NCBI RefSeq assembly: GCF_029961185.1
Contig: NZ_JASBQQ010000001.1
Location: 842,462 to 906,461, forward strand
Direction of reading: 5' to 3'
Length of the DNA: 64,000 nucleotides
DNA from: Albidovulum aestuarii
GTDB taxonomy: Bacteria > Pseudomonadota > Alphaproteobacteria > Rhodobacterales > Rhodobacteraceae
Shown: in pieces, positions 1-64,000 of the stretch
How positions within the stretch are numbered: the first letter of the stretch is position 1
Layout of the letters: every line of letters begins with the position of its first letter
Notes under the pieces: generated by a model
Databases searched by the model: none
The model's input: only the letters and a program-made list of their open reading frames with translations
What the model was told of the DNA's origin: nothing
Made by a program: the position numbers and the translations under genes

Positions 1-49
1 CCTGCACCTCGTGGACCGGTCGCGCGGATATTGATGCGGCCGGGTCGGC

Positions 50-847
50 CTATCTGATCTTGGGCGGTCTGGCCGGGTCCATCCCCGGTGCGGCCGGTGT
101 TACCACCTGCGCCGTGTCGACCTCGGGCTCAGGCAGGTCGAAGCGCAACGACACCCGGGCAACGCGTGCCGTGAGTTGATCGCCCGCTCCCGGAAAGGCT
201 ACGTCGATCTCGCCCGCCTCGATCCCGGAAAAGACCAGCGCTTCGGACACCGCCTTGGCCAGCGCCGCCTCAGCCCCCTCCACAGCACCTTCAAAGGCCA
301 GAAGATGGCCGCGCCGCCCGTCGCCGTAACTGACCGCCACCAGATGCGCGGCGCGTGCGAGCCCCGCCAACCCGGCAAGCTTGGCATCCAGCGCCGCCAC
401 GACCGCCTCAGGCAACCGCGTCGGAGCCGCGACCGATGTGATCTGCCCCTGGGCCTGTTCGGGCGTGTGATCTAGCGTTCCGGCCAGCCAGCCCAGCGCC
501 GCTGCCGGCATCAGGAAGGTGGACGGCACCACGCCGAGATTGAGGCCAAGCCCCACACCCTCGCCTGCCAATCCCCGTGCAATTACCCGCCCCGGCAGTG
601 CGGCATAAGGCGCGGGCGCGCCTGTAAATTCAGCCAGCCGTTCTTCTGTATCGAAGGCCAGTGCGAACCGCCCTTCGTCAAGCGGGAAAACCTGCGGAGC
701 GATGGTTTCACCGATCGGTTCGGCCTCCAGCAGGAGAAAGAGTTCGGCGTCGGCCAGCCGCTCATAGAATCTTAGCCGCGCCGCATCGTCCTCGGGTGCC
801 GCCTCCATTGCCGCATGGGCGCGGTCGAGCATCGTTTCAGTCGTCAT
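50..847 (-). CDS. SseB family protein
   Basis: 265-residue protein resembling the SseB N-terminal-domain proteins common in Rhodobacteraceae; the biochemical role of that family is not established. The N-terminal half (about residues 15-130) carries the SseB-like stretch with FYERLADAELFLLLE, followed by an alanine-rich C-terminal half and a proline-rich tail. There is no signal peptide or membrane segment, so it is probably cytosolic. The ATG at 847 overlaps the stop of the upstream uracil-DNA glycosylase-family gene by 11 bases, so the two are probably co-transcribed and translationally coupled. The stop is at 50-52, so the gene is complete. Family assignment comes from recognised sequence character, not a search. 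Confidence 0.75.
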   Translation of the reverse strand: MTTETMLDRAHAAMEAAPEDDAARLRFYERLADAELFLLLEAEPIGETIAPQVFPLDEGRFALAFDTEERLAEFTGAPAPYAALPGRVIARGLAGEGVGLGLNLGVVPSTFLMPAAALGWLAGTLDHTPEQAQGQITSVAAPTRLPEAVVAALDAKLAGLAGLARAAHLVAVSYGDGRRGHLLAFEGAVEGAEAALAKAVSEALVFSGIEAGEIDVAFPGAGDQLTARVARVSLRFDLPEPEVDTAQVVTPAAPGMDPARPPKIR

Positions 848-1433
848 CCATCACCTCGGACAAGCGCGCCCGTGCCTCGGGCAGCAGTTCCGCCTCGAAC
901 CAGGGATTGCGTTTCAGCCAGCCGGTATTGCGCCAGGAGGGATGAGGCAAGGGAAAGACGCGCGGCGCATGGTCGCGCCAGTGCTTCACGGTTTCCGTAA
1001 CGCCGCCCTTTGCCGCCGCCACGCCGAGATGCCAGCGATGCGCATAGCCGCCAACGAGGAAGGCGATCCGGACATTCGACAAGACCGACATGACCCGTTC
1101 GTGCCAATGTTCAGCGCAGCGTTTCGGCGGCGGCAGGTCGGACCCTTTGGCGTCATAGCCCGGAAAACAGAAGGCCATCGGCACGATGGCCACCTTCTTG
1201 CTGTCATAAAAACCCTGCGGATCGAGCCCGAGCCAGTCTCTCAACCGGTCGCCAGACGGATCGGTGAAGGGCTGACCGCTGTCATGCACCCGCGCGCCCG
1301 GCGCCTGCCCGGCGATCAGCACCCGCGCCGAGGGGCGAAACCAGACCACGGGGCGCGGTTCGTGCGCCGTCGCGGTCCGCGCGAAATCCTCGGCACAGAG
1401 ACGGCAGGCGGATATGTCGTCGGTCAGAGCCAT
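837..1433 (-). CDS. Uracil-DNA glycosylase family protein
   Basis: 198-residue member of the uracil-DNA glycosylase superfamily, which removes damaged bases (classically uracil) from DNA in base-excision repair. Visible marks are CRLC near the N-terminus, the LIAGQAPGARVHDSG motif (family motif 1, water-activating region), DPSGDRLRDWLGL, and the C-terminal HPSWRNTGWLKRNPW motif (HPS DNA-intercalation loop). It lacks the full set of iron-sulfur cysteines of family 4/5 enzymes, so exact substrate is uncertain. A GTG lies three codons upstream at 1442, but the ATG at 1433 is the more natural start. The next gene (SseB-like) overlaps its stop. Confidence 0.75.
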   Translation of the reverse strand: MALTDDISACRLCAEDFARTATAHEPRPVVWFRPSARVLIAGQAPGARVHDSGQPFTDPSGDRLRDWLGLDPQGFYDSKKVAIVPMAFCFPGYDAKGSDLPPPKRCAEHWHERVMSVLSNVRIAFLVGGYAHRWHLGVAAAKGGVTETVKHWRDHAPRVFPLPHPSWRNTGWLKRNPWFEAELLPEARARLSEVMDDD

Positions 1434-1483
1434 GGCCCGCACTCTGCCGCGACGCCCAGGTCAGGAAAAGGCGCAATCACGTT

Positions 1484-1503
1484 ATTTCGATGTTTATCGA
1501 AAT
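1484..1503. promoter_or_regulatory. Perfect inverted repeat upstream of arsR
   Basis: Perfect 8-bp arms ATTTCGAT and ATCGAAAT around a GTTT centre lie in the short divergent region between the glycosylase gene and arsR. Position and symmetry suit an ArsR-type operator. Binding is inferred. Confidence 0.45.
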
Positions 1504-1524
1504 TTCTCTTGTGCGACTCAATCA

Positions 1525-1542
1525 TTTCTATAATTCTAGAAA
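1525..1542. promoter_or_regulatory. Inverted repeat just upstream of arsR start
   Basis: TTTCTATAATTCTAGAAA is a near-perfect 18-bp palindrome (16 of 18 positions symmetric) ending one base before the arsR ATG at 1544. An autoregulatory operator for the ArsR protein is likely. It would block both transcription and the ribosome-binding region. Confidence 0.5.
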
Positions 1543-1543
1543 C

Positions 1544-1882
1544 ATGAAACATATGACCACCGATGACCTTTCCGTCGAAATCGCCGCCTCGACCTTCGCG
1601 GCGCTTGGTTCCGAACAACGGCTCGCCGTCCTGCGCACACTGGTGCGCGCGGGGCCGGACGGGCTGACGATCGGCACGCTGGGTGAACGCGCGGGCGTGA
1701 CCGGATCGACATTGACCCACCACATGAAGATCCTCGCCCAAGCCGGTCTGGTGACACAGACAAAACAGGGTCGGTCGATCATCTGCGCGGCCGTGGCCTA
1801 CGAACAGGTCCGGGCCTTGTCGCGATTTCTTCTCAACGAATGCTGTGCCGACAGCGGCCAACCGGGGCACCATCATGGCTGA
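1544..1882 (+). CDS. ArsR/SmtB family transcriptional regulator
   Basis: 112-residue winged-helix repressor of the ArsR type. The recognition helix region is GVTGSTLTHHMKILAQAGLV, preceded by FAALGSEQRLAVLRTLVRAG and followed by the wing TKQGRSIICAAV. Two cysteines (NECCADSG) and a histidine-rich end (GHHHG) at the C-terminus could bind metal, which is an inference. The ATG at 1544 is preferred because an in-frame ATG at 1490 lies inside an operator-like palindrome. The last codons overlap the permease gene (ATGGCTGA), so the pair forms an operon in which the regulator probably controls efflux of a metal or metalloid. Confidence 0.85.
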   Translation: MKHMTTDDLSVEIAASTFAALGSEQRLAVLRTLVRAGPDGLTIGTLGERAGVTGSTLTHHMKILAQAGLVTQTKQGRSIICAAVAYEQVRALSRFLLNECCADSGQPGHHHG

Positions 1883-2915
1883 GACCACCCATTCCCACGA
1901 CCACGGCCATTCGCGGCTGCCGGTTGACGGGGCCTGGATCGCGCTGGCGGTTCTGCTGGCCGCTGTCACAATCTTCGACTTGCCCGCGCTGTGGCCAACC
2001 ATCCGCTTCACCGGAGGTGCGCTTTTATCGACCGCTCCATTCATCGGCTTCGCCGTCCTGGCCATCGGCTATCTGAAGGCGACCGGTGCGGAAGCGCTGG
2101 TTGCCCGCGCCTTCGAGGGGCGCGAGACGCGGATGATCGTGCTTGCAGCCCTGATGGGCGGGCTCGCGCCCTTCTGCTCCTGCGAGGTCATCCCGTTCAT
2201 CGCGGCGCTTCTTGCCCTTGGCGCGCCCCTGAGTGCAGTGATGGCTTTCTGGCTGGCATCCCCTCTGATGGACCCGGCGATGTTCGCGATCACGGCGGGT
2301 ACGCTCGGCTTCGGCTTTGCCCTCGCCAAGACGGCGGCGGCTATCGGGCTGGGACTCATGGGCGGGTTCGGAACGATGGCTTTCGCGTCAACTCCCGTCT
2401 TCCGCGATCCCCTTCGCAAGAAACCGGCACCGGCCTGCGGAAGCTCTTGCTGCGGCACGGAAAAGCCCATGTCGGGCAAGCCGGTTTGGCGGTTCTGGAG
2501 TGATCCGGACCGACGCGACACATTCCGTTCGGCCGCCACCGAAAACGCCGTTTTCCTTCTGAAATGGCTGACACTGGCCTATGCGGTCGAGGCAGTGATG
2601 ATTCGCTATGTCCCAGCCGACTGGATCGCGGGCGTACTTGGCGGCAGCGGCATCGGTCCCATTGTCCTTGGCGCACTGGTCGGCGCACCCGCCTATCTCA
2701 ACGGCTATGCCGCCGTGCCGCTTGTTGACGCACTCCTGGAACAGGGCATGTCGAACGGTGCGGCGATGAGTTTCATGCTCGCTGGCGGCGTCAGCTGCAT
2801 CCCGGCCGCCATCGCCGTCTGGGCGCTCGTGAAACCCCGCATCTTCGCCGCCTATCTCGGCTATGCTTTCGCGGGTTCCGTCATTGCCGGGCTGGTCTGG
2901 CAGGCCATCGCCTGA
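1875..2915 (+). CDS. Permease, ArsP/DUF318-type (PF03773-like)
   Basis: 346-residue integral membrane permease of the family that includes ArsP (organoarsenical efflux) and SO_0444-type copper/zinc exporters. The N-terminus is histidine-rich (THSHDHGHS). The family motif PFCSCEVIPF sits in a membrane helix near residue 105, and a cytoplasmic loop holds CGSSCCG. The second membrane half contains GALVGAPAYLNGYAAVPL and LAGGVSCIPAAIAVW. Cysteines and histidines suggest a soft metal or trivalent arsenical substrate, but which one cannot be read from sequence. It overlaps the ArsR stop codon by eight bases. The start at 1875 is chosen for this coupling; an in-frame upstream ATG lies inside arsR. 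Confidence 0.8.
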   Translation: MAETTHSHDHGHSRLPVDGAWIALAVLLAAVTIFDLPALWPTIRFTGGALLSTAPFIGFAVLAIGYLKATGAEALVARAFEGRETRMIVLAALMGGLAPFCSCEVIPFIAALLALGAPLSAVMAFWLASPLMDPAMFAITAGTLGFGFALAKTAAAIGLGLMGGFGTMAFASTPVFRDPLRKKPAPACGSSCCGTEKPMSGKPVWRFWSDPDRRDTFRSAATENAVFLLKWLTLAYAVEAVMIRYVPADWIAGVLGGSGIGPIVLGALVGAPAYLNGYAAVPLVDALLEQGMSNGAAMSFMLAGGVSCIPAAIAVWALVKPRIFAAYLGYAFAGSVIAGLVWQAIA

Positions 2916-2940
2916 CGTGTCCACGACCGTTGCTCCTAGG

Positions 2941-2970
2941 CCTGTTTTCCGATAAGTCCGGGAAAACAGG
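2941..2970 (+). promoter_or_regulatory. Perfect hairpin in the nhaA 5' leader
   Basis: CCTGTTTTCC and GGAAAACAGG form perfect 10-bp arms around a 10-base loop, 25 bases upstream of the nhaA start. No T-run follows, so it is a poor intrinsic terminator. It could be a terminator for the upstream permease operon, a protein operator, or part of a cation-responsive leader. The sequence shows only the symmetry. Confidence 0.4.
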
Positions 2971-2994
2971 GCCAAAGCGGGAGGGGGCACGCGT

Positions 2995-4248
2995 ATGTAT
3001 CGCGTCTGGAATTACGTCACCAACTATTCTCTGCTGTTGATCGCCGGGGCCCTGATCGCGCTGATCTGGGCCAATATCGACGCGTCGAGTTACCATCAGT
3101 TCGTCGATTTCGTGATCGTCGATCACTTCTTCATCGGCCATGCACATGAGGAAGGCGGCCACATCACCCGGACGCTGACGCTGCACTACCTCGTCAACGA
3201 CATCGGCATGGCCTTCTTCTTCGCCATCGCAGCGAAGGAAGTGTGGGAGGCGATCATCCTCGAAAACGGCTCTCTGCGCGGTAAGAAGGCGATGACGCCC
3301 CTGATCGCGACCGCAGGCGGCATGTTCGGCCCGATCGCCGTGTATCTTGGCCTCGCCGCTGTTCTGGGTGTCTATGAGACGGTGAGCCGTGGCTGGGCGA
3401 TCCCGACCGCCACCGATATCGCGTTTTCGTACCTCGTTGGCCGCATGGTCTTTGGCGCCGGACACCCGGCGATCCGCTTCCTTCTGCTGCTGGCTATTGC
3501 CGACGATGCGGCGGGGCTGATCATCCTGGCGATCTTCTATCCATCTGGTGATCTTGCACCGGAATGGCTGATCCTGTCCTTCGGCGCGGCCTTTGCCGTC
3601 TTCGTGCTGGCCAACTGGCTACCGCGTCGCCTTGACCGGGGCAACCAGTTGCGCCCGAACTCCACCTGGGTTCGGCAGAAGCTGTCGTTCTGGCCCTATC
3701 TCATCGCCGGCTGCCTGAGCTGGTACGGTTTTCAGGAATCGGGCATCCACCCCGCGCTTGGCCTTCTGCCCATCGTGCCGGCGATCCCGCATGCTGATCG
3801 CGCCTTCGGTATCTTCGCCGAGGCCGAGCAGTATCTCACCGACCTTCTGAACTGGATCGAGCATCATCTGAAATACCCGGTGGAGTTTGTCCTGTTCTTC
3901 TTCGGTCTACTGAACGCGGGCGTGGAGTTTTCGGCGATTGCCGAGCCGACGTGGCTGGTGCTCCTGGGGCTGATCATCGGCAAGCCTGTCGGTATCTTCC
4001 TGTTCGGCTGGTTCGCCGCCTATCCGATGAAACTCGGCCTGCCGCAGGGCATGCGGTCGGTCGACCTCGTCGTAATCGGTTTCGTCGCCGCCATCGGCTT
4101 CACCGTTGCGCTCTTTGTCGCCTCGGTCGCCTTCCCGGCCGGACCGGTTCAGGATGCCGCCAAGATGGGTGCGCTCTTCTCCTTCGGCGCGGCGGTCCTG
4201 TCCATCATTGCGGGTAAGGCCTTCCGGGTCGAGAAGGTCAACGGCTGA
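2995..4248 (+). CDS. nhaA: Na+/H+ antiporter NhaA
   Basis: 417-residue inner-membrane antiporter that exchanges external protons for cytoplasmic sodium (or lithium), contributing to pH and salt tolerance. Diagnostic motifs are AIPTATDIAF (helix IV crossing motif) and LLLAIADDAAGL (the paired aspartates essential for transport). About 12 hydrophobic segments are visible. A periplasmic-side insertion near residues 45-60 (HAHEEGGHITR) makes it slightly longer than the 388-residue E. coli protein. A GGAGG ribosome-binding site precedes the ATG. It stands alone between two operons, with hairpins on both sides. Confidence 0.95.
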   Translation: MYRVWNYVTNYSLLLIAGALIALIWANIDASSYHQFVDFVIVDHFFIGHAHEEGGHITRTLTLHYLVNDIGMAFFFAIAAKEVWEAIILENGSLRGKKAMTPLIATAGGMFGPIAVYLGLAAVLGVYETVSRGWAIPTATDIAFSYLVGRMVFGAGHPAIRFLLLLAIADDAAGLIILAIFYPSGDLAPEWLILSFGAAFAVFVLANWLPRRLDRGNQLRPNSTWVRQKLSFWPYLIAGCLSWYGFQESGIHPALGLLPIVPAIPHADRAFGIFAEAEQYLTDLLNWIEHHLKYPVEFVLFFFGLLNAGVEFSAIAEPTWLVLLGLIIGKPVGIFLFGWFAAYPMKLGLPQGMRSVDLVVIGFVAAIGFTVALFVASVAFPAGPVQDAAKMGALFSFGAAVLSIIAGKAFRVEKVNG

Positions 4249-4253
4249 CATTT

Positions 4254-4289
4254 GCGGCACGGGCGCCCTTTAAAATGCGCCTGTGCCGC
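4254..4289 (+). terminator. Long hairpin after nhaA
   Basis: A 13-bp stem with one mismatch (GCGGCACGGGCGC with GCGCCTGTGCCGC) and a 10-base loop starts six bases after the nhaA stop. No T-run follows, so it may stabilise the mRNA end or act as a U-tract-less terminator. Confidence 0.5.
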
Positions 4290-4378
4290 CATAATCCGGG
4301 CAAGATGTGATTGTAGCTGCTATGTTAACGATCATCGCCTAACGATACAGGCAGGCAGAGCAGCGCCAGGGCCAACGG

Positions 4379-5029
4379 ATGCTCGAATTCGAGAATGTCA
4401 GCAAGTCCTTCTGGACCGGAAAACAGCGCAAGGTCATTCTTGATCAGGCGTCCTTCCGCGTGGAACTAGGCAATTCTTTGGGCATCCTTGCCGAGAACGG
4501 CGCGGGCAAGACCACGATCATCAACATGATGGCAGGGCTGGAAAAACCCGATGAGGGGACCGTTCGCAAATCCTGCCGCGTTTCCTTCCCGCTTGGCTTC
4601 ATGGGCGGCGTTGTCGGCAAGCACACCGCCCGCGAAAACGCGCGGTTCATTGCCCGTCTCTACGGGCTCGACCCCGACTATGTGGAGGCGTTCAGCCGTT
4701 GGCTCTGCGGGATCGAGGAGTACTTCGACATGCCGGTCGGAACATTCAGTTCCGGGATGAAGCAGCGGTTCACGTTCTCGCTTCTGCTCGCCATGGAATT
4801 TGATATCTACCTGATCGACGAAGGGATGCCCGGTACGACAGATGTGGAGTTCAACCGTAAGGCGGGTACGGTTCTGCGCGACCGGCTCAAGACGGCAACT
4901 GTAATCGTCGTCTCGCATCAGGCCGCGACGTTGGAAAAGTTCTGCCGCAGTGCCGCTGTGTTACGACACGGCCGGTTGCACATGTTCGATACACTGGAAG
5001 AAGCGAAACGGATGTACGACTATGCTTAA
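4379..5029 (+). CDS. kpsT: Capsule polysaccharide ABC exporter, ATP-binding protein (KpsT-like)
   Basis: 216-residue ATPase of the KpsT/CtrD class, which powers export of group 2-type capsular polysaccharide through the inner membrane. Features are the P-loop region GILAENGAGKTT, the short signature FSSGMKQR in place of LSGGQ, Walker B YLIDEG, and the H-loop VVSHQAATLE. The first glycine of the usual GxNGAGKT P-loop is alanine (AENGAGKT). The downstream gene overlaps its stop (ATGCTTAA) and encodes the KpsE partner. The KpsM permease that normally completes the transporter is not adjacent, so it must lie elsewhere or be missing. The mild P-loop change does not by itself imply loss of activity. 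Confidence 0.85.
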   Translation: MLEFENVSKSFWTGKQRKVILDQASFRVELGNSLGILAENGAGKTTIINMMAGLEKPDEGTVRKSCRVSFPLGFMGGVVGKHTARENARFIARLYGLDPDYVEAFSRWLCGIEEYFDMPVGTFSSGMKQRFTFSLLLAMEFDIYLIDEGMPGTTDVEFNRKAGTVLRDRLKTATVIVVSHQAATLEKFCRSAAVLRHGRLHMFDTLEEAKRMYDYA

Positions 5030-6584
5030 AGCTCAGAGGTTTCGCATTCGTCCAAGTGACCGGCCGCCGGCAAAACCGGCCTCCGAACCGCTCGCGCCGC
5101 CCGATGATGGTTTCGGCGATCAGAAATTCCCGACGGCCGAACATCCCACGGAACCGAAAAGTTCAGCTGAGGAACTGGCCGCAATTCGCGCCGAGGGGTT
5201 GACCGGGCGCCAGCTCAGAACCGCCCGGCGCGTCGCCCAGAAGAATGGTATCGAAGCGGCCGACGATTTCGATGCGGTGCGACTGCTGCGGAAACGTGGG
5301 ATCGATCCGTTCCAACCGTCGCAGGTCATGCAACTCATCGAAGGGGACCGGCCAGGTCCGGATCAGGCGGGGCGCATTCAGTTGCCTCAGACCCTTCCCG
5401 AACAGCCGGGCGTTCCGGGCCGCCCCATTGAGCCGGATGATCGCGCATCGGCGATCCTGCAGATTCAGCGCGATATTGTCCGCCGCCGTCGCCGCAACTT
5501 CAGGATGCTGCTTGCCCGGCTTGCCGCTTTCGTACTGGTGCCGACCATCGTCGTCGGCTGGTACTATTTCAAGATGGCGACGCCCCTCTACGCGACATAC
5601 AGCGAATTCATCATCCAGCAGAGCGAAGGGCAGGCCGCGAATATCGGCTCGATGTTCCGGGGAACCCAGTTCGCCACATCGCAGGATTCGATCAACGTCC
5701 AAGGCTATCTGCAATCGCGGGATGCCATGCTCCGTCTCGATCAAGACCATGGCTTCAAGGCGCATTTCAGCCAGCCGTCCATTGACCCGCTGCAGCGGCT
5801 GGACGCAGACGCGACGAACGAGGCCGCATACAAACTCTACAAGCGCAACGTCAAGATCGGCTACGACCCGACCGAGGGTATCATCAAGATGGAGATCATC
5901 GCAGCCGATCCCAATGTCAGCGAAACCTTCTCCAAGGCGCTGATCGGCTATGCCGAAGAGCAGGTGGACCAGCTTTCGTCCCGGCTGCGCGAGGATCAGA
6001 TGCAGGGCGCCCGCGACAGTTATGACGATGCAGAGAATAAGGTTAGCGAGGCGCAACAGCGGGTCTTGGCCCTGCAGGAGGAGTTGGGCATCCTCGACCC
6101 GGCGACCGAAAGTGGTTCGGTGATGACGCAGATCAACGGGTTCGAAATCGAACTGCAAAAAAAGCGGCTGGAATTGCAGCAGCTTCTCGACAACGCCCGC
6201 CCCAATCAGGCCCGCGTGAAGGGTGTGGAAGGCGACGTCCAAAGGCTTGAACAACTGATCGCGGGCCTGCGCGCGCAACTGACCGAAGGTGGCGCTGGCG
6301 GCGTCTCACTTGCACAGGTGACCGGCAAGCTGCGGATCGCCGAGGCCGATCTGCAGACCCGTCAGCTTATGCTGGCGCAGGCGCTTCAGCAGCTGGAAAC
6401 TGCCCGGATCGAGGCCAATCGCCAGGTCCGCTATCTTGAACCCAGCGTCCGGCCGGTCGCCCCCGACGAGGCAACCTATCCCCGCGCTTTCGAAAACACG
6501 GTCTTGGCCTTTCTGATCTTCGGTGGCATTTACCTCGTGATGTCACTGACCGCCTCGATCCTGCGGGAACAGGCGACCTCGTAA
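5022..6584 (+). CDS. kpsE: Capsule polysaccharide export inner-membrane protein (KpsE/CtrB-like)
   Basis: 520-residue polysaccharide co-polymerase of the KpsE/CtrB type, which spans the periplasm and links the KpsMT transporter to the outer-membrane channel. A long proline-rich, charged cytosolic N-terminus (about 170 residues, longer than in E. coli KpsE) is followed by a membrane segment (LLARLAAFVLVPTIVVGWYY), a periplasmic Wzz-like domain with extended coiled coil around residues 320-450, and a second membrane helix near the C-terminus (FLIFGGIYLVMSLTASIL). The ATG at 5022 overlaps the kpsT stop and is preferred over an in-frame upstream ATG inside kpsT. kdsA follows 10 bases downstream. 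Confidence 0.82.
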   Translation: MLKAQRFRIRPSDRPPAKPASEPLAPPDDGFGDQKFPTAEHPTEPKSSAEELAAIRAEGLTGRQLRTARRVAQKNGIEAADDFDAVRLLRKRGIDPFQPSQVMQLIEGDRPGPDQAGRIQLPQTLPEQPGVPGRPIEPDDRASAILQIQRDIVRRRRRNFRMLLARLAAFVLVPTIVVGWYYFKMATPLYATYSEFIIQQSEGQAANIGSMFRGTQFATSQDSINVQGYLQSRDAMLRLDQDHGFKAHFSQPSIDPLQRLDADATNEAAYKLYKRNVKIGYDPTEGIIKMEIIAADPNVSETFSKALIGYAEEQVDQLSSRLREDQMQGARDSYDDAENKVSEAQQRVLALQEELGILDPATESGSVMTQINGFEIELQKKRLELQQLLDNARPNQARVKGVEGDVQRLEQLIAGLRAQLTEGGAGGVSLAQVTGKLRIAEADLQTRQLMLAQALQQLETARIEANRQVRYLEPSVRPVAPDEATYPRAFENTVLAFLIFGGIYLVMSLTASILREQATS

Positions 6585-6594
6585 GGAGCCGGAA

Positions 6595-7443
6595 ATGACC
6601 GAGATGAAGGAAGTGGCCGTCGGCGGGCTGACCGTCGGCAACGACCGGGTGTTGACCGTGATCGCGGGCCCTTGTCAGCTGGAAAGCGCCGATCACGCCC
6701 AGATGATCGCCGGGACGATGGCCGATGCCTGCGCGAAGGCCGGGGCGCAGTACATCTTCAAGGCCAGTTACGACAAGGCCAACCGCACCTCGTTGAAGGG
6801 TAAGCGCGGGATCGGGATGGAGGCGGGCCTTAAGGTGCTTGAGGGCGTGCGCGCCGCACTTGGTATGCCGGTCCTGACCGATATCCATGATGCCGAGCAG
6901 GCGCGCATCGCAGCCGAAGTGGTCGACGTCATTCAGATCCCGGCCTTCCTCTGCCGCCAGACCGACCTGCTGCTTGCGGCGGGCGAGACCGGCTGTGTGA
7001 TCAACATCAAGAAGGGCCAGTTTCTTGCCCCCTGGGACATGGACAATGTCGCAGCCAAGGTCGCAAGCACGGGCAATGAGAAGATCCTTCTGACCGAACG
7101 TGGCGCGAGCTTTGGTTACAATACGCTGGTCGCCGACATGCGCTCGCTGCCGCGGATGGCCAAGACAGGCTATCCGGTGATCATGGACGCGACCCATTCG
7201 GTCCAGCAACCGGGCGGTCAGGGCGGTTCCAGCGGCGGCCAGCGCGAATACGCCCCCGCCATGGCCCGCGCCGCCGTCAGCCTCGGTATCGCCGGGGTCT
7301 TTATCGAGACCCATCAAGCGCCTGATGCCGACCCGTTGATTTCCGACGGGCCAAACATGATCCCGCTCGACCAGATGCCGAAACTCATCGACACGCTGAT
7401 GGCGCTCGATCGGATTGCGAAGGCTGATCCGGTGCGGGTGTAG
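6595..7443 (+). CDS. kdsA: 3-deoxy-8-phosphooctulonate synthase
   Basis: 282-residue enzyme that condenses phosphoenolpyruvate with arabinose 5-phosphate to give KDO 8-phosphate, the precursor of the KDO in lipopolysaccharide and in the poly-KDO linker of ABC-exported capsules. Conserved motifs are AGPCQLES, FKASYDKANRTS, IQIPAFLCRQTDLL, NIKKGQF and ERGASFGYN. The cysteine in AGPCQLES replaces the asparagine of metal-independent enzymes (E. coli), so this one should belong to the metal-dependent class; that is an inference from family knowledge. Its position directly after kpsTE suggests dedicated supply for capsule. A good AAGGAG site precedes the ATG. Confidence 0.95.
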   Translation: MTEMKEVAVGGLTVGNDRVLTVIAGPCQLESADHAQMIAGTMADACAKAGAQYIFKASYDKANRTSLKGKRGIGMEAGLKVLEGVRAALGMPVLTDIHDAEQARIAAEVVDVIQIPAFLCRQTDLLLAAGETGCVINIKKGQFLAPWDMDNVAAKVASTGNEKILLTERGASFGYNTLVADMRSLPRMAKTGYPVIMDATHSVQQPGGQGGSSGGQREYAPAMARAAVSLGIAGVFIETHQAPDADPLISDGPNMIPLDQMPKLIDTLMALDRIAKADPVRV

Positions 7444-7460
7444 TGCCACCGGCGGACTGG

Positions 7461-8636
7461 TTACACCGCCTGCCCCGCCGCCCAACCCGACGACCAGGCC
7501 CACTGGAAATTGTAGCCGCCAAGCCAGCCGGTCACATCCACCGCCTCGCCGATGAAATAGAGGCCCGGAACCGTGCGGGCCTCCATCGTGCGCGCGTCGA
7601 GCCCGCCCGTATCGACACCGCCCAGCGTCACTTCGGCGGTGCGGTACCCCTCTGAACCGACCGGTTTGACTTGCCAGCGGTTCACCGCATCGCCAATCTG
7701 GTCGAGTACGGCATTCGACTGATCGGCCAGCCGCCCGGAAACCCCGGTCGCCTCAAGAACGATGCCAGCGACCTTCTCTGGCAAGTACCGGCCAAGCGCA
7801 GTCTGCACCGCGATGCGTCCACCAGCGCCCCGCAGCGCCTTCAACGCGGCGGCAACATCGCAGCCCCGCGCCAGATCGACCGTCAGGCTGTCGCCCTCGC
7901 GCCAGTAGGAACTGATCTGAAGAATCGACGGGCCCGACAGACCGCGATGGGTGAACAGAAGCCCCTCCTCAAAGGCAGTCCGGCCAAGCGTCACGCGTGC
8001 CTCGACCGACACCCCGGCAAGGGGGCGTAGTTTCTCAAGATCCTGTTCCGCGAATGTCAGGGGTACCAAAGCGGGGCGGATTTCGGTGACAGCCAACCCG
8101 AACTGCTCGGCAATCCTATATGCGAATCCCGTTGCCCCCATCTTCGGTATGGACTTGCCCCCCGTGGCCAGCACGAGGCTTTCCGCCCGGATCATGCCGC
8201 CCGAGGTTTCGACCAGAAAGCCACCATCCCGGGAGACCGTCGATATCCCGGTCCCCAGCCTCAGATCTACGCTCACATCTGCCATGTCGCGCACCAGCAG
8301 ATCAACGATCTGCCGCGCGCTGCCGTCACAGAAAAGCTGGCCAAGCGTCTTTTCATGCCAGGCGATTCCGGCCGCATCGACGCGGGCAATGAAATCAGCC
8401 GGTGCAAAGCGTTTGAGGGCCGAGATCGCAAACCGGGGATTGCCCGAAAGAAACCGCTCAGGCGGAGCTTCCAGATTCGTAAAATTGCAGCGGCCTCCGC
8501 CCGATATCCGGATTTTTTCACCCGGATTGCGGGCATGATCCAGAACGACCACTCGCCGCCCGCGACGCCCGGCCTCCACCGCGCACATCATTCCGGCGGC
8601 ACCAGCCCCAATGATTATAACGTCTGTCGTTTCCAT
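7461..8636 (-). CDS. BaiN/HI0933-family NAD(P)/FAD-dependent oxidoreductase
   Basis: 391-residue flavoprotein of the HI0933 (BaiN/RdsA) family. It starts with the dinucleotide-binding motif VIIIGAGAAGMMCA, has ISGGGRCNFTN (a family hallmark), VLATGGKSIPKMGATG in the middle, and a C-terminal FAD motif LYFIGEAVDVTGWLGGYNFQWAW. The physiological substrate is unknown for most members. The ATG at 8636 is chosen because the longer in-frame extension upstream runs antisense through tRNA-Gln, giving a spurious peptide. The gene converges on kdsA with 17 bases between stops. Confidence 0.88.
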   Translation of the reverse strand: METTDVIIIGAGAAGMMCAVEAGRRGRRVVVLDHARNPGEKIRISGGGRCNFTNLEAPPERFLSGNPRFAISALKRFAPADFIARVDAAGIAWHEKTLGQLFCDGSARQIVDLLVRDMADVSVDLRLGTGISTVSRDGGFLVETSGGMIRAESLVLATGGKSIPKMGATGFAYRIAEQFGLAVTEIRPALVPLTFAEQDLEKLRPLAGVSVEARVTLGRTAFEEGLLFTHRGLSGPSILQISSYWREGDSLTVDLARGCDVAAALKALRGAGGRIAVQTALGRYLPEKVAGIVLEATGVSGRLADQSNAVLDQIGDAVNRWQVKPVGSEGYRTAEVTLGGVDTGGLDARTMEARTVPGLYFIGEAVDVTGWLGGYNFQWAWSSGWAAGQAV

Positions 8637-8733
8637 GCGGGCCGGTATACCGGAAAACCCCGACGCACAACGGCACAATTCAGCGAATTTGGTCTTGCAG
8701 GGCAGAGCCGCCTTGGGTAAGAACCCGCACCGT

Positions 8734-8808
8734 TGGGGCGTAGCCAAGTGGTAAGGCACCGGTTTTTGGTACCGCGCACCGTAGGTTCGAATCCTACCGC
8801 CCCAGCCA
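8734..8808 (+). tRNA. tRNA-Gln (anticodon TTG)
   Basis: The cloverleaf is readable: acceptor arms TGGGGCG and CGCCCCA, discriminator G, encoded CCA end, T-arm GTAGG TTCGAAT CCTAC, and anticodon loop TTTTGGT giving TTG. The first anticodon-stem pair is mismatched. Its 3' end is the integration target of the mobile region that follows, where the same 3' sequence recurs at 9219-9241 and 12081-12103. Confidence 0.93.
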
Positions 8809-9218
8809 ACACCCACTAAGTCATTGATATAATGCAGAAATTAGTATTTCAGCGCGTAGTTTCGGGACTACTCTGAGGTATAATAAAACCCCAGACACCA
8901 ACATTACCGAAATTCTGCCCGTTTCCCTGAAAAGTCTGGAATCGCGATTTTCGCGGTAGCAGTTTGGGCGAATGTGATGGCGATAGCATCGCATTCCAAG
9001 CGGTGAGAATTAAGCGGATCTGCCGATCGATATTCAAAAAATATCTTCTCCTTCCATTTTGCCAGTGGCAATAGTCAGTATGAACCAGACGTGGCATTCC
9101 ACTGCTTTCGCCTTGTCCGGGTCTAACTGCTACCACCCAGACTGCAACGATGGAAAGTGAATCGTAACCTTCTGATTTTACGGCGGTATTTCGGCACCAT
9201 CAAAAGATGTACTGGAAA
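8809..9218. other. Decayed end of an older integrated element
   Basis: No gene can be supported here. The stretch around 8930-8965 (AAGTCTGGAA, then ATTTTCGCGGTAGCAGTTTG) closely matches the one at about 9365-9400 just past the second tRNA-like repeat. That suggests tRNA-Gln is followed first by a collapsed copy of the same recombinase-element end and then by a complete one. Confidence 0.45.
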
Positions 9219-9241
9219 TTCGAATCCTACCAGCCCAGCCA
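9219..9241 (+). repeat. tRNA-Gln 3'-end repeat (putative att site, left)
   Basis: 23 bases identical to the tRNA-Gln 3' end (8786-8808) at 21 positions: TTCGAATCCTACC, then two changed bases, then CCCAGCCA. It lies just beyond the C-terminal end of the serine recombinase gene and fits an attachment site made by insertion into the tRNA. Confidence 0.7.
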
Positions 9242-9462
9242 CCGCAAATAACCAATTGATATTAATGGATATTATGTGAAATAGCCGCCTGCATTCAGGG
9301 GCATTCGCAGGTTCCAGAATTGCCCAGACCGCCGATCTGGCGGAATAGCGACAGAATCTGCCGAAAGTCTGGAAACGCCATTTCGGCGGTAGCAGTTTGC
9401 AGGCGGGATGTTCAGTAAAGGAAGGTCTGGCGATTTCGCAGCGGCGGCAACGGTTCGTGCGA

Positions 9463-11139
9463 TCAGAGCGATTTGAACTGCGCCCGCTGTTCCTTCCAGA
9501 TTGACGGGAATGCGTGGGATTTCAGCCAGTCAGACGTGAGGCCGGTCGGTTGCCGGCCCTCGAATACATCGCGGATAACGTCCGGAGCCAGAAAAGCCAG
9601 TTCGAGAAGATGCTGGATACGCCGTTTCGAGGCGCCTTCAGCTTCCGCGATTTCCGCATAGGTTTGACCGGAACGGATCATGCCGAAGTAACGATGCGCC
9701 AGAGCGATGTTTCTGAAGAGAGTCTCGTCGCGGGTGCCGGCAGCATCTGCGAGGATGAGCTTTGTTTCGACGCCGCGTTTTCGGTGCCTGAACGCGTACT
9801 CAAGGATCAGGTGATCCGCAGAGATGCGTCCCTGTTCGGTGCGCAGGCGCGCTGCGACTTCCTTCGCTGAGAGGACAATTCCGATCTTCCCCGGCGCGAT
9901 TTGTACGCGTTCGACAAGGCAAAGGAGTTCCCCGCCTTTCTCGTCGCCGGTCTCGATCTCACCACCGGCCAGTTCTGTCAAAAGCTTGACACTTGATGCC
10001 ACTTCTTCCGTCGTAGCATCGCTGACGATATTAGCCTGTACCGTCGGCACACGCAGGTGGTTCCTGACCAGATCGGCAAGCAGCGTTTCAAGTTCAGGCG
10101 CCGGCAATCGCCAACCACCGGGATCTTTCGGATCAGAACTGCGGATCAGACGATGGGACACATAGTACCGGAGCCTGCGGCCCTTTGCGGTTTGGGTATG
10201 GCTGGGCGTCAGCCGGTCGCCGGTTTCGTCAAACACCTTTCCGGTCAGTAGGGAAACATGGCGTTTCGCACCATCGCTGTTTCGTCCTTTGCCCGAGCGC
10301 AAAATGACTGCACCAGCCTTCAGCAGTTCCTGCAACGCGTCCCAGACAGCAGGGTCTATGAGTGGCGGATGCTGGCCAGGCCAGACCTTTGCCTTGTGCC
10401 GGATGCGGCCTGCATAGATCGGGTTGGTCAGAATGTGATAGATGTGGCCGAAGCTGAACGGCGTTCCGCCCTTCAGCCGGCCTGACGACAATGTCCGGAT
10501 TGCTGTCCTCAGACCCAACTTATCCGCCTCGGCTTTGACGACCCGGATATTGCGATGCTGGCGGTAGAGATCGTAGATGGTCCGGATCGTTCGCGCGTCC
10601 GCCTCCCGGATCTTCAGCGTTCTGCCAGCGGGTTCATAGCCCAGAGGCACATTGCCCCCCATCCAGAGCCCCTTCCTTTTGGACGCCGCAATCTTGTCCC
10701 GGATGCGCTCGGCCGTCACCTCGCGCTCGAACTGGGCAAAGCTCAGCAGCATGTTCAACGTGAGCCGCCCCATGCTGGTGGCCGTATTGAACGATTGCGT
10801 GACAGACACAAACGACGCGCCGGAGGCATCGAGGATATCGACGATCTTGGCAAAATCGGCCAGTGACCGGGTCAGCCGGTCGATCTTGTAGACCAGGATC
10901 TGATCGACTGCTCCCCGGTGAATATCCGCCAAGAGCCGCTGCAGACCGGGTCGTTCCATAGTGCCGCCGGAGATACCGCCGTCATCATAGCGATCCGGCA
11001 CCTGCACCCAGCCTTCGTTCTTCTGGCTGGTGATAAAGGCGGCGCAGGCTTCGTGCTGAGCATCAAGCGAGTTGAAGTCCTGTTCCAGCCCGTCGTCCGA
11101 GCTCTTGCGGGTGTAGATCGCGCAGCGGATTTTTTTCAT
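9463..11139 (-). CDS. Large serine recombinase (site-specific integrase)
   Basis: 558-residue large serine recombinase. The N-terminal resolvase domain starts at CAIYTRKSSDDG, with the catalytic serine in the RKSS motif, and contains YDDGGISGG, YKIDRLTRSL and FAQFEREVTAERIRDKIAASK. A recombinase domain and zinc-ribbon-like region follow (TGKVFDETGDRLTPS). Such enzymes integrate and excise elements at short att cores, using a separate directionality factor for excision. The ATG at 11139 overlaps the stop of the DUF2924 gene, and the stop lies 222 bases from a tRNA-3'-end repeat. A clear homologue with the same neighbours sits at 50052-51692. I infer it catalyses integration at the tRNA-Gln end. 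Confidence 0.9.
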   Translation of the reverse strand: MKKIRCAIYTRKSSDDGLEQDFNSLDAQHEACAAFITSQKNEGWVQVPDRYDDGGISGGTMERPGLQRLLADIHRGAVDQILVYKIDRLTRSLADFAKIVDILDASGASFVSVTQSFNTATSMGRLTLNMLLSFAQFEREVTAERIRDKIAASKRKGLWMGGNVPLGYEPAGRTLKIREADARTIRTIYDLYRQHRNIRVVKAEADKLGLRTAIRTLSSGRLKGGTPFSFGHIYHILTNPIYAGRIRHKAKVWPGQHPPLIDPAVWDALQELLKAGAVILRSGKGRNSDGAKRHVSLLTGKVFDETGDRLTPSHTQTAKGRRLRYYVSHRLIRSSDPKDPGGWRLPAPELETLLADLVRNHLRVPTVQANIVSDATTEEVASSVKLLTELAGGEIETGDEKGGELLCLVERVQIAPGKIGIVLSAKEVAARLRTEQGRISADHLILEYAFRHRKRGVETKLILADAAGTRDETLFRNIALAHRYFGMIRSGQTYAEIAEAEGASKRRIQHLLELAFLAPDVIRDVFEGRQPTGLTSDWLKSHAFPSIWKEQRAQFKSL

Positions 11140-11573
11140 GCGCTGCTGCCGGTTGCTTTGTTCAGCCCGAAAAAGCGCGGTCCTGACCAACTCGTCCCCG
11201 TAATGTGCAGAGCAATGGCCGACAGCGATTTGTAACACTTGTCATTCAGCACAAAGCCGTTCTCTGTCGCATCAACCTGATACCGGCGGCCGTTCCATTC
11301 CCGGATCAGCTGCGTCCCGGGTCGGATCGCCAGAGCCGGGTCACGAACCGACTTGCCGTCTGCCACCGCATTCAGGGCGCGCTTCAGGTCCGGGGGCAGC
11401 CCCCCGAACCTTCGGCATTGCTCATGCCAGATCAATGCCTTGCGCATGAAGATCATCGACAGGAAATGCGGTGGCGCTGCACCGAATGCCTCCGCCCATG
11501 CCACGCGGAGGGCGGAGCGATCCATTGCGCTCAGGCCCGCCCACCGTGCCTCTATCACATCATCTGCCGTCAT
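11136..11573 (-). CDS. DUF2924 domain protein
   Basis: 145-residue protein of the DUF2924 type. The N-terminal half is helical (LRVAWAEAFGAAPPHFLS, then LPPDLKRALNAVADG). The C-terminal half holds GTQLIREWNGRRYQV and SLSAIALHITGTSWSGPRFFGL. That second part resembles the RAMA/DUF4357 pattern (a strand-rich module with SLSAxAxxITG), a class suggested to recognise DNA; this likeness is my inference. The gene sits between DUF3489 and the recombinase with overlaps on both sides, exactly as in the second copy at 51689-52099. The constant pairing argues for a role in controlling recombination, such as directionality or target recognition, but none is demonstrated. Confidence 0.8.
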   Translation of the reverse strand: MTADDVIEARWAGLSAMDRSALRVAWAEAFGAAPPHFLSMIFMRKALIWHEQCRRFGGLPPDLKRALNAVADGKSVRDPALAIRPGTQLIREWNGRRYQVDATENGFVLNDKCYKSLSAIALHITGTSWSGPRFFGLNKATGSSA

Positions 11574-11878
11574 CAGGTCGCATCCGCATCCGGCATGGCA
11601 ATTATCTGGTACCGCGAAGATTTCCCGTTGCCCGGCTTGGCGGACGTGACCTCATAGCCAGCCTTGCGGAGGCCCGTCAGAGCCGCACGCGTGGTGTGCG
11701 GCAACCAGCCGAGATTCTTGCTGATCGTCGCCACGTCGGCCCCGTCCTTCCGGCCGAGCAAGGCGATGAGTCTGGCTTTCTTTGTTACCGCCCGAGGCGC
11801 AGATACCGGCTTTGGGTTTTGCTCGAACCTTGGCTTAGCAGCTGTCGTCGGTTCTGACTTTTTTGATGGTCTGGTCAT
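11573..11878 (-). CDS. DUF3489 domain protein (winged-helix-like)
   Basis: 101-residue basic protein of the DUF3489 type. A lysine- and proline-rich N-terminus precedes a helix-turn-helix-like core: KKARLIALLGRKDGADVATI, then LGWLPHTTRAALTGLRKAGY, then GNGKSSRYQI as a wing. It is the first gene of the DUF3489-DUF2924-recombinase operon and overlaps the next start. A homologue occupies the same place in the second unit. A DNA-binding regulator or recombination directionality factor would fit, by inference from context and fold likeness only. Confidence 0.75.
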   Translation of the reverse strand: MTRPSKKSEPTTAAKPRFEQNPKPVSAPRAVTKKARLIALLGRKDGADVATISKNLGWLPHTTRAALTGLRKAGYEVTSAKPGNGKSSRYQIIAMPDADAT

Positions 11879-12020
11879 GATTGTCTCCGTTCTGATCCCG
11901 CAGACCCAATAGGGCTCCTGCTACTGACCAAAGCCCGGCAATCCGGGCGGAGACATTTGCGCCGCCGCATGGGGGCGACGCTGTCGACAGTACCGCTCTC
12001 CTCAACAGGCAAGTCCAGTG
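11879..12020 (-). promoter_or_regulatory. Conserved leader of the recombinase unit, with hairpin
   Basis: This non-coding stretch matches 52422-52553 in front of the second unit. Shared blocks are CTGCTACTGAC, a hairpin GCCCGG-CAAT-CCGGGC at 11933-11948 followed by GGAGA, ACCGCTCT, and AAGTCCAGT. Conservation of non-coding DNA between diverged paralogues points to a promoter, operator or recombination-control site. Transcription would run leftward into DUF3489. Confidence 0.55.
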
Positions 12021-12080
12021 AAATATCCGGCAAAGATCTAAATTTAGTACGTAAATCCACCATCAAATGATGGTCTCTGG

Positions 12081-12103
12081 TTCGAATCCGACTTGCCCAG
12101 CCA
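12081..12103 (+). repeat. tRNA-3'-end-like repeat (putative att site, right)
   Basis: TTCGAATCC, six variable bases, then CCCAGCCA. It agrees with the 9219-9241 repeat at 20 of 23 positions and with tRNA-Gln at 18. With that repeat it brackets a unit of about 2.9 kb containing only the recombinase, DUF2924 and DUF3489 genes. The T-stem does not pair, so this is not a functional tRNA. Confidence 0.6.
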
Positions 12104-12275
12104 CACACTTCCGCAAATCGAGACGGTGCGACGTTCACTCCCGAAATTCGCGCGTTTTCCGCGGCTTGCGCGGAGGGCCCGTTTGCGCAGACCGTCAATG
12201 CACGGCCGATGGCCGCGCAAATCACAAGAAGTCTGCGTTTGGCAATTTCGCGGTGCGAGGTGTGGAGAGGGTGGA

Positions 12276-12388
12276 TCAGAGTGCCGCGACCATGAGGCGC
12301 TGCGCTGTCCAGTCGGATGGAAGCACATGGGTCTTGCACCAGTCTGAGGTGAAGCCGAGCGGTTGCCTGCCATCGAGAACGTCACGAA
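12276..12388 (-). pseudogene. C-terminal remnant of a third serine recombinase
   Basis: The last 37 or so codons (DVLDGRQPLGFTSDWCKTH and onward, ending MVAAL) closely match the end of the recombinase at 50052-51692. The 170 bases beyond the stop, up to the att-like repeat, also match (12098-12388 against 49874-50162). The remnant is cut at about 12388, where an IS1634-type fragment begins. A third copy of the recombinase unit therefore once stood here. Confidence 0.8.
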
Positions 12389-12714
12389 CCATCGCCTGCC
12401 CGATCGCATCCGGGCCCACGCCCTGATCTGTTTCCTCGCCCTTGTGCGCTATCGCGTCATGCGCATGCGCCTGAAAGCCAAGGGCCATCTCGCGAGCCCG
12501 CGCACCGCGCTGGATCTGCTGGTCCGCATCCAGAAACACACCACCCATATCGGCCCCAGAACCTTCACCGGAACCTCGAAAGTCCAGCACGAACAACTCG
12601 AACTCTTCGACGCCCTGAACCTCCCGAAACCCGCCTAAGCGCCGCCGTTGTGGCAAAACCACAATTCCGGACGCACAATATCAATGGCTTATAAATTTAG
12701 CTGTCGAAGGTGGG
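12389..12714 (+). mobile_element. IS1634-family fragment (transposase C-terminus and one end)
   Basis: The reading frame to 12638 encodes about 83 residues (HRLPDRIRAHALICFLALV onward, ending PKPA) that match the C-terminus of the complete transposase at 18134-19780. The fragment ends with TAGCTGTCGAAGGTGGG at 12698-12714, which agrees with the 17-bp terminal repeat of the complete copy at 15 positions. The left part is missing. Confidence 0.8.
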
Positions 12715-12715
12715 G

Positions 12716-12796
12716 GAACCGGACATAGAGCATCACTGCCAAGCGAATGACTTCGGGGCTCGTTCGGAAGCCACGGAAAACGTGCGATCTTGTCAT
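12716..12796 (-). pseudogene. IS6-family transposase N-terminal fragment
   Basis: Reading leftward from an ATG at 12796 gives a peptide with GFRTSPEVIRLAVMLYVRFP, the typical N-terminus of IS6-family transposases, which then runs into the end of the IS1634 fragment and stops. Only about 27 transposase codons remain. Confidence 0.6.
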
Positions 12797-12861
12797 CCTT
12801 GAAGGCTACGCTACGCCCCTGCAACCATCAAGGTGCTCAACTTGACACCGTCCGCTCGACT

Positions 12862-13935
12862 TCATTGCCCCGCTCGGTGGTCGGGCTTTTCGTCAGCTGG
12901 ATTCGCCCCAAATCGCCGAAACTTTATCGGAGTCACGCCAAAAGCCCGCTTGAAGGACTTGTTGAAAGTGGAAGTTCCACGAAATCCGCAAGCGAGGGCG
13001 ACCTCGACTATCGGCATTGAGCTTTGTTCCAACAATTTCATGGCATGTTTCAACTGTGTCTGACGAGTGTATCTTTGTGGTGAGGTTCTGATATACTTGG
13101 CGAAGAGGCGTTCCAGCTGACGGGGAGAAATATTGAGGGACGAGGCCAACTTACTCAGCGGCAGCGGATATTCAATACTGGCTTCAATCTTATCTATCGC
13201 GGCGCTTAAGGTACGCGGAATGCCTCGAAACCTGTTCGCGGCAAAGCGTGGCTGTTGACTCAGTCCGGTTCGAACCGTCCCAGCCAAAAGCTGCGCTGCA
13301 ACTTCGCCTGCCAGGCTGTGGCCAAGTCGTTCGCGGATCAGCGCCAAAGTAAGATCGAGGGCCGCCGTCTCGCCGGGACTCGTCACGACTAGACCGTCGC
13401 GACAAAAAATTGTATCTGACACCGACACGGTCGACACAGTTTCTTGCAATGCGGTTGCGCGGTTCCAGTGTTCGGTGCAGCGCAGGACATGTCCACTTTC
13501 GGCAAGCGTACGAATTGCAGCGCCAATCACACAAATCGACTTGCCGTGTCTTTTTGCAATGCGCGCGACAAGACGCACGGCACGTTCGTCGTCCACAGAG
13601 AGCGTATTACCAGTGCAAAGAATCATGGCGTCGTAGGACTTGGCTAAAGCAGATACACCCTCTGCTTCGGACAACGCTTGACCGACCGTGATCTGGATTC
13701 CGGATCGAGAGCGCAATTCAGTGCCGTTGATGCCAAACAGGAGTGACTGAACGAAACGCTCTCCGCTTAAGCGTCCAGCCAACGACAGCGCCTCGGCAAT
13801 GGCTCCAAGAGCCAGCATTGAAAATCCGTCAGACAAGACAATGGCGATACGCAAACGCACATCCAGATCTTGCGATTCACGGCGCGTAAGTGTGCTGGAC
13901 AGCAGATTGTCATCGAAGGAAGAGTACAAGGCCAT
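12862..13935 (-). CDS. GlxA-type transcriptional regulator (DJ-1/PfpI + AraC domains)
   Basis: 357-residue regulator of the GlxA type. The N-terminal 200 residues form a DJ-1/PfpI-like amidotransferase-fold domain (IAIVLSDGFSMLALGAIAEAL, then ICVIGAAIRTLAESG); the nucleophile position appears to be non-cysteine, so this part is probably a ligand sensor. The C-terminal AraC domain has two helix-turn-helix motifs, LPLSKLASSLNISPRQLERL and IVEVALACGFRGTSTFNKSF followed by FGVTPIKFR. Such proteins often control quaternary-amine or nitrogen-compound genes. Its place beside the AmiC/AmiR genes suggests nitrogen regulation, which is not proven. The upstream in-frame region offers no better start than 13935. 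Confidence 0.85.
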   Translation of the reverse strand: MALYSSFDDNLLSSTLTRRESQDLDVRLRIAIVLSDGFSMLALGAIAEALSLAGRLSGERFVQSLLFGINGTELRSRSGIQITVGQALSEAEGVSALAKSYDAMILCTGNTLSVDDERAVRLVARIAKRHGKSICVIGAAIRTLAESGHVLRCTEHWNRATALQETVSTVSVSDTIFCRDGLVVTSPGETAALDLTLALIRERLGHSLAGEVAAQLLAGTVRTGLSQQPRFAANRFRGIPRTLSAAIDKIEASIEYPLPLSKLASSLNISPRQLERLFAKYIRTSPQRYTRQTQLKHAMKLLEQSSMPIVEVALACGFRGTSTFNKSFKRAFGVTPIKFRRFGANPADEKPDHRAGQ

Positions 13936-14226
13936 TAATCAGACTCCGATAGCGCTAAGAACGGCGGGCATCCGGAGGCGAGATGTGCGTGTTTCCATTT
14001 CATTATCTGCGGAGTGCCGAGCAGCAAAGATCGCTTCTCGGGCCGAAAGCGGATGGAAACCGGTACGAGGATATTGCGGCCGCTGAGAATTCCGTTATTG
14101 AGTACCTGCTTCATCGTACGACCGTTGTTCATCTCAGAATTCGACGGCAGACAGTCCCGATGCGCTTGGACTCCCGATCCGCTTTGTAATCACCCCCGGT
14201 CAATGGGAGGATTGCCCAGACACCGC
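13936..14226. other. Intergenic stretch without a recognisable gene
   Basis: This 291-base stretch lies between the end of amiC and the start of the GlxA-type gene, both on the minus strand. Short open frames exist on both strands, but none has a recognisable product or ribosome-binding site. It probably holds the promoter of the GlxA-type gene. Confidence 0.4.
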
Positions 14227-15375
14227 CTAAAGCGCGAAATGGAATGCCGGTCGGCAACTTGCAGCGAGGACGTCGACGTAGTTGATCTGATAGGGGTCCG
14301 GCTTGACGGAATTTGATGGCGATCGCACGATCTGGAATGTTCCGGCGTCCTCCATCACACCGATTCGTGGCCACTGGTAGGTGTGATTGTTCTCACAATC
14401 GACTTTTATCCGGCCTTGAGGCGCATTCACCTCTACCCGATAAATTTCCTCGCGAAGACGGTTTGCGTCCATTCCGTCAAGTGACCTCATCGCATTCGCA
14501 AACAAATGCACTTGGGAATAGGCCGCTTCGGCGCAGGTATCAATCGGCACCGAGCGGCCGAAGCGCTCAACAAATCGTTTGCAGAACAGACTGTTCTCCG
14601 GCGTCTCAATCGACGCGAAATACGGGGAAGAGGTGACATGACCCGAGAGTGGCAGATGTTTCATTTTCGAAAGATCCAGTTCACTAGCTGTCAGGCTGGC
14701 GATTACGATATCATTCGGAGTTATACCTCGCTCGTGAAATGCATCGTAAAGTCGAGTGGATCCTGATCCGACAACAGTCGACAGCACAACATTTGCTTTC
14801 GTCGACATTATGTCCGAGACGATATCGTCGATCTGACTATCAGCGCAATCAAGTGGAACATATCTCTCTCGAACGACCTTTCCGTTGCTTTGGGCAACGA
14901 GGTCCTTGATGACGCGGTTCGACTCCTGTGGGAACACGTAATCCGACCCCAGCAGATAATATGAAGCACGGCCCCTTTCGCACAGGTATCGGTGCAACTC
15001 TAGGTGCAGTTGATTGGGACAAGGTCCGGTAAATATTATGTTTGGTGAGTAATCAAACCCCTCATAGCATGTCGGATAAAACAGTATTGCGTTTCGTTTT
15101 TCCACACATGGTGTGACTGCTTTCCTGCTGAATGAGGTGGTACATCCGAAGATAACCGAAACCCCATCGTCCAACAGCAGCTTGTTCGCCAACTTGCTAT
15201 ATTGCTTGGGATCCGATCCCGGGTCGCAAATGATCGGATCAATCATTCGGCCGTCTAAACCACCGTTCAGGTTTATCTCGTCGATTGCGAGTATCGTCCC
15301 CCTAAGTTGCGAGCTTCCATACCACCTACTGAAACCCCGCTGTGAAAACAGAACTCCAACCGTCAAACTTTCCAT
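14227..15375 (-). CDS. amiC: AmiC-like amide sensor / negative regulator
   Basis: 382-residue periplasmic-binding-protein fold without a signal peptide, so cytoplasmic. It follows Pseudomonas AmiC closely: VGVLFSQRGFSRWYGSSQLR, CDPGSDPKQY, FYPTCYEGFDYSPNI, GSDYVFPQESN, VLSTVVGSGSTRLYDAF, SPYFASIETPENS and APQGRIKVDCENNHTY. AmiC binds small amides and, in their absence, holds AmiR inactive. The ATG at 15375 has a GGAG site 10 bases upstream; a longer in-frame start at 15444 lacks one and adds a basic extension with no counterpart in AmiC. The amiR gene lies 99 bases upstream on the same strand, the reverse of the Pseudomonas amiC-amiR order. Confidence 0.9.
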   Translation of the reverse strand: MESLTVGVLFSQRGFSRWYGSSQLRGTILAIDEINLNGGLDGRMIDPIICDPGSDPKQYSKLANKLLLDDGVSVIFGCTTSFSRKAVTPCVEKRNAILFYPTCYEGFDYSPNIIFTGPCPNQLHLELHRYLCERGRASYYLLGSDYVFPQESNRVIKDLVAQSNGKVVRERYVPLDCADSQIDDIVSDIMSTKANVVLSTVVGSGSTRLYDAFHERGITPNDIVIASLTASELDLSKMKHLPLSGHVTSSPYFASIETPENSLFCKRFVERFGRSVPIDTCAEAAYSQVHLFANAMRSLDGMDANRLREEIYRVEVNAPQGRIKVDCENNHTYQWPRIGVMEDAGTFQIVRSPSNSVKPDPYQINYVDVLAASCRPAFHFAL

Positions 15376-15474
15376 TTTGCTGCTCCGAATTACTTGGCGT
15401 GTTTTGTGGCGATGTAGCACTCTGCGCTTGTCTACCCATTTCAAAACCGTTGGTCAGAACAAAAAGTTCTTCCC

Positions 15475-16113
15475 CTATTTTGCCGACCTTAGCTGGATCG
15501 TGTTGGCAGGCTTCTGAGTATCCAAAGTTAGCAGTTCGCTGGTATTTATTATTGACTCGGCAATAACGCACATCGATAGCCTTTTGCTCGTGGCCTGCCT
15601 TCGGATCAGTTCGTACGCTTCTCCTTCGCCAATGTCGTTGGCCCTGCAAAGAGTTTGGACAGCCTGCGCTATGACACGGTGAGATTTCAGACTTTCCTTT
15701 AACTTGGCGATTTTGGCAGATTGTATGCGTTCATACCGATGAATAGAACGTGCCATGATAAGCGCAGTCAGAACTCCGAATGTACGAATGGGCTTTCCGA
15801 TAAATCCCGTGACGCCAATCTCGAGTAACGAGCGGATGACAGTAGGGTGTTCGAACTGGGCGATCGCGACAACCGGAACCGCGAGATGCGGTCGAACCCA
15901 GGGAAGGGTCTCAATGGACGCATCTTCGACGAGACAGAAAATCGTGTCGATTTCGGGGTCTATCGTAGTTGGAATCGGCCATTCGACGCTAACCGTACAG
16001 CCAATGCGTTTCAATTGATTAACGAGTTCGGAGCGTTCCTGGTCCGAGGGGTGAAGGACAAGAACCCGCAAACTGCGCAGTTCTCTCAGCAAAGCCTCGC
16101 CAGCCTTTGACAT
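15475..16113 (-). CDS. amiR: AmiR-like ANTAR antitermination regulator
   Basis: 212-residue homologue of AmiR. The pseudo-receiver domain begins LRVLVLHPSDQERSELVNQL and includes RIGCTVSVEWPIP. A coiled coil (RYERIQSAKIAKLKESLK) leads into a C-terminal ANTAR-type RNA-binding helical bundle (AVQTLCRANDIGEGEAYELI, then RRQATSKRLSMCVIAESIIN). ANTAR proteins bind hairpin pairs in leader RNAs and prevent termination. The C-terminus runs about 20 residues past the ANTAR core. An AAGGAAGG site precedes the ATG. Likely targets are the two related leader regions at 17879-18056 and 29902-30078. Confidence 0.88.
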   Translation of the reverse strand: MSKAGEALLRELRSLRVLVLHPSDQERSELVNQLKRIGCTVSVEWPIPTTIDPEIDTIFCLVEDASIETLPWVRPHLAVPVVAIAQFEHPTVIRSLLEIGVTGFIGKPIRTFGVLTALIMARSIHRYERIQSAKIAKLKESLKSHRVIAQAVQTLCRANDIGEGEAYELIRRQATSKRLSMCVIAESIINTSELLTLDTQKPANTIQLRSAK

Positions 16114-16185
16114 CGAACACCTTCCTTTCCTAGGTCGAACCGAGATTCAATCAATCGCCTCGTTTCGCGGAACGTCCCGGCCCAG

Positions 16186-17745
16186 TCAAGAACTCGACCG
16201 GGCGCTTAGTCCAATACTCCTGTCCAACCACGCGTCAGACAAATTATGCCAGTTCTGAGCAGGAAATCGCAAGCCTTGAACGCGGGGGTGGTGTGCGACC
16301 AGCCCTCTGCGAATTGTCAGAAGCGGTATGACAGGGGCGTCAAGCATTATCAGCCGATGCGCTGTTTGATAAAGCATCGCCCGTTTTTCAGGCTCGAGCT
16401 CGCGCCTTGCGACGTCGAACATCTTGTCTACCTGCTCGTTATGATAATAGCCGGTATTGAATCCACGTGGCGATGCATTGCGGGAATGCAATACCTGCTC
16501 TACCCAGACGTCGCACGACATACCCCAACTCATTTCGGATGCGTCGACTTCGCTATTCATGCCTTGGTGCCAGTCTTCACAGTACTCAACCCAGTCTTCG
16601 TTTATCCGCAAATCGACACCGATTCCGACGTTTCCCAGATTCCTGCGAATGCGTTCGGCAATGCCAACCGGATTCAATTGCCCGGAACCTGCGCGGGCGA
16701 TACTGAATGTAAAGGTGAACCCGTCATTTACGCCCGCAGCGGCCAGAAGCTCACGCGCGCGCTGCGGCTGAAACGGGTACAAATCGGGAAAGCCGGGTTC
16801 ATATGACGGCGAGGCGGGCGGCAGAATTCCGTTCATGGGTGCAGTGGCCGAACCGAAAAGCTCCTCACTCAAGCTCTTGCGGTCGATGGCGTGTAGCAAT
16901 GCGCGTCGAACGCGCACGTCGTCGAGGGGCGCCTTGTTGATGTTCAAGGCGATGTACCAGACATAGGGAATAGGCCGTTCGGAAACAATGAAGCCAAGTC
17001 TGGAAAGTTCATCCAATGATGAGGGGTCGGGGCCATAGACGATATCCGCAGAATCACGAATTAGCGCCTCCGATCTATTTTCGCCCGAAGGGATCGGAGT
17101 AAACTCGATGAATTCTGTCGCCGCCGGCCGCCCCCAGTATCCCGAATACCGTCGTAACAGGGCACCATCGCCGTGCGGGGTCTCGAAGCGTTTCTCCAAA
17201 GCGTAAGGGCCGGTCCCGGGAGCTGACGCTCTTTTGCCGATGTTGGTACGGATGTATTCCGGACTGACCATAACGAAAGCGCCGGGCGCGTCCTCCTGCG
17301 TCGCGTAGCGCAGGAACTCGGGAAAAGGATCGGTGAGTTCGAGCTCGATCGTTCGAGCATCTGATACTCGGACACTTTTCAACGTTTCGATCGCCATTCT
17401 ATTGTAGTCGAATGCCCTTTCGTCGAAATATGGAGACGACGTGTCCCACATTCTCTCAATGTTCATCCGCACCGCGTCGGCGTCGCATGTCGCACCGTCA
17501 TGAAAGGTTACCCCTTCGCGCAGTCTGAACGTGTACCGCAACCCGTCCGGCGAAACCGAATGGCTGACTGCCAGAGACGGCACAAGCGATGTCACTGCCC
17601 CGATTTCCGAATTAAGGTTGTCTTCTACAAGACTATCGAACATTTGCTGGACCACGCGACCGGTGTTCCAACCACCGAAAGAACAAGGCGGATCAATATG
17701 GTCCACCTCCCAGTCCAGAGCGACCCGAATCACATCTTGTTGCAC
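16186..17745 (-). CDS. Family 5 (peptide/nickel-type) extracellular solute-binding protein, lacking signal peptide
   Basis: 519-residue SBP_bac_5 protein of the DppA/OppA/NikA fold: RYTFRLREGVTFHDGATCDA, APGTGPYALEKRF, LDDVRVRRALLHAIDRKSL and ADVWVEQ-like segments are in family order. Normally these are periplasmic, but this one starts directly with the mature domain (QQDVIRVALDWEVDHIDPP). The GTG start at 17745 has a perfect GGAGG eight bases upstream, so the short form is probably real. No permease or ATPase genes accompany it. Just upstream a 28-residue signal-peptide fragment copied from the amide-binding gene stops out of register. It may be a cytoplasmic sensor or a gene that lost its export signal. 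It heads the run leading to amiR and amiC. Confidence 0.82.
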   Translation of the reverse strand: MQQDVIRVALDWEVDHIDPPCSFGGWNTGRVVQQMFDSLVEDNLNSEIGAVTSLVPSLAVSHSVSPDGLRYTFRLREGVTFHDGATCDADAVRMNIERMWDTSSPYFDERAFDYNRMAIETLKSVRVSDARTIELELTDPFPEFLRYATQEDAPGAFVMVSPEYIRTNIGKRASAPGTGPYALEKRFETPHGDGALLRRYSGYWGRPAATEFIEFTPIPSGENRSEALIRDSADIVYGPDPSSLDELSRLGFIVSERPIPYVWYIALNINKAPLDDVRVRRALLHAIDRKSLSEELFGSATAPMNGILPPASPSYEPGFPDLYPFQPQRARELLAAAGVNDGFTFTFSIARAGSGQLNPVGIAERIRRNLGNVGIGVDLRINEDWVEYCEDWHQGMNSEVDASEMSWGMSCDVWVEQVLHSRNASPRGFNTGYYHNEQVDKMFDVARRELEPEKRAMLYQTAHRLIMLDAPVIPLLTIRRGLVAHHPRVQGLRFPAQNWHNLSDAWLDRSIGLSARSSS

Positions 17746-17791
17746 CTTTAAACCTCCAGAATTCTAAACTTTGGGCGCTGACTGTGGAATG

Positions 17792-17878
17792 TCACTCGGA
17801 ACCGACCTCGGCAAAGGCGGCGGAACTGGCCATCGTCAGTGCGGTTGTAAGGCTCAATGCGGCCAACAGTCTGTTCAT
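17792..17878 (-). pseudogene. Orphan signal-peptide fragment of the amide-binding protein
   Basis: From the ATG at 17878 the frame encodes 28 residues, beginning MNRLLAALSLTTALTM and ending AAFAEVGSE, then a TGA. The first 24 residues are a near copy of the signal peptide of the gene at 28696-29901. The mature domain is absent. This is the coding edge of a duplicated promoter region. Confidence 0.8.
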
Positions 17879-18056
17879 AGCTTGCGCTCCCTGAATAAAG
17901 ACAGGCAGGACCAGACTCGTGGCGGAAATTTCATTGGGAACAATCACAAAGGAGTCCGCTAGGGCGTCAACGTCCAGCTTTGTCGCTTGGTGATTTCATG
18001 TGCTTCCTAGCACGCGATCATGATCCGCGCTTTTCATTGGCTTTGTCAAGTAGCTT
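17804..18056 (-). repeat. Duplicated amide-operon promoter/leader (copy B)
   Basis: These 253 bases match 29827-30078 at nearly nine positions in ten, covering the signal-peptide codons and the whole leader. A conserved palindrome GTGCTTCCTAGCAC lies at 18000-18013. In this copy the leader faces the solute-binding, amiR and amiC genes, so it may put them under the same control as the transporter operon. The outer end is cut by the IS1634 element at 18057. Confidence 0.8.
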
Positions 18057-19949
18057 CCCAACTTCGACAGTTAAACCGGCAAACCATTGATATTGCTTAA
18101 CTGCCATTGCGGGTTTTGCCACAACGCGGCGGCTCAGGCGGGTTTAGCGAGGCTCAGGGCGTCGAAGAGGTCGAGTTGTTCGGGCTGGGTTTTCGATATT
18201 TCGGTGAAGGTTCTGGGGCCGATGTGTGTGGTGTGTTTCTGGATGCGCGCCAGCAGATCAAGCGCCGTGCGCGGGCTGGCGCTGTGCCCCTTGGCTTTCA
18301 GCCGCATGCGCATCACGCGGTAGAGCACCAGGGCCAGGAAACAGATCAGGGCATGGGCCCGGATGCGGTCCGGCAGGCGGTGATGCACCGGGGCGTTCTC
18401 GATGTCGGATTTCAGCACCCGGAAGCCCCGTTCGATGTCGGCGAGGGACTTGTAGCGGGCGACGGCTTCGGCGGGGGTGAGGTCGGGGGCGTTGGTCAGC
18501 AGCGCGAGCTTGCCGTCAAAGAGTTCGGCTTCGGCAATCGCCGCCTTGTCCAGCGACCAGGAGAACCGATCGGCGGTGTAATCGGCCTTGAGAAAGCGGG
18601 TGAGTTCCGCTTCTGCGACGGCGCGGGTGAAGCGACTGTAGGCGCCGCGATCGGAGGCCCGGCGGCCCCGGGCTGTCTTGCCCTCATCCTGAGCGTCGAG
18701 CCGTGTGGTCATTTTCTCGGCCATGGCCTCGAGTTCACCGATCCGGTCCCGGCGGCGCGCCGATTGCAGAGCGGCACGATCGGGGTCATGCGCCACGATC
18801 AGGCGGTGGTCGGCGAAGCGCGCCTCGGCCAAACCATCTTCGGAGAAGGCAAGCCCGTGGAAGGTCCCGACCAGTTCGGTGTAGCGCCGTGCCGGCACGG
18901 CCAGAATGAACTCGAGCTTGCGACCGTCCTGATCGGCAAGCGCGGTGAGTTCGCCGATGTTCTCAAAGCTCAGCAGCCCCCGATCGGCCACCAGGATAAC
19001 ACGCTGCACCGGAAAGCGCTGCAGCACCGTCTTGAGCATCGCTTGGAGTGTCTTCGTCTCGGCGACATTGCCGGGATGGACCGTATGCATAAGCGGCAGC
19101 CCCTCGGCGGTCTGCACGACGCCGAGCACGAACTGGCGGGCGATGCCGCCGGTTTCCTTGTTCATGCCAAAGGCGCGCAGGTCGTCGTCGACCTCTCCCT
19201 CGCCATGGATGCGCACGGTGGTCAGGTCATAAAAGACAATCGCCAGATCATGATCGACGAGGGGGCGGATCTGGCGGGCAAGTTCGATCTCCACGACCTG
19301 CGCATGATCCATCAGCGCATCCATCGCGCGCAGCAAATGCTGATGGGTCACACCCTCGGGCATCGCGGGCATGGCCACCGTCTCCAGCCAGCGCAGGCAG
19401 CCCAGCTTGCTGTCCGGGGCGCAGAGGCGGTTGAACACCATGGCGCGGATCAGCGCCTCGGCATCGATCTCGCGCCGTCCCGAGCGCAGCACACGCTGCA
19501 AGGCGCGATCAAAGCCGAGGTCTTTCCAGAGCTCGTGCAGGGTAAAGACGTCGCCATAGGACTTGGCGCTTTCGGGGATGATATCGAAAGCCGTGTTTTC
19601 TGTTCGCCCGAGCACCCTGTTCAGCCCGTTGATGAGCGGGTCGAGCTTTTGTGGGGTAAGGTCATCGATCCGACCGAGACTGGCAACAACGCGATGTCGG
19701 ACCTTTCCGGCATCGTCGCGGAAGCCCTCGACGAGTTGGAGATAGCGGCGTCCGCCGGATTGCGTGATCTTGGTATACATGCCGCAACCATATCATTCCG
19801 CAACCTCACCAATCAATGCTATAAATGAGGATGGCGTGCCACAACACTACCTTTCGTATTAGGACCTCTCGGCGCCGCGAACGCGTTGATTTTATTCACA
19901 CGCAACATCGCCGCGCCTCGGAAATCGACCGCTAACTGTCGAAGTTGGG
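18057..19949 (-). mobile_element. Complete IS1634-family insertion sequence
   Basis: A 1,893-bp element with perfect 17-bp terminal inverted repeats (CCCAACTTCGACAGTTA at the left, its complement at 19933-19949) and a 6-bp target duplication TAGCTT on both sides (18051-18056 and 19950-19955). Intact ends and target repeat indicate a fairly recent, possibly active insertion. It lies upstream of the duplicated leader. Confidence 0.92.
18134..19780 (-). CDS. IS1634-family DDE transposase
   Basis: 548-residue transposase of the IS1634 (IS4-like DDE) type. Catalytic-domain landmarks are FYDLTTVRIHGEGE, VILVADRGLLSFEN and the late RYKSLADIERGFRVLKSDIE segment carrying the glutamate. The N-terminus (YTKITQSGGRRYLQLVEGFR) is the usual family start. 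It is full length and uninterrupted, and the fragment at 12389-12638 is a copy of its C-terminal 83 residues. It lies alone in the IS. Confidence 0.93.
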   Translation of the reverse strand: MYTKITQSGGRRYLQLVEGFRDDAGKVRHRVVASLGRIDDLTPQKLDPLINGLNRVLGRTENTAFDIIPESAKSYGDVFTLHELWKDLGFDRALQRVLRSGRREIDAEALIRAMVFNRLCAPDSKLGCLRWLETVAMPAMPEGVTHQHLLRAMDALMDHAQVVEIELARQIRPLVDHDLAIVFYDLTTVRIHGEGEVDDDLRAFGMNKETGGIARQFVLGVVQTAEGLPLMHTVHPGNVAETKTLQAMLKTVLQRFPVQRVILVADRGLLSFENIGELTALADQDGRKLEFILAVPARRYTELVGTFHGLAFSEDGLAEARFADHRLIVAHDPDRAALQSARRRDRIGELEAMAEKMTTRLDAQDEGKTARGRRASDRGAYSRFTRAVAEAELTRFLKADYTADRFSWSLDKAAIAEAELFDGKLALLTNAPDLTPAEAVARYKSLADIERGFRVLKSDIENAPVHHRLPDRIRAHALICFLALVLYRVMRMRLKAKGHSASPRTALDLLARIQKHTTHIGPRTFTEISKTQPEQLDLFDALSLAKPA

Positions 19950-20059
19950 TAGCTTAGGTGGAGTTGGAGTTCCGCCGACTTTGAACTGATGCGGTGGATG
20001 CCCTCACAATCGGCATCTTGTGAGCTACTCCCCGATCGTTGGACAGGATCTGGCGTAAT

Positions 20060-22234
20060 TTAAGCTACTCGTTGCACCTGCTGATCGGGTTGGTTGATAT
20101 CATTTCTCTGCCAGTAGACCAGCGCCGGTGGCTTGCCGCCGAGGGCCGAGTGAGGGCGCTGGTGGTTGTAGAAGGTCATCCATTTCCGGATGGCCGCCTT
20201 CGCTTCTGACCCGGTTTCCCAAGCGTGCAGGTAGACGCATTCGTATTTCAGCGTCCGCCACAGTCGCTCGATGAAGATATTGTCGAGAAACCGGCCTTTT
20301 CCATCCATTGAGATGCGCACGCTGGATCGGCGCAAGCGGTCCGTCCAGGCGAGGGTGAAGACCATCAGCTTGACGGTCTTTTGCGACAATGCGCCTTTCG
20401 TGCGCACGGTGCGATGGCGGACCGTGGAAAAGACGCTCTCGATGGGGTTGGCGGTTCGCAGATGCTCCCAGTGTTCGGCGGGATAGTCGAAGAATGCCAG
20501 CAGCGCCTCGAGGTCCTTGGTCAGGCAGGCGACCGCCGGGGCGAACTTGGTGCCGTATTTTTCCTTGAAGGTGTCGATGGCCGCCAAGGCGGCGGCCCGG
20601 GTCTCGCCGTGATGGATGTCGCGCAGATCAGAGCTCACGGTCGGTGCCATCGACTTCGGGAACTTGTTCAGAACATTTGCGACCTTGTGGAACCAGCAGC
20701 GCTGGTGGCGGGTTCCCGGGAAGACCTCGTCGAGGGCCTTCCAGAACCCGAGCGCCCCGTCTCCCATCAGGGCCATGTAGCTGGCGGCCGATGTGGTCTC
20801 GACATTGGCGCGTGGCAGGTAGGGGTAAACGTCGAGGTCGAGCTTCGGAGGCCGTTTCTCGACATGGCACAGAACGAGGTGCTTCACGGCATCGAAGCCG
20901 ACGGCGCCCAACTGCAGGGCCCTCTTCACGGCGGCGTGCAGATCGTCGATGTCGAAAGTCTCGAGCAGGCGCAAAACCTGGACATACTCGCGGCGTCCGG
21001 CCTTGATCATCCGTGCCTCCATCAGGCGGCGCAGGGTTGCGAACTCTGGCGGCAAATCCCATTCAGCCAAGGGCGCTGCCTGATCCAGGGCATTGATCTT
21101 ACGCTCGACCAGCGGAAGGTAGTGAACCGGATCGAAGACCATGTCCTCGCGATCGTGGCAGCGCGAGTGACGCGCGATGACCTCGCCACCGCAGCCGATG
21201 ACCACCTCTCCGACATAGCCGCGGATCCAGACGTCGCGGTGACCGTAGGCGACCGGCACCGAATAGTCATTGGTCTTGTAGCGCACCAGTGCCTGGGAAC
21301 TGACCCGTCCGGTAGCCTGATCGCAGGCATCGAATGGCGCCGCGGGAAGTTCGGACATCGCCGCCAAATCCCGCGCGAGGCGTTGACCGATGGTCTCGGA
21401 CTGGCCGCGCAGAACATCCGCCTGGCGCTTGCGGCACTGATCCTCCAGGTCGGCGTTAAATGCGTCCCAGGACGCGAACTGCGGGATCGGCACCATGAAG
21501 TTGCGGCGGGAGTAGCCGACCAGGCCCTCCGCGTTGCCCTTGTCGTTACCCTTGCCCGGCCGCCCGTAACGATCGCGGAACAGGTAATGCGACAGGAACC
21601 CGCCGAAGAGCGTGGCCCGCTGACGCGTACCGTCTGGCAGGATCTTCGCGACCAGGCATCTGTCATTGTCGTAGAGCACCGAGACCGGCACCTTGCCGAA
21701 GAAGGCAAAGGCGTGAACGTGGCCATCGACCCAAGCCTCGGCAGTGGCCGCCGGATAGGCTCGCACGAAGCAGGCATCGCTGTGAGGCAGGTCCATGACA
21801 AAGAAATGCGCCTTCTGCTCGACACCGTCGATGACGACTACCGCCTCGCCGAAGTCGGCCTGGGCATGTCCGGGCGGATGCGCCAGCGGCACGAACATCT
21901 CGCGGCCCCGCCGTTCACGCTGGCGCATGTAATCCTTCACGATCGTGTAGCCGCCGGTGAACCCGTGCTCATCGCGAAGCCGCTCGAACACCCGCTTCGC
22001 CGTATGGCGCTGCTTCCGGTGGACCTCCCGATCGCCGTCCAACCAGCCGTCGATGATCTCGGTAAATCCATCCAGCTTCGGCCGCTTCACCGGTGCCGTC
22101 CGCCGATACCCGGGCGGAACCGAGAACGCCATCATCTTGGCTACGCTGTCGCGCGAGATGTTGAAATGCCGGGCCGCCTCTCGCTGGCTCATACCTTCCG
22201 CACAAGCCAGACGAACCTTCCGATACAAGTCCAC
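20060..22234 (-). CDS. Chimeric transposase: IS21 IstA + IS256 + IS3 OrfB in one frame
   Basis: 724-residue open frame composed of three unrelated transposases. Residues 1 to about 485 are IS21 IstA (helix-turn-helix MSQREAARHFNISRDSVAKM, then HAQADFGEAVVVIDG, ending PYLPRANVETTSAASYM). From about 487 to 645 it is IS256 (GDGALGFWKALDEVFPGTRH, RTANPIESVFSTVRHRTVRT). The last 80 or so residues are the IS3 OrfB C-terminus (RISMDGKGRFLDNIFIERLW, FYNHQRPHSALGG). The IS256 part lacks its N-terminal catalytic half and IS21 IstB is absent, so activity is unlikely. An uninterrupted fusion across three junctions is unusual. Confidence 0.85.
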   Translation of the reverse strand: MDLYRKVRLACAEGMSQREAARHFNISRDSVAKMMAFSVPPGYRRTAPVKRPKLDGFTEIIDGWLDGDREVHRKQRHTAKRVFERLRDEHGFTGGYTIVKDYMRQRERRGREMFVPLAHPPGHAQADFGEAVVVIDGVEQKAHFFVMDLPHSDACFVRAYPAATAEAWVDGHVHAFAFFGKVPVSVLYDNDRCLVAKILPDGTRQRATLFGGFLSHYLFRDRYGRPGKGNDKGNAEGLVGYSRRNFMVPIPQFASWDAFNADLEDQCRKRQADVLRGQSETIGQRLARDLAAMSELPAAPFDACDQATGRVSSQALVRYKTNDYSVPVAYGHRDVWIRGYVGEVVIGCGGEVIARHSRCHDREDMVFDPVHYLPLVERKINALDQAAPLAEWDLPPEFATLRRLMEARMIKAGRREYVQVLRLLETFDIDDLHAAVKRALQLGAVGFDAVKHLVLCHVEKRPPKLDLDVYPYLPRANVETTSAASYMALMGDGALGFWKALDEVFPGTRHQRCWFHKVANVLNKFPKSMAPTVSSDLRDIHHGETRAAALAAIDTFKEKYGTKFAPAVACLTKDLEALLAFFDYPAEHWEHLRTANPIESVFSTVRHRTVRTKGALSQKTVKLMVFTLAWTDRLRRSSVRISMDGKGRFLDNIFIERLWRTLKYECVYLHAWETGSEAKAAIRKWMTFYNHQRPHSALGGKPPALVYWQRNDINQPDQQVQRVA

Positions 22235-22285
22235 GGTGAAAATCCTCCCACCCTCCCTGCCGCCAGAAAGGGTAAAGGTGGACGA

Positions 22286-22495
22286 CTATTCCGCCGCCCG
22301 CAGCAGGTTCATCCCGCCGCTACCGTGGCCGACTTTTGCACCGCCGTTCTCATCGATCCGCCGCATCAAGCCGAGGTTCCGCTCGGTCTCGCCCTTCGGC
22401 GTATAATAGAAGGACGAGCGCGCGATCGACAGCAGCTTGCACTGCTGACCGATCGATAAATCCGGGTGATCAGGCTCGATCATGCCGCGCCTCAC
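22286..22495 (-). pseudogene. IS3-family OrfB N-terminal fragment
   Basis: About 60 residues of OrfB (HPDLSIGQQCKLLSIARSSF, YYTPKGETERNLGLMRRIDE) that break off where IS21 sequence starts near 22280. The matching C-terminus is at 20060-20320. It overlaps the orfA stop, the usual IS3 arrangement. Confidence 0.8.
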
Positions 22496-22785
22496 TTCCC
22501 GCCCCAGGGCTTGAGCTTTCGTTCCAAAAAAGAGTTGGCCACCGCCAGCTCCCCGATCTTGGCGTGCAATTCTTTCACCTGCTCCTCATCAATCTCGGGC
22601 TTCTTGCGACCGCCGCGCTCGAACACGCCGGACGCGCCCTCCAGCAGCGCACGTTTCCATTGGTGGATCATCGTTGGATGGACCCCGAACCGGCTCGCCA
22701 GCTCGGCGGCGGTCTCCTCGCCCTTCAGGGCCTCCAGCGCGACCTTCGCCTTGAACTCGGGCGCGTGCTGCTTGCGTTTAGACAT
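22492..22785 (-). CDS. IS3-family OrfA (transposase helix-turn-helix subunit)
   Basis: 97-residue OrfA with the IS3 helix-turn-helix (FKAKVALEALKGEETAAELA, SRFGVHPTMIHQWKRALLEG) and a C-terminal leucine-zipper-like stretch (EEQVKELHAKIGELAVANSF). It is intact although its orfB partner is split. Confidence 0.88.
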   Translation of the reverse strand: MSKRKQHAPEFKAKVALEALKGEETAAELASRFGVHPTMIHQWKRALLEGASGVFERGGRKKPEIDEEQVKELHAKIGELAVANSFLERKLKPWGGK

Positions 22786-23031
22786 CTCTGATCTCCTTCT
22801 CGTCGAAGATCAGCAGACTGCAAAGCGTAGCTTATGTCAGTGTCCGAATTTCGGGGGGTAGCTCACCGTGGCGTCATGGAAGGCCACATTCAGAGGCCTG
22901 ACACACGTCCGATCGAAGACCCTGCCGAAAGACCGAAGATAACGCTTGCCAAACAGGAGGCATCTACACACGATCTTGCCACAAAAAACGCAGAGCGCCG
23001 AGGGTCGATGTGATCATCCGGGATGGAACAA

Positions 23032-23607
23032 TTACCCTGCGGCAATCACCCACACGCCACCGAGTGTTGTTGCCCAGCCCAGTCCCCGAATGGCTTTTGT
23101 TCCGGTCAGCGCGCGACCTGCCGCGACGGCCAGGGCAACACCGATCCCGTGCAAAAGAGCCGTCGAAAATGCGAACCCGACTCCGAAGCTAAGCGCTGCG
23201 GCTGTCCCCAGTTCACCGCCATGCGCATGGCCGTGAAACAGCGCGAACACTCCGACAATACCCGCTGCCGCAAAGACCGGCAGAGATAGGGACAGGGCAA
23301 CTGCAAGCCCCAACGCAAGGACGGATAACAGTATCATCGGCTCCACGAACGGCAGACCATACCCGAACACCGCCGCGACGTAGCCCAGCATCATAACGCC
23401 GACAAACGACGCAGGAAGCGCCCAAAGCGCGCGTCCCCCGAGCACGGCAGCCCAGAGGCCCACTGCTATCATCGCAAGAATGTGGTCGAGACCGAACACA
23501 GGATGCGACAGGCCCGCGGCAAACGAGCCATATTGTTCCGGGCTGAGATGTGCGACTGTCGGGGTTGCACCAAGCGCGAGTATTGCAGTTGTGAGAATTC
23601 GTTTCAT
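23032..23607 (-). CDS. HupE/UreJ family protein (putative nickel permease)
   Basis: 191-residue membrane protein of the HupE/UreJ family, proposed to import nickel for hydrogenase or urease. It has a signal peptide (RILTTAILALGATPTVAHLS), the family motif HPVFGLDHILAMIAVGLWAA after it, and FALFHGHAHGGE with metal-ligand histidines near residue 125. Six hydrophobic segments are visible. The ATG at 23607 has AGGAAGGA upstream and gives a proper signal peptide; a longer in-frame start adds 48 unconvincing residues. It lies at the end of the amidase operon, about 10 kb from the urease genes it could serve. Confidence 0.85.
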   Translation of the reverse strand: MKRILTTAILALGATPTVAHLSPEQYGSFAAGLSHPVFGLDHILAMIAVGLWAAVLGGRALWALPASFVGVMMLGYVAAVFGYGLPFVEPMILLSVLALGLAVALSLSLPVFAAAGIVGVFALFHGHAHGGELGTAAALSFGVGFAFSTALLHGIGVALAVAAGRALTGTKAIRGLGWATTLGGVWVIAAG

Positions 23608-23771
23608 GGTCGGTTCCTTCCTGTTTGGGTCGGTCAGCACACCCACAATACTGCCCGTCGCGTTGAGTTCTTCGATTGTGAGTGGCGTTCCTATCAGCAG
23701 GGCCTGTTCCGTGACGGCAATGGCCAAATTGAGAAAATAGCTCCTCACCAAATTTCTGCCTCTGCCAGAGG

Positions 23772-25118
23772 CTACGGCCTTTTGTCAAATCGCCGTGCGA
23801 TATCCAGTAGAACCTCGTCTTTCCCTGGCCTGCCCATCAACATCATCCCAATGGGAAGACCATTTTTCGAGACGCCTGTAGGCAGACTGATACAGGGCAA
23901 TCCTGCAAGGTTACCAAGCCAGCAGAACCACGTCATACTATCTTGTGTAGTGACATTGCGTCCGCCGAATTTCTGACGATCCTCGCCGTGGCGCGGTGCG
24001 ACGACAGGCAGCGTCGGGAGGGCCAAGGCATCCCAGTCGCCGAGTCCATTCAAGAGAAGGTCGCTAAACCGCGCGCGCAGTTTCTGGGCATGCAGTGCCT
24101 CTTGCGCTGTAAGTTGTTTCCCTGCTTCCAAATGTGCTCTTGTGACTGACGAGAAGCCGCTGTCAGTGCGGGAAAGCAGGGCTTCGTGAAAGGATGACGC
24201 CTCGACATGCAAAATGGTCTCCCAAGCCGCAAAGTAACTGCACATGTCAGGCAACGAAGCATCAGCCACAGTGACATCCGGCGCAGACAATGCGCTGCAC
24301 ACGACTCTGTTCACCTCGTCAGCACGCTCCAGCCCTGCACCGGTGAGGTGGAAAACCCGGAGCTTTTCCGGGGCGGTCTCCGGGCTGAACGGCTTTGCCA
24401 GCGTGGTAGACGCATCCCGCTTGTCGGCTCCAAGAAAATAGGGCAGCAGAAGGGCGATGTCATCCAAACCAGCTGCGATCGGCCCCGGCGCGTCCAGCGA
24501 CCAACTCAGTGGCAGAACGCCATGCCGAGACGCCCTCCCGTAAGTGGGCTTGAACCCGTAGACACCACAGGCAGATGACGGAATCCGTACAGACCCGCCT
24601 GTATCACTGCCAAGGGCCGCTCCGACAATGCCAGCGGCAACCGCCGCTGCTGAACCGCCGCTGCTGCCACCAGTGATATGCTCCTGGTTATGCGGGTTGC
24701 GCGTCGCACCGATACTCGACGTGGAGTTTGTCGCGCCGAATGCCCATTCGTGCATGTTCGTCTTGCCAAAGATGACAGCGCCAGCGGCACGGAGGTTGGC
24801 GACAATAGTTGCGTCCATACCCTTTGGCTCCAACGGCAGAGCGTTCGAGCAGGCAGTGGTGGAATAGTCCTTCGTAAGATAATTGTCTTTGACCGCGATT
24901 GGCACACCATCGATGGGACTGAGGGGTTTGCCCGTCTTTCGCCTCTGGGTTGCCGCTTTGGCTTGAGCGATGACGATTTCTTCGTCTATTGCGACGAACG
25001 CATTCAAGTCGGCCAGTTGCGTTGCGCGCTCAAGAGACTGCTTTGCCAGGGAGTCGGGCGTTTGCCGTCCCTCTGCCAAAGCGACAACAAGCTCGGATAA
25101 GCTCTCACTTTTCGACAC
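23772..25118 (-). CDS. Amidase signature family hydrolase
   Basis: 448-residue amidase-signature enzyme that hydrolyses an amide to acid and ammonia. The Ser-cisSer-Lys triad is visible: lysine in GVPIAVKDNYLT, the first serine in ITGGSSGGSAAAVAAG and the nucleophile region GSDTGGSVRIPSSACG. It resembles GatA/AtzE-like amidases. It starts with GTG at 25118, overlapping the end of a small GatC/AtzG-like frame, and follows an amide-type ABC transporter on the same strand. Its substrate is therefore probably the transported compound, a short-chain amide or ureide. The exact substrate cannot be read from sequence. Confidence 0.92.
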   Translation of the reverse strand: MSKSESLSELVVALAEGRQTPDSLAKQSLERATQLADLNAFVAIDEEIVIAQAKAATQRRKTGKPLSPIDGVPIAVKDNYLTKDYSTTACSNALPLEPKGMDATIVANLRAAGAVIFGKTNMHEWAFGATNSTSSIGATRNPHNQEHITGGSSGGSAAAVAAGIVGAALGSDTGGSVRIPSSACGVYGFKPTYGRASRHGVLPLSWSLDAPGPIAAGLDDIALLLPYFLGADKRDASTTLAKPFSPETAPEKLRVFHLTGAGLERADEVNRVVCSALSAPDVTVADASLPDMCSYFAAWETILHVEASSFHEALLSRTDSGFSSVTRAHLEAGKQLTAQEALHAQKLRARFSDLLLNGLGDWDALALPTLPVVAPRHGEDRQKFGGRNVTTQDSMTWFCWLGNLAGLPCISLPTGVSKNGLPIGMMLMGRPGKDEVLLDIARRFDKRP

Positions 25119-25254
25119 TGCTTAGAGCCTCCGGTAAAAAAATATGGGCCGGTTCACTGAACTGATCAACTTTCAACTTCGAAAGCCCACTGCGAATGCG
25201 TGCCAGAGTTGCCTTGATGCGCTTGAGCTGATCCTCGCTGAGTTGATCTGGCAT
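25105..25254 (-). CDS. Small GatC/AtzG-like protein preceding the amidase
   Basis: A 49-residue frame starting at the ATG at 25254, one base from the upstream ATPase gene's stop codon, and ending inside the amidase start. It reads MPDQLSEDQLKRIKATLARI at the start and has FSEPAHIFLPEALSSVEK at the end. The helical N-terminus followed by an EPAHIFLP-like tail resembles GatC and the small DUF4089/AtzG subunits that pair with AtzE-type amidases. Overlapping packing in the operon supports it being real. The family call is an inference from pattern and position. Confidence 0.55.
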   Translation of the reverse strand: MPDQLSEDQLKRIKATLARIRSGLSKLKVDQFSEPAHIFLPEALSSVEK

Positions 25255-25255
25255 C

Positions 25256-25954
25256 TCACACACCCAACAATTCCTGTTGCAGCTCTTTGTCAGCGCGCAG
25301 GCTGTCGCGATCCGTCTCTATACTGATCGTGCCTTTTTCCATCACGTAGGCGCGTTCCGAAATCGACAAACAAAAATCGAGGTTCTGTTCAGCGACAAGA
25401 ATTGCAATTTTATGCTCTTCGTTGATCCGTTTTAAAACCCCGGCCATTTCGTCGATGATCGAGGGTTGAACACCCTCGGTCGGTTCATCGAGCAGAAGAA
25501 TTTTCGGTCGTGTTGCGAGGGCCCGGGCCAAGGCCAGGACCTGTTGTTGTCCGCCGGACAATCCGCCCGCGAGATCGTTGGCCTTGGGTTGCAAGAGGGG
25601 AAAATCCTCCAGTATCGCCGCGACGGTTTTCTTTGCCTCAAAGCCATTTGATGCTGCTGCAACGGCGATGTTCTCGGTCACAGACATCCGCGGGAAGACG
25701 AACCGGCCTTGAGGTACGTAACCCAATCCAAGGCGGGCCCGTTTTGCCGGTGATGGCGGCGCTGTTTCACCGGCAATCTCGACCGAACCTGACGTCGCCT
25801 TGATAAGTCCTGTCGCGTAGCGCATCAGAGTGGATTTCCCGACCCCGTTACGCCCAAGAAGGGCAACGATTTCAGCGGCGTTCACGTGTATGGAGACATC
25901 CCGAATGATAGTGGTCTTTCCATATCCACCAGTGGCGTTCTTGATCTTAAACAT
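25256..25954 (-). CDS. Branched-chain/amide-type ABC transporter ATPase (LivF/UrtE-like)
   Basis: 232-residue ATP-binding subunit. Walker A is LLGRNGVGKSTLM, the signature is GGLSGGQQQVLALARAL, Walker B is ILLLDEPTEGVQP, and the H-loop region is ILVAEQNLDF, all typical of LivF/UrtE/FmdF proteins. The ATG at 25954 overlaps the stop of the upstream permease-ATPase gene. It is the second ATPase of the transporter; the first is fused to the permease. Confidence 0.92.
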   Translation of the reverse strand: MFKIKNATGGYGKTTIIRDVSIHVNAAEIVALLGRNGVGKSTLMRYATGLIKATSGSVEIAGETAPPSPAKRARLGLGYVPQGRFVFPRMSVTENIAVAAASNGFEAKKTVAAILEDFPLLQPKANDLAGGLSGGQQQVLALARALATRPKILLLDEPTEGVQPSIIDEMAGVLKRINEEHKIAILVAEQNLDFCLSISERAYVMEKGTISIETDRDSLRADKELQQELLGV

Positions 25955-27758
25955 GCTCGCCTCTCCCCAAATAGATATCGAGGACAGCATCGTTCGCTCT
26001 GAGCGTCTCAATATCCCCTTCTGCAAAAAACTCGCCTTGGTGGAGCACAGTCACATGTCCTTCCAGCGTGCGCACGAATTCCATGTCATGCTCGACGACA
26101 ACCACCGTCGTATGCTTGGCCAAGGTACGGACCAGCAAGGACAGCTCGCGAGTTTCCTCATTTGTCATGCCCGCGGCTGGTTCATCCAGAAGCACGACAC
26201 GAGGTGCAAGACAGAGCACCATTCCGATATCGAGCCACTGCTGCTGACCATGTGAAAGAGCTGAGGCCTGCACAGACTTCTGTTCTTCCATGCCCAACAT
26301 CCCGAGAATGCGGGTCGCGGTTTTATCGGCTTGTACCGTGTCTCTTGTGCGTGCAAAAGCTGCGATCCAGAGGTTTTCCATCACGGTGTTTTCACCAAAG
26401 ACCTGGGGTTTCTGGTTCTTGACGCCCATCCCCTTGTGAACCCGCTCGAAGATTGCCGTCTTCGTAATGTCGTCCTTGTCGAGAAGGATCTTGCCACCTT
26501 CGGGGCGATAGATGCCCACGCAGGTTTTCAAGAACGAGCTTTTACCCGCACCGTTTGGCCCGATGAGTGAATAGGGCCGACCGGATGCAAAGTCGAGCGA
26601 GACCTTGTTGACCGGAATTACGCCGCCAAATCGCTTGAAGGCTTCATCGGTCGAAAGGTTCTTCGCGGGACCGGCCTGGGCTGCGGCCTCTTCGAGAATG
26701 CTGTCGAGCACTTCGGTGTCGATCTTCACTGCCCCTGCACTACGAGCGGCATCGTTGGGATCAGCCAGGAACTTCTTCCAGAGAGTATCCAGTGCACCCA
26801 GAAACCCGTTATGCAAAAACATTACCAAGAGGATGAGTGTCGTGCCGAGGATCAAAGTCGTTTGACCGCCTGCTGCTCCACCGCCAAGCCAGAATGAAAG
26901 ACCCCCGATGATAAGGGCACCCAAGAAAGGCCCGGCGAGTGTTCCCAGGCCGCCCACCAAGACATAAATCGGAACGAGAAGTGCTTCCTGGACGGAGAAA
27001 ATCGATGGGTTAAGGTAGTTTGCCCACAATGCGAAGAGTGCGCCCGAAAGCCCTGCAACGGCACCTGAATAGGCAAAGTTCAACAGCTGATATTTGCGGA
27101 TATCGTAGCCCAGAAGCTCCGTTTTCTCGATATCGATGCGAATGCAATCCACGATCTTGCCGAAGTTGCTTCGCATTAGCCAGCGCGTGAAGAAATAGAC
27201 TGCTGCGGTGACGACGACGACAGTTGCGAAGGCCTCGTTCGGACCAAGCTTTTTGGCTTCGGAGCCAAACCCCAGAATGATCCCGGGGATGTTTGAGAGT
27301 CCGTTGTCGCCGCCGATACGGGCTTCACCCACGTCCAATTTGAAAGTCTGGGTCACCGACCAAAGCAACAGGGTAAAAGTGTAGGACAGGATCGTGCTCT
27401 GCAACTCACCCATGCGAGAGTAGAAGATAACATAGCCGAGGGCGACCGCGATCAGAGCGCCGAAAACAGCCGCGGATGGTAAGGCCCAGATCAAAGTCAT
27501 GCCGGACGACGGCGCTAAGTTGATCGCAATGACTGCGCCAAAGTAACCGCCCAATCCGTAGAAGGCCGTCTGAGCCAGGCTGAGCAGACCTCCACGCCCC
27601 CAGATGACATCCAGGCTCAGACCCAAAAGGCCAAAGATAACCCAGGATGTGGCAACGAAAGCGAGGTATGGATTCAAGGTTCCAGACAGAGCCAGTGCGA
27701 TAATTGTGGCAAGCGCTGGAAAGATCAGGCCTGCATTTTTATGGAGTTTTTCAAACAT
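25947..27758 (-). CDS. LivM-LivG fusion: ABC permease plus ATPase
   Basis: 603-residue fusion of two subunits usually made separately. Residues 1 to about 330 are a LivM-type permease (DVIWGRGGLLSLAQTAFYGL, then YVLVGGLGTLAGPFLGALII). After a linker the LivG-type ATPase begins near 365 (VNKVSLDF, Walker A LIGPNGAGKSSFL, signature ASALSHGQQQWLDIGMVLC, Walker B VVLLDEPAAGMT, H-loop VVVVEHDMEFV). Similar fusions occur in urea/amide transporters. It imports small amides or urea with LivH, the LivF-type ATPase and the binding protein next to it. Confidence 0.92.
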   Translation of the reverse strand: MFEKLHKNAGLIFPALATIIALALSGTLNPYLAFVATSWVIFGLLGLSLDVIWGRGGLLSLAQTAFYGLGGYFGAVIAINLAPSSGMTLIWALPSAAVFGALIAVALGYVIFYSRMGELQSTILSYTFTLLLWSVTQTFKLDVGEARIGGDNGLSNIPGIILGFGSEAKKLGPNEAFATVVVVTAAVYFFTRWLMRSNFGKIVDCIRIDIEKTELLGYDIRKYQLLNFAYSGAVAGLSGALFALWANYLNPSIFSVQEALLVPIYVLVGGLGTLAGPFLGALIIGGLSFWLGGGAAGGQTTLILGTTLILLVMFLHNGFLGALDTLWKKFLADPNDAARSAGAVKIDTEVLDSILEEAAAQAGPAKNLSTDEAFKRFGGVIPVNKVSLDFASGRPYSLIGPNGAGKSSFLKTCVGIYRPEGGKILLDKDDITKTAIFERVHKGMGVKNQKPQVFGENTVMENLWIAAFARTRDTVQADKTATRILGMLGMEEQKSVQASALSHGQQQWLDIGMVLCLAPRVVLLDEPAAGMTNEETRELSLLVRTLAKHTTVVVVEHDMEFVRTLEGHVTVLHQGEFFAEGDIETLRANDAVLDIYLGRGEHV

Positions 27759-27770
27759 ATCCGATGGCCT

Positions 27771-28637
27771 CTAAAGCTTTCGGCGCCATTTGGCGGAAAT
27801 ACCCATCGGGTAGAGCCAAAGCAGAATGGCGGTCACGAGGAAGAAGAAGACATCGCCAACCACGGATGTCATGAAACTGGCGGTCACGGATGCACCGCCG
27901 CCGAGGCCAAGGGCTGCAAGAGCACTCCCCGTCAATGTGACCGGCCCGGCTACGACAACCGTAAGGAAGCCTTTTACAGCGAAGAAAAGGCCCATCGAAG
28001 GCGTTGCCGGAATGATTGGAAGCAGGATTGCACCCGCAAGCCCGGCGAGGCCACTCCCGATCGCAAAAGTCATAGTATTGACCCGAGACGAGTCGATGCC
28101 AATCGCCTGAGCCATTTGCGGCTGCTGGATTGAGGCTCGGGCCTTCATTCCATAGACCGTGTGCGTCATGAGCAAATAGATAAAGGCGAGCATGACTGCC
28201 GCCACGAAAATCATCAGGATCGGGTATACTGCGAGGCTGTAGTCACCGACTTTGAAACTCCACTGCGGCATCCCGATGCCGGGCGACACAGTTCCGAACA
28301 ATAGAATCGCAACCTGGTTGAAGACCATGCCAAGGCCCCACGTTGCCAGCATTGTGTCAAAGAGCCGTCCATAGAGCTTGCGTATGATCAACAACTCGAC
28401 CACTGCGCCGATAATCATGGTCGTGACCACGGCAAAGGGTATGGCCAGCAGAAATGGAAGCCCGATCTGTGTCGCGGTCAGTGCCGAATAAGCTCCGACC
28501 ATGATAAACTCGCCATGCGCGAGGTTGATCACTCCCATCAGGCCATACACAACGGCAAGGCCAAGCGTGGCGATCAACAGAATGGATGCGCTAGATAAAG
28601 ATGACAGCAAAACTGTCGCCAAGAAATCGAGTTCCAT
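27771..28637 (-). CDS. Branched-chain/amide-type ABC permease (LivH/UrtB-like)
   Basis: 288-residue inner-membrane permease with about eight hydrophobic segments. Family landmarks are GLAVVYGLMGVINLAHGEFI near the N-terminus, the EAA-like MKARASIQQPQMAQAIGIDS loop, and GPVTLTGSALAALGLGGGAS. It partners the fused LivM-LivG protein 12 bases downstream. The binding-protein gene is 58 bases upstream. Confidence 0.92.
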   Translation of the reverse strand: MELDFLATVLLSSLSSASILLIATLGLAVVYGLMGVINLAHGEFIMVGAYSALTATQIGLPFLLAIPFAVVTTMIIGAVVELLIIRKLYGRLFDTMLATWGLGMVFNQVAILLFGTVSPGIGMPQWSFKVGDYSLAVYPILMIFVAAVMLAFIYLLMTHTVYGMKARASIQQPQMAQAIGIDSSRVNTMTFAIGSGLAGLAGAILLPIIPATPSMGLFFAVKGFLTVVVAGPVTLTGSALAALGLGGGASVTASFMTSVVGDVFFFLVTAILLWLYPMGISAKWRRKL

Positions 28638-28695
28638 GGATCCTCCCGAAGCTGGGGCAACCTTCGAGGCCGCCCCTTTTGTTGTGTGGTGTCGT

Positions 28696-29901
28696 TTAGT
28701 TTTCTGGGGTGAAGTGCTCTACCACATCAGGATTATCCACCAAGTTGCAGATCTCATTTTCAAACGTCGGTGCAGTGTCCGTGAAGGTCTCGACGATATC
28801 GAAACCGTTATTGGCGTTGCCACGCGCGATGTACATATTCTGCCGCAGGTGGTGCGAACCTGGCTCAAGCGTGACCGTGCCGTTTGGGGCTTCGTAAGAA
28901 ATCCCACTTTGCAGTGCCGCGATCACCTCATCGGTGTCGGTCGTTCCGGCCTGATTCGCAGCCGCGGCCCAAAGATGGACAGCGTTCCAGACGTCTACGG
29001 ATCCGGTAACCACCGGCGTGTCGGTTCCATAGGCTTCTTCCCATGCTGCGAGAAATTTGGCGTTGGTCTCGCCTGAGGCAGAAGGGAAGTAATTCATCAC
29101 TGACATATAGCCCTCGCCCGCCTGTGGTGACACGACGATCTGCTGGTTGCCCGAGCCGTAATTCGTGGAGATAAGGCCGATGTCTTCTTTCAGACCAGCC
29201 GCCGCGAATTGTTCAAGGAAACCCGTTTGCGCAGAACCCACGGGAATTGCGACGACAACATCTGGTTTCGCGGCCTGAATTTTCTGTATGGTTGGCGCAT
29301 AGTCTGTCATGGAGAGGGGGAGATAATCTTCTCCAACAACCTCGGCACCGAGCTCTTCCGCATACTTGTGAATCCAGTAACCGGAAATCGTGCCAAAATT
29401 GTAGTCAGGAGCCATGATATAGACGCGCGGACCATAATTTTCGACAGCCCATTTCATCAGAATGCTCAACTGCTGGGAGGCTGACGAACCGGTCACGAAC
29501 GTGTTGCGATCGCAGGCACCGCCCTCGTAGAGCGACGAATAGAAGTAAGGGATGTTCGCCTCGCGCAGAATCGGGCGGAGGGCCTCTCGCGAGGAACTGG
29601 TCAAACCCGCGAACATGGCCGAAATTCCATCCCGCAGGACGGCGGTTTGTGCGAACTGAGTGTATTTGGAAAGTTCAGACTGAGCGTCATACCCGACGAC
29701 AACGATGTCTTCGCCATTTACTCCACCGGCTTCGTTGATGCTGGCAACAGCCAGATCAAGCGCTTGGTCTTGTTGTATTCCGTATATGTTCAATCCACCG
29801 GAGAGGTCGAATATCGCGCCGATCTTGACCTCGGCAAAGGCGGCGGATGTGGTCATCGTCAGTGCGGTTGTAAGGCTCAATGCCGCTAGCAGTTTGTTCA
29901 T
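28696..29901 (-). CDS. Amide/urea-type ABC transporter substrate-binding protein
   Basis: 401-residue periplasmic protein. The signal peptide is MNKLLAALSLTTALTM, cleaved after AFA. The type I periplasmic-binding fold begins VKIGAIFDLSGGLNIYG and includes YFYSSLYEGGACDRN, APDYNFGTISGYW and NYFPSASGETNAKF, similar to FmdD/UrtA-type short-chain amide or urea receptors and distantly to AmiC. It is the first gene of the amide uptake and amidase operon. The sequence upstream is duplicated in front of the AmiR operon. Confidence 0.92.
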   Translation of the reverse strand: MNKLLAALSLTTALTMTTSAAFAEVKIGAIFDLSGGLNIYGIQQDQALDLAVASINEAGGVNGEDIVVVGYDAQSELSKYTQFAQTAVLRDGISAMFAGLTSSSREALRPILREANIPYFYSSLYEGGACDRNTFVTGSSASQQLSILMKWAVENYGPRVYIMAPDYNFGTISGYWIHKYAEELGAEVVGEDYLPLSMTDYAPTIQKIQAAKPDVVVAIPVGSAQTGFLEQFAAAGLKEDIGLISTNYGSGNQQIVVSPQAGEGYMSVMNYFPSASGETNAKFLAAWEEAYGTDTPVVTGSVDVWNAVHLWAAAANQAGTTDTDEVIAALQSGISYEAPNGTVTLEPGSHHLRQNMYIARGNANNGFDIVETFTDTAPTFENEICNLVDNPDVVEHFTPEN

Positions 29902-30078
29902 AGCTTACGCTCCCTGAATAAAGACAGGCTGAACCAGACTCGCGGCGGGAATTTCATTGAGGATAATCACAAGCGTCCCGCTAGGGCGTCAACGTCCAGC
30001 TGTGTCGCTTGGTGATTTTATGTGCTTCCTAGCACGCGGCGATGATCTGCACTTTTCATTGGCTTTGTCAAGTAGCTT
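29902..30078 (-). promoter_or_regulatory. Amide-operon promoter/leader (copy A) with tandem hairpins
   Basis: The repeat with copy B covers 29827-30078. Read on the minus strand, two TTGACA boxes occur, inside repeated CTTTGTCAAGTAGCTT units at 30063-30096. A stem GTGC-TAGGAA-GCAC follows, then after nine bases a second stem CCAAGC-GACACA-GCTGG with one bulge. Both have six-base loops. ANTAR regulators bind paired hairpins with six-base loops. The usual A at loop position 1 is absent here, so the assignment is tentative. Confidence 0.5.
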
Positions 30079-30138
30079 AACTTTGTCAAGTAGCTTAAGC
30101 GCCCGGTCGCGACTGATGCCATGCCGAGTGGATCTAAG

Positions 30139-30595
30139 AAGGCTTCGGCGGCGTGCTCCAGGTCGACGGCTATGCTGGCTACAACCGGTTGCTCGCCCCT
30201 GATCGGGTCGGCCCCGATATCCGGCTGGCTTTCTGTTGGGCGCTCGCCCGGCGCAAGCTGGTCGAGATCACCCGCACCGGCCCGGCGCCAATTGCGGAAG
30301 AGGGCGTGAAGCGTATCGGCGACCTCTACCGCGTCGAGGCTGAGATCCGGGGGCGTGATCCCGTCGCCCGCCGCGCGGCGCGACAGGAACGCTCCGCACC
30401 GATCGTCGCAGACCTCGAAGCCTGGCTCACACACCATCGCGCCCGTGTCGCGACTAAATCGACACTGGGCGAGGCATTGAAATACATGGCCAAATACAGA
30501 GACGGCCTCTGCCTGTTCCTGACCGATGGCCGGATCGAACTCGATAACAACACCGTCGAGCGGACAACGCGTCTCATCGCGTTGAACGTAAGCGT
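30139..30595 (+). pseudogene. IS66 TnpC C-terminal fragment
   Basis: About 150 residues of an IS66-type transposase, from GGVLQVDGYAGYNRLLAP through KSTLGEALKYMAKYRDGL to LDNNTVERTTRLIALN, where the frame runs into inverted foreign sequence. The N-terminal two thirds are missing. Confidence 0.85.
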
Positions 30596-30607
30596 TCGGT
30601 CTGACCG

Positions 30608-30680
30608 CTATCCGTTCCAGAGCCAGGGCAGCAGATCGTCGACCTTGGTGATCTTGTAGTCGGGGATGCAGGCGTGTCAA
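30608..30680 (-). pseudogene. Inverted IS66-type transposase C-terminal tip
   Basis: The minus strand encodes HACIPDYKITKVDDLLPW followed by LWNG and a stop, resembling the end of an IS66-type TnpC but in the opposite orientation to the preceding fragment. Confidence 0.45.
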
Positions 30681-31121
30681 CGCCGCCTGAACTTTCCCCA
30701 GAAGTGCCGAAGTAAAATTCCCCACTCTGACGGGTCCGGTAATCAGCCGGTTTCAGGGATTGGCGGCCCCGTTCTTGGGTGGGCGACCGCGGCGCTTCGG
30801 CGGCGGTGGCGGTGTGATGCGGGCGTTGGCCCTGACATGCTCGGGGATGAGGTCCGCCCTCCACGGCGCAACAGATCCGTCAGTGGGTCGGCGGAAAATC
30901 CTTCTGGCGCGCGAAACGCGACAACCGTATCCTTCGTCATGTGGCATATCCTTTTCTCTGCGAGAACTGCGGCGCGTCAACAACGCCTTGATATGCCACC
31001 CAATCTCCCCGTCACCAACTTTCAGCTATAGCTCCCTTCGTGATCAGGGAGATGGCTGGGCCTGTCTCGCTTTCGTTCCGCCTCAAGTGCTCGTTTCGAA
31101 TGCGACAGCGCTTTTCCATTG
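30681..31121. other. Degenerate stretch, probably transposon debris
   Basis: No intact gene. A minus-strand frame from 30940 starts MTKDTVVAFRAPEGFSADPL and reads DPLTDLLRRG before apparently shifting frame, which recalls IS256-type N-termini. The other frame has a proline/arginine-rich end. I cannot assign it firmly. Confidence 0.3.
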
Positions 31122-31215
31122 ATGCATTCGAAGATCGCCATCTCAGCTTGCCGCCTCGTTTCCCATGACCGCCGCCAGATCAGTTCGGCCTTGATGGTTT
31201 TGAAGAACCCAAGGC
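31122..31215 (-). pseudogene. IS3-family OrfB fragment
   Basis: The minus strand encodes FFKTIKAELIWRRSWETRRQ followed by AEMAIFECING, a conserved C-terminal stretch of IS3-type OrfB that normally continues into FYNPRRRHS. It breaks off at the asparagine-glycine, so only about 31 codons remain. Confidence 0.7.
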
Positions 31216-31426
31216 GCGGTCTTGACATACCGCAAGGTGAATGGTCTATTGTTCATCGGGCTGGGAAGCCGATCAAATTCCGACCGGCAGTCAGCGCGTC
31301 GCACGAAGTGATGGCAGGTCAATTTGGTCCTGCGGCTGCGCCGCTCCCGAAATCCCAAATCTCTCTCGCCATTTCTTTGTGCTAGCTGCGTGTCGCTTAC
31401 TTCACGAAGCCAAAGAGGAACACATC

Positions 31427-32542
31427 ATGGCAAAAATCCAGAAAACCCCGTTTCACGCAGTTGGCGAGAAGATGGGAGCGGATATGAGAGAGCTTTTCGG
31501 TTACTATCTTCCGTGGCACTACAACCCGGGACCGGAGGCGGAACACCTTGCGACCCGTGACAAGGCAAGCCTTTGCGATCTTCATTATATGGCGGAATTT
31601 TCGGTCTCTGGACCGGACGCTTTGAAATTTGTCCAGCAGGTGGCCACGGCGAACGTGTCTGAGCTGAAACCGGGCTCGATCAAGTACTCGACCTTTTGCA
31701 ACGCCGAAGGCCAAATGATAGATGACGGAACGATCTGGTGTTTCGAGCCTGATGAATACATGCTGATCACGGGGGACGAGACCGATTTCTCATGGTTTCA
31801 AGAACAGGCCGATCGCTTTGACGTCAGTATTAAGAACGTGACCGATCAACACACCACACTTGCGCTGCAAGGACCGAACTCGCGTCAGGTCTTGCAGCAG
31901 GTCACGTCTGCGCCGATAAATGACATCAAATACTACAAATTCATCAAGGGCGACGTGGCCGGTGTTGCCTGTGTGATTGCGCGTATGGGCTACACTGGCG
32001 AGTTCGGGTTTGAATTGCACTGTGATCCTGAAGAGGCCGAGAAGGTCTGGAATGCTCTGTTCGAAGCCGGAGAGAAACACGGTCTTGTTCCTCTGGGGCA
32101 GTGCGGGCTGGAAAGCGTCCGTCAGGAGGCCGGCTACGTCCTGGTCGGCAACGAGCATAACAAGCAGACCAATCCGTTGGAAGCCGGCCTGGGCTGGACG
32201 GTCGATTTCAACAAACGCGATTTTTGCGGAAAGGCCGCGCTGGAGAAAATCCGGGATCAGGGGATCAACCGCACGCTGGTATGGTTCGATGTTCTGGACG
32301 GTACGGTCATAAGCACCGGTGATGCCGTAATCGCCGGTGGAAAGGAAATCGGCCGGGTCACAAGCGGATCGTACTCTCCGGGCCGGAAGAAGGGCACCGC
32401 GATGGCCTATGTCGCGACGGAATACGCAATAAGCGGTGTTTGCTACGATCTGAAGGACAAGGCTGCCAGCCATTCTGCGAAACTGTCCCTAGTGCCCCTG
32501 TTCGACCCTTGCAAGGTCAGAAGCAGAACGTTCGTTCGGTAA
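31427..32542 (+). CDS. GcvT-family aminomethyltransferase / folate-dependent demethylase
   Basis: 371-residue member of the GcvT/DmdA/YgfZ superfamily, enzymes that transfer a one-carbon unit from an N- or S-methyl substrate to tetrahydrofolate. Visible are LCDLHYMAEFSVSGPDALKF, LALQGPNSRQVLQQV, IARMGYTGEFGFELHCDPEE, the folate-site region QCGLESVRQEAGYVL, and a C-terminal barrel with GRVTSGSYSPGRKKGTAMAY. The ATG at 31427 follows AAAGAGGAA; the frame is open upstream but without a site. Only 30 bases separate it from ureAB, so it is likely the first gene of the urease operon. It might demethylate a methylated nitrogen compound that feeds urease, which is inference. Confidence 0.8.
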   Translation: MAKIQKTPFHAVGEKMGADMRELFGYYLPWHYNPGPEAEHLATRDKASLCDLHYMAEFSVSGPDALKFVQQVATANVSELKPGSIKYSTFCNAEGQMIDDGTIWCFEPDEYMLITGDETDFSWFQEQADRFDVSIKNVTDQHTTLALQGPNSRQVLQQVTSAPINDIKYYKFIKGDVAGVACVIARMGYTGEFGFELHCDPEEAEKVWNALFEAGEKHGLVPLGQCGLESVRQEAGYVLVGNEHNKQTNPLEAGLGWTVDFNKRDFCGKAALEKIRDQGINRTLVWFDVLDGTVISTGDAVIAGGKEIGRVTSGSYSPGRKKGTAMAYVATEYAISGVCYDLKDKAASHSAKLSLVPLFDPCKVRSRTFVR

Positions 32543-32572
32543 TTGACAAATCAGGCGGGCGGATAAAACTCT

Positions 32573-33211
32573 ATGTACTTGTCATCAAAAGACGAAGAGC
32601 GACTGCGCTTGTTTCTTGCGGCAGAACTCGCCCGCCGCCGAAAGGCTCGCGGATTGCAACTCACTTACCCCGAGGCCTATGCCCTTATCGCAGACGACAT
32701 TTGCGAGGGTGCCCGAGACGGCAAATCGGTTGCGGAACTGATGTCACTGGGCACACTAATCCTGACCGAAAGCGATGTGTTGCCAGGCGTTTCGACACTC
32801 CTGGAAACCATCATGGTCGAGGCTATGTTCGAGGACGGTCAGAAACTGGTTTGTGTTCATAATCCGATACAGAAAGCAGATCTTCCGGCCTCAACGGAAA
32901 TACCGGGAAAAATCGAGTTCGCCGACACGGATATAGAGATCAATTCCGGCCGAAAGGCAGTCGAAGTTACTGTTGTGAACACTGGTGATCGCCCGATCCA
33001 GGTGGGTTCGCATTTCCACTTTTTCGAAGTGAACAGCGCTCTCCGGTTCGATCGGTCATTAGGGTACGGTCGTCGGCTTGCAATCCCCGCGGGCACGGCC
33101 GTTCGATTCGAACCTGGTGCGGACATGACCGTACAACTGATTGAGTTTGGAGGGAAAAAGGCTTTTAGCAAGCCAGAAACGATTGAAAAGGGCGACGCTG
33201 AAACGACTTGA
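32573..33211 (+). CDS. ureAB: Urease gamma-beta fusion subunit (UreAB)
   Basis: 212-residue fusion. The gamma part (residues 1 to about 100) has [20 protein letters not shown] and [14 protein letters not shown]. The beta part begins near IPGKIEFAD and contains [20 protein letters not shown] and [20 protein letters not shown]. With UreC it forms the nickel urease that splits urea into ammonia and carbonic acid. Fusion of the small subunits is known in some lineages. There is no signal peptide; the enzyme is cytosolic. Confidence 0.95.
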
Positions 33212-33286
33212 GCCATGCCGGACGGAAGATGTCGTTCCTATGACTTCCCGAAAGCATGGCGGTGATAACAGAAAAGAAAAATCAAG

Positions 33287-34996
33287 ATGAAAATCACACG
33301 CCGCCAATATGCTGATCTCTATGGTCCTACCCGTCGAGACAAAATAAGACTCGGAGATACGTCTCTTTGGATCGAAATCGAAGAAGATCTGACGGGAAAA
33401 GGCGATGAATTGGTATTTGGCGCTCCCAAAACCTTGCGAGCGGGTGCAGGCGCAAACGTAGACACCTTATCGCGCTGCGGTGCACTGGACCTTGTCATCA
33501 CAAATGCGATCATCGTTGATCCGATTTTGGGAGTGATCAAGGCCGATATTGGCATAAAGAACGGACGTATCGCAGGTATCGGGAAGGCTGGCGACCCCAA
33601 CATAATGGATGGCGTGGCTCCGGACCTCATTGTCGGCCCGTCCACGGATGTTCGTGCGGCCGAGGGGCTGATCGCTACCGCCGGGGGAATTGACTGTCAT
33701 GTTCACTTTATCGATCCAGGACAGTGTGGAGAGGCGCTTTCGTCCGGAATCACCACGCTCATCGGCGGTGGTCTGGGCGCGACCACGGTACCCATTGCAT
33801 CGACCGGCGTTCAAAATCTGGCAATCATGCTCAGAGCCGCAGAGGATTTTCCGCTCAATTTCGGTTTCTTCGGAAAGGGCGGCTCATACACGGTAGAACC
33901 GTTGGCCGAGCAACTTCGAAGCGGTGCCGGCGGGCTGAAGATTCACGAAGACTGGGGGGCCATGCCTCCGGTAATCAATGCATGTTTGGAGGCCGGCAAT
34001 GAATTCGATGTTCAGATACAGTTACACGCGGATACCCTGAATGAAGCCGGCTATCTGCAGTCAACCATGGAAGCGATAGCGGGCAGAACGATCCATGCCT
34101 ATCACGTCGAAGGGGCGGCAGGCGGACACGCGCCTGATATTCTTGAAATTTGCGGATACGAAAACGTACTTCCCTCGTCAACCAATCCGACCAATCCATA
34201 CACAATAAATACGTTCGATGAACATTTTGACATGACGATGACAAGTCACCACCTGAACCCGAGGGTTCCCGAGGATATTGCGTTTGCTGAGTCGCGCATC
34301 CGTCATGAGACCATAGCCGCCGAGGACGTTTTGCACGACATGGGGGCTATCAGCGCAATGGGGTCCGATTCCCAGGGCATGGGGCGCATCGCAGAGACGA
34401 TCTGCCGGACTTGGCAGCTTGCATCGCACATGAAATCCCAGCGCGGTGCGCTGGACGAGGATCGGCCCAACGGAAACGATAACCAGCGCGTGCTTCGCTA
34501 CATTGCGAAGTACACAATCAACCCGGCAATAATTTTCGGCATGGCGGGTGAGGTTGGCTCACTTGAAGTCGGCAAGATGGCTGACATAGTGCTCTGGAAG
34601 CCCAAGTTTTTCGGAATTCACCCCGAGATCGTTTTCAAGGGCGGTTTTCCGGTCTGGGCGGTTATGGGCGAGCCAAGCGCTTCGTTGATGACTTGCGCAC
34701 CGCTGCAATACAGGCCTCAATGGGGGGCATTCGGCCTTGGCAACGCCGAATTGTCGGCCACATTCATGGCAAAAGTGGCCATCGATGACGGAATTCCGGA
34801 AAGGCTTGGACTACGCAAGAAATGTTTGCCTCTGAGTGGAGCGAGGCAACTCTCGAAGAGAGATATGATAAGGAATTCCACCCTGCCGAAAGTACGGGTC
34901 GACCCGGAAACCTATCGGGTTACAATTGATGATATCGAATGCGATCACAAGCCCATGGCCAAAGTGCCACTTGGCCGCCTTTATAGCCTCCGGTGA
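33287..34996 (+). CDS. ureC: Urease alpha subunit (catalytic)
   Basis: 569-residue nickel-site subunit. Ligands are readable: CHVHFIDPGQ (two histidines), the carbamylated lysine in GLKIHEDWG, QLHADTLNEAGY, EGAAGGHAPD, and the aspartate of GSDSQGMGR. The flap motif is MTSHHLNPRVPED, where most ureases have CHHL, so the flap cysteine is replaced by serine. That position is not a metal ligand, and the replacement would make the enzyme less sensitive to thiol reagents, by inference from work on Klebsiella urease. The subunit is divergent elsewhere as well. The length is normal. Confidence 0.95.
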   Translation: MKITRRQYADLYGPTRRDKIRLGDTSLWIEIEEDLTGKGDELVFGAPKTLRAGAGANVDTLSRCGALDLVITNAIIVDPILGVIKADIGIKNGRIAGIGKAGDPNIMDGVAPDLIVGPSTDVRAAEGLIATAGGIDCHVHFIDPGQCGEALSSGITTLIGGGLGATTVPIASTGVQNLAIMLRAAEDFPLNFGFFGKGGSYTVEPLAEQLRSGAGGLKIHEDWGAMPPVINACLEAGNEFDVQIQLHADTLNEAGYLQSTMEAIAGRTIHAYHVEGAAGGHAPDILEICGYENVLPSSTNPTNPYTINTFDEHFDMTMTSHHLNPRVPEDIAFAESRIRHETIAAEDVLHDMGAISAMGSDSQGMGRIAETICRTWQLASHMKSQRGALDEDRPNGNDNQRVLRYIAKYTINPAIIFGMAGEVGSLEVGKMADIVLWKPKFFGIHPEIVFKGGFPVWAVMGEPSASLMTCAPLQYRPQWGAFGLGNAELSATFMAKVAIDDGIPERLGLRKKCLPLSGARQLSKRDMIRNSTLPKVRVDPETYRVTIDDIECDHKPMAKVPLGRLYSLR

Positions 34997-35637
34997 TGGA
35001 CAACATGAAAAACGAGTTGATACGAATAGGAATTGGCGGGCCAGTGGGAGCTGGGAAAACCCTTCTGATCGAAAAGCTGTTACCAAAGATGATTGCGGAC
35101 GGCCTGAACGTCGTCGTGGTCACAAACGATCTCGTGACGAAAGAGGATGCCGCTCGGTTGAAAGACAGCGGCCTGATAGATCCCGATCGCATCGTGGGAG
35201 TGGAAACTGGAGCATGTCCACACACCGCGATCAGAGAAGACCCGGCGGCGAACTTGTGCGCCGTCGAGCGTTTATCCAGTCTCTACGATCCCGATATCGT
35301 GTTTGTCGAAAGTGGCGGTGACAATCTGGCATCGACGTTCAGCCCGGACTTGGTCGATTACTGGATTTTCATGATAGATTGCGCGGCCGGTCACGATATC
35401 CCGCGCAAGCGGGGGCTGGGAGTCCTGAAGGCCGATCTGGTCCTCGTGAACAAGGCGGATATCGCCGCTTTTGTCGGTACCTCGCTGGAAAAGATGGCGC
35501 AGGGTATGGAAGAAGTACGACCCGATCGAGCATGGCTGATGTCCAGTCTCCTGAACGACGAAGACGTTCATTCGATCTACGAGACACTGCGGCAGCAACT
35601 CCCGTTTAAGAGGCGGGCCGATGCTGCCACAACTTGA
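34996..35637 (+). CDS. ureG: Urease accessory GTPase UreG
   Basis: 213-residue GTPase that drives nickel delivery to apo-urease. P-loop GIGGPVGAGKTLLIEKL (alanine where most have serine), the nickel-binding CPH motif in GVETGACPHTAIREDP, FVESGGDNLASTFSPDL, and the guanine motif LVNKAD are present. The ATG at 34996 overlaps the ureC stop (TGATG); another ATG lies three codons on. UreG directly after UreC, before UreD, E and F, is an unusual order. Confidence 0.94.
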   Translation: MDNMKNELIRIGIGGPVGAGKTLLIEKLLPKMIADGLNVVVVTNDLVTKEDAARLKDSGLIDPDRIVGVETGACPHTAIREDPAANLCAVERLSSLYDPDIVFVESGGDNLASTFSPDLVDYWIFMIDCAAGHDIPRKRGLGVLKADLVLVNKADIAAFVGTSLEKMAQGMEEVRPDRAWLMSSLLNDEDVHSIYETLRQQLPFKRRADAATT

Positions 35638-36436
35638 CCTGCACTATTCAACGATAAAAGAAGGGCGTACTGTCCTTCGGTCCGGTTATTCGCGATTTCC
35701 CCTAAGGCACAGTCCCGAGTTACACCTTTCAGAGTCATTGCCGAGTTTGGCGACGTGCTTCATCACCAACAGCAGCGGAGGGATGTTCGAAAGGGATCAG
35801 CTTGAGGTCTGTGTCAGACTGGACGCCGACTCAAAGCTTCAGCTTTTGAACTTGTCAGCAACGCTTCTTCACAAATGCAACCAACTGGCATCACGTGAAA
35901 CTTGTCGGTTCGAAATCGGAGACAACGCGTACTTTGAAATGGTCAGGAAACCGCTCATTCCAACATCAGGTTCCGACTACGAGCAGAACAGTTATCTGGA
36001 AATCGGGCGCGGGGCCATCGCGGTTATAGCCGACACGGTTTTCTCGGGGCGGTATTCTTCTGGCGAACGTCATCGTTACAAGGCAATAAAATTAGGACTG
36101 GATGTCGTCTTTCAGGGAAAGCGACTTGTGTCTGAACGAAGTGGTATGCGCCCGTGTGGTGGTATTTCCGCTCTGAGGTCTGAATCCGGGTGGAATTGCA
36201 TGAGTACGGTTTACTGCATCGGTATCGGTCCCGACTGGAAAGCGGTCGAGCGCGAGACAATCCAAGCTCTGAACGATCCGATGTTGGAAGTCGGCTGTCT
36301 TCCAAACGACTCTGGCTTGATAGCGAGATTTTTGTGCCGCTCGTCGGGCGCCGCCTCGGATCGCATTGAAATGTTCGTAAATTATTTTCGGGAGCGTTTC
36401 GCCGAAAGTCTCGTGAAAGGAAATGACACGCAATGA
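35621..36436 (+). CDS. ureD: Urease accessory protein UreD
   Basis: 271-residue UreD/UreH-type scaffold that binds apo-urease and recruits UreF and UreG. The family pattern FITNSSGGMFERDQLEVCVR (usually NPxGG), LLNLSATLLHKCNQ and GAIAVIADTVFSGRYSSGE is recognisable but divergent. It overlaps ureG by 17 bases and ureE by four, so the genes are tightly coupled. Confidence 0.88.
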   Translation: MLPQLDLHYSTIKEGRTVLRSGYSRFPLRHSPELHLSESLPSLATCFITNSSGGMFERDQLEVCVRLDADSKLQLLNLSATLLHKCNQLASRETCRFEIGDNAYFEMVRKPLIPTSGSDYEQNSYLEIGRGAIAVIADTVFSGRYSSGERHRYKAIKLGLDVVFQGKRLVSERSGMRPCGGISALRSESGWNCMSTVYCIGIGPDWKAVERETIQALNDPMLEVGCLPNDSGLIARFLCRSSGAASDRIEMFVNYFRERFAESLVKGNDTQ

Positions 36437-36921
36437 TCATCGTTAATCGAATTGAATTGAGCTCCGAGCAACGTGGTCCACTAGAGACAGATGACCGAGT
36501 TGCCATCGACTGCTTTCAGGCCTGCCGCAACCGGCTGGCGGTGAAGTCCGAGGCTGGGCGCCAGCTGTTCATTGAGCTCGATAAGGACGCCTATCTGGAA
36601 GATGGCTGCTGTCTTGTCTGCGAGAACGGACAGCGCGTCTTGGCGTTTCGCCCGAAGGAAGCCGCGTTTCGCCTGGGTTTTTCAGATGCACTGGACGACG
36701 AAAAACGAGAGGAGATGTATTTCGCTATAGGACACCAGCTTGGGAACTTGCACCTTCCCTCCGAGGTCGTTGACGGTGATGTTCTTGGTCCATCAGTAAC
36801 CGGTCGCGACTCGATTAGCCGTGTGGCGGAAGCGTTCTCGGAACTCTTGAGTTTGACATTTCTGGATACCCAATTGGGGCTTTACCGGCCGCTTTTTGGA
36901 ATCCGGGGAGGGCATCATTGA
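36433..36921 (+). CDS. ureE: Urease accessory nickel chaperone UreE
   Basis: 162-residue metallochaperone. The N-terminal domain has LFIELDKDAYLEDGCCLVCE and the C-terminal ferredoxin-like domain has YFAIGHQLGNLHLPSEV, matching the HLGNRHVP metal-site motif with the second histidine kept. The tail ends GGHH, much shorter than the histidine-rich tails of some UreE proteins, implying less nickel storage. It overlaps genes on both sides. Confidence 0.88.
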   Translation: MIIVNRIELSSEQRGPLETDDRVAIDCFQACRNRLAVKSEAGRQLFIELDKDAYLEDGCCLVCENGQRVLAFRPKEAAFRLGFSDALDDEKREEMYFAIGHQLGNLHLPSEVVDGDVLGPSVTGRDSISRVAEAFSELLSLTFLDTQLGLYRPLFGIRGGHH

Positions 36922-37610
36922 ATAGCTCCTCGGCGTTACAAGTGCTGTTGCATCTCAGCGACAGCGCGTTGCCCATTGGCAGACTTGCGCATTCTTTTGG
37001 ATTGGAACCGTTAGTCATGTCGGCGCTGATTGACTGCGAGGAAGCGGTGCATGACTATCTGGTCAGCAAACTGCGCGACTGTATCGCGCCTCTCGATGGC
37101 GTTGCCGTATCCTGGAGCCACAGGTATCTGTGTCAAGGCGATCTGCCGGCTATCCATACGCTCGACGAGTTGGTAACGTGCCGAAAACCTGTTCCTTCGA
37201 TGAGGGCAGCGTCTGAAAACTGCGGTCGCGAATTGCTCCGTCTGTTGGCTGATATTCCGATCTCACCGGATTTCGCACTTTTTTCAGATCAGGTTAGACT
37301 AAAAAAATGCGGGGTAAACCTCTCCGTCGTGATTGGTTCGGCCTCTGCCGCAGCAGGCATTGGACTTCGTGACTGCGTGGTGATGGAAATGCGGTCGGCC
37401 GCTTCGGGACTGTTGTCGGCAGCAGTCAGGTTGGGCACCCTGTCCGCTTCGAATGCTCAAAGCATGCTTTGGCAACTGGGTGGAAGTATCGAAGAAGCCG
37501 CCGATATCGCACTGAGTTTGGAGCTGGAAGCAATGGCGGGCTGGCTTCCCGATGCAGATGCCTATTACCTAAAACACAAGCAGCTTTTGGGTCGAAATTT
37601 CGGCAGTTGA
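36918..37610 (+). CDS. ureF: Urease accessory protein UreF
   Basis: 230-residue all-helical UreF, which with UreD and UreG forms the activation complex. Motifs are LLHLSDSALPIGRLAHSFGL near the N-terminus (DSxLPxGxFxHSxGLE pattern) and SAAVRLGTLSASNAQSMLWQ towards the end. It starts with TTG at 36918, overlapping the ureE stop, so translation is probably coupled. It is the last gene of the operon; IS630 sequence begins about 80 bases on. Confidence 0.88.
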   Translation: MNSSSALQVLLHLSDSALPIGRLAHSFGLEPLVMSALIDCEEAVHDYLVSKLRDCIAPLDGVAVSWSHRYLCQGDLPAIHTLDELVTCRKPVPSMRAASENCGRELLRLLADIPISPDFALFSDQVRLKKCGVNLSVVIGSASAAAGIGLRDCVVMEMRSAASGLLSAAVRLGTLSASNAQSMLWQLGGSIEEAADIALSLELEAMAGWLPDADAYYLKHKQLLGRNFGS

Positions 37611-37692
37611 GTAAGCGATATCTAGGCAGCAGCTAGTGTTGAGCACCTGACACAAGATTCCCATCGGCGTTCTGGTGTGCCATTGTCGCGTC

Positions 37693-38670
37693 ATGAGACG
37701 CGATGACATCTGCCTTTACCTGAATCCCGATGACCGTGCGCAGCTGCAAGCCCTGGTCACCGATCGCAACACCCCGCGCAAGCTCGTCTGGCGGGCCGAG
37801 ATCGTGCTGGCGACGGCGGACGGCCATAGCACTTTCGAGATCATGCGGCGCGCGAAGACCTCGAAGCCGACCGTCTGGCGCTGGCAGGAACGTTTCCTCG
37901 ACGAAGGCGTGGACGGGCTCAGGCGCGACAAGACCCGGCCGTCGCGGGTGCCGCCGCTGCCTCGGGAGACGCGCCTGAAGGTGATCGCGAAGACGGTGCA
38001 GGAGAGCCCTCCGAATGCCACCCACTGGAGCCGCAATTCGATGGCCGCGGCCGTGGGCATCTCGCCGTCGAGCGTGGGCCGCATCTGGGCCGAGGCCGGT
38101 CTGAAGCCGCATCTGACGAAGTCTTTCAAGGTCTCGAACGACCCGATGTTCGAGGAGAAAGTCACCGACATCGTGGGGCTCTACCTCGACCCGCCGGAGC
38201 GGGCGGTGGTGCTTTGCGTCGACGAGAAATCGCAAATCCAGGCGCTCGACCGGACCCAGCCGGGGCTCCCGCTCAAGAAGGGCCGAGCGGCGACCATGAC
38301 CCATGATTACAAGCGCCACGGCACGACCACGCTGTTCGCAGCACTCGATGTGAAGTCGGGCATGGTCATCGGCGACTGCATGCCGCGCCACCGGGCCAAG
38401 GAGTTCTTGGCCTTCCTGCGCCGCATCGATCGCGCCGTCCTCAAGCCGCGCGACATCCATATCGTGCTCGACAACTACGCGACCCACAAGACGCCCGAGG
38501 TGCAGGCATGGCTGGAGAAGCATCCGCGGTTCAAGCTGCATTTCACGCCCACCAGCGCGTCCTGGCTGAACCTGGTCGAGCGCTTCTTCGCCGAGATCAC
38601 AACCCGGCGCATCCGCCGGGGCAGCTACTCCAGCGTCGACGATCTCGAGACCGCGATCTACACCCATCGC
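37693..38670 (+). pseudogene. IS630-family transposase, C-terminally truncated
   Basis: About 326 transposase residues: N-terminal helix-turn-helix (WRAEIVLATADGHSTFEIMR), then the DDE core VVLCVDEKSQIQALDRTQP, HIVLDNYATHKTPEVQAWL and SWLNLVERFFAEITTRRIRR. The frame reads to 38751, but after AIYTH the sequence belongs to the opposite-strand RTX-like gene, so the last 20-30 residues of the transposase and the right end of the IS are lost. The catalytic residues survive. No target duplication can be shown. Confidence 0.85.
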
Positions 38671-40057
38671 CCACCCCGGCCCAGGCTGTGCGGTGAAGAA
38701 GCCCTTCATTGCCGGAATCGACGAAACGGGAAGATTCCGAAAGCTCGGTGAGCTCAATCCCGTTACCGTTCAGGTCGATGAGGATGGGGTGGTTCTTCGC
38801 ACCATGTGGATCATGCGGGTCGACGTCATCGCCCCTTTGCGATGGATCGCTCCATCTTCCCGACGATCCGCCGCTTGAGCCGCCTGTTAGGTTGTCCGGA
38901 CGCGGCATTGGACGTGGCGATGTAGCCGGCGCTGATGGGCCATACCCCATCGGACTCTGTGCAGTTGCTCCCTCACCAGGACGCGAATACGCGCCTTGAA
39001 TTCCCACGTTTCCATCAAAACCAAGTAAATCTGCAAAAGCACGAAGATGGCCGCCAATGCTCGCACGAGCCGCGCCGTCTGCCGACACCGTTCCATAGTG
39101 ATCAAGGAAATCTTTTGAATAGGCAGAGCCCGGACCAGTATGGCCTCCGTACCACCTGTCCACATATCCATCCGCCCGAAACGATACATCACTAATTGGA
39201 ACACGGAAGGGGCGGTGGACATGTACCGGAGCCGAGGCCGGGGATGAAATCGGGGCAGTGACGCCAATCTGGTAGCCGATTGACAAACTGCTTAAGCTTA
39301 CCGACGGGACGCCATATGACAACACGACCGGGGCGGTCAGTGAAGAAGGAGCCCCGCCGACAAAGGGGCCATCGTATGGTCCTACGCCAGTGCCAGCCAC
39401 GTAGCCGGGACCACTCGTGGCAACGACGCCAACTGAGGTCGGCGCCCCGCCATAATAGGGCCCATCATAAGGGCCCACACCGGTTCCGGCGACCCAGCCG
39501 GACCCGGAGGTTTGGGTGCCTGAATAATCATAGTGAGCGCTGGGATTGACCCGCTGCGTCCCGGCAGGTGTCTCTACCGCAATCGAGCGTGCATAGTCAT
39601 GACGAGCTTGAGGAAGGGAATATTCCGGAAACGTACCGTCATCGAACTCAATCCCATTGTAATTTGAAGCCGCACCTGCAATGGAATCTTCCGGTCCCGC
39701 ATTAGGGTAATTGCCGAGCCTATGTCTCAACTCAAATTCCGCCGACAATCGAATTCCGATAGCCGATTCACTCAAATAGGAATCTAATTCAGCGCCAGTT
39801 TCTAAGTGCTGTTGAATTGCTGAATTGGCCAACTCTACGCTCATTTTTTTAATTACTGAGCGAGATGCCCCGGAAGGGGTAGCACCATAGATCTCATCGA
39901 CAAGAGAAGCTAATTCTTTTCCTATATTTTTTATTGTGTCTCCAGTTCTGTAATATCTCTCGACAGCATGTGAGAATGATACGACATCCTTCAATTCCGT
40001 GTCCGTCATGCTTCTCATGCGCGATATATCGGTTGAAAAAAATCTATCTCTATTCAT
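38671..40057 (-). pseudogene. N-terminal part of an RTX/haemolysin-type protein, truncated by IS630
   Basis: About 462 residues remain. The N-terminus is helical (DVVSFSHAVERYYRTGDTIK), followed by a glycine-rich region with two copies of GTGVGPYDGP and a GGAP match, and a low-complexity GGSSGG stretch. The last recognisable segment is HPILIDLNGNGIELTELSES with LLHRTAWAGVG, which in RTX-like and other large secreted proteins introduces the long C-terminal domain. That domain is missing: the frame runs into IS630 at 38670. An IS1595 element has inserted one base upstream of the ATG, replacing the ribosome-binding site. Confidence 0.7.
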
Positions 40058-40131
40058 CTACTTCTTGGCGATATTATATTTGACAAACCCAAGTCGGAGG
40101 CTTAGATTGGTGGCATAGAAGGAAGGCCACC

Positions 40132-41079
40132 ATGTCCGTCCTCAGCAAAGCCTACATGTATGACGAAGCCGCTGCGTTCGCGCACGTCGAGGCGATGCTC
40201 TGGCCGCAAGGTCCGGTCTGCCCGCATTGTGGCAACAGCGAGCGCATCTATGTTCTGGCGGGTGTCCGCTCCAAGGCCAGCAGGAAGCACCCGGAAGGTA
40301 TCGAGCGCCACGGCCTGAAAAAGTGTGGCATGTGCCGCAAGCAGTTCACTGTGCGGATCGGCACGATCTTCGAAGAGAGCCATGTCGCCCTGCACCTGTG
40401 GCTGCAAGCGATCCATCTGATGTGTTCCTCCAAGAAGGGCATCAGTAGCAATCAGCTACACCGCACCCTTGGCGTGACGCTCAAGACGGCATGGTTCATG
40501 TCTCACCGCATCCGCGAAGCGATGCGCGACGACACGCTCGGCACCTTCGGCAACCGCGGTGGCGTGGTCGAGGTTGACGAAACGTTCATTGGCCGCGAGC
40601 CGGGCAAGGAAGTTAAGCGTGGTGTCGGCCACAAGATGAAGGTTCTGACCCTTGTTGACCGCACGACCGGCAAGGCCAAGTCCGTTGTCGTGGACGACCT
40701 TAAGATCAAGACGCTACTTCCGATCCTTAAGGCCAACATCGCCGCAGAGGCTACCGTCTACACCGACGAGGCGATGCAGTATGACAACCTGCGCGACCAC
40801 TTCGCCGCGCACGAGTCCGTCAATCACGGCGCTGAGGAATACGTCCGTGGTGGCGTGACCACCAACACCGTCGAGGGCTACTTCTCCATCTTCAAGCGCG
40901 GCATGAAGGGCGTGTATCAGCACTGCGGAAAGAAGCACCTGCACCGCTACGCTGCCGAGTTCGCGTTCCGCTACAGCAACCGTGTCGCGAACGGCCCGAC
41001 TGATACCGTTCGCGCCGGTTTAGCACTTAACGGCGTGGTAGGGAAAAGACTGCTTTACCGGGACTCACTCGGCGCATAG
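40132..41079 (+). CDS. IS1595-family transposase
   Basis: 315-residue transposase. The N-terminal zinc ribbon (CPHCGNSERIYVL, then CGMCRKQF) and the ISXO2-like DDE domain (VVEVDETFIGREPGKE, VYTDEAMQYDNL, NTVEGYFSIFKRGMKGVYQH) are complete, with the catalytic aspartates and the asparagine-histidine/glutamate region present. The ATG at 40132 is 42 bases inside the left repeat. Confidence 0.94.
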   Translation: MSVLSKAYMYDEAAAFAHVEAMLWPQGPVCPHCGNSERIYVLAGVRSKASRKHPEGIERHGLKKCGMCRKQFTVRIGTIFEESHVALHLWLQAIHLMCSSKKGISSNQLHRTLGVTLKTAWFMSHRIREAMRDDTLGTFGNRGGVVEVDETFIGREPGKEVKRGVGHKMKVLTLVDRTTGKAKSVVVDDLKIKTLLPILKANIAAEATVYTDEAMQYDNLRDHFAAHESVNHGAEEYVRGGVTTNTVEGYFSIFKRGMKGVYQHCGKKHLHRYAAEFAFRYSNRVANGPTDTVRAGLALNGVVGKRLLYRDSLGA

Positions 41080-41108
41080 AATCTGCGCCACAGGCGCAGG
41101 AGCTATGC

Positions 41109-41897
41109 TTGGCCAAGCTAAGGATCAGATTCGTCATCAACAAGGGCCGCCAAGGCGCGCCCCTGGGGAAGCTTGGCTCGATACAGATTCAGGCCGACAA
41201 GTTCCTTCGGGCCATCTCGGTGGACTGTGGCGTTCCGGCGAAGCCTGGAGAGTGGCTGGCCGCTGATTTCGCAAATGGCTCGGTGATGTTCGATGCTACC
41301 TACCAAGGAGCGGTAGACCCCGGCATAGCGCAGGTCTTTGAGTACAAGATGGAAGTCTTGGCGGACTTTGACTCGGAACGGGACGGCCTCAATGGCATCA
41401 TCAGGGAAAGCACCGCGCTCGAATATGCCAAGATTGGGCGCCTAATCGACCCTGACGAGGAAATTGGCATTGAAATCTTCCCCCACCGTGGCGGCATGCC
41501 GAAGCGGCGCACTATAACCTACCAGAAGTCTCAAACGCTGACTGCAAAGGTAGAAGCGCCAATTCCTGCTTATGGATCGGTGCAGGGGGTTATTCATGCG
41601 TGGGTCAAAGGCGCTGCTCAGCCCTACGTGCAGATTCGAGAGCTTTCCACCAATGAGCTTGTAAAGGTCGAATATTCGCAAGCGCACTATTCGCAGATTT
41701 CCAAGGCGATGGAAGAAAAGAACGCCGTTGTGATGGTTTCCGGTGAGTGTTCCTACGATCAAATCACCCACGACATTCTCAGAATGCGGTTAGATCGCCT
41801 TTCCAAAACGGCCAACCTGACCACTTTGGACTTTGACGCTCTATTCGGTTCTTTCCCAGAGTTTGACCAAGGCGATCTCTGGGAAGACGCGTCGTAA
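41109..41897 (+). CDS. Transposon passenger protein of unknown function
   Basis: 262-residue protein I do not recognise. It is mixed alpha/beta with alternating hydrophobic stretches (LRIRFVINKGRQGAPLGKLG, AKVEAPIPAYGSVQGVIHAW) and an acidic end (FPEFDQGDLWEDAS). It has no signal peptide or membrane segment. The start is TTG at 41109, with AGGAG correctly spaced upstream; the nearby ATG is in another frame. Its stop overlaps the ATG of the PIN-domain gene (TAATG), so the two are probably translated together and may act as partners, in the manner of an antitoxin or substrate-binding subunit. That is inference from packing only. Confidence 0.65.
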   Translation: MAKLRIRFVINKGRQGAPLGKLGSIQIQADKFLRAISVDCGVPAKPGEWLAADFANGSVMFDATYQGAVDPGIAQVFEYKMEVLADFDSERDGLNGIIRESTALEYAKIGRLIDPDEEIGIEIFPHRGGMPKRRTITYQKSQTLTAKVEAPIPAYGSVQGVIHAWVKGAAQPYVQIRELSTNELVKVEYSQAHYSQISKAMEEKNAVVMVSGECSYDQITHDILRMRLDRLSKTANLTTLDFDALFGSFPEFDQGDLWEDAS

Positions 41898-42436
41898 TGA
41901 GCGATCAAACTCACGTCTACATGGATGCCTGCTGCTTCATCGAGGCCGTGAAGTCTGATGCGTCAATAAGCATGTCATCGGAACGCGAGGGCGAGGTTTG
42001 GTATATCAAAAAGCTGCTCCAGGCTCACCGTGACCGGGAGATAACCGTCTACACGTCTGTGATCTCGATTGCGGAAGCTGTCCATGCCGGTACCACGCCG
42101 GTGCCTGATAACGTCCAACGAGGGTTAGAAGCTCTTTTGACGTCCGGACAGTACGTGCATCTTGTGCAAGCCACTCCGTTCATTTGCATTGATGCGAGAA
42201 ATCTTCGGTGGGTAGACGGCCTAACACTCAAAGGGGCTGACAGTGTGCACCTTGCATCGGCGATAGATCGGTCTTGCGCCGAGTTCTTGACTTTGGACGG
42301 TCGTTTCGAACGCGTCGAAAAGCACCGTGATGCCCTTTCAGGTAAGGGCCTTTCAGTGGCATTGCCTTCTCAAGGGCGGTGTCTTCCTGAAAAGTATCTT
42401 CAGGGGAGTTTACTCGATGGCCAACAAATCCAGTAG
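41897..42436 (+). CDS. PIN-domain protein (putative ribonuclease) on the transposon
   Basis: 179-residue PIN-like protein. Acidic residues expected for metal binding are visible: VYMDACCFIEAV near the N-terminus, TSVISIAEAVHAG, KGADSVHLASAIDRS and AEFLTLDGRF. This order (D, E, D, D) matches PIN ribonucleases, often toxins of type II systems cleaving tRNA or rRNA. It overlaps the preceding unknown gene and the following small gene. Whether it is a toxin, a defence nuclease or a regulator of the transposon is not known. Confidence 0.78.
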   Translation: MSDQTHVYMDACCFIEAVKSDASISMSSEREGEVWYIKKLLQAHRDREITVYTSVISIAEAVHAGTTPVPDNVQRGLEALLTSGQYVHLVQATPFICIDARNLRWVDGLTLKGADSVHLASAIDRSCAEFLTLDGRFERVEKHRDALSGKGLSVALPSQGRCLPEKYLQGSLLDGQQIQ

Positions 42437-42569
42437 TACACAACCTGACCGCTTCCGCGAAGCCGCTCGCGCCCTTGAGTGCGACGACGACGAAGATCAC
42501 TTCGACGCCAAACTCAAGAAGGTCGCCAAGGCCCAGAAGCCGAAGGACGATGAAGGGAAAAAAGACTGA
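42417..42569 (+). CDS. Small charged passenger protein
   Basis: 50-residue hydrophilic protein beginning MANKSSSTQPDRFREAARAL and rich in aspartate and lysine (DDDEDHFDAKLKKVAKAQKP). AGGGGAG precedes the ATG at 42417 at a good distance. It overlaps the PIN gene end by 20 bases and the next start by one base. Size and charge fit an antitoxin or a small DNA/RNA-binding partner, but there is no recognisable family. Confidence 0.6.
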   Translation: MANKSSSTQPDRFREAARALECDDDEDHFDAKLKKVAKAQKPKDDEGKKD

Positions 42570-42775
42570 TGGCAGGTCAAATCTACCACTTGGCGGAGCA
42601 ATATGTGGCGGACAATGCAGCGTCCTATGATGGGCAGCCGGAGGAGCAGGCTGTCGTTTCGTTGGCGGATGCCTGTCGCAAGTACCTCGATGGAGAAGGC
42701 TGGAATGCCGCAGACTATGGCGTCGATCTACACCAGATCGCTCGTGAAGGCTTGAAGCGGCGCCGATACGGCTGA
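42569..42775 (+). CDS. Small passenger protein, last gene of the transposon
   Basis: 68-residue protein starting MAGQIYHLAEQYVADNAASY, acidic in the middle and ending KRRRYG. The ATG overlaps the stop of the preceding gene (TGATG). It ends six bases before the right inverted repeat. No family recognised. Confidence 0.6.
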   Translation: MAGQIYHLAEQYVADNAASYDGQPEEQAVVSLADACRKYLDGEGWNAADYGVDLHQIAREGLKRRRYG

Positions 42776-42850
42776 CTGGTCGGGTTTGTCAAATATAATA
42801 TCGCCTACTTCTTTCCAGCTAATAAAATGACTCATGCTTTATTTGTGTCT

Positions 42851-43393
42851 TTAATTTTCGCAAACCGCTATAATATAATCTCGTAACAAAGCAGAAAAAC
42901 TTTCACGCCCCGGCATTTCGATAAAAAGAGTCGGATCATTGGCTGGAGTATCCTCTAATCGATCCCCGCTGCAATACTCGATGTCTTCTCTTGCAAGTAC
43001 ATGATCTGTCGGCGCGCTGTCAGCCCTCGAATCTCTAGGATAAAAGGTTATTGCGTATAAGCCATTGAATTCACTCTGATAAACTTCTCCAACCGACCGC
43101 AAATCAATTGTCTGAGATACGGATTGAATTTTTGTCGGGATGCAATACTCAACTTTGTACTCATATTTGATTCTGAGATTGCACTCTTGTATTTCAGCAG
43201 AAATGCTGGGCTCATTGACAGATAGCTTGCTCGAAGTTGACGAGATCAGGCTCGAAATCTGCCGCGAAAGTTCGTCATCCTTCCCAAAAGAAATAGATAT
43301 TGACGAAACAAAAAAGGCAGTCGCTAAAAAGAAATTAGCCCATATGTTGCGCGTCAAGATGAAAGGCCTTTTAGTAAACAAGTTTCGCTCCAC
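42851..43393 (-). CDS. Hypothetical exported or membrane-anchored protein
   Basis: 180-residue protein with an N-terminal hydrophobic segment (NIWANFFLATAFFVSSISIS) after a basic start, followed by a serine-rich region and a hydrophilic domain with four cysteines (QECNLRIKYEYKVEYCIPTK among them). It looks secreted or anchored. Removing the IS1595 element brings its stop within about 45 bases of the RTX-like gene on the same strand, so the two were probably one operon. Base composition here is visibly richer in A and T than in the flanks. Function unknown. Confidence 0.6.
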   Translation of the reverse strand: MERNLFTKRPFILTRNIWANFFLATAFFVSSISISFGKDDELSRQISSLISSTSSKLSVNEPSISAEIQECNLRIKYEYKVEYCIPTKIQSVSQTIDLRSVGEVYQSEFNGLYAITFYPRDSRADSAPTDHVLAREDIEYCSGDRLEDTPANDPTLFIEMPGRESFSALLRDYIIAVCEN

Positions 43394-43752
43394 TGCTACT
43401 ATGGGATTAAGAGCACGGTGATTTTGAACCTCAGCCTGTCAAAAACCTGTACTTCTTCGTTTCCACACTCCGCGAACACGTGGAAACGGAATGCCGCGCC
43501 CTCAAATTCATTGCCTTCAACCTTCGATCACAATCTGCCCCACACCACAGCGTGTGGCAATACCCATATTTCCCGCATACAGAGAATTTCCGATCCGGAG
43601 ACAATCCCGCCCGCCCCGCACCGCTGTCCGGCGCGCCGCATCCCGCCTGAACCCGTCGCTGCACTTGCTTGCCCCCCCCAAGGCGGCCTCCTCGCCGCAA
43701 AGCCAGACGGCAAGGCGTCTGCAATGTGGATCGGCGTGGAATAAGGGCTCTG
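43394..43752. other. Degenerate stretch upstream of the 285-bp repeat
   Basis: No intact gene. The plus strand has a short frame (NLYFFVSTLREHVETECRAL, then KFIAFNLR) ending near 43650 that looks like the tail of a lost protein. I could not assign it. Confidence 0.3.
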
Positions 43753-44037
43753 TCTGACCACTCTGCCATGCGCACTCCATCAGCCTCATACGCAACATAA
43801 CATCTATTCAAATTAGATCAACACAATTGTTGTTTTTGTGATTACTGATAGACGGACCGCACCGGGACTGATGTGGTGATCTACGATGCGCTCATTGGTG
43901 CAGCCGCAGCGAAAGCCCTCAAATTCGCGCGATCTGTGAGTTCGCCAGACACCAGACTTTGTCGCTGCTGCGAATGGCGTCTAAGCGGGTTGCGGCCGCA
44001 GCATTCATGAGGAAGGTCGAGTGACCGGAACGGGCCG
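43753..44037. repeat. Exact 285-bp direct repeat, copy 1
   Basis: Identical in my reading to 45943-46227 (offset 2,190 bases). It carries the start region of the XRE-type gene (first codons MAEWSD, then unrelated sequence) and its AT-rich upstream DNA. Exact identity points to a recent duplication. Confidence 0.9.
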
Positions 44038-44057
44038 GGACACGCCTGATCGGGTGT

Positions 44058-44165
44058 TCAGTTCCGCCCACAACACTGCTTGTACTTACGGCCCGACTCG
44101 CAGGAACACGGATCGTTCCGCCCTGGCCGGGGACCGGCCTTGAACGGCATTTCCGAGCGTTTGGC
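44058..44165 (-). pseudogene. SEC-C motif C-terminal fragment of an interrupted gene
   Basis: The minus strand encodes [20 protein letters not shown] followed by GRN and a stop, a zinc-binding SEC-C motif (usually CPCGSGKKYKKCC). The N-terminal fragment lies beyond the IS5 element at 45220-45320. UPF0149/YecA-type proteins have this architecture, so the gene was probably one of these and lost most of its middle. Confidence 0.7.
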
Positions 44166-45219
44166 GGGGCTCTGTTGCACAAATCCCTTAAGGGATTCAT
44201 CTTGTGAATCCAGCGTGGTAGATGGGATGCATGAGCAGACCCACACCCCCGACCTACAAGACCAGGAACTGGCCGGCCTACAATGAAGCGCTCAAGCGCC
44301 GTGGCTCGCTGACCGTCTGGTTCGACCCCGAGATGAGCTGGGAGGCCGCGGCGTCAGGCAGGCGTGGCCGCCGGCAGAGTTACAGCGATGCTGCCATCCA
44401 GACTTGCCTTTCAATGAAGGTGCTGTTCGGCATGGCGTTGCGCCAGACGACCGGGTTTGTCGAGAGCCTGCTGCGCCTGATCGGCCTGGACTGGACGGTG
44501 CCGGACTTCAGCACCCTGTCCCGCCGCCAGAAGACCTTGGCCGTCAACATTCCCTACCGTGGGGCCAAGGGACCGCTGCACCTGCTGATCGACAGCACCG
44601 GCATCAAGGTCGAGGGCGAAGGCGAATGGCACGCGCGCAAGCACGGCGGCGCCAAACGGCGCGTCTGGCGAAAGATCCATCTCGGGATCGACGAGCAGAC
44701 GCTGGAGGTTCGGGCCGTCGAGATCACCGGGAGCCATATCGGCGATGCACCCGTCCTGCCTGACCTGCTCAGCCAGATCCCGGCCGAGGAGGAGATAGCG
44801 AGCGTCACCGCAGACGGTGCCTATGACACCCGCAAATGCCATGATGCCATCGCCGAGCGCGGTGCTCATGCTGTCATCCCACCGCGAAAAAATGCGAAGC
44901 CGTGGAAGACCGTCACCGCGGGTGCGGTGGCCAGAAACGAGGCCCTACGGGCGGCGAAATACCTCGGCCGCGCGATCTGGCGAAACTGGAGCGGATACCA
45001 CCGACGAAGCCGTGCCGAAACCAAGATGCACTGCATGAAACTGCTGGGGCAGCGCCTCATGGCGCGAGACTTTGACCGGCAGGTCGCGGAAGTTCAGCTC
45101 CGTATCGCCGTCATGAACGCCTACACCGCGCTTGGCATCCCTGTCACAGAGGCCGTGGGCTGAATCCGTCCGGGGAAAGGGGAACCTCGGACATCAGAGG
45201 CTTTGTGCAACAGAGCCCC
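44166..45219 (+). mobile_element. IS5-family insertion sequence
   Basis: A 1,054-bp element with perfect 18-bp inverted repeats: GGGGCTCTGTTGCACAAA at 44166 and its complement at 45202-45219. It interrupts a SEC-C/UPF0149-like gene. No target duplication is seen and much of the target gene is missing, which suggests a flanking deletion after insertion. Confidence 0.88.
44231..45163 (+). CDS. IS5-family transposase (IS903-like)
   Basis: 310-residue DDE transposase: [20 protein letters not shown] at the N-terminus, [16 protein letters not shown] (first aspartate), [20 protein letters not shown] (second) and [20 protein letters not shown] (glutamate). It appears complete. An in-frame ATG also exists at 44222, but MSRPT is the usual family start. 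Confidence 0.93.
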
Positions 45220-45320
45220 AAATAGCCATCAAGTTCGCTGAGCGTCATGGGCATGTTCTCGACGGGCAACGCATGCAACAGCGCGCTGAGACGATCGAGC
45301 TCCTGGTCGGACTGGTCCAT
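45220..45320 (-). pseudogene. N-terminal fragment of the IS5-interrupted gene
   Basis: Starting at the ATG at 45320, the frame encodes MDQSDQELDRLSALLHALPV and continues ENMPMTLSELDGYL before entering IS5. LSELDGYL is a pattern seen at the start of UPF0149-type proteins. Its C-terminal remnant is at 44058-44165. Confidence 0.65.
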
Positions 45321-45497
45321 GACAAACTCCCGGTGACGCAGTGAACTTTTACTCAGTGCAGAGCGAGCCCGCAATCCGCGCAAGATCGACCTCAAGCACT
45401 GGCCCAAAACCGCTGCGAACACCATCAATGTCTGGTATGATGAAGCTGCGATGTGGCGTTCGATTGAATGGTCAAGGTCCGCTCCGGGCCGATTGTT

Positions 45498-45959
45498 TCA
45501 GCGGCTAGTAGAGGCAGGCTGGAGCAGGCGCCCGGTCTTCGCGTTGGTGCTGTTGGCTATTGCCTTGCGCATGCGCTCGGCCGGCGTCTTGGCCGGTGGA
45601 TTGATGTGCGCCAGCGGCGCTCCGAGCGCCTTGGCGATGCGTGTCAACGTATCGTCGCGACCGGCACCTGTCGGTCCGGCTTCGATCCGGGCAATGGCCG
45701 CCTGGGTTACGCCAACTTTGTCTGCAAGCACCGCCTGGGTCACGCCTGCATGGCGCCGCCACGCAGCAACGGGGTTGAGTCCCAGCTTCAGATACTGCTC
45801 GACATCGTCAGGGATATTCATTGCTTCCTCCTCGATCTTGGCCACCGCGCTCTCGGCAAGAGAACAAACGGCGTCCCAATCTTTGCGCCGGACGATCACC
45901 ATTTCCGTCCCGTCAGGTGTTATGAAACCCTGCGTCTCGAACTCTGACCACTCTGCCAT
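45498..45959 (-). CDS. XRE-family helix-turn-helix protein (antitoxin-like)
   Basis: 153-residue protein. The C-terminal helix-turn-helix is readable as LNPVAAWRRHAGVTQAVLAD and VGVTQAAIARIEAGPTGAG. The N-terminus (FITPDGTEMVIVRRKDWDAV) resembles a Phd/YefM- or HigA-like dimerisation region, so it may be an antitoxin whose toxin gene has been lost. The ATG at 45959 is preferred; an in-frame ATG at 46001 adds 14 residues. The first codons and upstream DNA recur exactly at 43753-44037. Confidence 0.72.
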   Translation of the reverse strand: MAEWSEFETQGFITPDGTEMVIVRRKDWDAVCSLAESAVAKIEEEAMNIPDDVEQYLKLGLNPVAAWRRHAGVTQAVLADKVGVTQAAIARIEAGPTGAGRDDTLTRIAKALGAPLAHINPPAKTPAERMRKAIANSTNAKTGRLLQPASTSR

Positions 45960-46227
45960 GCGCACTCCATCAGCCTCATACGCAACATAACATCTATTCA
46001 AATTAGATCAACACAATTGTTGTTTTTGTGATTACTGATAGACGGACCGCACCGGGACTGATGTGGTGATCTACGATGCGCTCATTGGTGCAGCCGCAGC
46101 GAAAGCCCTCAAATTCGCGCGATCTGTGAGTTCGCCAGACACCAGACTTTGTCGCTGCTGCGAATGGCGTCTAAGCGGGTTGCGGCCGCAGCATTCATGA
46201 GGAAGGTCGAGTGACCGGAACGGGCCG
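45943..46227. repeat. Exact 285-bp direct repeat, copy 2
   Basis: Second copy of 43753-44037, here attached to the full XRE-type gene, so this is likely the original. A tandem duplication of about 2.2 kb followed by change in one copy would explain the arrangement. Confidence 0.9.
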
Positions 46228-46245
46228 TACATCGAAGCAATCTTT

Positions 46246-46269
46246 GGGGCCGCGCCTCAACGCGGCCCC
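46246..46269 (-). terminator. Strong hairpin after the DUF5681 gene
   Basis: Perfect 9-bp stem GGGGCCGCG / CGCGGCCCC with a six-base loop, 12 bases past the stop of the leftward DUF5681 gene. No U-run follows on the transcript, so termination strength is uncertain. Confidence 0.5.
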
Positions 46270-46281
46270 ATATTGTCGTCC

Positions 46282-46995
46282 TCACCCAGGCATGATCTTG
46301 CGAACCAATACGAGCTTTTCTTCGCCGAGGGCAATGTATCGAAGGTTGTCCGCGATCTCCTCGGGATCGGTCTCGGTTTCGTTGGCTTGGCGGAGCTGGG
46401 CGACGCTGTCCTCGAGCACCGCCTTCTCAGCGAGAATGGCATCCCACTCGGCCTTCTCCTCCTTGGTGGCTGGGCCGACCATGCGAACGGTGCCGTTGCG
46501 CACATCGACGATGACATGATCGGGATGCGGTAAAGGCGGCGGCTGGTCGGTGATGCCGAGCGCGTCGCGTCGGGCGAGTTCCCGCTCCCAAGCGATCTTG
46601 TAGTCGAGGGCCGCCCCGATGTAGCGCTCCTGCAGGTCCGCCCGCGACCGCTCAGTTGCCGCGAGCAGTTCGGCGAACAGCCGCTGCGCCCGGTGCTGGC
46701 CCCTGGCGGCGTTGACGGCAAGCGACCGCATGATGGCCTGCGCCATCGGCACCGTGACGTTGCGGTCGCCGTCGCGGACCGTGATCGTGCGGTAGGCCTC
46801 GTCAAGGATGATGTCCTTCATCCGCTCCTCGTGAAGTGCAGGGCGCCTGTTCTTCGTGCCCTTCGGCCTCCCGAGCGGATTGCCAGACTGGCCCGGCCTG
46901 AACCGCGATGCCTCGGGGGGCTTTGCATAACCCACCTCGTAGCCCGGGCGCAGGGCGAGCGCCCGGGATTGCTTGTCTCCCCCCTGCCCGCTCAT
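46282..46995 (-). CDS. DUF5681 domain protein (phage-type)
   Basis: 237-residue protein with the DUF5681 core FRPGQSGNPLGRPKGTKNRR near residue 35 followed by ERMKDIILDEAYRTITVRDG, and a C-terminal coiled region. Such proteins occur next to terminase or methyltransferase genes in prophages and gene-transfer-type elements; function unknown. The ATG at 46995 overlaps the stop of the methyltransferase gene, so they form an operon. Confidence 0.82.
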   Translation of the reverse strand: MSGQGGDKQSRALALRPGYEVGYAKPPEASRFRPGQSGNPLGRPKGTKNRRPALHEERMKDIILDEAYRTITVRDGDRNVTVPMAQAIMRSLAVNAARGQHRAQRLFAELLAATERSRADLQERYIGAALDYKIAWERELARRDALGITDQPPPLPHPDHVIVDVRNGTVRMVGPATKEEKAEWDAILAEKAVLEDSVAQLRQANETETDPEEIADNLRYIALGEEKLVLVRKIMPG

Positions 46996-48296
46996 TCCGC
47001 CGCCTCCAGCCGCGCGACGGGTTTCGGCCAGCCGCAGGCGAGGCACTCGGCCTCGTCTTTCGCATAGGCCTCCCACCGCGTGAGAATGCGGTCGCAGTAG
47101 ATCGGGTCGAGTTCAACGAGATAACCCCGCCGCCCGGTCTTCTCCGCCGCGATCAGGGTCGACCCGGAACCGCCGAAAAGGTCGAGCACGATCTCGCCGC
47201 GCCCCGAGACATCGCGGATTGCGTCGGCGATCATCTGCACCGGCTTCACCGTCGGGTGCAGCGCCAGTTCCTCCATCCGCCCCGCCCGCATCGTGTTCAC
47301 GCCCCGGTAGTTCCAGACATTGGTGCGGTAGCGGCCGTGCTGGCCCAGCTCGAACGTGTTGACATGCGGCGCCTCGCCCTTCTTGAAGGCGAAGATCAGC
47401 TCGTGGCGCGAGCGGTAGAAGGTGCCCATGCCGCCATTGTCCTTGGCCCAGACGATGAGGTTCTTGAGTTCCGCGTAGACCCCCTGCCCCGCTTCCAGCA
47501 TCTCGCCCATATGGCGCCAGTCCATGCAGAGATAGTGGATCGAGCCGTCCATGCTGTGATTGGCCATATTGCGGAAGGCCCTTGTGAGGAACTCCGCAAA
47601 CTCAGACACCGTCATCTCGCCCGAAGCCATCGCGAACTCGCGGTGCTTGGTCTTGCCCGAGCCGCCGACATGGCCATAGATCTTCACGTTGTAGGGCGGG
47701 TCCGAGAAGACCATCCGTGCCTGCTCGCCATCCATGAGCATCGTCACGACCTCCGGATCGAGCGCATCGCCGCAGACGAGCCGGTGCCGCCCGAGCTGCC
47801 AAACATCACCGGGATGAGCACGCCGGGGCGCCCCAGTTGGGAGGATATCATCCTCCGGATCGCCCGGCTCCTCGACCGAAAGCCCGCTGATTAGTGTGTC
47901 GATCTCGCCCAGATCGAAGCCCGTCACGCCGATGTCGAAGCCGAGATTCTCGACGCCCAACAGCGCCTGAAGCTCCTCGGCCAGCAGTTCCTCGTCCCAG
48001 CCGGCATTGAGCGCCAGCTTGTTGTCCGCCAGCACATAGGCGCGCTTCTGATCGGGAGTCATGTGTTCGAGCCGGACACAAGGCACACATGCCATGCCGA
48101 TGAGCTTCGCCGCCTCGACCCGACCATGCCCCGCAAGGATCGTATTGACCGCGTCGATGAGCACCGGGTTGGTGAAGCCGAAGGTCCGGATACTCTCGCC
48201 GATCTGTTTCAGCTGCTTCTTCGAATGGGTCCGGGCGTTCTTCGCCCAGGGTCTCAGATCGCCGACCGCGACCTCTTCGATCTTCAGACCGTACAT
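46992..48296 (-). CDS. ParB-domain DNA methyltransferase
   Basis: 434-residue fusion. Residues 1-100 form a ParB/Srx-like domain (LRPWAKNARTHSKKQLKQIG, ILAGHGRVEAAKLIGMACVP). The C-terminal N6/N4 methyltransferase has the catalytic FSDPPYNVKIYGHVGG motif and, after it, VLDLFGGSGSTLIAAEKTGR for AdoMet binding (beta-class order). These enzymes are common in prophages and mobile elements and usually work without a partner nuclease, none of which is seen here. It is likely to protect or mark element DNA. Confidence 0.92.
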   Translation of the reverse strand: MYGLKIEEVAVGDLRPWAKNARTHSKKQLKQIGESIRTFGFTNPVLIDAVNTILAGHGRVEAAKLIGMACVPCVRLEHMTPDQKRAYVLADNKLALNAGWDEELLAEELQALLGVENLGFDIGVTGFDLGEIDTLISGLSVEEPGDPEDDILPTGAPRRAHPGDVWQLGRHRLVCGDALDPEVVTMLMDGEQARMVFSDPPYNVKIYGHVGGSGKTKHREFAMASGEMTVSEFAEFLTRAFRNMANHSMDGSIHYLCMDWRHMGEMLEAGQGVYAELKNLIVWAKDNGGMGTFYRSRHELIFAFKKGEAPHVNTFELGQHGRYRTNVWNYRGVNTMRAGRMEELALHPTVKPVQMIADAIRDVSGRGEIVLDLFGGSGSTLIAAEKTGRRGYLVELDPIYCDRILTRWEAYAKDEAECLACGWPKPVARLEAAE

Positions 48297-48427
48297 AGCG
48301 GCCTCCTTTCGCTTTCTGCTCGCCTAGGGCGATTCCCCCGACCTCTGACGTTAGATGTATCAGACGTTGAGTCGTTGTTCAACTTGGCTTACGGTGCCGT
48401 TCGACACGGGCAATTCAGGAGCACGCG

Positions 48428-48757
48428 ATGAACATCGGAGAGCGACTGTTCGAACTGCGCCAGAAGAGCGGGGAGTCCCTGCAGCAGGTCGCCGATGCGG
48501 TCGGCGTTTCTAAACCGCATGTCTGGGAGCTGGAGAAGGGCCGCAGCAAGAACCCGTCGTTCGAACTCGTCCGCGCGCTGGCGCGGCATTTCGGGGTCAG
48601 CATTGACGTGCTCGTCGGAGAGGAAACCGCGCCCTCGATGAAGGAGCAGCGCATCGACCGCATTCACCGCGATCTGCAGGGCCTGTCGGACCGTGACCGC
48701 CTTGTCGTCGAAGACATGATCAAGTCGCTGCGCGCGCGGATGGACGAGGAGGCTTAG
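48428..48757 (+). CDS. XRE-family transcriptional regulator
   Basis: 109-residue regulator with an N-terminal helix-turn-helix (LRQKSGESLQQVADAVGVSK, PHVWELEKGRSKNPSFELVR) and a short C-terminal helix. AGGAG precedes the ATG. It is divergent from the methyltransferase operon and directly upstream of an ImmA-type peptidase, an arrangement like ImmR/ImmA switches, where the peptidase destroys the repressor and releases the element. Confidence 0.88.
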   Translation: MNIGERLFELRQKSGESLQQVADAVGVSKPHVWELEKGRSKNPSFELVRALARHFGVSIDVLVGEETAPSMKEQRIDRIHRDLQGLSDRDRLVVEDMIKSLRARMDEEA

Positions 48758-48854
48758 GCAGCTGGACCTCGACCGGATCGACCTTGCCGACATCCACGCG
48801 CCTCAGCGTCTGGCGGGCGCAATCCATGATCGGCTAGGATCCCTCGACAGGGCG

Positions 48855-49640
48855 GTGCCAGTCGAGGAGATCGCGCGCGGCCTGGACATATTGGAAGTTC
48901 GAAAGGCGCAGTTGGACGGAGTTGAGGGCATGCTCTTGACCGATCGGGTGCGCAGCTTTGGCGCCATCCTGGTCAACATGGCTCACGGTGCGCGTCGGGC
49001 GCGGTTCAGTATCGCCCATGAACTCGGGCACTTTCTCATGGAACGGCACGACCTGAGCAAGGACGACGGCTTCCGCTGCACTGCGAGGGACATGCGGGAA
49101 GAGCGTGATGATACGCGTCATCACAAGCAGGAGGCGGAGGCAAACCACTTCGCGATCGCGCTCCTGGCGCCGGTATACAAGATGCTCACGTGCATCGACG
49201 ATGATCCCGACTTGCGCAAACTTCAGATGAACTCCGACGAACTCGACCTGAGCCTTGAGGCAACGATCCGGCGCTATGTCGACCTGACGGGTGAGCCGGT
49301 CGCCGCGATCTGGACCAAGGACGGCAGGATCCGCACGGCCAAGCGCCATCGCGATTTCCCGTGGATCCCGCGCGGCAGGGGCGACATTCTCTCCGACCTG
49401 ACCCAGGCCTCCCGGGCCATCCGCAACGGTAAGATGGGCTTCACCGACGCGGCGGAGAGCCCGGCTGCGGCCTGGACCGACCGGGACGGCGTGGAGATCT
49501 ACGAGCAGACACGCGTCGGCCGCGACGGACATGCCGTTACGTTGCTCTGGGCCGATCTGCCCGATGACGATGATGCAAACGATGGCGAGCCCATAGAGAT
49601 TGGCATGCCAGGATTTGGCAGGAGCAGGCGGCGCAAATAG
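48855..49640 (+). CDS. ImmA/IrrE family metallopeptidase
   Basis: 261-residue protein with the zinc-protease motif RFSIAHELGHFLMERHDLSK (HExxH) and the downstream QEAEANHFAIALLAP glutamate region. The frame is open upstream and may start earlier at a CTG near 48762 with GAGGAGG before it, coupling it to the XRE gene; the GTG at 48855 is the first common start codon. By analogy with ImmA it should cleave the neighbouring repressor. Confidence 0.85.
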   Translation: MPVEEIARGLDILEVRKAQLDGVEGMLLTDRVRSFGAILVNMAHGARRARFSIAHELGHFLMERHDLSKDDGFRCTARDMREERDDTRHHKQEAEANHFAIALLAPVYKMLTCIDDDPDLRKLQMNSDELDLSLEATIRRYVDLTGEPVAAIWTKDGRIRTAKRHRDFPWIPRGRGDILSDLTQASRAIRNGKMGFTDAAESPAAAWTDRDGVEIYEQTRVGRDGHAVTLLWADLPDDDDANDGEPIEIGMPGFGRSRRRK

Positions 49641-49645
49641 CCCTG

Positions 49646-49836
49646 TCCCTGTTCCGCCTGATCCGTTCCCTGTTTTTCCCTGTGAACTTCCCTGATCAGG
49701 GATTTCAAATTCCCTGTTATCACGCGCAGGGAGTTTGCTTACAAACCATTGAAAAGGCGTCATTAATCAGGACGGAAATCGCCCCAACGCCCCGAAAACA
49801 CGCCGATTTCCCTGTAAATTCCCTGTAAACAGGGAT
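49646..49836. repeat. Cluster of TTCCCTG(T) motifs
   Basis: Within about 190 bases the motif TCCCTG, mostly TTCCCTGT, occurs some seven times on the plus strand and three times reversed, including the palindrome TTCCCTGATCAGGGAT at about 49688. It lies between the ImmA gene and the recombinase att region. Such arrays can be binding sites for a repressor, recombinase accessory protein or replication initiator. Confidence 0.7.
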
Positions 49837-49873
49837 TTCTGGGGCGAGACCGGATAGCCCGGGACTGCCAGCA

Positions 49874-50051
49874 CAGCCACCCAGTTCTGCAAATCGAGAC
49901 GGTGCGAGGTTGACCCCGGATAGTCGCGCGTTTTCCGCGACTTGCGCGGAATCCTTGTTTGCGCAGACCGCCAGGTCACCGCAAACGGTCACGCAAACCG
50001 GCCAAAGTCTGCGTTTGCCATTTTCGCGGTGCGAGGTGTGGAGACGGTAGA
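49874..50051. other. Recombinase-proximal att-like block
   Basis: No gene. From CAGCCA at 49874 onward the sequence matches 12098-12275, the region past the stop of the decayed recombinase copy (shared GCAAATCGAGACGGTGCGA, TCGCGCGTTTTCCGCG). Left of CAGCCA the two diverge, so the crossover point of the att site probably lies at or near CAGCCA. Confidence 0.6.
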
Positions 50052-51692
50052 TCAGAGTGCCGAGACCATGCGGCGCTGCTCGTCCCAGTCGGACGGAAGC
50101 GCGTGGGTCCTGCACCAGTCGGAGGTAAATCCGAGCGGCTGTTTGCCATCGAGAACGTCGCGGATGATGTCCGGGGCGAGGAAGGCGAGATCGACCATCT
50201 GCTGCACGCGGCGCTTCGAGACGCCTTCGGCTATTGCAATCTCATCGAAGCCGCGCCCGGCCCGGATCTCATTGAACCAGCGATGGGCGCGAGCGATGTT
50301 GCGGATCAACGTGTTATCGCGCCCGGCAGGGGCATCGGCGAGCACCAGCTTCGTCTCGACGCCGCGCTTGCGGAGCTGGAACGGCACGGATTTCGTAAGG
50401 GCATCTGCATCCAGCCGATCCACGTCCAGCGTCAGATGCAGGGCGAGCGCAGCTGCATCGAGGACGAGCATTAAATGCCCCGGCGCAATGTCGATGCGGC
50501 CGACGAGGTTCAGAAGATCGGCTCGACCTGCCGCACCGGTCAGCCCTTCCAGCCTGGACCGCAGCCGCGCGATCTCATCCGTGCCCGGCGCGGTCAACAA
50601 GCGTCCGGCCAGCGTGACGTCGGACAACATCCCGCGAACGACCGCCTCGATCCGAGCCTCCAGTTCTTCCGCTGGCAGCCGCCATCCGGAGACACCCGCC
50701 TCGCCGCTGCGCGCCGCCAAACGGTGCGAGATGTAATAGCGTAACCGTGCACCGGCCCGGGTCCGGGAATGCGAGGGCGTGAACCGGTCGCCGGTTTCAT
50801 CATAAATCTTGCCGCAGAGTAGCGAACGAGTGGACGATGCCTTCCGGGCGCGGGGTTTCCTTGCCTCGGCCGTCAGCTGCGCTTGCACTTCTTCCCAAAG
50901 TTCAGGTTCGATGATCGCGGGGTGTTGGCCGTCATGCACCTGTCCCTTGTGCCGTATCCTCCCGGCATAGAGCGGGTTCGTCAGGATGTGATGGATGTGA
51001 CCACGATCCAAAGGTATCCCGCCCCGCATGCGACCATCCGCAACGGCCCTGCGTTTCGACCGAAGGCCAAGCCCCGCTGCCGCCTCCTTGACGTCACGAA
51101 CCGTGCCGTACCCGCGGTAGAGATCGTAGAGTGTGCGCACCGTCTCTGCCTCTTCCGAATTGATCCGGAGCGTGCGCCCGTCGGCGTCGTAACCCAGCGG
51201 CACGTAGCCACCCATCCAGAGCCCCTTGCGCTTGGAGGCCGCGATCTTGTCGCGGATCCGCTCGGCCGTCACCTCACGTTCGAACTGGGCGAAGCTCAGG
51301 AGCATGTTGAGCGTGAGCCGCCCCATGCTGGTTGCGGTGTTGAAGCTCTGCGTCACCGAGACGAAGGAGGCTCCCGCCGAGTCCAGCCGGTCGACGATCT
51401 TGGCGAAATCGGCAAGCGACCGGGTCAGCCGGTCGATCTTGTAGACCACGATCTGATCGACGAGGCCGGCATCGACATCGGCCAAAAGCTGCTGCATCGC
51501 CGGGCGCTCCAACGTGCCACCCGAGATCCCGCCGTCATCGTATTGCGTTGGCTGCAATATCCAGCCTTCCGCCTTCTGGCTGGCAATGTAGGCAGCACAA
51601 GCCTCCCGCTGGGCATGGAGCGAGTTGAACTCCTGCTCGAGTCCCTCTTCAGAGCTCTTCCGCGTATAGATCGCGCAGCGGATCTTCTTCAT
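50052..51692 (-). CDS. Large serine recombinase (second copy)
   Basis: 546-residue large serine recombinase, same architecture as the copy at 9463-11139: CAIYTRKSSEEGLEQEFNSL with the catalytic serine, YDDGGISGGTLERPAMQQLL, YKIDRLTRSLADFAKIVDRL, FAQFEREVTAERIRDKIAAS, GKIYDETGDRFTPSHSRTR. The start overlaps the DUF2924 stop by four bases. It would integrate or excise the element comprising the genes at 46.2-52.6 kb. Confidence 0.92.
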   Translation of the reverse strand: MKKIRCAIYTRKSSEEGLEQEFNSLHAQREACAAYIASQKAEGWILQPTQYDDGGISGGTLERPAMQQLLADVDAGLVDQIVVYKIDRLTRSLADFAKIVDRLDSAGASFVSVTQSFNTATSMGRLTLNMLLSFAQFEREVTAERIRDKIAASKRKGLWMGGYVPLGYDADGRTLRINSEEAETVRTLYDLYRGYGTVRDVKEAAAGLGLRSKRRAVADGRMRGGIPLDRGHIHHILTNPLYAGRIRHKGQVHDGQHPAIIEPELWEEVQAQLTAEARKPRARKASSTRSLLCGKIYDETGDRFTPSHSRTRAGARLRYYISHRLAARSGEAGVSGWRLPAEELEARIEAVVRGMLSDVTLAGRLLTAPGTDEIARLRSRLEGLTGAAGRADLLNLVGRIDIAPGHLMLVLDAAALALHLTLDVDRLDADALTKSVPFQLRKRGVETKLVLADAPAGRDNTLIRNIARAHRWFNEIRAGRGFDEIAIAEGVSKRRVQQMVDLAFLAPDIIRDVLDGKQPLGFTSDWCRTHALPSDWDEQRRMVSAL

Positions 51693-52099
51693 CCCTTGCC
51701 TCCGGCTCGATCATTGAGTCCGAAGAAGCGCGGGCCGGACCAGGTCGTCCCCGTGATGTGCCGGGCAATGGCCGAGAGCGATGGCCAGGTCCTGCCGTCG
51801 AGCCGGAAGCCTTTCTCCTGCACCTCGACCTGGTAGTTCCGCCCGTTCCACTCCCGCAACAGATGCGCGCCGGGTCGCAACCGTCCCCGCGCTGCCTCTT
51901 CGACCGGCTTGCCCGACGCAATCTGGCTGAGCGCACGCCGGGTGGCGGCGGGCAGGCCGCCGTATTGCCTCACCTGCGCTTCGTGGGCGAGCGCCTTGCC
52001 CAGGAAGGCGACCGAGGCATAGGCGGGCGGAGGAGACCCGAAGGCCTCCTCCCAATCCTGCCTTAGCGCGGCCCGATCCGGATCGGCCTTACCCGGCAT
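51689..52099 (-). CDS. DUF2924 domain protein (second copy)
   Basis: 136-residue homologue of the protein at 11136-11573: FGSPPPAYASVAFLGKALAH, LPAATRRALSQIASGKPVEE, HLLREWNGRNYQVEVQEKGF, SLSAIARHITGTTWSGPRFF. The ATG at 52099 overlaps the DUF3489 stop and is preferred to a longer in-frame frame start. Conservation is strongest in the C-terminal strand-rich part. Confidence 0.8.
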   Translation of the reverse strand: MPGKADPDRAALRQDWEEAFGSPPPAYASVAFLGKALAHEAQVRQYGGLPAATRRALSQIASGKPVEEAARGRLRPGAHLLREWNGRNYQVEVQEKGFRLDGRTWPSLSAIARHITGTTWSGPRFFGLNDRAGGKG

Positions 52100-52415
52100 C
52101 CTTGGACTCCAGAGGGTTCGTGGCAGCGGTGTCCGCCGACACAGTGATGGCTGGCGTTCCGACGATCCGGTAGCGGGCTGGCTTTCCCTGCCCGGACTTC
52201 TCGGCAACCACCTCGTGGCCCGCCTTGCGCAAGCCGGTCAGTGCGGCTCGAGTGGTGTGTGTCTGCCAGCCGAGCTTCGTACTGATCGTGATAACGTCGG
52301 CACCCGCGACGGCGCCGAGCATCCTGATCAGCTGGTCCTTCTTGGTCGCACGCTTGGCCGGCAGCTTCGCGGACGCATTGCGCCGGGGTTTTACGTTGGT
52401 GATCACTGTGGTCAT
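52089..52415 (-). CDS. DUF3489 domain protein (second copy)
   Basis: 108-residue basic protein matching 11573-11878: KKDQLIRMLGAVAGADVITI, STKLGWQTHTTRAALTGLRK, AGHEVVAEKSGQGKPARYRI. AGGAG lies seven bases before the ATG at 52415; another ATG two codons earlier (52421) is possible. It is first in the three-gene unit. Confidence 0.75.
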   Translation of the reverse strand: MTTVITNVKPRRNASAKLPAKRATKKDQLIRMLGAVAGADVITISTKLGWQTHTTRAALTGLRKAGHEVVAEKSGQGKPARYRIVGTPAITVSADTAATNPLESKDAG

Positions 52416-52421
52416 GGTCAT

Positions 52422-52553
52422 CTCCTGTCCTAGGTCACAGGAGCGCCCTGCCCCTGCTACTGACATGAGCCCGGAGGAGCCCGGGCGGAGATGTGGCCGG
52501 TCATTCAAGCCAGTGTCACTACCGCTCTTGCACAGCGCGAAGTCCAGTCATTT
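52422..52553 (-). promoter_or_regulatory. Conserved leader of the second recombinase unit
   Basis: Matches 11879-12020: CTGCTACTGAC, a GCCCGG/CCGGGC stem at 52469-52486, ACCGCTCT and AAGTCCAGT in the same order and spacing. Probable promoter/operator of the DUF3489-DUF2924-recombinase operon. Confidence 0.55.
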
Positions 52554-52805
52554 TGATTGGGGCTGGCGGGATTCCGGGCTTTCGCCGCGGACGCACACTC
52601 ACCGTGAAGTGATTGCGAAAGCGGCCATTCTGATGCGAACAAGGATCATATTTGCTGCAAACACATGTTAGTGGTCGAACCTTCGGGAAACCGGACTTTC
52701 GCTGCAGGAGCAAGAGGGCGGGGCACCGACGGCGAAACCGGACATTCGCCCGACGGTCAGGCCGCGACGGGTTCGATCCGAATGGCCGGGCGGAAAGCGG
52801 ATGGG
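52554..52805. repeat. Three copies of a CCGG(A/G)C(T/A)TTCGC motif
   Basis: No gene. CCGGGCTTTCGC at 52574, CCGGACTTTCGC at 52691 and CCGGACATTCGC at 52738 lie just outside the IS1111-type element, in a stretch of intergenic character. Confidence 0.45.
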
Positions 52806-52885
52806 GTGGATGGCTCCTGCTCCAAGCGGCGTCGCGATGCGCCATAGTGCAGGTGTCTAAGTCTGCTTATGAGAGGAGCCACCCC

Positions 52886-53905
52886 ATGCAAGTTACCACG
52901 ATTGGTTTGGATCTCGCCAAGAACGTGTTTCAGGTCCATGGAATTGGCGAGGACAATGCCGTTGCCTTTAACCGGCCGCTACGGCGCGCACAGGTTTTGC
53001 CGTTCTTCGCGAAGCTTGAGCCCTGCCTGATCGGCATGGAGTCGTGCAGCAGCGCTCATCATTGGGCTCGTGAGTTGACCGCCTTGGGCCACGACGTGCG
53101 TTTGATCCCGCCGATATATGTCAAACCTTACGTGAAGCGCGGCAAATCCGATGCGATTGACGCCGAGGCAATTTGCGAAGCGGTTACCCGTCCGACCATG
53201 CGCTTTGTCGCGATTAAGACGGTTGAGCAACAAGCCTTGCTGTCCCTTCATCGTGCTCGCGATCTCTTGGTCAGGCAACGGACGCAGCTCGTCAACGGCC
53301 TTCGAGGACTGGTCGCCGAGTTCGGTATTTGCATTCCAAGAGGCCTGGCTCGTGTGATTGGTTTTGCTGAAGACATCACCCTCGGCGAAGTTCTCGACCT
53401 ACCTGATATTGCCAACGAGGTGATCCGCAACCTGTCTGAACAGCTCATGGCCCTCCACAATAGAATCCGTTGGTATGAAGAGCGTTTGAAGCAGGTCGCC
53501 AAGGAAGACGAACGGGTGCGGTTGTTGCGAACCATCCCTGGCGTTGGGGCGGTAACAGCCTCTGCCATCATCGCCAGCATTGGAGACGGGCACCAGTTCA
53601 GAAATGGCCGGGAGTTTGCTGCTTGGCTTGGCTTGACGCCTGCGAACAAATCCAGCGGTGGAAAAGAGAAGCTGGGACGGATCACCAAGATGGGCGATCA
53701 ATACTTAAGATCATTGCTTGTCGTCGGGATGACATCGCTGGTCAGGCAAACCCGATCACATCCGGAGCGCGCCAGCAAATGGCTGACGTCACTACTCGAA
53801 CGCAAACCTGCCCGCCTGGCTACAGTCGCTATGGCGAACAAGACAGCTCGGATCGTCTGGGCCGTTCTAACCCGAAACGCACCCTACAACCCACATATGG
53901 CCTGA
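52886..53905 (+). CDS. IS110-family (IS1111 group) transposase
   Basis: 339-residue DEDD transposase. The RuvC-like N-terminus has TIGLDLAKNVFQVHG (D), LIGMESCSSAHHWARELTAL (E), and RGKSDAIDAEAICEAVTRPT (D, D). The C-terminal Tnp20-like domain has LLRTIPGVGAVTASAIIASI and FAAWLGLTPANKSSGGKEKL with the catalytic serine. GAGAGGAG precedes the ATG. The protein appears intact. Confidence 0.94.
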   Translation: MQVTTIGLDLAKNVFQVHGIGEDNAVAFNRPLRRAQVLPFFAKLEPCLIGMESCSSAHHWARELTALGHDVRLIPPIYVKPYVKRGKSDAIDAEAICEAVTRPTMRFVAIKTVEQQALLSLHRARDLLVRQRTQLVNGLRGLVAEFGICIPRGLARVIGFAEDITLGEVLDLPDIANEVIRNLSEQLMALHNRIRWYEERLKQVAKEDERVRLLRTIPGVGAVTASAIIASIGDGHQFRNGREFAAWLGLTPANKSSGGKEKLGRITKMGDQYLRSLLVVGMTSLVRQTRSHPERASKWLTSLLERKPARLATVAMANKTARIVWAVLTRNAPYNPHMA

Positions 53906-54129
53906 GGAGAAAGAACCACGAGTTAGCAAGACCTGCGAAATGATGGTGCATCAGTCAGCCGCCAAAACCAGGACACCCCGTCGAAGGTCCCGGGCGTTAC
54001 AGCCCGCAAAGCCGTAAAGGACTTGGTTTGCGGAACCCATCAGGGCCAGCGGTCAAAACCGCGCAAACAGGCCGGACACACGACTGCTTCTGACAAATGC
54101 ACGAAATCAACTCAAAAAGGGCTTGCTAT
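53906..54129 (+). ncRNA. Candidate guide (bridge/seek) RNA region of the IS1111 element
   Basis: The 224 bases between the transposase stop and the right inverted repeat contain no gene. IS110-family elements express a structured RNA that pairs with target and donor DNA, and in the IS1111 group it comes from this 3' end. Local pairing is visible, for example GGGCGTTACAGCCC near 53988-54001. The RNA itself is inferred from family and position. Confidence 0.45.
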
Positions 54130-54144
54130 GCAGGAGCCATCCAC

Positions 54145-54467
54145 ACAGGACCTTCGCTGCGACTGCGATCAAAACACACACAACCTCAAAAGCTGACGTT
54201 CATATGGCTTCGACGGTAGCTTCGGGCTGCCAGCGACGGCGGCCCGGGCTCCTATATTTTCGGACTTTCAGAGATCGCCAGAGCGTCTTCGAACTCGATC
54301 CCGAAGTAGCACACCTTGCTGTTTTTCCTGGTATCCCCGAGCAAGAGCTATATAGCCGCAGGTTGCCAGTCTTTCTGCAAATACGGGCAACTTTGCTCCA
54401 CCGCATGGAATGCTTGCCGTAACCCGTGGAGTGTAGCAACTAATGCGTTGGGGGATCTGTTAATTTG
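54145..54467. other. Intergenic stretch without a recognisable gene
   Basis: This 323-base stretch lies between the IS1111 right end and the end of the HAD phosphatase gene. Short frames exist, but none has a recognisable product. I see no clear terminator. Confidence 0.4.
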
Positions 54468-55352
54468 TCAGATCCGCGGCAGCCGCCACGTCGGGATGAG
54501 CGCAGAGCGATTGCAGAATGAACGCGTATTGACTCCGGCGAACAATCCGTCGCCTGTGACCAAAACGGTACGCCATCCCCGTGCTGCAGCTCCAAGGATA
54601 TCGGTGTGCAACGTGTCGCCACACATGGCGATCCTGTGTTCAGGAACGCCCGGAAGCGACGCCTCGATCATCTCGTATACTTCAGGAAACGGTTTGCCGA
54701 AAAAGCGGATGTCACCGTGACATTCGTCGGCAAGCAAATGTCCGTAGTAACCTGGTTCCAGTGAGAAGCCGAAATCGCGTGGTGCCACCAGATCCGCGTT
54801 CGCGATCACCAGCGGGCGCGGGCGGGTCAGCAGGCTTAGCCTGAGAACTTCCTGATGCTCCGGTCGCCAAGCCTCGGTGGAGAGGAAGAGGAAACCATCG
54901 ACACGATCATACACCGCAGGATTGTTGCCGAGATGGCAGGTCGAGGCGGGAATGTCGCCCAAGGTATCCGATGGCGCGGCGATGCATCCCCATAGCCGCG
55001 CATCCAATCCGGCAAGCGCCGCATCGCGGCTTGTAACGATCTCGTCGCCCGAGATCCGCATTCCAAGCTTACGAAACTTGTCCGTTGCACTCTCGTGGTT
55101 GTAACTCGCCGCGTTCGACAGAATCCGGATCTGGTGCCCCGCCGAGCGTAGTTCATCCAGCCGTTCGGCGGCACCCGGAATGGCGGTTTCTCCGACATTG
55201 AGGACGCCGAATGCATCAAAGACGAAGGCATCCACCTGTCCCGCGATGTCGAGAAGGGAGCCGATTTCGGTAGTCGCTTCGGCAAAACCAGCGTCGGGAA
55301 GCCGGTGCCGCACCGCTTCATAGCGATTGAAGATGGAAAAGACGTCTTCCAT
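54468..55352 (-). CDS. HAD-IIA family phosphatase (NagD/Pgp-like)
   Basis: 294-residue HAD-superfamily hydrolase with a type IIA cap. Motif I is VFDAFGVLNVG (nucleophile aspartate), motif II ILSNAAS, motif III FFGKPFPE (lysine), motif IV MCGDTLHTDILGAAARG. Some relatives hydrolyse glycerol 3-phosphate or 2-phosphoglycolate. Its position divergent from a GlpR-like regulator and an ugp operon suggests glycerol 3-phosphate or a related metabolite, by inference. A TTG start at 55385 would add 11 residues; the ATG at 55352 is preferred. Confidence 0.85.
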   Translation of the reverse strand: MEDVFSIFNRYEAVRHRLPDAGFAEATTEIGSLLDIAGQVDAFVFDAFGVLNVGETAIPGAAERLDELRSAGHQIRILSNAASYNHESATDKFRKLGMRISGDEIVTSRDAALAGLDARLWGCIAAPSDTLGDIPASTCHLGNNPAVYDRVDGFLFLSTEAWRPEHQEVLRLSLLTRPRPLVIANADLVAPRDFGFSLEPGYYGHLLADECHGDIRFFGKPFPEVYEMIEASLPGVPEHRIAMCGDTLHTDILGAAARGWRTVLVTGDGLFAGVNTRSFCNRSALIPTWRLPRI

Positions 55353-55385
55353 TTGGTCCGTCGGTTCCCCCGAAAGATCACGCAA

Positions 55386-55619
55386 TTAGGCCGCGACTCT
55401 GCTGAATGGTAACCGCCTCTGCTGGAAATGAAAGCAAAAACTCCAAAACAACATTTTTAACAAGACAGAATTCACGGTATATGGTTGTTATTAAGCGTAT
55501 TTTTGTCCATCTATCGCGACGGGGGTAGTTTCTAATCCGAATCTGCACAATTTTGTACGAGTTTTTTGTTGTTTTGTGGCTTTTTTGGGGTATCGTTCCA
55601 CCAAAGACACAGGTGGCTG
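55386..55619. promoter_or_regulatory. Divergent promoter region between phosphatase and DeoR-type genes
   Basis: AT-rich 234-base interval. CAAAACAACA at 55444-55453 recurs in inverted orientation as TGTTGTTTTG at 55567-55576, close to each divergent start. These could be half-sites for the DeoR-type regulator; binding is inferred. Confidence 0.45.
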
Positions 55620-56396
55620 ATGGCATCCAAGAAGATCAGGCGGCGCGACCTTATAGAGCAGGTCGTTCAGGAGCGGGGAGGCGTCAGCGTGGGCGCCTTG
55701 GCCGAGATGCTTGGCGTATCAACTCAGACGATCCGGCGCGATCTCGACATTCTAAGCAACAGCCAGGGTTTGCGCCGTGCGCACGGGCGGATCGAATTGG
55801 CCGAGGACCGCCTGAACACTCCTTTTGACCAGCGCGCCGGCACCAATCTTGTCGGCAAGCGCGCCATCGCCGAAGTGGCTGCGGCGCAGATCCCCGATGG
55901 TGCCACGCTCTTTATCTCCATCGGCTCGACAGTGCTCAGCGTTGCGCGCGCGTTGCATCGGCGCAAGGAACTGACCGTCATCACCAATAACCTTAGCGCG
56001 GCGATGGCTCTGAGCGAAGAGGTGTCGAACCGGATCATCATTCCCGGCGGCGAGATTCGGCTGCCCGACCGCGATTTCGTGGGCGAAGAGGTGGTTGATT
56101 TTTTCGCGCGATATCGCTCGGAATACGCGATCTTCGGAACAGCGGGCATCGACCTCGACGGTGGACTGCTGGAGTTTCATCAGGCGGAAGTACGCGCGAC
56201 CGAACGGATGCGGAAAAACGCGCAGAAATCGATCCTAGTCATCGACCAAAGCAAGTTTGGGCGTCTTGCGCCGGCGGCCGGCGGAAATCTGTCTGAGATT
56301 GACCTAGTGATCTGCGATCGCCGACCCTCAAAGCCATACACGGACCTCGTGGAAGGGTTGGGCCGACAAATCATCTTTACAGAGGGGGCGGAGTGA
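55620..56396 (+). CDS. DeoR-family transcriptional regulator (GlpR-like)
   Basis: 258-residue regulator. The N-terminal DeoR helix-turn-helix reads RRRDLIEQVVQERGGVSVGA and LGVSTQTIRRDLDILSNSQG; the sugar-phosphate-sensing C-terminal domain includes GATLFISIGSTVLSVARAL, LTVITNNLSAAMALSE and SEYAIFGTAGIDLDGGLLEF. GlpR-type proteins respond to glycerol 3-phosphate. It is four bases from the ATPase gene of the uptake operon. The ATG at 55620 gives the usual length; an earlier in-frame start lies in the AT-rich promoter. Confidence 0.9.
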   Translation: MASKKIRRRDLIEQVVQERGGVSVGALAEMLGVSTQTIRRDLDILSNSQGLRRAHGRIELAEDRLNTPFDQRAGTNLVGKRAIAEVAAAQIPDGATLFISIGSTVLSVARALHRRKELTVITNNLSAAMALSEEVSNRIIIPGGEIRLPDRDFVGEEVVDFFARYRSEYAIFGTAGIDLDGGLLEFHQAEVRATERMRKNAQKSILVIDQSKFGRLAPAAGGNLSEIDLVICDRRPSKPYTDLVEGLGRQIIFTEGAE

Positions 56397-56399
56397 GCA

Positions 56400-57422
56400 A
56401 TGGCAGAACCGTTCGTTCATGTTGAAAACGTTGCTAAACGCTGGAACGGACAGCTTGGGGTTGAGAATATTTCGCTTTCAATACCGCGCGGGTCATTCGT
56501 CGCGCTTTTGGGCCCCTCGGGCTGCGGAAAATCGACAACGCTCCGTCTGCTCTCGGGGCTCGAACTACCCGATGAGGGGCGTATCGTCATCGACGGTCGT
56601 GATGTGACCACGGCTGCGCCTTCGGAACGAAACTTGTCGATGGTGTTTCAATCCTACGCCCTGTTCCCGCACCTCAGCGTGGCTGAAAACGTTGTCTTCG
56701 GCCTCAAAGTGCGAAAGGTCGGTGCGGCGGAGCGGCGTGAGAAACTTACCCGCGCTCTCGAGATCACCGGTCTGTTGGGCTACGAGAAACGCAAGCCTGG
56801 CGAACTGTCGGGCGGGCAGCGGCAACGCGTGGCGCTCGCCCGGGCGATCGTTGCGAACCAGCCCCTGTGCCTGATGGATGAACCGCTGTCGAACCTCGAC
56901 GCCAAGCTTCGCGCATCGGTTCGCAAGGACATCAAGAAGCTTCAGGTCGATCTTGGGATCACGGTGGTCTATGTCACCCACGATCAGACCGAGGCGATGA
57001 GCATGGCCGACATGGTGGTGCTGATGAAGGACGGGCATATCCAACAGACCGGAGCGCCAGAGGACCTTTACTACAAGCCTGTCAATACTTTCGTAGCCGA
57101 GTTCGTAGGTGCGCCGCCCATGGCGTTGATCGGAGGCAAGGCGCTGCCGGGATTCGAACAGGCAGCCACCATCGGGCTTCGGGCTGAAAATGTGCGCGTA
57201 GCCGAACCTGGGAAAGGCCGTCTGAACTGCCAGGTCACCGATTGCGAGTTCCTTGGGTCCGAAACTTTCATTGGACTTTCGCACCCTTCCGCCACGGGGC
57301 TCACCGTAAGCATGCCGGGACTCAAGCAGATTCCCGCAGGCGAAAAGATGGAAATCTCGTTCGCCGACGAAGACCTTCATTTCTTCGACGATACAGGGCG
57401 AAGGCTCACGCAACCGGCCTGA
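56400..57422 (+). CDS. ugpC: sn-Glycerol-3-phosphate-type ABC transporter ATPase
   Basis: 340-residue CUT1-type ATPase. Walker A LLGPSGCGKSTTLRLLSG, Q-loop FQSYALFPHLSV, signature ELSGGQRQRVALARAIVANQ, Walker B LCLMDEPLSNLD and H-loop VYVTHDQTEAMSMADM are present, followed by a C-terminal TOBE domain. With UgpB, UgpA and UgpE it forms an importer, probably of glycerol 3-phosphate or glycerophosphodiesters. It is the first transporter gene after the regulator. Confidence 0.9.
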   Translation: MAEPFVHVENVAKRWNGQLGVENISLSIPRGSFVALLGPSGCGKSTTLRLLSGLELPDEGRIVIDGRDVTTAAPSERNLSMVFQSYALFPHLSVAENVVFGLKVRKVGAAERREKLTRALEITGLLGYEKRKPGELSGGQRQRVALARAIVANQPLCLMDEPLSNLDAKLRASVRKDIKKLQVDLGITVVYVTHDQTEAMSMADMVVLMKDGHIQQTGAPEDLYYKPVNTFVAEFVGAPPMALIGGKALPGFEQAATIGLRAENVRVAEPGKGRLNCQVTDCEFLGSETFIGLSHPSATGLTVSMPGLKQIPAGEKMEISFADEDLHFFDDTGRRLTQPA

Positions 57423-57473
57423 GGTCGCCCAACGGATAAAGAAACGATTATCGAAACAACTAGGGAGGAAACC

Positions 57474-58730
57474 ATGAACGCAATTAGGAAAATCGGACTG
57501 GCCGCCGTTTCGGCCACAGCTCTCGCCGCTCCGGCATTGGCGGAAACGGAACTGACGATGTACTACCCGATCGCGGTCGGCGGCGCGCTGACCGAGGTGG
57601 TAGACGGCATCGTTGCTGACTTCGAAGCCGCGAACCCCGATATCAAGGTCAATGCCATTTACTCCGGCAACTACGATGATACTCGGGTTCGGGCACTGTC
57701 GGCGCTTGCCTCTGGCGAACCGGCGCAGCTTGCGGTGATGTTCTCGATTGATGCCTATGACCTGATCGAACAGGATCTCATCGTTGCCTTCGAAGATATC
57801 GAGGGCGTGAGCCCCGACTGGTTGAACAGCTTCTATCCCGCGCTCATGGCGAATGGCCGTATCGAGGGCAAGACATGGGGCATCCCCTTCCAGCGTTCGA
57901 CGATTGTCGCCTATTACAATAAGGACAAGTTCCGCGAAGCCGGCCTTGATCCCGAAAGTCCGCCCGCGACATGGGAAGAAATGGTCTCGATGGGAAAGGC
58001 TCTCACCAAAGAGGGCACCTATGGGCTCATGATCCCATCGACAGGCTACCCTTACTGGATGTTCCAGGCACTCGCGATCCAGAACGGCAAGGAAGTCATG
58101 TCCGATGACGGCCTGACGACCTATTTCGACGACCCAGCCGTCATCGAAACGCTCGATTTCTGGAAATCGCTGTCCACGGAACATGGGATCATGCCCGAAG
58201 GCACCGTCGAGTGGGGAACCCTGCGCCAGGCGTTCCTTGAGGGTCAGACCGCGATGATGTGGCACTCGACCGGCAATCTCACCGCCGTGAAGAACGACGC
58301 GAGCTTCGACTTCGGCGTGGCCGAACTGCCTGCGAATGTGCGCAAGGGCTCGCCCACCGGCGGAGGCAACTTCTACGTCTTCAAGGACACCTCGCCAGAG
58401 GAGAAGGCCGCAGCACTCAAGCTGATCGAGTTCATGACCGCGCCCGAACAGGCGGCGACATGGTCGATCAAGACCGGCTATATGGGCGTGTCGTCCGCCG
58501 CCTACGAAACCGAGGCGCTTAAGGCCTATACTGAGGAGTTTCCTCCAGCGCTTGTGGCGCGTAACCAGCTTGAAAACGCTGTGGCCGAGTTTTCGACCTT
58601 TGAAACCGCACGTGTGCGCGAGGGACTGAACAACGCGATCCAGGCGGCGCTCACCGGAACCAAGACTTCGTCAGACGCGCTGGCCGAGGCTCAGGCGGCA
58701 GCGGTCCGGCTGCTGAGCGACTACCAATAA
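57474..58730 (+). CDS. ugpB: Glycerol-3-phosphate-type substrate-binding protein
   Basis: 418-residue periplasmic receptor with a signal peptide (RKIGLAAVSATALAAPALAE). The family 1 binding fold includes ELTMYYPIAVGGALTEVVDG, NPDIKVNAIYSGNYDD, WGIPFQRSTIVAYYNKDKF, SPTGGGNFYVFKDTSPEEKA and TGYMGVSSAAYE, similar to UgpB. GGGAGGAAACC precedes the ATG. A hairpin follows the stop, commonly used to keep more mRNA for the binding protein than for the permeases. Confidence 0.9.
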   Translation: MNAIRKIGLAAVSATALAAPALAETELTMYYPIAVGGALTEVVDGIVADFEAANPDIKVNAIYSGNYDDTRVRALSALASGEPAQLAVMFSIDAYDLIEQDLIVAFEDIEGVSPDWLNSFYPALMANGRIEGKTWGIPFQRSTIVAYYNKDKFREAGLDPESPPATWEEMVSMGKALTKEGTYGLMIPSTGYPYWMFQALAIQNGKEVMSDDGLTTYFDDPAVIETLDFWKSLSTEHGIMPEGTVEWGTLRQAFLEGQTAMMWHSTGNLTAVKNDASFDFGVAELPANVRKGSPTGGGNFYVFKDTSPEEKAAALKLIEFMTAPEQAATWSIKTGYMGVSSAAYETEALKAYTEEFPPALVARNQLENAVAEFSTFETARVREGLNNAIQAALTGTKTSSDALAEAQAAAVRLLSDYQ

Positions 58731-58737
58731 GCCAGAA

Positions 58738-58763
58738 GGATGTCCGGTAGTGGCCGGGCATCC
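58738..58763 (+). terminator. Intercistronic hairpin between ugpB and ugpA
   Basis: GGATGTCCGG pairs with CCGGGCATCC (one mismatch) around a six-base loop, eight bases after the ugpB stop. No U-run follows. It probably stabilises the upstream mRNA or attenuates the permease genes. Confidence 0.5.
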
Positions 58764-58783
58764 GCATTTCTTGGGGGCGGAAG

Positions 58784-59677
58784 ATGGCGGATCACGTGAA
58801 TATCGAGCGTCGCAGACAGGCGATCTATGGCTGGATACTCCTGTCTCCTGCGGCAATCCTTCTGACGGCGTTCGCCTTTTATCCTTCTCTGGCCACGCTT
58901 TGGTCCAGCTTCTTCAGCCGAGGAACACGACGGCGTCCGAGCGAGTTCATAGGCGGCGAAAACTACGCCGACCTCTTTTCTGATCCGACGTTCTGGAAGG
59001 TTGTGACCAACAACCTGATCTACGCAGGCGTCACAATTCCCGTGTCGATCGCCATCGCGCTCGGAATGGCACTCTGGGCCAATTCGAAGATACCAGCACG
59101 AGGTTTCGTGCGAACCGCCTATTTCACGCCGACCGTTCTGCCCATGATTGCCGCAGCGAATCTCTGGCTATTCTTTTACACGCCGGGTCTCGGCGTTTTG
59201 GACCAGATCGGGTCGCTCTTTGGTCTTCCCAGCGTTAACTGGCTGGGCCAGCCCGAAACCGCGCTCTGGGCCGTGATCATCGTGACGATTTGGAAAGAGG
59301 CAGGGTTTTTCATGATCTTCTATCTCGCAGCGCTCCAGACCATCCCCGAGGATTTGAAAGAGGCTGCCGATATCGAGGGCGCGAGTCGCTGGACCTATAC
59401 CCGCAGGATCGTACTGCCGCTTCTGATGCCGACGACACTGTTCATCATGGTCAACGCCCTGATCAATTCGGTCAAGCTGATCGACCACTTGTTCATCCTG
59501 ACCAAGGGTGGTCCGAATGACGCTTCTAAACTGATCCTTTATTACATCTGGGAAATGGCCTTCGCTTTCTTTGATGCCCCGCACGCGGCGGCTATGACAA
59601 TCCTCGTGCTGGCGGTGTTGGGAATAGTGGCCGGGATCAAGTTTTCCTATCTCGACAAGCGGACCCATTACCAATGA
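58784..59677 (+). CDS. ugpA: Glycerol-3-phosphate-type ABC permease UgpA
   Basis: 297-residue inner-membrane permease with six hydrophobic segments. The EAA loop for ATPase contact is EAADIEGASRWTYTRRIVLP followed by LLMPT. The N-terminal segment is AIYGWILLSPAAILLTAFAF. It overlaps ugpE by four bases. Confidence 0.9.
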   Translation: MADHVNIERRRQAIYGWILLSPAAILLTAFAFYPSLATLWSSFFSRGTRRRPSEFIGGENYADLFSDPTFWKVVTNNLIYAGVTIPVSIAIALGMALWANSKIPARGFVRTAYFTPTVLPMIAAANLWLFFYTPGLGVLDQIGSLFGLPSVNWLGQPETALWAVIIVTIWKEAGFFMIFYLAALQTIPEDLKEAADIEGASRWTYTRRIVLPLLMPTTLFIMVNALINSVKLIDHLFILTKGGPNDASKLILYYIWEMAFAFFDAPHAAAMTILVLAVLGIVAGIKFSYLDKRTHYQ

Positions 59678-60483
59678 GCGCGCTTTCCCGACATATCGAG
59701 ACACTGGGCGCTCTGCTCCTTGCCGTGATCTGGATCTCGCCCTTGGTCTTCGCCTTCTGGGCGGCGTTTCACACGACGTCGGACGCGGTCAACTTCAATG
59801 TTGCCGCCCCCTGGACGCTCGATAATTTTCGTACAGCTTGGGCCGGGGCACCTTGGCTGAGGTATTTCGTCAATACCTTCTTTCTTGTCACGGTTATTCT
59901 CATCGGTCAGTTCGTGATCACAACGCTGGCGGGGTTCGCCTTTGCCAAGGTCCAGTTTCCGGGGCGCGACTTCGTCTTCATCCTGGTCCTGATGCAACTG
60001 TTCATCCTGCCCGAGGTGCTGATCGTCGAAAACTACGCGATGGTCTCGCGACTGGGTCTTTTCGACACAATCCTTGGGGTGGGCATGCCCTACATGGCCT
60101 CGGCCTTCGGCATTTTCCTGATGCGGCAGGCGTTCAAGGGTGTTCCGATCGAGTTGCACGAAGCCGCGCGGGTCGAGGGGTGCGGCTGGTTCGGAATCCT
60201 TTGGCGGGTCTACGTGCCTCTCGCGCGGCCCACGTATCTTGCCTATGCGCTGGTGTCGGTTTCAACCCACTGGAACAATTTCCTTTGGCCGCTCATCGTC
60301 ACCAACTCACCCGATACTCGACCTCTTACCGTCGGCCTTTCTATCTTTGGCGCGCCCGAGAACGGCGTGGACATATCGGTGATCTCGGCGGCAACGATGA
60401 TGTCCGTCGCCCCCCTTCTGATCGCCTTCCTCGTATTCCAGCGTCAGTTCGTGCAGGCTTTCCTGCGCGCCGGGATCAAGTGA
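59674..60483 (+). CDS. ugpE: Glycerol-3-phosphate-type ABC permease UgpE
   Basis: 269-residue second permease. The EAA loop is HEAARVEGCGWFGILWRVYV followed by PLARPT, and ALVSVSTHWNNFLWPLIVTN is typical of the UgpE side. Six membrane segments are visible. It lies between ugpA and the phosphodiesterase gene, four bases upstream of the latter. Confidence 0.9.
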   Translation: MSALSRHIETLGALLLAVIWISPLVFAFWAAFHTTSDAVNFNVAAPWTLDNFRTAWAGAPWLRYFVNTFFLVTVILIGQFVITTLAGFAFAKVQFPGRDFVFILVLMQLFILPEVLIVENYAMVSRLGLFDTILGVGMPYMASAFGIFLMRQAFKGVPIELHEAARVEGCGWFGILWRVYVPLARPTYLAYALVSVSTHWNNFLWPLIVTNSPDTRPLTVGLSIFGAPENGVDISVISAATMMSVAPLLIAFLVFQRQFVQAFLRAGIK

Positions 60484-60487
60484 CAGG

Positions 60488-61285
60488 ATGGCACGCCTTC
60501 TGCAACTCAGCGATCTGCATGTCGTGTCACCCGGTTCGCTGGCATCTGGCGTATTGGATACCGGCGCGATCCTTCGTAGAGCCATAGATCAGCTGGCGAA
60601 TAAATTGGACGCCCTCGGGCCACTCGACGGTGTCCTCGTGACTGGCGACGTCAGCGACGATGGCAGCCATGAAAGCTATGTCGTCGCCCGCGCCGAGCTT
60701 GACCGGCTTGGTCTTCCTCTTCTCGTTGTGCCCGGCAATCATGATGACCGGGCGGCATTCCACGCCGGCTTTTCCGACCTGCCCGCGATGCCGGCCTCGG
60801 GTCTGATTGATTGGCTTCAGGAGGTCGGCGATACCTTTGTCATTGGGCTCGACACGCTGGTGGAGGGAAAGGGCGGAGGTGTCCTTCGCCGCGAAAGCCT
60901 CGCGTTCCTGTCCGTCGCCCTGTCAGAGGCAGGGTCACGACCAACGGTCGTGGCTCTCCATCATCCACCCTTGCGTACAGGTATCCGGTTTATGGATGCC
61001 ATCGGTCTTGAGAATGCATCTGCCCTTTGGCCTATTCTGGATGAAGCCGGGGGCTCGGTCACAGTTGTTGCCGGTCACGTCCACGGGATCTACCAGAGAC
61101 GGATAGGGCGGCATTTGGTGGCGACAGCGCCGTCCATCTGCAGTGCCTTCGCATTGGATATTCGCACTGACGCACCGGTCGGTTTCTTCACCGGCCCAAC
61201 GGGCTGCGCTCTAATCGATACGGGACCCGAAGGGGTTTGGAGCGCGATACCGTTGGAGACCGGCGAAGGGCCATTCCCCTTTTAA
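60488..61285 (+). CDS. Calcineurin-like phosphodiesterase
   Basis: 265-residue class III phosphodiesterase related to CpdA/GpdQ. Metal-binding motifs occur in order: LLQLSDLHVVSPG, VLVTGDVSDDGSHESY, VVPGNHDDRAAFH, ALHHPPLRTG and VAGHVHGIYQ. Since it ends the ugp operon, it probably hydrolyses imported glycerophosphodiesters to glycerol 3-phosphate, taking the place of the unrelated UgpQ enzyme. Substrate is inferred from context. Confidence 0.87.
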   Translation: MARLLQLSDLHVVSPGSLASGVLDTGAILRRAIDQLANKLDALGPLDGVLVTGDVSDDGSHESYVVARAELDRLGLPLLVVPGNHDDRAAFHAGFSDLPAMPASGLIDWLQEVGDTFVIGLDTLVEGKGGGVLRRESLAFLSVALSEAGSRPTVVALHHPPLRTGIRFMDAIGLENASALWPILDEAGGSVTVVAGHVHGIYQRRIGRHLVATAPSICSAFALDIRTDAPVGFFTGPTGCALIDTGPEGVWSAIPLETGEGPFPF

Positions 61286-61556
61286 GCCGTCTCGGGTCAA
61301 CCTGAAGGTCGTTTTTAGGGCGCGAGGTCCACCAAATTAATCGCACAGGTCAGCGCTGAGGGATCAAAGGCAGGTTTGGTCAAACCGGGCTCCAGCAGGC
61401 TGTATAGTTGCCAATGACCGCAATGGGCCGTCCGTACCGGGCGCAGGACAACAAGACCACGGAAATGCGGCACCGCCTCAGTTCGGCTCTGAGCGCAATG
61501 CGGACGTTTATGCGTGGCGGTTCAGGCCGCTATCGGCCCGAACCTTGGAGTCTCTA
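61286..61556. other. Intergenic stretch without a recognisable gene
   Basis: 271 bases between the stops of convergent genes. No supported gene and no T-tailed hairpin seen. Confidence 0.4.
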
Positions 61557-61883
61557 TCAACCGGCCTTTAGATAAGGGATCGTACCGGCGATGTCTGTGT
61601 CGTCAATGACGTGAAAGTTTGACACGCTGCCGGCCTGGCGGGCTCGGCCGTACGGTGCGTAGTCAGGGTCTGCGGCAAACCCATCCAGTGCCTCTCGGCT
61701 GGGGAACTCCAGGATGGCTATCAGGGTGCTGTCCTTGTCTGCGCCTTCAAGAGTTTCGATGTTGCCGCTTCGGGACAGGTAACGGCCTCCATGCCTTTGC
61801 ACTAACTCGTGGACGTTGGTCGCGTACTCGGGGACCCAACCGTCGTCGGTGACCTTGATGTCTGCGATTAAATAAACAGTCAT
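61557..61883 (-). CDS. DUF1330 family protein
   Basis: 108-residue protein of the DUF1330 dimeric alpha-beta barrel family. It starts TVYLIADIKVTDDGWVPEYA and contains GGRYLSRSGNIETLEGADKD and ILEFPSREALDGFAADPDY, the family core. Function is generally unknown; some are co-regulated with stress or detoxification genes. The ATG at 61883 is well spaced from AAAGGAAAA; an ATG two codons earlier is also possible. It is divergent from the HxlR regulator, its probable controller. Confidence 0.85.
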   Translation of the reverse strand: MTVYLIADIKVTDDGWVPEYATNVHELVQRHGGRYLSRSGNIETLEGADKDSTLIAILEFPSREALDGFAADPDYAPYGRARQAGSVSNFHVIDDTDIAGTIPYLKAG

Positions 61884-61966
61884 GCGCATTTTCCTTTCAT
61901 GGGCCGGCCCGGATGGCGCGGCGTGTCTTCGAAATCTGCCAGCGAAGGGAGAACGCCATCCAGTCA

Positions 61967-61992
61967 CGAAACTGGACTGGGTGATACAGTTT
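61967..61992. promoter_or_regulatory. Inverted repeat between DUF1330 and HxlR genes
   Basis: GAAACTG and CAGTTTC form perfect 7-bp arms 12 bases apart, overlapping a direct repeat of CTGGACT. The location in the divergent promoter suits an HxlR operator; binding is inferred. Confidence 0.45.
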
Positions 61993-62052
61993 CTGGACTA
62001 GGCGGCTGCGCGGAACCGATTACTGTCGCCTTAGAGGAAAGAGGAACGAGAC

Positions 62053-62745
62053 ATGACCCAAGCCGGTTACAAACAATTCTGCCCGCTAGCCATGGCAGCC
62101 GAAGTGCTGTGCACTCGCTGGACAATGGTGCTTTTGCGGGAGCTCATAGCTGGCTCTAGCCGGTTCAATGACCTGCGCCGCGGCGTGCCAAAAATGTCGC
62201 CGACGCTGCTGTCACAAAGACTGAAAGATCTCGAAAAAGACGGAATCGTAGAGAGAAAACCCGTTCCGTCAGAGCGGGGCGTATTTGAATATCACCTTAC
62301 TGAGGCAGGCCGCGATCTCCGCGAGGTTGTCATCGCCATGGGCATGTGGGGTCAAAAGTGGGTTGAATCATCGCTGTCGCTTAAGAATCTCGATCCTTCA
62401 CTCTTAATGTGGGATATGAGACGCAACTTGAACCCCGACCCTTTGCCAAAGCGGCGCGTCGTAGTTCAATTCTTGTACCACGATCTACCGTCCACAAAGA
62501 GCGACTGGTGGCTGGTGATCGAACCGGCAGGAGAAGTCGATCTTTGCTGGGCTGATCCAGGGTTCGAAGTGGACCTGTATGTCCGCACTGACCTCAGAAC
62601 AATGACGGCAATATGGATGGGCGTGAGCGACGTCGCCGCAGAACGTGATAGATTCGAGTTCACCGGGTCCAAGGAGCTTTCTTCGACCATCCAGACGTGG
62701 CTTGGCCTCAGTCCATTCGCCGCACAGAAGAAGCTTGTCGCTTGA
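62053..62745 (+). CDS. HxlR-family transcriptional regulator
   Basis: 230-residue protein. The N-terminal HxlR winged helix includes the conserved cysteine (QFCPLAMAAEVLCTRWTMVL), LLRELIAGSSRFNDLRRGVP, SPTLLSQRLKDLEKDGIVER and FEYHLTEAGRDL. The C-terminal 110 residues are an SCP2-like domain (DWWLVIEPAGEVDLCWADPG), making it longer than the minimal 110-residue family members; such fusions are known. The cysteine may sense redox or electrophile signals. Confidence 0.9.
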   Translation: MTQAGYKQFCPLAMAAEVLCTRWTMVLLRELIAGSSRFNDLRRGVPKMSPTLLSQRLKDLEKDGIVERKPVPSERGVFEYHLTEAGRDLREVVIAMGMWGQKWVESSLSLKNLDPSLLMWDMRRNLNPDPLPKRRVVVQFLYHDLPSTKSDWWLVIEPAGEVDLCWADPGFEVDLYVRTDLRTMTAIWMGVSDVAAERDRFEFTGSKELSSTIQTWLGLSPFAAQKKLVA

Positions 62746-62891
62746 GATGATGCAGCTTGGATGCCGCGGCGGCTTGGTCCCGCAATGCGGACACCTATAC
62801 TCGCAAGCTGCGTCGATGAGCGGTATCAGCGACGCAACGATTGTTCTTTGTTTATGGTTTTGGCGGATATGGTGGCGAGAGGAGGTATCGC

Positions 62892-63836
62892 ATGGAAGCA
62901 ATTGGAGCTGGGATAGCGGCAATTGGGAACACGCCACTGGTGCGGCTCCGGAAGGTGGTGCCGGGGGGTGCGGCTGAGGTTTGGGTGAAGCTCGAGGGTG
63001 GGAACCCGACAGGCTCATACAAGGATCGAATGGCGATCTCAGTGCTGAATGCAGCCCTGGAGCGCGGCGATGTCTCCCCTGGCGACACGGTTGTTGAGTT
63101 CACCGGCGGCAGCACCGGAACGGCGTTGGCTTTCGTCTCTGGCGTCCTCGGGTTGAAGTTCACCGCGGTGTTCTCGGATGCGTTCTCGAAAAGTAAGCAA
63201 CAAGCGATGGAGGCATTCGGGGCCGAGGTGCTCGTCGAGAAGAGCGTGGATGGGGCGATTACTCATGAGTTGGCTGAACGCATGAGACTGCGCGCCCATG
63301 CGCTCGCAGACCAACCGGGGCACTACTACGCGGACCAGTTCGGATCACCCGATGTACGCACGGGCTATCAGACCATGGGCCGTGAGATCGCCGAAGCGCT
63401 CGATGGAGACATCGACGTCGTCTGCGCAGGCGTTGGGACCGGTGGAGCCTTGATGGGATCGCTCGACGGTATGCGCGAGATGGGTGTAGCTCCGCATGTC
63501 GTTGCTCTGGAGCCAAGCCAGTCTCCGTTACTGACCACGGGCAGGTCAGGAGGCCACAAGGTCGAGGGGATCGCCGTGTTTCCCGATCCGCCGTTTCTTG
63601 ATCGATCGCAAGTGAGTGAGGTCCGCATGGTCAATCAGGAACGAGCATTTGAGATGTGTCGCAAGCTCGCGCGGGAAGAAGGTGTGTTTGGCGGCGGATC
63701 GACGGGTTTAAACGTCTGCGCAGCAATTGAACTGGCAATTGAGTTGGGACCGGGCAAACGCGTCGTTACGTTCAATTGCGACAGCGGGGCAAAGTATCTC
63801 GGAGGGCCAATCTACAGCCCTTCGCAGCACGGATAG
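62892..63836 (+). CDS. Cysteine synthase family PLP enzyme
   Basis: 314-residue fold-type II PLP enzyme of the cysteine synthase/cystathionine beta-synthase family. The PLP lysine is in KLEGGNPTGSYKDRMAISVL, the substrate loop is EFTGGSTGTALAFVSGVLG, and the phosphate cup is VCAGVGTGGALMGSLDGM. The usual EPTSGNTG loop reads EFTGGSTG, so substrate may differ from O-acetylserine. The ATG at 62892 follows GAGAGGAGG. Lone gene; partner and pathway unclear. Confidence 0.87.
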   Translation: MEAIGAGIAAIGNTPLVRLRKVVPGGAAEVWVKLEGGNPTGSYKDRMAISVLNAALERGDVSPGDTVVEFTGGSTGTALAFVSGVLGLKFTAVFSDAFSKSKQQAMEAFGAEVLVEKSVDGAITHELAERMRLRAHALADQPGHYYADQFGSPDVRTGYQTMGREIAEALDGDIDVVCAGVGTGGALMGSLDGMREMGVAPHVVALEPSQSPLLTTGRSGGHKVEGIAVFPDPPFLDRSQVSEVRMVNQERAFEMCRKLAREEGVFGGGSTGLNVCAAIELAIELGPGKRVVTFNCDSGAKYLGGPIYSPSQHG

Positions 63837-64000
63837 GGCAAGGCGGAAGATATTCAAGACGGACGTCCGCAATGTCCCGCTGAGCGGACTTTCAGTGATC
63901 AAAATGGTGCGGTAACGCGCCTTAAGGGCGCAACGCTCGCAAGACAAAGCGACCTCGACGCCCTGTTCCTCTTGCGCGATGATGATACCAGCGCAAGGGG
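63837..64000. other. Right edge of the window
   Basis: 164 bases after the PLP enzyme gene. No supported gene; any gene starting here would be cut by the window end. Confidence 0.4.

Follow-up and report, generated by a model that had tools for sequence, protein, structure and literature searches.

The 64,000-nucleotide stretch of the Albidovulum aestuarii genome analysed here (the window) carries, beside an intact tRNA-Gln gene, a compact unit in which copies of the tRNA-Gln 3' end enclose three genes. This observation from the first-pass annotation was confirmed (Table 1). We consider this unit, called unit A, to be probably a minimal integrative element of a family of tRNA-targeting serine recombinases, which likely integrates at tRNA 3' ends, and would leave them, by means of its own recombinase.

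Table 1. Positions of the tRNA target, att copies, units and remnants in the window
Feature	Position	Strand	Remarks
tRNA-Gln (TTG), intact	8734-8808	plus	target of the array
att copy 1 (tRNA-Gln 3' end)	8784-8808	plus	inside the tRNA-Gln gene
Gene-less remnant	8809-9241	no strand	433 bp; partial recombinase-side flank and own distal att; between tRNA-Gln and unit A
att copy 2	9217-9241	plus	adjoins recombinase-side end of unit A
Unit A	9242-12103	minus	2,862 bp; ends set by att copies and comparison with genome G013
Unit A palindrome	9324-9372	no strand	CCAGAC-N37-GTCTGG; beyond recombinase stop
Unit A large serine recombinase	9463-11139	minus	558 aa; PF00239 (Resolvase) and PF07508 (Recombinase)
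Unit A DUF2924 protein	11136-11573	minus	145 aa; PF11149
Unit A DUF3489 protein	11573-11878	minus	101 aa; PF11994; winged helix predicted
Unit A leader	11897-12021	minus	predicted structured RNA (model R1); conservation, covariation
att copy 3	12079-12103	plus	distal end of unit A; TTCGAA motif 68 bp from leader
Recombinase C-terminal fragment	12279-12392	minus	from a further decayed unit; 38 residues, 76% identical to unit B
Unit B recombinase-side junction	49846-49879	no strand	read as distal end of another element; short core CAGCCA, beside CCCTGT repeats
Unit B palindrome	49962-50013	no strand	CGCAGAC-N38-GTCTGCG
Unit B large serine recombinase	50052-51692	minus
Unit B DUF2924	51689-52207	minus
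Unit B DUF3489	about 52092-52421	minus
Unit B leader	52434-52550	minus

The PF00239, PF07508, PF11149 and PF11994 matches in unit A all exceed the Pfam cut-offs, and the genes overlap by 4 bases (recombinase and DUF2924) and by 1 base (DUF2924 and DUF3489); the recombinase starts at the ATG at 11139, the longest open reading frame being opened by a GTG at 11238. The unit had been described as three overlapping leftward genes and nothing else, which is right for the genes but overlooks the conserved leader between the distal att copy and DUF3489. Unit A has these three genes only, and no relaxase or conjugation, replication or virion gene such as an IME, an ICE or a prophage carries. The recurrence of the trio further along the window was also borne out, as all three genes were located in unit B, and the decayed third copy placed at 12276 proved to be the end of a recombinase gene.

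The 23-base repeats reported to copy the tRNA-Gln 3' end were recovered as well: the pair starting at 9219 and 12081 is identical at 20 of 23 positions (by eye), and the att pattern has three matches in the window against none in 100 shuffled sequences. Compared with the ends of unit A, the gene-less remnant shows 89% identity over 36 bp and 78% over 49 bp.

That unit A moved as a discrete piece follows from its comparison with a copy in a second species (genome G013, locus L045), to which it is 90.7% identical over 2,855 bp, whereas the host DNA beside the tRNA gene is 76.6% identical over 7,291 bp in the same genome pair, this baseline being one 7.3-kb region; the homology fades at both att copies (BLAST adds about 28 bp of weak matches beyond the distal one) and the neighbouring genes differ in G013. 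In this second genome the homology thus stops where the repeats lie, in agreement with their proposed role as element boundaries. A search among genomes of the genus for an empty target site gave tRNA-Gln genes with ordinary-looking neighbours (by eye) in G002, G004 and G017, but no exact filled/empty pair; the neighbour of tRNA-Gln in G017 is found on a different contig in G001 and at other places in the remaining genomes, so that these do not form a matched pair. A 3,378-bp contig (L065) was considered as an excised circle and rejected, its terminal overlap being absent. For the earlier idea of a minimal self-mobile cassette, the repeats at the homology limits and the recurrence of compact units with their own att copies (see below) are favourable, and the failure to find an exact filled/empty pair is not.

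Beyond the window, tRNA position and partner genes were counted in the 79 best-scoring related loci. In 57 of these, the recombinase stop is followed after 173-510 bp by the end of a convergent tRNA gene, with 12 anticodons represented; the 22 loci that lack a tRNA at the expected place include some contig ends, some tandem junctions and one Sphingomonad clade, where scanning of four loci found no known RNA in that place. The choice of tRNA tracks the recombinase tree, with some switches: 13 changes were counted for 12 groups, against a mean of 30.4 after shuffling, and none of 200 shuffles was as low. A tRNA-Arg predicted inside the DUF2924 genes of L011 and L056 was taken as spurious.

The two small partners had been called a strictly conserved pair. 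DUF2924 is indeed present in 76 of the 79 loci and DUF3489 in 62, but among the 248 genomes of the family 102 of 150 DUF3489 matches have no DUF2924 directly downstream (in 27 of these, DUF2924 is found 11-27 kb away on the same strand), and the DUF3489 profile found no match before the second recombinase in 8 of 15 head-to-tail stacks, where DUF2924 is present. As to whether the DUF genes commonly occur far from recombinases, a recombinase adjoins about 62 of 67 DUF2924 matches (lists read by eye), while DUF3489 often occurs elsewhere; DUF2924 is tied to the recombinase more closely than DUF3489. The suggestion that one small partner is helix-turn-helix-like agrees with the winged helix predicted for DUF3489, a protein for which no match was found in deposited phages. 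DUF2924 gave a confident structure model, but this matched no PDB entry at better than E 0.2, nor was there a sequence match. A kinship between DUF2924 and RAMA is mentioned in a published remark, and the relative in phage AcaML1 has a sub-threshold match.

The leader, about 120-125 nt long with covarying base pairs, precedes 34 of the 48 DUF3489-DUF2924 pairs in the 248 genomes and none of the 102 other DUF3489 genes. An Rfam search returned only tRNAs at gathering score. Its rows at the leader were at chance level, the best having 12.3 bits where the cut-off is 65.5, and a scan of six loci gave no row of any kind. We think it decidedly unlikely that this conserved segment is a DNA control region (an operator or enhancer) rather than a folded RNA. 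In an alignment that was not fitted to any model, helices P1, P2 and P4 contain no pair changed on both sides, and the pairs with such changes do not outnumber those of shuffled alignments (6 against 5.3), as a DNA element would have it; the doubly changed cells nevertheless exceed the shuffles (40 against 19.5 +/- 3.1, all in P5), and they do so again in a larger alignment, fitted to the RNA model, with 131 cells against 54.8 +/- 6.3 and 16 of 21 pairs. A guide-RNA role, like that of the IS110 bridge RNA, was rejected: the longest match between leader and target averaged 6.88 within the same locus (34 loci) and 6.90 across loci (766 pairs).

A survey of genomes for the trio and its flanking repeats turned up further compact units that have a distal att copy of their own, and they are a minority of the family copies. 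Scanning the up to 400 bp available upstream of each leader copy, we found a distal att in 7 of 75 (five by pattern, L051 and L197 by eye) and none in the other 68, the background of the pattern being 0.028 per 400 nt; matches at 172-374 bp in L076, L123 and L139 were rejected as att copies, being without the acceptor part of a tRNA. The tRNA mimic lies 68, 72, 73 and 74 bp upstream of the leader in the Gln lineage, 124 bp in a tRNA-Ser lineage and, by eye, roughly 75 bp in L051 and L279; in IMG/VR stacks the distance is 54 bp for a set of five Met-like contigs, some of them near-duplicates, and 83, 108 and 119 bp for three other contigs. Head-to-tail stacks of two recombinases were found in 15 of 159 loci; the spacing is 2.6-3.1 kb in 13 of these stacks, five of which have all three genes. 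Three of 18 two-recombinase loci were left out of this count, L068 having a fragment about 5 kb away and L221 and L241 one recombinase in two pieces. The gap of 1.0-1.4 kb between the recombinases of these 13 stacks holds DUF2924, DUF3489 in five cases, and the att mimic and leader where seen, and in six pairs compared the two recombinases are 42-67% identical to each other.

Such arrays could also be read as relics, that is as serine-recombinase islands stacked at a tRNA gene, from which the cargo was deleted and the integrase modules left between att copies. We regard this as possible but doubtful. Most relatives are not compact, the window array also includes the gene-less stretch and a recombinase stub of 38 residues, one recombinase of the L210 stack has a stop, and the second recombinase of L051/L087 (the same contig, counted once) matches only to residue 465, all of which fits decay; on the other hand, 11 of 12 recombinase stretches in the six stacked pairs are stop-free, a 2.86-kb unit has moved between species while retaining the identity given above, and the distance from att to leader is near constant within lineages (four Gln units, five Met-like contigs) and short in others, which is not what random deletions would produce, though common descent within a lineage would give it. 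It is very unlikely, in our opinion, that the trio is a mere integration module of phages and islands and the apparent units accidents of tandem insertion. The recombinase-DUF2924 pair does occur in Wolbachia phage WO and in phage AcaML1, and there are loci, prophage-like in appearance, with DUF3489 about 17 kb from DUF2924, but the regular spacing of 13 of the 15 stacks, with unit parts filling the gaps, and the different neighbours of the copy in G013 argue for discrete units.

If unit A is a minimal integrative element, its recombinase would make the crossover at the very end of the tRNA gene, within the core CAGCCA, at which element sequence gives way to host sequence, leaving the tRNA whole and a mimic of its 3' end at the distal end; each newcomer would then enter at the tRNA side and build head-to-tail stacks. 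DUF2924, given its near-constant adjacency, may be the working partner of the recombinase, as an accessory or directionality factor, and is a concrete candidate for the latter in this branch of recombinases, phage WO included. DUF3489 and the leader RNA may regulate the operon, DUF3489 being apparently dispensable in some lineages, and the palindrome that follows the recombinase gene may be a protein-binding site. A bolder proposal, unlikely in our view, is that these units are mobile elements of a new class, minimal and self-sufficient, of about 2.6-3.1 kb, made of leader RNA, DUF2924, serine recombinase, tRNA-mimic att sites and, in most lineages, DUF3489, with built-in directionality control, spreading by stacking at tRNA 3' ends and small enough for gene transfer agent particles. 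The capacity of such particles is about 4 kb, and this genome has a GTA_TIM gene. Of the integrative elements that have att sites of their own, the compact units would be some of the smallest. The leader, which has a close genomic partner, is a candidate RNA family whose fold can be tested, and the recombinases, spread over many tRNA genes, offer a natural series for studying site reading by serine recombinases and could yield candidate tools for integration directed to tRNA genes.

Among known systems, the serine integrases of phiC31, Bxb1 and A118 share with unit A the architecture of large serine recombinases, a catalytic Resolvase domain that carries the serine and, after it, a Recombinase domain (identity with the A118 integrase is only 28.5% over 65%); Ser13, in the motif YTRKS, is invariant in 45 aligned recombinases of the family and is what we take to be the catalytic nucleophile. 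The zinc ribbon PF13408 had no match in the unit A recombinase. The family differs from these three in its place at tRNA 3' ends, in the distal tRNA mimics of its compact units, in the DUF2924/DUF3489 operon and in the leader. Wolbachia phage WO, described in a passage of one report as a 65-kb phage (PMC10299305), has DUF2924 (gp30) directly upstream of a full-length related recombinase (gp31, 31% identity), with no annotated DUF3489 and no leader match in the stretch fetched; a passage of another report places the insertion of sr1WO in a magnesium chelatase gene (PMC9203015). In Acidithiobacillus phage AcaML1, DUF2924 adjoins a 48%-identical recombinase, which is split over two genes and retains the zinc ribbon in its large subunit; the 63-aa product of the gene that precedes DUF2924 matches no Pfam family, and the leader had no match in the stretch fetched. 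Islander-class tRNA islands have, as here, a whole tRNA gene and, at the opposite end, a displaced piece of the tRNA 3' end, which in the window and in relatives flank the integrase gene, but that class is defined with tyrosine integrases and unit A has a serine recombinase. Passages of published accounts call tRNA genes the domain of tyrosine recombinases. Serine recombinases there are described as rare cases, namely phiRSM1 at tRNA-Ser, eight Mycobacterium AICE recombinases at tRNA-Leu and Paracoccus phage Pami6 at tRNA-Met (PMC3218068, PMC6536676). These share with unit A a serine recombinase acting at a tRNA gene; set apart by descriptions rather than by sequence, the family reported here covers 12 anticodons and includes compact units.

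The first-pass annotation had described unit A (window positions 9242-12103) as a trio of genes bounded by repeats of the tRNA-Gln 3' end, and this observation proved right. The three genes overlap by 4 and 1 bases and lie between two copies of the tRNA end (att copies), one on the recombinase side and the other, the distal att, beyond the conserved leader that precedes the DUF3489 gene; the repeat pattern gave no match in 100 shuffles of the window. A 38-residue recombinase stub is found past the distal att, and the tRNA-Gln array reads as several elements piled at one tRNA gene, in line with the first-pass annotation. Gene-less stretches with element ends, in a MITE-like layout, were seen between the tRNA and unit A (433 bp) and at 2940-3240 of locus L065 (about 300 bp).

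Features of unit A and the tRNA-Gln array, with the palindromes of units A and B (window positions)
Feature	Position	Strand	Remark
tRNA-Gln, intact	8734-8808		
Gene-less stretch, 433 bp	8809-9241		between tRNA-Gln and unit A; own att copy at its end
tRNA-Gln 3'-end copy (att)	9217-9241		recombinase side of unit A
Large serine recombinase, 558 aa	within 9463-11878	(-)	trio with DUF2924 and DUF3489
DUF2924 protein, 145 aa	within 9463-11878	(-)	
DUF3489 protein, 101 aa	within 9463-11878	(-)	
tRNA-Gln 3'-end copy (att)	12079-12103		distal end of unit A
Palindrome, unit A	9324-9372		fixed geometry, inner gap about 38 bp
Palindrome, unit B	49962-50013		fixed geometry, inner gap about 38 bp

Between unit A and the second trio of the window (unit B, 50052-52421), the region from 13 to 49 kb encodes urease alpha, UreD, an amidase, solute-binding and transporter proteins, a glycine-cleavage-T-like protein, several transposases, a DNA methylase and an IrrE-like peptidase; immediately upstream of unit B is an IS110 transposase. 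The A. aestuarii genome carries seven near-complete recombinases of this family, all of them directly preceded by DUF2924 and DUF3489, and one family copy adjoins a tRNA-Tyr; two near-identical copies (L012 and L013) are located on separate contigs, with 3' flanks identical for more than 300 bp.

From a scan of named genomes, we retained the best 80 of at least 529 confirmed candidates, giving 79 loci, of which 76 have DUF2924 and 62 have DUF3489 upstream of the recombinase (some losses correspond to contig ends). A convergent tRNA gene, with its 3' end 173-510 bp beyond the recombinase stop, was present in 57 of these 79 best loci and was of type Gln (TTG, CTG), Glu, Ser (four anticodons), Met, Leu, Ala, Lys or Trp; the set contains only five further tRNA calls, one of which adjoins a second recombinase. 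The remaining 22 loci have no tRNA at the expected place, including a five-row Sphingomonad-type clade (L121, L122, L124, L134, L135), for which the four loci scanned gave no Rfam match. The target changes 13 times over a tree of 75 recombinases, against 30.4 in shuffles (none of 200 as low): the tRNA target is inherited along the recombinase tree, with switches.

The leader, a block of about 120 nt ending just before DUF3489 and predicted to be a structured RNA, accompanies 23 of the first 26 recombinase copies retrieved; for the three others (L054, L061, L063) DUF3489 was likewise not found. In an unfitted alignment (n=37), 89.9% of cells pair, against 84.1% when shuffled and at most 54.1% when slid, and 40 cells are doubly changed, against 19.5 +/- 3.1 in shuffles, all of them in helix P5, just before the ribosome site; the count of pairs with double changes in this alignment was not above shuffles. 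An alignment of 62 matches, fitted to the model, has double changes in 16 of 21 pairs, against 7.9 +/- 1.1. Rfam 15 gave no match for the leader at gathering score. Using two leader models, R1 and R2, whose training and test genomes may overlap, we obtained with R1 62 rows at E <=1 and 51 at <=0.01 in the 79 best loci, many being training sequences, and 37 matches in 248 family genomes (filters lose weak matches), and with R2 35 matches in 20 of 385 genomes of the class. Of the 37 R1 matches, 34 immediately precede a DUF3489-DUF2924 pair, one precedes DUF2924 alone and two have neither, so that the R1 leader precedes 34 of the 48 such pairs and none of the 102 unpaired DUF3489 genes in these genomes. 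Outside the A. aestuarii genome, 14 of the 19 best R2 loci have DUF3489 directly downstream, the rest being two with DUF2924 and recombinase only, one with a second leader first, one at a contig end and one with nothing. The leaders of L114 (about 5105-5141) and L117 carry a strong hairpin then a T run, terminator-like in this subclade. Leader copies not followed immediately by the usual gene occur at G751:C9:530-666 and 1663-1798, G657:C219, G169:C12:434867 and G125:C5:15812, two of them 1.1 kb apart.

A copy of unit A is present in G013, a genome of the same genus, at 90.7% identity over 2,855 bp, against 76.6% over 7,291 bp for host DNA beside tRNA-Gln (one region only). Homology stops within the recombinase-side att and fades just beyond the distal att (weak matches over about 28 bp); the two copies also have different flanks, the G013 unit being bordered by the distal end of another element and, at its opposite end, by a recombinase fragment. 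These limits, the contrast in identity and the different flanks together indicate that the 2.86-kb unit moved between species as a discrete piece. A tRNA-like distal att was sought in up to 400 bp available upstream of each of 75 leader copies (background 0.028 per 400 nt); the pattern located it 68, 72, 73, 74 and 124 bp upstream in unit A, L045 (the G013 copy), L070, L077 and the second unit of L117, and two more, missed by the pattern, were found by eye in L051 and L197, giving 7 of 75. An eighth, outside this set, belongs to a 67% identical unit (L279, genome G080), with an att copy, by eye, roughly 75 bp upstream of the leader. In most of the family the leader has no distal att nearby; such members would therefore be larger, have another type of end, or be cut. 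A second distal-end type with a short core (GGCTGTGCTGGCAGTCC side) was seen at window 49640-49880 and in L010, L045, L049, L057 and L063, with a CCCTGT repeat block alongside in most of these loci.

Two head-to-tail recombinases occur in 15 of 159 loci (named genomes and IMG/VR), representing fewer independent cases because of near-duplicate contigs (L217/L218, L226/L227/L244). Start-to-start spacing is 2.6-3.1 kb in 13 of the 15 stacks, three of these spacings being extended from partial matches or near-duplicates, and the gap between recombinases, 1.0-1.4 kb, contains DUF2924 in all 13. The profile search detected DUF3489 in five gaps (L070, L087, L117, L197, L210) and not in the eight others (L217, L218, L226, L227, L228, L235, L244, L266), where DUF2924 is present; "trio-only" therefore fits some stacked units and "leader-DUF2924-recombinase" others. 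The stack intervals printed contain, by eye, mimics of tRNA-Met, -Ser, -Ala or -Gln 3' ends, 54 bp upstream of the leader in five Met-like contigs and 83, 108 and 119 bp in three others. In the six pairs compared, the paired recombinases are 42-67% identical and thus are not recent duplications; 11 of the 12 stretches are stop-free, and the second recombinase of L051/L087 (one contig) is cut at residue 465.

DUF3489 is predicted to fold as a winged helix, with helices between 33 and 73 and two strands; its Foldseek neighbours (ArsR/MecI/MarR) have a probability of 1.00 but E values of 0.005 or worse, and the MecI profile match is weak (E 0.009). The DUF2924 model (pLDDT 89.6) has no match in the PDB, and a published remark relates DUF2924 partly to the RAMA DNA-binding domain (PMC11342252). 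To call the two a strictly conserved pair of small partners was too strong, as DUF3489 is looser: in the 248 family genomes 27 unpaired copies have DUF2924 11-27 kb off on the same strand, and it was not found in eight stacks. A second class of loci in these genomes, perhaps prophages (e.g. G067:C17, G109:C1, G026:C5), is marked by a longer open frame for DUF3489, most often 15-19 kb away from DUF2924, and by a recombinase matching in two pieces, apparently split.

Beyond the recombinase stop, the spacing of exact inverted 6-mers has maxima at 43, 44 and 46 bases, seen in 25, 32 and 23 of 98 loci against an average of 7.4 loci per distance over 15-119 bases. A single palindrome may contribute to several of these counts, and there are many loci with none. 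The arms (e.g. CGCAGAC/GTCTGCG, CCAGAC/GTCTGG, CAGAGAC/GTCTCTG) change together between lineages, and the palindrome, lying within the element and away from the crossover, may be bound by the recombinase or a partner.

Since the changeover between element and host sequence falls within the last tRNA bases (GGCTG/CAGCC), crossover would occur there, and entry of a newcomer at the tRNA side would explain both the intact tRNA beside the outermost recombinase and the formation of stacks. DUF2924 would act as a recombinase partner and DUF3489, with the leader, in operon control; the unit could also be excised. That the two small proteins share a fixed operon with the recombinase favours co-function but offers no obvious switch, unless the leader supplies one; that either is a true directionality factor seems to us possible but less likely than not. 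The first-pass idea that unit A is a minimal self-mobile cassette finds support, though not proof, in the discrete G013 copy and in the recurrence of compact units.

Of greater interest than the initial finding is the broader view of a serine-recombinase family that targets tRNA genes, forms compact stacking units and carries a candidate for a new leader RNA. The literature describes serine recombinases at tRNA genes in phiRSM1 and in one Paracoccus phage, as well as eight from mycobacteria (PMC3218068, PMC6536676). Of 23 tyrosine-integrase sites in M. abscessus, 16 overlap tRNA/tmRNA genes; a serine-integrase satellite shown in that species has a non-tRNA site (PMC10654092). Phages WO and AcaML1, like the unit A family, have DUF2924 upstream of the recombinase.
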